The notes below the pieces were generated by a model. It was given only the letters and a program-made list of their open reading frames with translations. It searched no databases and had not been told where the DNA came from. This document shows positions 1 through 16,019 of a stretch of 16,019 nucleotides of DNA, piece by piece; the first letter of the stretch is position 1; each line of letters starts with the position of its first letter. The DNA is taken from contig CAMWWA010000012.1 in the NCBI GenBank assembly GCA_947177825.1, positions 1-16,019 of the forward strand, given 5' to 3'. The DNA is from an uncultured Clostridia bacterium (GTDB taxonomy: Bacteria > Bacillota > Clostridia > Christensenellales > Borkfalkiaceae). The translations under genes were made by a program, and so were the position numbers.

Positions 1-985
1 TGTCGAAATAGGCGTTGGCGGGCAGGTTTGCGCCCAGCGCCGTCATAACCTTTACAATGGTCATTTCAATGGTGGTTTCGGAAACTATTACGTTGCGCGG
101 CAGGTCGCTCATACTCGCGTAAACGCCCGCCCATCTCATTATGGGACCTAACACCAGGCTCACGCCGCACGCCTCGCAGTAGCGCGCGAAATGTTTAAAG
201 TTTAAAACGTCGCCCTCGGTGCATACCGTGCCGCTGTGCGAAAGCTCGACTATGACCGCCTGCGGCTTGACCTTGGAAAAGTCGTAGACCTCGAAGTTTA
301 AAAGCGAGCGCATGGTTATAAGCATTATCTTGTCGCACAGTGCGAATTCCACGGGCTGCGCCTTGCATTTTTTTATTTCTTCCAAGGTGGGCAGAAGAGG
401 GGAAGAATTGTACTTTATTTCGCCGTCCACTATCTCTGCAAAGTGCGCGTCCATCGCGCTGTGGTAAAAGCCGTTAATCTCGTCGGGGTAGATAAGCCTC
501 GACGCAAGATGTATCTTGCAGTTTTCGCCGTCGTTTGCAAACGCGCAGTAAACTCCGCCTATTTTGGATTTTTCTATAAAGTCCACGGCGCCGGCAAAAT
601 TTTTCAGTCCGTTGCTGCGCGCGTCGGTCAATGGATACAGCGCAGAAACGAATACCACGGGTATGGGGCAGCGGCAGAAGAGCTGGCTGAACAGGTTTAC
701 GGTAAAGCACAGCGTATCCGTGCCGTGCGTGATAATAATGCCGTCGTAAAGGGATATATCCACGCCTTTCACGCAGTTGTACACCTTTTCAAGGTCGTCG
801 GGCTGTATATTTTCGCTGAGAATATTTATGGGCGTAAGCATATCGAAATTTATATCGCTGCCCGCCTGTTCGCGGTATTTTTCGATAAGCAGTTTTCTGC
901 TTCCCTGAAACAGCGATATGCGGTTGCCCTCGGTATCGCTTCCTATCGTGCCGCCCGTAAAAATTACGCAGATTGATTTTTTCAT
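1..985 (-). CDS. L-asparaginase, type I-like (3' end cut by window edge)
   Basis: Hydrolyses L-asparagine to aspartate and ammonia. The reverse strand translates without stops for 328 codons and runs off the left edge. Two hallmark threonine motifs of the asparaginase fold are present: TGGTIGS near residues 10-16 and HGTDT at 87-91. The length already matches cytoplasmic type I enzymes (about 330-340 residues), so only a few C-terminal residues are missing. There is no signal peptide (the N-terminus is MKKSICVIFTGG), which argues for a cytoplasmic enzyme. The ATG at 983-985 is chosen because AAGAGGT (reverse of 991-997) lies 5 nt upstream. The family and active-site motifs are clear; asparagine rather than glutamine as the main substrate is inferred from family. 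Confidence 0.93.
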   Translation of the reverse strand, partial: MKKSICVIFTGGTIGSDTEGNRISLFQGSRKLLIEKYREQAGSDINFDMLTPINILSENIQPDDLEKVYNCVKGVDISLYDGIIITHGTDTLCFTVNLFSQLFCRCPIPVVFVSALYPLTDARSNGLKNFAGAVDFIEKSKIGGVYCAFANDGENCKIHLASRLIYPDEINGFYHSAMDAHFAEIVDGEIKYNSSPLLPTLEEIKKCKAQPVEFALCDKIMLITMRSLLNFEVYDFSKVKPQAVIVELSHSGTVCTEGDVLNFKHFARYCEACGVSLVLGPIMRWAGVYASMSDLPRNVIVSETTIEMTIVKVMTALGANLPANAYFD

Positions 986-1007
986 TTAACACCTCTTGCT
1001 TTTATTG

Positions 1008-1036
1008 ATTATACCCGTGCGCGCGCGAAAAGTCAA
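1008..1036 (-). promoter_or_regulatory. Sigma-A promoter of the asparaginase gene
   Basis: On the reverse strand TTGACT (1031-1036) and TATAAT (1008-1013) are separated by exactly 17 bp. Predicted transcription start is near 1001, giving a leader of about 15 nt that holds the Shine-Dalgarno site. Confidence 0.85.
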
Positions 1037-1057
1037 CGCGTATTTTAAAGCTTGCTA

Positions 1058-1086
1058 TTGATTATCTGCCCAAAGCATAGTATAAT
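1058..1086 (+). promoter_or_regulatory. Sigma-A promoter of the alcohol dehydrogenase gene
   Basis: TTGATT (1058-1063), 17-bp spacer, TATAAT (1081-1086). It is divergent from the asparaginase promoter, with 21 bp between the two -35 boxes, so one regulator bound there could affect both genes. The leader carries AGGGGGAA at 1106-1113, 5 nt before the ATG. Confidence 0.82.
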
Positions 1087-1118
1087 AACGGTGTAAAGTC
1101 AAAACAGGGGGAATTTAT

Positions 1119-2300
1119 ATGTACGATTTTTCGTATTGCGCGCCTACCAAGGTGTGCTTCGGACGGGGCAGCGAGGAGCAGCTGGAAGGTCTTATCGCGG
1201 AGAGAAAATGCAAGTGCGTGCTGCTGCACTACGGCGGGCAAAGCGCCGTTAAGAGCGGACTTGTCAAACGCGTGGGATGGGCGCTGGAGCGCGCCGGCGC
1301 GGCGGTTGTCGAGCTGGGCGGAGTTAAGCCCAATCCCCGTCTGTCGCTCGTCAACGAGGGCATAAAGCTGTGCAAAGAGAAGGGCGTGGACTTTATTCTC
1401 GCGGTCGGCGGCGGCAGCGTAATAGACTCGGCAAAGGCGATAGGTATGGGCTGCTTCGGCGGCGGCGACGTCTGGGACTACTACTGCAATAAGCGCGTGC
1501 CCCAGGGCACCATACCCGTGGGCGTGGTGCTTACCATTGCGGCGGCGGGCAGCGAAATGAGCAAATCGTCGGTCATAACCAACGACCAAACGGCTACCAA
1601 ACGCGGAGTCAACGCCGAGCTTTCGCGCCCCGTGTTTGCAATTATGAACCCCGAGCTTACCGCGTCGGTGCCCGCATATGCCACGGCGTGCGGCTGCGCG
1701 GATATTTTAATGCATACTCTGGAAAGATATCTGACGGGCGGCGAAACCTTAAAGCTTACCGACTCGATTGCCGAAGCTTTGATGACTACGGTTATATCCT
1801 CTTCCAAAGTAGTTATGCGCGATTTATCAAACTACGAGGCGCGCGCAAATCTTATGTGGGCGAGCTCGCTTTCGCACAACGGTCTTACGGCTTGCGGCGG
1901 CGACGGCGGCGACTGGTGCACGCACTCGCTCGGTCACGAGCTTTCCGCACTCTACGATACGCCCCACGGCGCGGCGCTTACGGCGGTGTGGGGAAGCTGG
2001 GCGAGGTACGTATATAAAAACTGTTTAAACCGCTTCCACAAATTTGCGGTGCAGGTTATGGGCGTGCGCCCCAACGGCACCTGCGGCGAGCTTGCCTTAA
2101 AGGGCATTGAGGCGGCGGAGGAGTGGTTTGCAAAGATGGGACTGCCCACGTCTATAAAGCAGCTGGGCGTAAACCCGACCGAAGCCGATTTGAAGCTGAT
2201 GGCGGAAAAGTGCGCAGCCAACAACGGCGGCAGCAAGGGCAGCTGTATGAAACTGCACGTTGAAGATATGCTTGCCATATATACCGCGGCTAATAAGTAA
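1119..2300 (+). CDS. Iron-containing alcohol dehydrogenase (BDH/YqhD-like)
   Basis: A 393-residue group III (iron-dependent) alcohol dehydrogenase that interconverts aldehydes and primary alcohols with NAD(P)H in the cytoplasm. The N-terminus starts YDFSYCAPTKVCFGRG, typical of butanol-dehydrogenase-like members. The nucleotide-binding motif GGGSVIDSAKAI lies at 97-108. The four metal ligands can be assigned by spacing as D195, H199, H269 and H283, the last two in CTHSLGHEL...DTPHG, as in the YqhD branch. Length is normal for the family (380-395). The start is fixed by AGGGGGAA 5 nt upstream. The gene is monocistronic, with its own promoter and a terminator at 2315-2342. A fermentative NADPH-dependent role is inferred; the physiological alcohol cannot be read from the sequence. 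Confidence 0.93.
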   Translation: MYDFSYCAPTKVCFGRGSEEQLEGLIAERKCKCVLLHYGGQSAVKSGLVKRVGWALERAGAAVVELGGVKPNPRLSLVNEGIKLCKEKGVDFILAVGGGSVIDSAKAIGMGCFGGGDVWDYYCNKRVPQGTIPVGVVLTIAAAGSEMSKSSVITNDQTATKRGVNAELSRPVFAIMNPELTASVPAYATACGCADILMHTLERYLTGGETLKLTDSIAEALMTTVISSSKVVMRDLSNYEARANLMWASSLSHNGLTACGGDGGDWCTHSLGHELSALYDTPHGAALTAVWGSWARYVYKNCLNRFHKFAVQVMGVRPNGTCGELALKGIEAAEEWFAKMGLPTSIKQLGVNPTEADLKLMAEKCAANNGGSKGSCMKLHVEDMLAIYTAANK

Positions 2301-2314
2301 AAAGTAAATAAAAT

Positions 2315-2342
2315 AAACCGCGCGGCTGTCGCCGCGCGGTTT
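2315..2342. terminator. Bidirectional intrinsic terminator between convergent genes
   Basis: A perfect 12-bp GC-rich stem (2315-2326 with 2331-2342) around a TGTC tetraloop. A T tract follows on the plus strand and an A-rich stretch precedes it, giving a T-rich tail on the minus strand. It can end both the dehydrogenase and the yitT-like transcripts. Confidence 0.92.
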
Positions 2343-2358
2343 TTATTTAAGTTCATCA

Positions 2359-3285
2359 CTACAATTCCGCGTCCTCGGGATTCTGGTATCCCTCGCCGTA
2401 AATCTCCTTGGCGGAGGAAACAATCATAAACGCCTTTTTGTCCTCCTCGTGCACTACGTCGCGGAGGCGGGGGTAGAGGAAAGGCTTTACCACGCACATA
2501 ATCATAACCTTTTCTTCCTTGGTGTACGCACCATGTGCGTCCACGACCGTCGCGCCCGTGTCTATATCCTTTAAAATTCTGTTAATAACGCTCTCGCATT
2601 TTTCTTTCGCTGTGATAATGAATACCGTCTTTGCCGAGTTGCCGCCGTATAAAACCCAGTCGAATACGAGGGTAAACACCACGACGTGAAGCGCCGTATA
2701 GAAAAGCCTGTCGAATTTGTTTCCCTCGCAGGGGATAAACAGCGAACAACCTACGACAATCATATCGGTTACCATAGATATCATTCCCGTCTTTAAGTGG
2801 CGGAAGCGCCTGCGCAAAAGTTTTACTATTACGTCCGTGCCCGCCGTCGTTGCGCCCATACGGAAGATAAGACCCATACCTATGCCGAACAGCACTCCGC
2901 CGACAACCGCGTTAATCAGAACGTTATCCGTGAAAGGCTGTTTTATAACGTCGGTCATTAGATATCTGCCGAGGCGCATTAAAAGTCCCGAAACGACGGT
3001 AGCGTATCCCGTGGATAAAAGGAACTTCCATCCGAAAAAGATAAGCCCGATTATGAACATAGGGACGTTGAAGATGATATAGAGGTAGCCCGAGGGGAAC
3101 TTGGTGATTTCGCCGACTATCAGCGAAATACCCGTCATCCCGCCCGAAAACAGCCCTGCCGATTCTACGAACAGCGAAATGCCGGTTGCGTATAAAATAC
3201 AGCCCAGCGTAATCACGGCGTATTGCTTCAATATTTTCAGCGCTGTTTTTTTCTTATCCGGTTTTACTTCTAACTTCTCTTCCAC
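2359..3285 (-). CDS. YitT family membrane protein (DUF161 plus DUF2179)
   Basis: A 308-residue integral membrane protein of the YitT family, whose transport or regulatory role is unproven. Residues 20-215 hold the hydrophobic DUF161 domain with about five to six membrane segments, including LFSGGMTGISLIVGEITKF (45-63) and the conserved GATTAGTD (144-151). Residues 218-300 form the soluble C-terminal DUF2179 domain (VFIITAKEK...INRILKDIDTGATVV...GAYTKEEK). The start codon is GTG at 3283-3285, the only in-frame start before the first membrane helix. There is no Shine-Dalgarno site, and the consensus promoter places transcription start at or next to this GTG, so the mRNA is probably leaderless. 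The gene ends just past the terminator shared with the dehydrogenase. Confidence 0.92.
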   Translation of the reverse strand: MEEKLEVKPDKKKTALKILKQYAVITLGCILYATGISLFVESAGLFSGGMTGISLIVGEITKFPSGYLYIIFNVPMFIIGLIFFGWKFLLSTGYATVVSGLLMRLGRYLMTDVIKQPFTDNVLINAVVGGVLFGIGMGLIFRMGATTAGTDVIVKLLRRRFRHLKTGMISMVTDMIVVGCSLFIPCEGNKFDRLFYTALHVVVFTLVFDWVLYGGNSAKTVFIITAKEKCESVINRILKDIDTGATVVDAHGAYTKEEKVMIMCVVKPFLYPRLRDVVHEEDKKAFMIVSSAKEIYGEGYQNPEDAEL

Positions 3286-3292
3286 AATACAT

Positions 3293-3321
3293 ATTATAAA
3301 ATTTTATCAACTTTGTGTCAA
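3293..3321 (-). promoter_or_regulatory. Perfect consensus promoter giving a leaderless yitT transcript
   Basis: On the reverse strand TTGACA (3316-3321), 17-bp spacer, TATAAT (3293-3298), a full match to the sigma-A consensus. The predicted start nucleotide (7 nt past the -10 box) falls at 3285-3286, that is, on the G of the GTG start codon or one base before it. Confidence 0.85.
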
Positions 3322-3339
3322 CTATCGCCTGCCCTTTTC

Positions 3340-3368
3340 TTTACTTTTTTAACGGGAAGATATATAAT
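3340..3368 (+). promoter_or_regulatory. Promoter of the MATE exporter gene
   Basis: TTTACT (3340-3345), 17-bp spacer, TATAAT (3363-3368), divergent from the yitT promoter. Predicted start is near 3375, leaving a short leader with AGGGAA at 3385-3390. Confidence 0.75.
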
Positions 3369-3402
3369 GTCACGTAAGCGCGAAAGGGAAGTTAAGTGAC
3401 AA

Positions 3403-4941
3403 GTGGAAAAGACTGCAAAGATTAAAAGAAAATATACGCTCTTTACGGGCAAGCAGCTCTTATGGCTCATTCTGCCCATTATAATCGAGCAGATTTTTTC
3501 GTCCTCACTCGGATTTATCGATTCGATAATGGTTTCTAATATGCCTGGCGACAGCACGAGCGCAAGCCTTGCGGTAACCAATATCGACTACATGAATAAT
3601 CTCATTATTCAGTTGTTCTCGGCGTTTGCGACGGGCGGCGCAATCATAACCTCGCAATGTCTCGGCGCAAAGGATACGGAATCGGCAAAGAGCAGCGCAA
3701 AGCACATGCTTATAATCGTGGTCATAGCCTCGCTTGTGATAGGCGGTTTAAGCGTTGCGCTCAACTGGCCGCTTTTAAGACTTTTGTATCACGATATCGC
3801 CCCTTCCAGCCAGACGTTCAAATTCCAGAGCATTTATTTTTACATAACGGCGGCTTCATTCCCCTTTATCGGTCTTTTCAACGCCTGCGCCGCGCTTTTA
3901 AGGGTGCAGAGGAAGAGCATGATAACCATGTCGTCCGCGGCGATAAGCTGCGGACTCAACGCGGCGATGGACGCGCTGTTTTTATACGTCTTAAAGCTGG
4001 GCGTTCTGGGTGCGGCGCTTGCAACGCTGGTGTGCAGGGCTATCCCCGCGATATATATGCTCGTGATTTTGGGCAATAAAAAGAATCTGGTTGCGGTGCG
4101 GATTTTCGAGAAGTTCCGCTTCGATAAACAAATGGTAAAAAAGATACTCCGCCTTGCGATACCCGCGGGTATAGAGAGCGCGCTCTTCCAGCTCGGCAAG
4201 TTGATGACTTCTACGTTCGTCAACGTAAACCACTATATCGACCCCGTGATTGGTGAAGACGGACTTCCTCTCTACGTGGACGGCAGCTTAAAGACCATAA
4301 ATATGGAGGCGCTGGCAAATTCCATTGCAAACCACGTGAACAACTACGCCTCGATGGTAGGCGGCGGAGTGGGCACGGCGTGTCTTACGGTGGTAGGCCA
4401 GGCGGTGGGCACGGGCGACGTTGACCAGTGCAAGTACTATATGAAGAAGATGTTCCTTCTCTCATACATAGCAAACACAATCTGCGTTGCGTTGTTTTTG
4501 GGGCTGTCGCAGTATATCGTGCGCATCTGGAACTTTAAAGACGTAACTTTTGAGGAGTTGGTTGCAATAAGACAGATAGCCTTGAAATGCCTTTATTTCT
4601 GTCTGGCTATGCAGATTGTAACCTATCCGCTATCGTTCACGACGCCTGCAATTTTAAAGGCGACAAGCGACGTCAAATACGTAATGTTCAGCGCGGTAAT
4701 TTCAATGTTCGTAATGCGCGTGGGCTTGTCCTTTATTCTGACTACTGACAAAATCGCGGGGCTGCCTAAGCTGGGCGCGTTCGGCTACTGGATAGGTATG
4801 TGTTCGGACTGGGTATTGCGTTCGGTGCTCTTCCTGTCGCGCCTTCTGACGGGCAAGTGGAAAAAGTCGTCGGGACTGTTTAAGGAGCCTGCCGAAGAGC
4901 CGCAAAATTATACCGAAAGCAGCGAAAACGGCGTTGAATAG
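3403..4941 (+). CDS. MATE family efflux transporter
   Basis: A 512-residue polytopic membrane protein of the MATE (NorM/DinF-type) exporter family, which pumps drugs, toxins or metabolites using a Na+ or H+ gradient. The N-terminal helix region (GKQLLWLILPIIIEQIF...SLGFIDSIMVSNM) is typical, and the two six-helix halves can be traced to about residue 480. An insertion of roughly 35 polar residues (about 270-305, YIDPVIGEDGLPLYVDGS) after the seventh helix makes it longer than the usual 440-460. The start is GTG 3403-3405, since the preceding in-frame codons are CAA and a stop. The nearest purine-rich site, AGGGAA, is 12 nt away, which is long. It is followed 22 nt later by the deacetylase gene with no terminator between, so the two are probably cotranscribed. 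The substrate is unknown. Confidence 0.92.
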   Translation: MEKTAKIKRKYTLFTGKQLLWLILPIIIEQIFSSSLGFIDSIMVSNMPGDSTSASLAVTNIDYMNNLIIQLFSAFATGGAIITSQCLGAKDTESAKSSAKHMLIIVVIASLVIGGLSVALNWPLLRLLYHDIAPSSQTFKFQSIYFYITAASFPFIGLFNACAALLRVQRKSMITMSSAAISCGLNAAMDALFLYVLKLGVLGAALATLVCRAIPAIYMLVILGNKKNLVAVRIFEKFRFDKQMVKKILRLAIPAGIESALFQLGKLMTSTFVNVNHYIDPVIGEDGLPLYVDGSLKTINMEALANSIANHVNNYASMVGGGVGTACLTVVGQAVGTGDVDQCKYYMKKMFLLSYIANTICVALFLGLSQYIVRIWNFKDVTFEELVAIRQIALKCLYFCLAMQIVTYPLSFTTPAILKATSDVKYVMFSAVISMFVMRVGLSFILTTDKIAGLPKLGAFGYWIGMCSDWVLRSVLFLSRLLTGKWKKSSGLFKEPAEEPQNYTESSENGVE

Positions 4942-4963
4942 GGGATATTAAGGGGGTAAACAG

Positions 4964-5815
4964 GTGTTCAGACAGATGTTCGAGGAAAAATATATGCGCT
5001 TCCCGGGCGGCAAAGCCAAGGCAATGACCTTCAGCTACGACGACGGGGTTAAGGCGGATTTGCGCCTTTTGCAGGTCTTTGAAAAGTACGGCTTGAAGGG
5101 CGCGTTCAATCTCAATTCCAAGCTTTTCGACTGTGAAAACTGGCACGGCAGAATGGACGAGCAGACAACCTTCAACGCCTTTTCGGGCAGCGGTCAGGAG
5201 GTCGCTCTGCACGGCGCAAGGCATATCTTTTTAAACAAGGTGCCCCTGCCAGAAGCTATAAAGGAAGTGGTCGATAACCGCGCGTATCTGGAAGAGAAAT
5301 TCGGTACTATAGTGCGCGGAATGGCGTACGCTTACAACGGCTATAACGCCGACATAAAGCGCGTGCTTGCAGACCTCGGCGTGGCATACGCGCGAACCAC
5401 GAATCCAACATACGGGTTCGCTCTTCCCGAAGATTTTCTGGAATGGAATCCCACCTGTCACCACACCGACGGGCAGCTTGAAAAGCTGGCGGACAAGTTC
5501 TTTTTATCGTCGCCCGACGACGAGTTCAAGCACCGCGAGCCTTGGCTGTTTTTCGTGTGGGGGCACTCCTACGAATTCGACGACGACCATAACTGGCAGG
5601 TAATCGAAAACCTGGGCAAACGCGCGGCGGAGTACGACGATATCTGGCACGCTACCAACGTACAGGTTTACGAATACGTGCAGGCGTATAAGCGCCTCGT
5701 TTTCTCGCTGGACGGTGAGCGCGTTTACAATCCCTCGGCGGTTGACGTGTGGCTGGAAATCCGCGGCAAGACCTATAAAATAGCAAGCGGCGCAACCGTG
5801 CAATTCGATAAATAA
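4964..5815 (+). CDS. Polysaccharide deacetylase-like protein (NodB homology)
   Basis: A 283-residue protein of the NodB/carbohydrate esterase 4-like superfamily, metal-dependent enzymes that remove N- or O-acetyl groups from sugars. Motif 1 TFSYDDG (22-28) supplies the catalytic aspartates and motif 2 HGARH (83-87) the two metal-binding histidines. YAYNGY (about 123-128) and FVWGHSYEF (about 193-201) correspond to the later motifs. Residues 235-283 form a small beta-rich tail (KRLVFSLDGERVYNPSAVDVWLEIRGKTYKI). There is no signal peptide or membrane anchor, so it looks cytoplasmic, which is unusual for a cell-wall enzyme. The GTG start is set by AGGGGGT (4951-4957), 6 nt upstream. Sitting 22 nt behind the MATE gene, the two may handle a related compound; this is inference. 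Confidence 0.85.
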   Translation: MFRQMFEEKYMRFPGGKAKAMTFSYDDGVKADLRLLQVFEKYGLKGAFNLNSKLFDCENWHGRMDEQTTFNAFSGSGQEVALHGARHIFLNKVPLPEAIKEVVDNRAYLEEKFGTIVRGMAYAYNGYNADIKRVLADLGVAYARTTNPTYGFALPEDFLEWNPTCHHTDGQLEKLADKFFLSSPDDEFKHREPWLFFVWGHSYEFDDDHNWQVIENLGKRAAEYDDIWHATNVQVYEYVQAYKRLVFSLDGERVYNPSAVDVWLEIRGKTYKIASGATVQFDK

Positions 5816-5822
5816 ATTTTTC

Positions 5823-5850
5823 CAACCCCCTTGAAATGTTAAGGGGGTTG
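5823..5850 (+). terminator. Inverted repeat after the deacetylase gene, overlapping the kduD promoter
   Basis: A 10-bp perfect stem, CAACCCCCTT (5823-5832) with AAGGGGGTTG (5841-5850), around an 8-nt loop. No T tract follows, so it is a weak intrinsic terminator at best. It overlaps the -35 box and spacer of the next promoter and could equally be an operator. Confidence 0.45.
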
Positions 5851-5859
5851 CGCTATAAT
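5831..5859 (+). promoter_or_regulatory. Probable kduD promoter
   Basis: TTGAAA (5831-5836), 17-bp spacer, TATAAT (5854-5859). A start near 5866 would give a leader of about 140 nt. A second TATAAT at 5911-5916 has only a poor -35 partner (TTGCGC, 19-bp spacing) and may be a secondary start. Confidence 0.7.
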
Positions 5860-5868
5860 AATAAAGGT

Positions 5869-5907
5869 TCACGCAAATCTTTTGCTTGCGCAAAATCTTT
5901 GCCGTGA
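5869..5907 (+). promoter_or_regulatory. Nested inverted repeat in the kduD leader (candidate operator)
   Basis: TTTTGC (5880-5885) pairs with GCAAAA (5890-5895) around TTGC. Outside this, TCACGCAAA (5869-5877) pairs with TTTGCCGTGA (5898-5907) with one bulged base. It contains the palindrome TTGCGCAA. It lies just downstream of one promoter and directly upstream of a second -10 box, a natural place for repressor binding. The identity of any regulator is unknown. Confidence 0.45.
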
Positions 5908-5924
5908 GTTTATAATGTAGTCGT

Positions 5925-5965
5925 AAAACGCTTAACGGTCGAAATGAATCCGACCTTGCGTTTTT
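5925..5965 (+). terminator. Terminator-like hairpin in the kduD leader
   Basis: AAAACGC (5925-5931) pairs with GCGTTTT (5958-5964), and GGTCG (5937-5941) pairs with CGACC (5951-5955), followed by a run of five T. It sits between the predicted start site and the gene, so it could act as an attenuator or as the end of a short leader RNA. The internal loop makes it weaker than the terminators at 2315 and 8198. Confidence 0.4.
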
Positions 5966-6006
5966 CGGCGTTGTTATATTTAAGAAAATTAATATCGGGG
6001 GAAAAT

Positions 6007-6762
6007 ATGATTTTAGATTCTTTCAGCTTAAAGGGCAAAGTGGCAATAGTTACGGGCTCCAACACGGGGCTCGGTCAGGGCATATGCAGGGCGTATGCCG
6101 AGGCGGGCGCAAAGGTAGTGGGCGTTTCGCGCAGACCTTCAACCGAAACCGAACAGCTTATCGGCAGCGAAAATTTTTATAACGTAATCGCCGATTTGTC
6201 CTCGTGCGAGGTTATACCCGAGGTCATAGAAAAAACGCTTGCGCGCTACGGGCGCATAGATATTTTGGTAAACAACGCCGGCATAATCAAGCGGCAGGAC
6301 TCCATAGAGTTTTCCGAGGAAAACTGGGACAGCGTTTTAAACGTCAATTTAAAGACGGTTTTCTTCTTAACCCAGGCGGTTGCAAAGCAGTTTATCAGGC
6401 AGGGTAGCGGCGGCAAGATTATCAACATTGCCTCCATGCTGTCCTATCAGGGCGGCATACGCGTGCCCTCGTACACGGCTTCAAAGTCGGCAATCAAGGG
6501 GCTTACCATGACTCTTTCCAACGAGTGGGCTGCGCACGGCATTAACGTAAACGCGATAGCGCCCGGCTATATGGCAACCAACAACACGCAGCAGCTTCGT
6601 CAGGACGAGGAGCGCAGCGCGGACATCTTATCGCGTATCCCCGCGGGCAGGTGGGGCACCCCTGCGGATTTGGAGGGCGCGGCGGTATTCCTTGCAAGCG
6701 CGGCTTCCGACTACGTGAACGGCTTCACCCTTGCGGTAGACGGCGGCTGGCTCGGGCGGTGA
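6007..6762 (+). CDS. kduD: 2-deoxy-D-gluconate 3-dehydrogenase (SDR family)
   Basis: A 251-residue classical short-chain dehydrogenase closely resembling KduD. KduD interconverts 3-deoxy-D-glycero-2,5-hexodiulosonate and 2-keto-3-deoxygluconate, linking pectin or uronate breakdown to the KDG pathway in the cytoplasm. TGSNTGLG (16-23) is the cofactor loop, NNAG lies at 89-92, and the catalytic residues are S143, Y156 and K160 (SYTASK). The stretch INVNAIAPGYMATNNTQQLR and the ending ASDYVNGFTLAVDGGWL are KduD-specific in feel. The start is ATG 6007, with GGGGGAAAA directly upstream; an earlier in-frame ATG at 5944 lies in the leader hairpin and adds residues absent from the family. No kduI, kdgK or kdgA gene is nearby. 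The stop codon lies inside the 32-bp repeat. Confidence 0.92.
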   Translation: MILDSFSLKGKVAIVTGSNTGLGQGICRAYAEAGAKVVGVSRRPSTETEQLIGSENFYNVIADLSSCEVIPEVIEKTLARYGRIDILVNNAGIIKRQDSIEFSEENWDSVLNVNLKTVFFLTQAVAKQFIRQGSGGKIINIASMLSYQGGIRVPSYTASKSAIKGLTMTLSNEWAAHGINVNAIAPGYMATNNTQQLRQDEERSADILSRIPAGRWGTPADLEGAAVFLASAASDYVNGFTLAVDGGWLGR

Positions 6763-6787
6763 GCCACCGCGGGCAAGTCCTTTAATT
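6756..6787 (+). repeat. 32-bp repeat, copy 1 (3' end of kduD)
   Basis: Identical over 32 bp to 8152-8183. It starts with the hairpin GCGGTG-AGC-CACCGC and continues GGGCAAGTCCTTTAATT. Its first bases supply the last Arg codon and TGA of kduD. The flanks differ between the copies, which sets the boundaries. Confidence 0.9.
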
Positions 6788-6843
6788 GCTTGCGCGATGT
6801 TTGAGATTATTACAGCAAAACTTAAATTCTTTATGCAAATAAA

Positions 6844-6872
6844 TTGTATATTGTGTAAATATATGGTATAAT
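6844..6872 (+). promoter_or_regulatory. glyA promoter with extended -10
   Basis: TTGTAT (6844-6849), 17-bp spacer, TATAAT (6867-6872) preceded by TGG, an extended -10 element. Predicted start is near 6879. CGGAG at 6897-6901 is 6 nt before the ATG. No folate-riboswitch-like sequence is evident in this short AT-rich leader. Confidence 0.82.
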
Positions 6873-6907
6873 TATTGCATAAATATAAATTTTTAACGGA
6901 GTAAACT

Positions 6908-8158
6908 ATGATTGACATATCCTTAATCGAACAGACAGACCCCGAAGTAGCCGAGGCGTTAAAGCTGGAGCTTGCCCGTCAGCAGGGCAATATAGAGCTT
7001 ATCGCAAGCGAAAACTTCGTATCCCCCGCGGTGCTTGCGGCGGCGGGCAGCCACCTTACCAACAAGTATGCGGAGGGCTATCCCGCTCACCGCTATTACG
7101 GCGGTTGCCAGTTCGTGGATATTGCCGAGGATTTGGCGCGCGACCGCATTAAGCAGATATTCGGTTGCGAATACTGCAACGTTCAGCCGCACTCGGGCGC
7201 AAGCGCAAACCTTGCGGTGTTCTTTGCAATGCTGCAGCCCGGCGACACGGTTATGGGTATGAACCTGGCGCACGGCGGTCACCTTTCGCACGGCTCGCCC
7301 GTAAACATTTCGGGCAAGTACTTTAACATAGTGCCCTACGGCGTAAGCGAGGACGAGCAGGTTATCGACTACGACGAAATGGAAAAAATAGCGGTGGAGT
7401 GCAAGCCCAAAATGATAGTTTCGGGCGCAAGCGCGTACCCCAGGGTAATCGACTTCAAGCGCATACGCGCAATCTGCGACAAGGTGGGCGCGCTTATGAT
7501 GGTTGATATCGCGCACATTGCAGGTCTGGTTGCGGCAGGGCTTCACCCCTCGCCCGTGCCCTACGCGGATTTCGTAACCACCACCACGCACAAGACGTTG
7601 CGCGGACCGCGCGGCGGCGTAATAATGTGTAAGGAAGAGTACGGCAAGGCAATAGATAAAGCCGTGTTCCCCGGCATACAGGGCGGCCCCTTGATGCACG
7701 TAATCGCGGCAAAGGCGGTTGCTTTCAAGGAGGCGCTGCAGCCCGAATTCAAGGAATATCAGAAGCAGATAGTCAAAAACGCGGCGGCAATGGCGGATGA
7801 GTTCACAAAGCTCGGCGTAAAAATGGTTTCGGGCGGCACGGACAACCACCTGATTTTGCTCAACCTGACCGACAAGGGTATGACGGGCAAGGAGCTGGAG
7901 CATATGCTTGACGAGGTGCATATCACCGTCAACAAGAACGCGATACCTTTCGACACGCAAAAGCCGTTCGTGACCAGCGGCATAAGAATAGGCACCCCCG
8001 CAATGACCTCGCGCGGAATGAAGGAGCCCGAGGCACGCAAGATTGCACAGCTTATCGCCGAAATTATTGAAAAGAAGGAACAGGCGTACGCGCACGTGAC
8101 GGAGGAGGTTGCCAAGCTTTGCAAGGCGTTCCCCCTGTACGCGGACTGCGTGCGGTGA
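6908..8158 (+). CDS. glyA: Serine hydroxymethyltransferase
   Basis: A 416-residue PLP enzyme, full length for bacterial SHMT. It converts serine and tetrahydrofolate to glycine and 5,10-methylene-tetrahydrofolate, the main entry to one-carbon metabolism. Landmarks are [13 protein letters not shown] (30-42), [21 protein letters not shown] (51-71), the PLP-contacting VDIAHIAGL (199-207) and the Schiff-base lysine K229 in [14 protein letters not shown]. The C-terminal region, [23 protein letters not shown], is also intact. The start is supported by CGGAG 6 nt upstream. The gene has its own promoter and terminator and is therefore probably monocistronic. The final Arg codon and stop lie in the second copy of the 32-bp repeat. 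Confidence 0.98.
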
Positions 8159-8183
8159 GCCACCGCGGGCAAGTCCTTTAATT
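8152..8183 (+). repeat. 32-bp repeat, copy 2 (3' end of glyA)
   Basis: Exact match to 6756-6787, placed in the same frame relative to the gene so that it again provides CGG TGA as last codon and stop. The true terminator of glyA follows 14 bp later, so this element is not needed for termination here. Confidence 0.9.
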
Positions 8184-8197
8184 ACTGCAAAACGTAT

Positions 8198-8233
8198 CAC
8201 CAACCACAACATATAGTGGTTGGTGTAATTTTT
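8198..8233 (+). terminator. Intrinsic terminator of glyA
   Basis: CACCAACCAC (8198-8207) pairs perfectly with GTGGTTGGTG (8216-8225) around an 8-nt loop, followed by TAATTTTTT. Confidence 0.92.
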
Positions 8234-8265
8234 TACACTATTTTAAAAAATTTTGACGAAAAGTA

Positions 8266-8294
8266 TTGAAATTTTCATTTACGTATGATATAAT
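8266..8294 (+). promoter_or_regulatory. Strong extended -10 promoter of the surface-protein locus
   Basis: TTGAAA (8266-8271), 17-bp spacer, TATAAT (8289-8294) with TGA just before it (extended -10). Predicted start is near 8301. The leader carries GAGGAAA (8321-8327), correctly spaced for the ATG at 8333. Confidence 0.85.
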
Positions 8295-8332
8295 CCATAC
8301 ACTAAAAGTAGATTTTATGTGAGGAAACTTAT

Positions 8333-8380
8333 ATGAAGATGTTTAAAATGACGACTGGGGGGGGGGGCAAGCACTTTTAA
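8333..8380 (+). CDS. 5' start of the surface-protein gene, interrupted at the G tract
   Basis: ATG 8333 has the best Shine-Dalgarno site in the region (GAGGAAA, 5 nt spacing) and the strong promoter, yet as given it encodes only MKMFKMTTGGGGKHF before TAA. There are two further in-frame ATGs at 8339 and 8348. With 9 or 12 G instead of 11, the frame continues as QALLRNKQGAVKRALLYIL, straight into the large open frame that follows. I therefore read this as the true N-terminus of the large protein in its out-of-frame state rather than as a separate peptide gene. Alternatives are a miscounted homopolymer in the assembly or programmed slippage. Confidence 0.7.
   Translation: MKMFKMTTGGGGKHF
8357..8367 (+). 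repeat. Homopolymeric G tract (11 G), putative phase-variation switch
   Basis: Eleven consecutive G residues lie between codon 8 of the ATG-initiated frame and the main open frame. Eleven leaves the two frames out of register; 9 or 12 would join them. This is the position and type of tract used for slipped-strand ON/OFF switching of surface proteins in other bacteria. Confidence 0.8.
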
Positions 8381-8409
8381 GAAATAAGCAAGGTGCCGTA
8401 AAGCGCGCG

Positions 8410-11400
8410 TTGCTTTATATACTCACGCCCTTATTCTGTGCAGGACTCTGTCTTGGCACAGTTTTTTCATTTTTAAATAAAGATAATAAGGTGAGCGCAG
8501 AAGCAAATACAGCAAATGTTGCACCTACTTTTGCGTATGCAGTGACAGAGAAAAAACAGTATATTGCAGCTACTAATCCTACTAATGCAAATGGCTCCGG
8601 AAGGGTTCCAGGATACGCAGATATGTCGGCTTCAACTTTTGACCTTACTTTTAATAGTGCTAATGGTTCGGCTTCGGGTTCGTTCACTTCATCAAGTGCG
8701 AAAAACACCAAAGCTTATCTGGTAATTTTTAAAACTCAAATTACAATACCGGCACATACGACATACACCGTAAAATTTGACGGGAGTATGAATATTACAA
8801 CAAATACCAATAGTTGGTGGGAGTATCACTATGGATATCGAGGAGATGTATCTCCTACTTCTCATCAGGCTAGCAATATATGTACTGGATCCCGTGACGA
8901 TTCTACAAAAAGATCAGGTTCTACAACTGACACATTCGAAAACGATGGGGCAACCGACTTAATCAAAGATATATATTTTTCATGCTATGCAACCAGTTTT
9001 ACTGGAACAGCGAACAGTTACTTGTCGTTCAGCTTTTCACTAAGTACAACAATAACCGAAACGAATATAAACGTACCGGAAAATCTTAATACTACATACG
9101 ACGGTCAAAACCACTGGATAGACAGCTTTTCGGATGCGTGGTTAGAAAACTTTCATACCGACGAAACCGCAGTGCAAGTGCAGAACGTAAGCTATACGCC
9201 GTATGAAGGTGCCGTACAGGATATGGGCACTGACACGAGCAATATAATAGAGGCAGGCGTTTATACCATAAAAATGAATCTTTCCGACGATGCGGTAAAG
9301 CGATGGAGTAACGAAACTATTACTGACAAGACTTTCACCATAACGGTTGCCAAGGCAAACCCTAACGTTACGCCTAAGTTTACGGCAGCACCGTTACCCA
9401 ACCCGCTGTACACGTCGTATAACGACGGTAAACTGCCCGAACTTACGAACAGCGCACAGAACGCGACGGCAGGAACAATCGAGTGGCAGTCCGACCAGTC
9501 TCCGACGGAGGGTACGACGGTATATTACTGGCAGTTTACGCCGACGAATACCAATAATTATAAAAAAATCGAGGGCAAGAGTGCCGCAACTCAAATGACA
9601 GTGCCTTACACCACGCAGGGTATAGACCATTTGGAACTGACTTTGCGAATGGACGGCGAGGGCGAGGATGCGCAACCCGTAAAGATTTATAACGCGTATT
9701 CTCTTGCCGATTTAAAGAAGTACATCAAGGTTGAAGCCGTGTACGACGACGGCGTGACAAAGGTTGCGTTGGGCGACGCGGATTATGACTTTAAACGCGT
9801 TGATAACCAAAACAAACTTACCGTCGGTAGCGTCGCCGTGCGCGCGGTTAAAAAGAATACAAACGAATCGGGCGATTTGACGATAAACGTTCTCGAAGCC
9901 CAGGTGGAGGAACTTTCTGCAGATTATGACGGAACCAACCTCGTATATTCGGACACGCTTAGCGACGCGGACGTAAAGAGTCATCTTACGGTTACGGCGC
10001 GTTGGAATTACAGCGGCACCAGATTTTTACCCGTGGCGATTGCCGACGTAACCGTGACCGGTGATATCGAAGCGGGCGAAGACCTTGAATTCACCGCTGC
10101 ATACGGCGGCAAAGACTGCATTTTCTATGTTACCATAAACAAGGGTACTCTTACGCCCACGGTTACGTTTGACGACCTGACGGTAACGTACGACGGAAGT
10201 GACAAAAAGTTGGAGGCAACCGTAAGCGGCTTGCCAGACGGCGTAACTTTAACGCCGACTTATACCGTAACGGGTAGTGCAACTACTTACAATGCGGCGG
10301 GATATAGCAACGCGGGTACATATAATTATTCGATAAGCTTTACCCATACGAACCCGAACTACGAACAGTATACGGCGACTAAAACCGCCACATTGGAAAT
10401 CGAACAGGCGGACTATCCGGGTGCGGGCGATATAAAATTCGACGGTGCAACGGTAACTTACGACGAAGCAACGCACAAGCTTGAAGCAACGGACGTGCCC
10501 GACGGCGTAACGGTGACTTACGTTTATAACGGAAGCGCGCCGCAAGCCACGCCGTTCGAGTTTGACCAGATTAACGAGAGCGGTTACACCGTGACGGCAA
10601 AGTTCGCGCACACTAATCCCAACTATAAGGATATTGCCGACAAGACGGCGGTGCTTACAATCAGCGCAAAGCCGACTTACAATATTACCGCGACTTTCGA
10701 AAATTCAGAGGTTGAGTACGACGGCGAAAATCACAAGCTTGAAATAGTCGGCGATTTGCCCGAGGGTGTAACCGTTAAGTACTACGAGGTGGTTGACGGC
10801 ATAGTCAGCAGCACTGAATTTACGGGCGCGACTGACGTCGGCGAGTATGAAATTGTTGCTAAGTTTACGGGCAGTGACGACTATGCGGCAATTCCCGACA
10901 AGACTGCGACTTTGAAAATAACCAAAGCAGACTTCGATATGTCGGGCATTGAGTTTAAGGATAAAACAGTTACCTTTAATGGTACGGAATACACGCTTGC
11001 AATAAGCGGCAACTTGCCCGAGTGGATAACGCCTTCGTATAGCGTGGAAGGACAGAGCGGAACGAATTTCAGCGCCGCAGGAACGTATAATTTCACCGTA
11101 AAGTTCACGCACGACAACCCGAACTATAATACTATTGGCGATAAGACTGCAACGCTGATAATCAGTGATGCAGTTGTTACGGAAATCAAAGCCGAGCTTT
11201 CGGAAAAGAATTATACAACTGCTAACACCTTGGACGACTTAAAGGCGAAGCTGACCGTTACCGCGATATATAACAACGGCACGGAAGCCGAAATCGAAGA
11301 TTACGAGCTCGACTTTACCGGTTTGAGCGATAACGGCAAGTTTAAGTACGGTAACCAGTCGTTAACCGTTAAATACGGCGAGTTTACTGCGCCTATAATA

Positions 11401-12882
11401 AACAATATTATGGTAAGCCGTCAACAGGTTGCTCTGCCTACGTTCAAGGGCGGATTGAATTATACGGGTATTTCCATTAAACCGACTGCGGCGGACTTTA
11501 ACGGGTTTGACGCGGATATAATGACTTTCGTCGTTGACAAGACCGTTCCCGGCTTGACCGTCGGTTCGTACAAAGCCGTGTTCGCTTTGAACGACTCCGA
11601 AAATTACGAGTGGGCAACGAGCGCGACTTTGAAAAAGTCCGTGTTTGCCGCGGCAATATTCGACGGCGAAACCGAAGTAATACTCAACGCTAACGAGGCG
11701 GCTGTTGACTGGAACATTTCAAAGGCGGTGCTCACCGCAACCAGAAAGGACGGCGCGCTGCCCGTATTCGCAAGTGAAAGTTATATCGGCTCGCTTAATG
11801 AAGTCGTAGGGTTTAAATACTATTCGGACGAAGCCTGCACCGAGGAGGTTGCGGCGGAAGACCTTGCAAGGGAAACGCAGTATTACGTTAAGGCTGAACT
11901 TATCGATACGGACAATTTCGAGCTTGAAGCAAGCGCGGCGGCGTTCACGGTTAAATCGTTCACTTATACCACGCCTGCAAGGGAGCTTACGCTTTGGGAT
12001 AAAATCGTAAAATTCCTCGTTACAAACTGGCTGTGGTTCGTAATCGCAGCGGCAGTGCTGTTGTTCCTCATAATTCTTATCTGCATAATTGCAAGCGCGA
12101 AAAAGAAAAAGCGCAGGCTTGAAGAGGAGCGTTTGGCGCGCGAGGAGCAGCGCAGGCTGGAAGAGAAGGCCGAGCGCGAGCGCAGGGAGGAGCGCGAAGA
12201 ACAGCGCCGCCGCGAGGACCGCGAGGAGCGTATGGCGCGTATGTCCCAGGCGCAAATGCCTCAGATGATGATGCCGCAAATGATGCAGATGCCCCAGCAG
12301 ATGCCTCAGCAAATGCCTCAAACGGCGCAATCCATGCCTGCGGGCGGCTATGCGGACAATGCGCAGATAACCAGAATCGAAACCGAGCTTGCGGCTTTGA
12401 AGGCTGCCCAGGCGGCCAAGGAGCTTGCGGAAATAAAAGCGGCCCAGGCGGCAATGCACGACGATATCAACGAGCTGAAGCGCGGCGACCAGTTTGCGGG
12501 TATGAATATGGACGCGATGACCGAGATTATGACGCGTGCGCTTAAAAACGTGTTTGCTTCGGCGGCACAGCCCGTAGTTACGGCGCCTCCCGCACAGCCC
12601 GCTCAATTGACGGACGGCGGCTCTTCCACGGCGACGGCAAACGCCGTTTATCCGCCCGACGCGGTTATGACTACGGTGACCACCACAAAGATAGACACGA
12701 CCAAAAAGACCGCGCAGAACGCGCAGGCACAGGCGGCGCCTGCCGGCAGGACTATCGTGCGTAACTACGTGGCGCCCATGCCCGTGGACGACGGAAGGGT
12801 ATTCGACGTGGGCGGCTTCTATAAGCCTGCCGACCCCGTAACCGATATGGGCTTCGGCGAGGACGAAAAGAAGGACTTATAA
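8410..12882 (+). CDS. Large multi-Ig-domain surface protein with cytoplasmic tail, N-terminus in another frame
   Basis: The open frame gives 1490 residues counting from a TTG at 8410, but that codon has no ribosome site. Coding-like sequence with the basic n-region of a signal peptide (RNKQGAVKR) lies upstream, so the real start is probably ATG 8333 via the G tract (1516 residues with 12 G). The hydrophobic h-region is LLYILTPLFCAGLCLGTVFSFL. Residues about 30-220 form a Ser/Thr/Asn-rich domain, followed by beta-rich modules. These are YDG/MBG-like units at about 220-315 and four in tandem at 585-919, and Big_3-like units at about 404-496, 498-582 and 923-1001. Two more units lie before one transmembrane helix at 1207-1230. 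The 260-residue C-terminal side has a KKKKRR stop-transfer, a Glu/Arg coiled coil, a Met/Gln/Pro stretch and a second Ala-rich coil. There is no LPXTG. Likely an adhesin or envelope protein; function is inferred from architecture only. Confidence 0.8.
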   Translation: MLYILTPLFCAGLCLGTVFSFLNKDNKVSAEANTANVAPTFAYAVTEKKQYIAATNPTNANGSGRVPGYADMSASTFDLTFNSANGSASGSFTSSSAKNTKAYLVIFKTQITIPAHTTYTVKFDGSMNITTNTNSWWEYHYGYRGDVSPTSHQASNICTGSRDDSTKRSGSTTDTFENDGATDLIKDIYFSCYATSFTGTANSYLSFSFSLSTTITETNINVPENLNTTYDGQNHWIDSFSDAWLENFHTDETAVQVQNVSYTPYEGAVQDMGTDTSNIIEAGVYTIKMNLSDDAVKRWSNETITDKTFTITVAKANPNVTPKFTAAPLPNPLYTSYNDGKLPELTNSAQNATAGTIEWQSDQSPTEGTTVYYWQFTPTNTNNYKKIEGKSAATQMTVPYTTQGIDHLELTLRMDGEGEDAQPVKIYNAYSLADLKKYIKVEAVYDDGVTKVALGDADYDFKRVDNQNKLTVGSVAVRAVKKNTNESGDLTINVLEAQVEELSADYDGTNLVYSDTLSDADVKSHLTVTARWNYSGTRFLPVAIADVTVTGDIEAGEDLEFTAAYGGKDCIFYVTINKGTLTPTVTFDDLTVTYDGSDKKLEATVSGLPDGVTLTPTYTVTGSATTYNAAGYSNAGTYNYSISFTHTNPNYEQYTATKTATLEIEQADYPGAGDIKFDGATVTYDEATHKLEATDVPDGVTVTYVYNGSAPQATPFEFDQINESGYTVTAKFAHTNPNYKDIADKTAVLTISAKPTYNITATFENSEVEYDGENHKLEIVGDLPEGVTVKYYEVVDGIVSSTEFTGATDVGEYEIVAKFTGSDDYAAIPDKTATLKITKADFDMSGIEFKDKTVTFNGTEYTLAISGNLPEWITPSYSVEGQSGTNFSAAGTYNFTVKFTHDNPNYNTIGDKTATLIISDAVVTEIKAELSEKNYTTANTLDDLKAKLTVTAIYNNGTEAEIEDYELDFTGLSDNGKFKYGNQSLTVKYGEFTAPIINNIMVSRQQVALPTFKGGLNYTGISIKPTAADFNGFDADIMTFVVDKTVPGLTVGSYKAVFALNDSENYEWATSATLKKSVFAAAIFDGETEVILNANEAAVDWNISKAVLTATRKDGALPVFASESYIGSLNEVVGFKYYSDEACTEEVAAEDLARETQYYVKAELIDTDNFELEASAAAFTVKSFTYTTPARELTLWDKIVKFLVTNWLWFVIAAAVLLFLIILICIIASAKKKKRRLEEERLAREEQRRLEEKAERERREEREEQRRREDREERMARMSQAQMPQMMMPQMMQMPQQMPQQMPQTAQSMPAGGYADNAQITRIETELAALKAAQAAKELAEIKAAQAAMHDDINELKRGDQFAGMNMDAMTEIMTRALKNVFASAAQPVVTAPPAQPAQLTDGGSSTATANAVYPPDAVMTTVTTTKIDTTKKTAQNAQAQAAPAGRTIVRNYVAPMPVDDGRVFDVGGFYKPADPVTDMGFGEDEKKDL
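10162..11167 (+). repeat. Four tandem YDG/MBG-like protein modules
   Basis: Modules start near 10162, 10432, 10684 and 10948, a period of 84-90 codons. Each shows an opening strand ending in YDG, YDE or FNG, then KLEA or similar, PDGVT/PEGVT/PEWIT, a Gly-Tyr strand, F-H-x-NPNY (absent in the third) and a closing DKTATL. The DNA copies have diverged, so this is an old protein-level duplication and not a recent DNA repeat. Confidence 0.8.
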
Positions 12883-12887
12883 AGTGC

Positions 12888-12916
12888 TTGACAAGCCGCT
12901 TTCGGCTTACTATAAT
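12888..12916 (+). promoter_or_regulatory. Perfect consensus promoter for the FMN riboswitch-ribU unit
   Basis: TTGACA (12888-12893), 17-bp spacer, TATAAT (12911-12916), beginning 6 bp after the stop codon of the surface-protein gene. The spacer contains the inverted repeat AAGCCG-CTTT-CGGCTT (12893-12908). This could be an operator, or a weak hairpin at the end of the upstream mRNA. Confidence 0.9.
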
Positions 12917-12937
12917 ATAACTGCAAATTAAATGAAT

Positions 12938-13060
12938 ATTCTTTGGGGCGGGGTGCAATTCCCCACCGGTGGTTATAGTCCACTAAGGACGGGCAAAAGC
13001 GCCCGTCCCCGAATCGGCGAAATTCCGATACCGACGGTACAGTCCGGATGATAAAAGAAT
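12938..13060 (+). ncRNA. FMN riboswitch (RFN element)
   Basis: The conserved RFN core is recognisable: GGGGCGGGGTGCAATTCCCC, ACCGGTGGT...AGTCCAC, GAATCGGCGAAATTCCGATACCGACGGT in pieces, and ACAGTCCGGATG. The closing P1 stem is ATTCTTT (12938-12944) with AAAGAAT (13054-13060). The variable P3-side hairpin is GGACGGGC...GCCCGTCC (about 12988-13008). It binds flavin mononucleotide and controls the riboflavin transporter gene just downstream through the terminator at 13087-13117. Confidence 0.97.
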
Positions 13061-13086
13061 TTAAGGCGGTAATATATCGTGTTTTT

Positions 13087-13117
13087 GCGCTCCGAAGTTT
13101 ATTCGGGGCGCATTTTT
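13087..13117 (+). terminator. Expression-platform terminator of the FMN riboswitch
   Basis: GCGCTCCGAA (13087-13096) pairs with TTCGGGGCGC (13102-13111), one G-T wobble, followed by ATTTTT. It lies between the aptamer and the ribU ribosome site (AAAGGAG, 13125-13131), which indicates control by premature transcription termination when FMN is abundant. Confidence 0.9.
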
Positions 13118-13136
13118 CGTGCGCAAAGGAGTGGTT

Positions 13137-13916
13137 ATGGACAAGACCAAAAAAAGCTATTTCAGCGCGACCAGGGTGGCGGTTATTGCCATGTTTGCAA
13201 CACTTGCCGGTTTGCTGTACGTGTTCGGATTTCCCATTGCGGCGGCGTTTCCGTTCTGGCTGGAGCTCAACTTTTCGGATATCCCGGCGCTTATCGGAAC
13301 GTTTGCGCTCGGTCCCGTTTCGGGCGCGATTATAGTCTTTGTAAAAATACTTGTCAAACTGATAATCAAGGGCACTTCGACGGTGTTCGTGGGCGAGCTT
13401 GCGGACCTTGTGATAGGCGTCGCGTTCGTCGTTCCGTCGGGACTTATTTACAAAAAAATGCGCACGTTCAAGGGCGCGATTCTGGCAATGGCGGTGGGCA
13501 TGCTCTGCTCGACGGCTATGAGTATTCTGGCGAACTGGCTGGTGCTGGTGCCCTTTTACCGCCAGCTGTTTTTCAAGGGGAGCTGGGACCCGCTCGTCGG
13601 CGCAATGCAGGCGCTGTTCGGCGAAAGGTGCACGCAGGCAACCTTTTACAATTTCTATCTGTGGTGCTCGGTACTGCCCTTCAACCTTATGCGGTGCATA
13701 ATCGCCGTTGTCGTCACCCTGCCCGTGTACAAGCACATTTCGCGGCTTATCAACAAGCTTAACGATAAGCTTACGCCGCCCAAGCCCGACGGCGAGGATG
13801 GGGCAGGCGCAAGGAAGTTGGACAAGCGCACGTTAATTACGATAATCGTCGTAGCCGTCGTGTGCGTGCTACTGGTCGCCGGCGTACTGCTGAGATATTT
13901 CCTGACAGCGAAGTAA
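13137..13916 (+). CDS. ribU: Riboflavin ECF transporter substrate-binding subunit
   Basis: A 259-residue S component (RibU) of an energy-coupling-factor transporter. It captures riboflavin and works with the EcfA/A'/T module, which is not in this window. The N-terminal helix with ATRVAVIAMFATLAGLLYV, the following FWLELNFSDIPALIGTFALG, and the later SILANWLVLVPFY...LPFNLMRCII are characteristic RibU features. The FMN riboswitch directly upstream independently supports the assignment. ATG 13137 is chosen over an in-frame GTG at 13119 because AAAGGAG lies 5 nt before it and the GTG overlaps the terminator tail. The protein is longer than usual (about 190-210): after a Pro/Asp-rich linker (TPPKPDGEDGAGARKLDKR) it ends in one extra transmembrane helix of unknown use. 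Confidence 0.95.
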   Translation: MDKTKKSYFSATRVAVIAMFATLAGLLYVFGFPIAAAFPFWLELNFSDIPALIGTFALGPVSGAIIVFVKILVKLIIKGTSTVFVGELADLVIGVAFVVPSGLIYKKMRTFKGAILAMAVGMLCSTAMSILANWLVLVPFYRQLFFKGSWDPLVGAMQALFGERCTQATFYNFYLWCSVLPFNLMRCIIAVVVTLPVYKHISRLINKLNDKLTPPKPDGEDGAGARKLDKRTLITIIVVAVVCVLLVAGVLLRYFLTAK

Positions 13917-13959
13917 TCGCGCTGCCGCCTGCGGTAAAAAAATTGTTTGAATAAATCTA

Positions 13960-13989
13960 TTGCAAAACTTGGCCGTACGGGTGTATAAT
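13960..13989 (+). promoter_or_regulatory. Promoter of the tsaE operon, likely leaderless
   Basis: TTGCAA (13960-13965), 18-bp spacer, TATAAT (13984-13989). The predicted start is near 13996 and the ATG is at 13998, with no Shine-Dalgarno sequence between, so the first gene appears to be translated from a leaderless mRNA. Confidence 0.72.
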
Positions 13990-13997
13990 GTATCCGT

Positions 13998-14402
13998 ATG
14001 GCTATTTATTTAACGGGTAGCGAACAAGCTACCATCGAGTTTGCAAAGAAATATGCGGCTACGCTTAGCGGCGGCGACGTCGTTTTGCTGGAAGGCGGAC
14101 TGGGCGCGGGTAAGACCACGTTCTGCAAGGGTATAGCACAGGGGCTGGGCATCAAGGATGAAATTTTAAGTCCCACCTACGCCTATATGAACGATTACGA
14201 CGGAAAGCTTTATCACTACGATTGCTACCGCCTTAAAAACGGTGCGGAAGCGGAAAAGCTTGGGCTTACGGACTATTTCCAGGGCACGGGCGTATGCGTT
14301 ATCGAGTGGTCGGAAAACATTGCGGACGTGCTTCCCGAAAACTGCAAAAAGGTGACTATCAGAAAGATAAGCCCTTCCAACAGGGAGATTATCTGTGAGT
14401 AA
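13998..14402 (+). CDS. tsaE: tRNA t6A synthesis ATPase TsaE
   Basis: A 134-residue P-loop ATPase that works with TsaB and TsaD to place threonylcarbamoyl on A37 of ANN-decoding tRNAs. The Walker A motif is GGLGAGKTT (33-41). Other family marks are SPTYAY (58-63), HYDCYRL (73-79) and VIEWSEN near 105. Length is slightly below the usual 140-155 but nothing essential appears lost. There is no ribosome-binding site upstream of the ATG, in keeping with the promoter position. Its stop overlaps the tsaB start by 8 nt, so the two are translationally coupled. tsaD and tsaC are not in the window. Confidence 0.95.
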   Translation: MAIYLTGSEQATIEFAKKYAATLSGGDVVLLEGGLGAGKTTFCKGIAQGLGIKDEILSPTYAYMNDYDGKLYHYDCYRLKNGAEAEKLGLTDYFQGTGVCVIEWSENIADVLPENCKKVTIRKISPSNREIICE

Positions 14403-15015
14403 CTATCTGGCGGTGGACACGTCCTCGCGCTATCTTACGGTGGTTGCGTGCAAGGGGAATAACAGGGTGGTAAGCCACCTTGCAGACTGTGCGATGAACC
14501 ACTCGGTAGTGCTTATGGACGAAATTGACAAGGCGCTGGATAAGGCAGGGCTTACGCCTGCGGAGTGCGATTTTTTCGCCGCGGTGACGGGGCCCGGTTC
14601 GTTTACGGGCATAAGGATAGGCGTATCGTGCATAAAGGGGTATGCAACCGCGCTCGGCAAGAGGGCGTCGGGTGTAACCGCGTTCGAGCTTATCTCATAT
14701 AATGTCAACAGCGATTGCGATTATCTGGTCGCCGTTGACGCGGCTCACGGAAACTACTACGTATGCGGCTATACGTCGCGCGGCGTTTGCAACCTGCAAC
14801 CCTGCTTCATGTCCCGTGAAAAGCTTATCGAAAAGGGACGCCCCGTGTACGGCTTCGAGGAGCTGTCCCTGCCAAAGTATACGAAACTGGAGGCTAAGGA
14901 TTGCCTTTGCACCGCCGTGGAAGCGGTATGTGCAGACGACGGCGGCATTACTGCGCTGTACGTCAAAAAGCCCCAGGCGGAGGAGGAGCGCGCGGCGCGC
15001 CTTGGTTTGGTATGA
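14395..15015 (+). CDS. tsaB: tRNA t6A synthesis protein TsaB
   Basis: A 206-residue ASKHA-fold protein, the scaffold that dimerises with TsaD in the t6A complex. The N-terminus YLAVDTSSRYLTVVA and GPGSFTGIRIG (66-76) are diagnostic; the second half is shorter and less conserved, as usual for TsaB compared with TsaD. The start is GTG 14395, inside the end of tsaE, with AGGGAG (14382-14387) 7 nt upstream. The order tsaE-tsaB-rimI is a common arrangement in Firmicutes. The end overlaps rimI by the ATGA motif. Confidence 0.95.
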   Translation: MSNYLAVDTSSRYLTVVACKGNNRVVSHLADCAMNHSVVLMDEIDKALDKAGLTPAECDFFAAVTGPGSFTGIRIGVSCIKGYATALGKRASGVTAFELISYNVNSDCDYLVAVDAAHGNYYVCGYTSRGVCNLQPCFMSREKLIEKGRPVYGFEELSLPKYTKLEAKDCLCTAVEAVCADDGGITALYVKKPQAEEERAARLGLV

Positions 15016-15455
15016 CGGTACGCAAGTGTAAGTACGAAGATATATTGAGTGTTTCCGAACTCGAAAAGGAATGCTTTAAGGGCGAGAGCTGGAGCTACGG
15101 CACCATCGCTTCGGCGTTCGAAAACCCCGCATACTGTATGCTGGTTGCGGAGGAGGACGGCGAGGTTATCGGTTACGGCTGTACCTGCACCGCGTGCGAG
15201 AGCTGCGACCTTGAAAACGTTCTGGTTGCCGAGGAGTACAGAAACAGCGGCGTGGGCAAGGCGATTATTAACGGGCTTATAGACGACGCAAAGGAGAGGG
15301 GCGCGGAGAAGATTTTTCTTGAAGTCCGCGTGTCCAATTCGGTTGCAATGCGGCTGTATCTCTCGTGCGGGTTCGCAGGCGTTTACGCGCGGACCAGGTA
15401 CTATTCGGACGGAGAGGACTGCCTGGTTATGCAGAAGGTAATCGGTCGCGAGTAA
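15012..15455 (+). CDS. rimI: Ribosomal protein S18 alanine N-acetyltransferase (GNAT)
   Basis: A 147-residue GNAT acetyltransferase matching RimI, which acetylates the N-terminal alanine of ribosomal protein S18. The acetyl-CoA loop is YRNSGVGKA (76-84), preceded by ENVLVAEE. The C-terminal FLEVRVSNSVAMRLYLSCGF (102-121) and YYSDGEDCLVM (130-140) are the typical RimI finish. The ATG at 15012 overlaps the tsaB stop (ATGA) and matches the family length; extension upstream to an in-frame start at 14901 would run inside tsaB. There is no separate ribosome site, so coupling to tsaB is likely. The exact acetylation target is inferred from family and context. Confidence 0.92.
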   Translation: MTVRKCKYEDILSVSELEKECFKGESWSYGTIASAFENPAYCMLVAEEDGEVIGYGCTCTACESCDLENVLVAEEYRNSGVGKAIINGLIDDAKERGAEKIFLEVRVSNSVAMRLYLSCGFAGVYARTRYYSDGEDCLVMQKVIGRE

Positions 15456-15476
15456 TCCATAAAGGGGTAAAGTCCC

Positions 15477-16019
15477 ATATTACTTGACGGCGCGTACGTA
15501 AGCGTTACGAAAGCGGGTAAGGGCAAGCCCGTGCTGTTGCTGCACGGCTACCTTTCCAACAGACAGAGTTTTTATTATCAGATTGACGGGCTGGCGAAAA
15601 ACGGCAGACTTGCCGTCGCGCCCGATATGCCCGCGTTCGGTGCAAGCGCGCCGTTAAAGAGCGCGTGGTCGGTGGGCGATTACGCCGAATGGCTTAAACA
15701 CTTTATAGCCGCGGCGGATTTAAAGGGCGCGGATATAATAGCCCATTCATTCGGCGCAAGGGTGGCGTTAAAGCTGCTTTCTGCGGAGCCGTCGTATGCG
15801 GATAAACTTGTCATTACGGGCGGCGCGGGGCTGGTAAAACCCCGTTCGGACGCGTATATGCGGCAGGTAAAGCGTTACAGGCGCATAAAAAAGCTGTTTC
15901 CGCGCTACGCCGAAAAGCACTTCGGCAGCGAGGAATACCGCTCTCTTTCGCCGCTTATGAAGGAAAGCTATAAAAAAATAGTCAACGAGGATTTGCGCGG
16001 CTGCGCGCGGTGCATTAAA
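15477..16019 (+). CDS. Alpha/beta hydrolase, 3' end cut by window edge, non-standard start
   Basis: An open frame of 181 codons to the right edge encodes the first two thirds of an alpha/beta-fold hydrolase. LLLHGY (20-25) is the oxyanion-hole motif and AHSFGA (89-94) the nucleophile elbow with S91; APDMPAFGASAP (48-59) is also typical. The acid and histidine of the triad should lie beyond the window. The coding sequence begins about 20 nt after rimI behind a good site, AAAGGGG (15461-15467). However, the first codon that makes sense is ATA at 15477; an in-frame TAA lies at 15468-15470, and the next standard start is a GTG inside the HGY strand. It looks like the fourth gene of the tsaE operon. 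Substrate unknown. Confidence 0.8.
   Translation, partial: MLLDGAYVSVTKAGKGKPVLLLHGYLSNRQSFYYQIDGLAKNGRLAVAPDMPAFGASAPLKSAWSVGDYAEWLKHFIAAADLKGADIIAHSFGARVALKLLSAEPSYADKLVITGGAGLVKPRSDAYMRQVKRYRRIKKLFPRYAEKHFGSEEYRSLSPLMKESYKKIVNEDLRGCARCIK

Follow-up and report, generated by a model that had tools for sequence, protein, structure and literature searches.

The window analysed here, the whole 16,019-nt stretch of Borkfalkiaceae contig CAMWWA010000012.1 (GCA_947177825.1; contig C12 of the own genome, G000), holds a well-supported candidate phase-variable locus that is one of a family and known in kind. It is very probably a simple-sequence contingency locus, in which slipped-strand switching would turn surface proteins on and off, with the assembled copy OFF. 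The phase-variation reading proposed in the earlier note is supported by the recurrence of the same tract site across the family, varying tract length, near-constant flanks, long in-frame copies, and a promoter and ribosome site that have been kept. Additionally, going beyond that note, the gene belongs to a large family, poly-G is seen in other leaders and in promoter spacers, and the flanking genes are conserved. The features of the locus are as follows.

8198-8225, forward strand: palindrome CCACAACATATAGTGG inside a terminator-like hairpin of 10 pairs, 3' of the SHMT gene (hairpin prediction)
8266-8294, forward strand: sigma-70-type promoter, TTGAAA / 17 / TG-extended TATAAT (consensus match)
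8321-8327, forward strand: ribosome-binding site GAGGAAA (sequence)
8333-8380, forward strand: leader frame as assembled, MKMFKMTTGGGGKHF, 15 codons from ATG 8333, stop TAA 8378-8380 (translation)
8357-8367, forward strand: G-tract of exactly 11 G, proposed slippage switch (sequence; recurrence in the family)
8368-8505, forward strand: signal-peptide part, with basic RNKQGAVKR, hydrophobic core ALLYILTPLFCAGLCLGTVFSF and Ala-rich end SAEA, the presumed cleavage region (sequence, by eye)
8385-8387, forward strand: TAA, early stop of the third frame (translation)
8410-12882, forward strand: large putative surface-protein frame, 1490 codons from TTG 8410 (open frame; family comparison)
12025-12099, forward strand: predicted membrane span, residues 1206-1230, then KKKKRR (by eye)
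12100-12882, forward strand: charged, Met/Gln-rich tail of 260 residues, presumably cytoplasmic; a VAPMPVDDGRVFDVGGFY motif close to its end is conserved (family comparison)

The promoter, with a -35-like TTGAAA (8266-8271), a 17-base spacer and a TG-extended TATAAT (8289-8294), matches 11 of 12 consensus positions. All coordinates previously claimed for this extended -10 promoter, GAGGAAA, ATG 8333, the 11 G and the stop at 8378-8380 were confirmed, as was a frame of about 4.5 kb opening directly 3' of the tract in another register than ATG 8333; it has 1511 codons in all and stays open to 12882. The stops at 8378-8380 and 8385-8387 shut both off-frames at most 5 codons past the tract, and in the other leaders of this type (type A) that were read and retain the CAA(G/A)CACTTTTAAG flank, the off-frames are shut after 3 and 5 codons. 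Matches to 8 G, counted with overlap, are expected by chance in the window at a mean of 0.34; four were observed, a count reached in 1 of 200 dinucleotide shuffles. The tract is pure, longer than chance would give, and placed where its length sets the reading frame. Read from that frame, expression would be affected, and the window copy as assembled is OFF.

Relatives of the window protein were found in 22 of the 41 genomes searched, a set lying apart from G061 and G066, and are strongest in the own genome, G023, G010 and G020. The own genome assembly (1.34 Mb, 210 contigs, 82.6% complete) has seven runs of at least 9 G, six forward and one reverse. Four of the seven are the same leader site in four family genes, with 11 G in the window on C12, 10 on C92 and 9 on both C106 and C112, exact lengths in this assembly being soft because of a poly-G artefact on C104. 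In the C106 and C112 copies, reading from the leader ATG stays open across the signal peptide and until the retrieved sequence ends, at 511 codons. The C104 run comprises 16 G after an adapter-like sequence, presumably a Nextera adapter, and poly-A at the contig end, and is probably a read-through artefact of two-colour sequencing. The two remaining runs are on C118, in a non-coding stretch beside an apparent tRNA (by eye) with no evident role, and on C162, where 9 G lie between TTGAC and TACAAT, 5' of a lipoprotein-like gene.

Twenty-four family members were counted in G066 (99% complete, 30 contigs), excluding one weak match (C12:18793-19218). Nineteen have a tract-type leader, a module of promoter, ribosome site, MK(M/L).K-type start, G-tract and signal peptide, and five have another start and no tract. 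The tract is fully assembled in 11 of the 19 (8, 9, 9, 9, 10 in five, 11 and 11 G), three of which are in frame; the other eight end at contig ends in or just past the tract and were assigned by the bases after it, the tract itself being not, or not fully, seen. Several related G066 genes each have their own leader tract, as in an Opa-type multigene switch.

Length variation was compared between family members and species in a pooled set of 21 leaders with a fully assembled (bridged) tract from G000, G023, G061 and G066; L239/L177 (12 G, noisy contig end) and L068, L223 and L227 (artefact poly-G/C) were left out, as were leaders truncated at the tract. The tract has 8 G in two leaders, 9 in six, 10 in nine and 11 in four, and six of the 21 are in frame, all six with 9 G, although the 21 cases are not independent because recent copying or gene conversion could account for the leaders being shared. 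The distance from ATG to tract is 24 bases in 20 of 21 leaders (23 in L181), and the bases after the tract are CAA(G/A)CACTTTTAAG in 20 of 21 (the exception is L033). In L153, which lies close to a contig end, an additional frameshift falls within the signal peptide, and the frame is shut 35 codons past the tract. L181, L033 and L153 apart, length change that is not a multiple of three is confined to the tract. In-frame copies run long from the leader ATG (L145, 1508 codons; L156, 1780 codons). The proposal that 9 or 12 G would open the frame is borne out by in-frame relatives for 9 G and not for 12 G, for which a clean in-frame copy was not found. Comparison with related genomes, as had been suggested, gave not one fixed length but 8-11 G over 21 leaders in four genomes.

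That the true tract is fixed in frame everywhere, with the 8-, 10- and 11-G copies being homopolymer errors of assembly or sequencing, is improbable. The assemblies are metagenomic, long poly-G/C contig ends occur at the tracts of L068, L223 and L227, and eight of the 19 G066 tract-type members break in or near the tract; given such artefacts and breaks, lengths may be off. However, different lengths are found inside long contigs of the 30-contig G066 (10 G at C8, 11 G at C19 and 9 G at C17), and 15 of the 21 leaders would all need to be wrong. A fixed length would moreover still leave the unbroken G run in all 21 bridged leaders unexplained. Coding does not explain an unbroken run of at least 8 G in every leader, since GGG is little used for Gly (28 of 326 Gly codons across ten genes of the window).

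Constant translation from TTG 8410, or programmed frameshifting or transcriptional slippage, with tract length being no switch, is very unlikely. The TTG does lie within the open frame, long homopolymers can cause polymerase or ribosome slippage, and five of eight database relatives (P0003, P0004, P0005, P0007 and P0008) are annotated from the residue matching TTG 8410, one (P0002) being annotated from the leader start. However, this TTG is a Leu codon inside the signal peptide, no ribosome site was seen before it, and starting there would lose the basic part of the signal peptide, in agreement with the earlier description of it as a poor start. The signals upstream have also been kept: the TG-extended -10 box is present in 17 of the 17 leaders that have 100 or more upstream bases, and 20 of the 21 bridged leaders have a purine-rich ribosome site 5' of the ATG, the remaining one (L181) being cut by a contig end. 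The five tract-less G066 members begin at an ATG with a basic n-region (MKIKRKTF). A palindrome related to that of the window lies 5' of most family promoters, the pattern being found in 16 of 17 leaders tested.

A decaying pseudogene, in a family that grows and dies by duplication and with the G run as a hotspot in a copied leader, is scarcely tenable: highly similar leaders suggest copying, L033 is without the signal-peptide part (or misassembled at a contig end) and L153 and L263 are shut early after the tract, but the window frame is open for 1490 codons without a second lesion and the 24 G066 members have open frames of at least 1523 codons, uninterrupted by stops within the matches, a state that decay would not maintain.

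The preferred reading is one of phase variation through a slipping tract. Slipped-strand mispairing in replication would alter the number of G between leader ATG and signal peptide. One length class in three would put a protein of ~1500 residues in frame (ON), and the other two would end translation within ~20 codons (OFF). The tract-bearing members combine a common promoter-leader-tract-signal-peptide module and membrane/tail end with different ectodomains, so that independent switching would yield many surface combinations. This arrangement suggests an ability of the cells to turn an entire set of surface proteins on or off. From the length differences seen between copies and genomes we infer slippage as their cause, reversibility within a clone and a heterogeneous population; the benefit may be evasion of antibodies or phages, or varied binding.

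The module is constant and the body behind it is not. Over the 105 bases after the tract, 16 family members from four genomes have a mean identity of 88% (76-100%), whereas the next 300 bases have 39% (15 members with enough sequence), compared with 35% for shuffled sequence. On the upstream side, G066 C4 carries SHMT and the promoter module (87% identity over 921 bases) and breaks off within the tract; G061 and G023 carry them as well, both being truncated ahead of the tract. On the downstream side, a family member on G066 C12, a contig that begins at the tract, is followed by the FMN riboswitch-ECF-TsaE block; compared with the window, DNA identity is 90% over 1500 bases, and the ECF and TsaE proteins are 91% and 97% identical. 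G066 C4 and C12 are taken to be neighbours because of this synteny. In 100-residue bins, identity between the window protein and the G066 C12 protein is 23-52% up to residue 1000 and 43-87% beyond it. Ectodomain divergence beside conserved flanking DNA is as would be expected of a diversifying surface protein.

The FMN riboswitch (12935-13063, 102 bits) lies 5' of an ECF transporter substrate protein gene, which is therefore probably a riboflavin transporter. A related ECF transporter gene (~69% DNA identity) in G044 has an 8-G run a few codons past its ATG, in frame as assembled (L241, G044:C29). On the other side of the locus, the stretch GCCACCGCGGGCAAGTCCTTTAATT occurs at 6763-6787 and 8159-8183, directly 3' of the stop codons of two adjoining genes, and similar stretches elsewhere in the own genome and in relatives mark it as an interspersed repeat. 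Phage or plasmid origin of the leader module was rejected, with no match in either collection; the window protein had no relative among 15 pattern-matched viral stretches.

The encoded protein begins with a signal peptide; a variable ectodomain follows, in which the MBG-like repeats are weak, and then a single C-terminal membrane span and a conserved tail. No Pfam family exceeds its cut-off for the window protein in a Pfam scan (MBG_3 reaches 19.4 bits, below the cut-off of 25), and Big_3 exceeds its cut-off (21.2 bits) in two of five relatives scanned (P0002, 21.8 bits; P0003, 52.2 bits). The best hit in a search of solved structures by sequence, in the membrane/tail region, has an E of 0.035 and is not meaningful. 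We infer surface exposure, and an adhesin or receptor role is a guess. The long conserved tail after a single C-terminal span is unusual for a Gram-positive-type surface protein, and no LPXTG-type anchor was noticed by eye; the tail (12100-12882) is possibly a link to something inside the cell.

Across the genus, the combination of a ribosome site, an ATG and a run of 8 or more G within 36 bases gives 63 (overlapping) matches in 15 of 93 genomes, compared with 13 in 7 of 93 for the reversed pattern as a control. Eight genomes are judged to have real leader tracts: G000, G023, G061 and G066 (type A), G020, G065 and G010 (type B), and G107. The other seven (G003, G044, G051, G053, G006, G101 and G011) resemble background, control genomes also numbering seven. 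Type B is defined by its leader (MDKRVNKTRI, MNRRVNKTRI or MKRNSSFTRI), whether or not its proteins belong to the window family; in the copies read, 10 or 11 G precede a signal-peptide-like stretch, and those that could be judged are out of frame. In G107, 9 and 10 G precede type-IV-pilin-like N-termini with a RGFTIMELVIVIAVIAVLAAVLIP stretch. One (L254, on C3) is in frame and meets no stop in the sequence retrieved, and the other (L263, on C4) is out of frame with its downstream frame shut after 56 codons; two more sites, on C35 and C38, are pattern matches only. The G107 tracts are candidates for the same device on another protein class. Order-wide use of such leaders was rejected: 27 of 200 genomes match, and once G000 and G066 are set aside the remaining 25 number about the same as the 22 of the reversed control. 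The leader switch is thus claimed inside the genus only.

A second type of site lies in promoters. TTGAC, at least 8 G and TANNNT give 40 matches at 35 distinct sites in 22 of 93 genus genomes, compared with two matches in one genome for the reversed pattern. These spacers hold 8-15 G between TTGAC and -10-like boxes, and 25 of 28 distinct sites read have the TANNNT box 14-21 bases past the -35 box. An open frame with a ribosome site follows within 260 bases at 20 of the 28; by simple rules, 14 of these have a lipobox, giving a lipoprotein-like gene behind 14 of the 28 sites, and three have a signal-like start. An apparently orthologous spacer has 9, 10 and 10 G in G000 (C162:1876-1902; L277, L017), G061 (L272) and G023 (L275), with spacers of 15, 16 and 17, differences that are consistent with spacing-dependent promoter strength. 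The promoter-spacer tracts are candidates for transcriptional phase variation.

Tract-less family members (L215, L219, L208/L220, L221 and L222 in G066; L037, L074 and L077 in G000; L039 in G023) start MKIKRKTF..GG. Their 5'UTRs are long and finish with a terminator-like hairpin, which by eye overlaps an alternative helix of 14 pairs, 6 of them with two-sided changes kept (8 sequences aligned). An Rfam search of these 5'UTRs found no relevant family among those searched, and they are candidate RNA attenuators.

In classical hypermutable genomes mismatch repair has been lost, unlike in the window genus, where MutS1 exceeds its cut-off in 83 and MutL in 86 of 93 genomes. Both are near full length in G066; neither exceeds its cut-off in the own genome, which is 82.6% complete. 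As repair genes are present in most genus genomes, their loss was rejected as the general cause of slippage. A homopolymer in mutS as a mutator switch (G020, G065 and G010, where mutS is split or below cut-off) was also rejected: the stretches around mutS/mutL have no run of at least 8 identical bases, and the mutS breaks fall at contig ends.

With some reserve, we favour a two-tier poly-G programme in this uncultured gut Clostridia genus, with translational switches before up to ~19 giant surface proteins per genome, transcriptional ones in promoter spacers, often of lipoprotein genes, and a few tract-less members apparently under an RNA attenuator. If true, this would be a large multi-locus phase-variable genome outside known pathogens, with very many surface combinations. 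Sections of a 2025 review describe multi-locus phase-variable genomes as restricted to pathogens, suggest host selection or biased databases as the cause, and urge wider surveys (PMC11868660). About 20 surface genes that could be switched, in a gut lineage that is uncultured, bear directly on this question. Cells with different surface combinations are predicted to share one gut, and single-genome annotation would be misleading for family proteins, which are often annotated from an internal residue or cut at contig ends. The poly-G tracts may also be one reason for the fragmented assemblies of genus genomes. The locus has the value of being testable on existing metagenome reads.

Among known systems, the Neisseria opa family comes closest in logic, the poly-G loci of Campylobacter, Helicobacter and Neisseria in tract type, and Gardnerella as a Gram-positive case. 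The opa genes of Neisseria carry CTCTT repeats in the signal-peptide region, and each copy is ON or OFF by frame. Like them, the window family is a multigene surface family with a leader tract and proposed ON/OFF control by frame. It differs in its mononucleotide G tract, its occurrence in Clostridia, its ~1500 residues with one span (by eye) in place of an outer-membrane barrel, and its larger number of copies; one gonococcal strain has 11 opa genes, according to part of the same review (PMC11868660). Homology to an opa-type barrel was not found, in that no Pfam family is over cut-off for the window protein. The poly-G/poly-C loci of Campylobacter, Helicobacter and Neisseria resemble the window in having ~8-12 G near the 5' end and a frame switch, and differ from it in that the window genus has mismatch repair genes in most genomes and a whole family with one leader module. 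Promoter-spacer tracts are also known in these three genera.

A survey of 99 genomes, in the portion cited here, found poly-A/T tracts to be biased towards the 5' end and poly-G/C not to be over-represented (PMC2831843). Among the literature matches listed, which give papers in part and cover few subscription journals, there is no report of homopolymeric or poly-G phase variation in Clostridia, Firmicutes or gut bacteria. Gardnerella, Gram-positive like the window genus, has many G/C tracts of at least 8, mostly 5' of genes and some in surface-protein genes, with evidence of variation (PMC11287997, in part). However, it belongs to the Actinobacteria, and the sections of that paper cited here do not describe a single shared leader module as in the window family (PMC11287997). 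Invertons of gut bacteria, for example in Clostridioides difficile, provide phase variation that includes Clostridia, as stated in parts of two papers (PMC11892184, PMC11868660); they act by site-specific inversion, whereas the window family would act by slippage.
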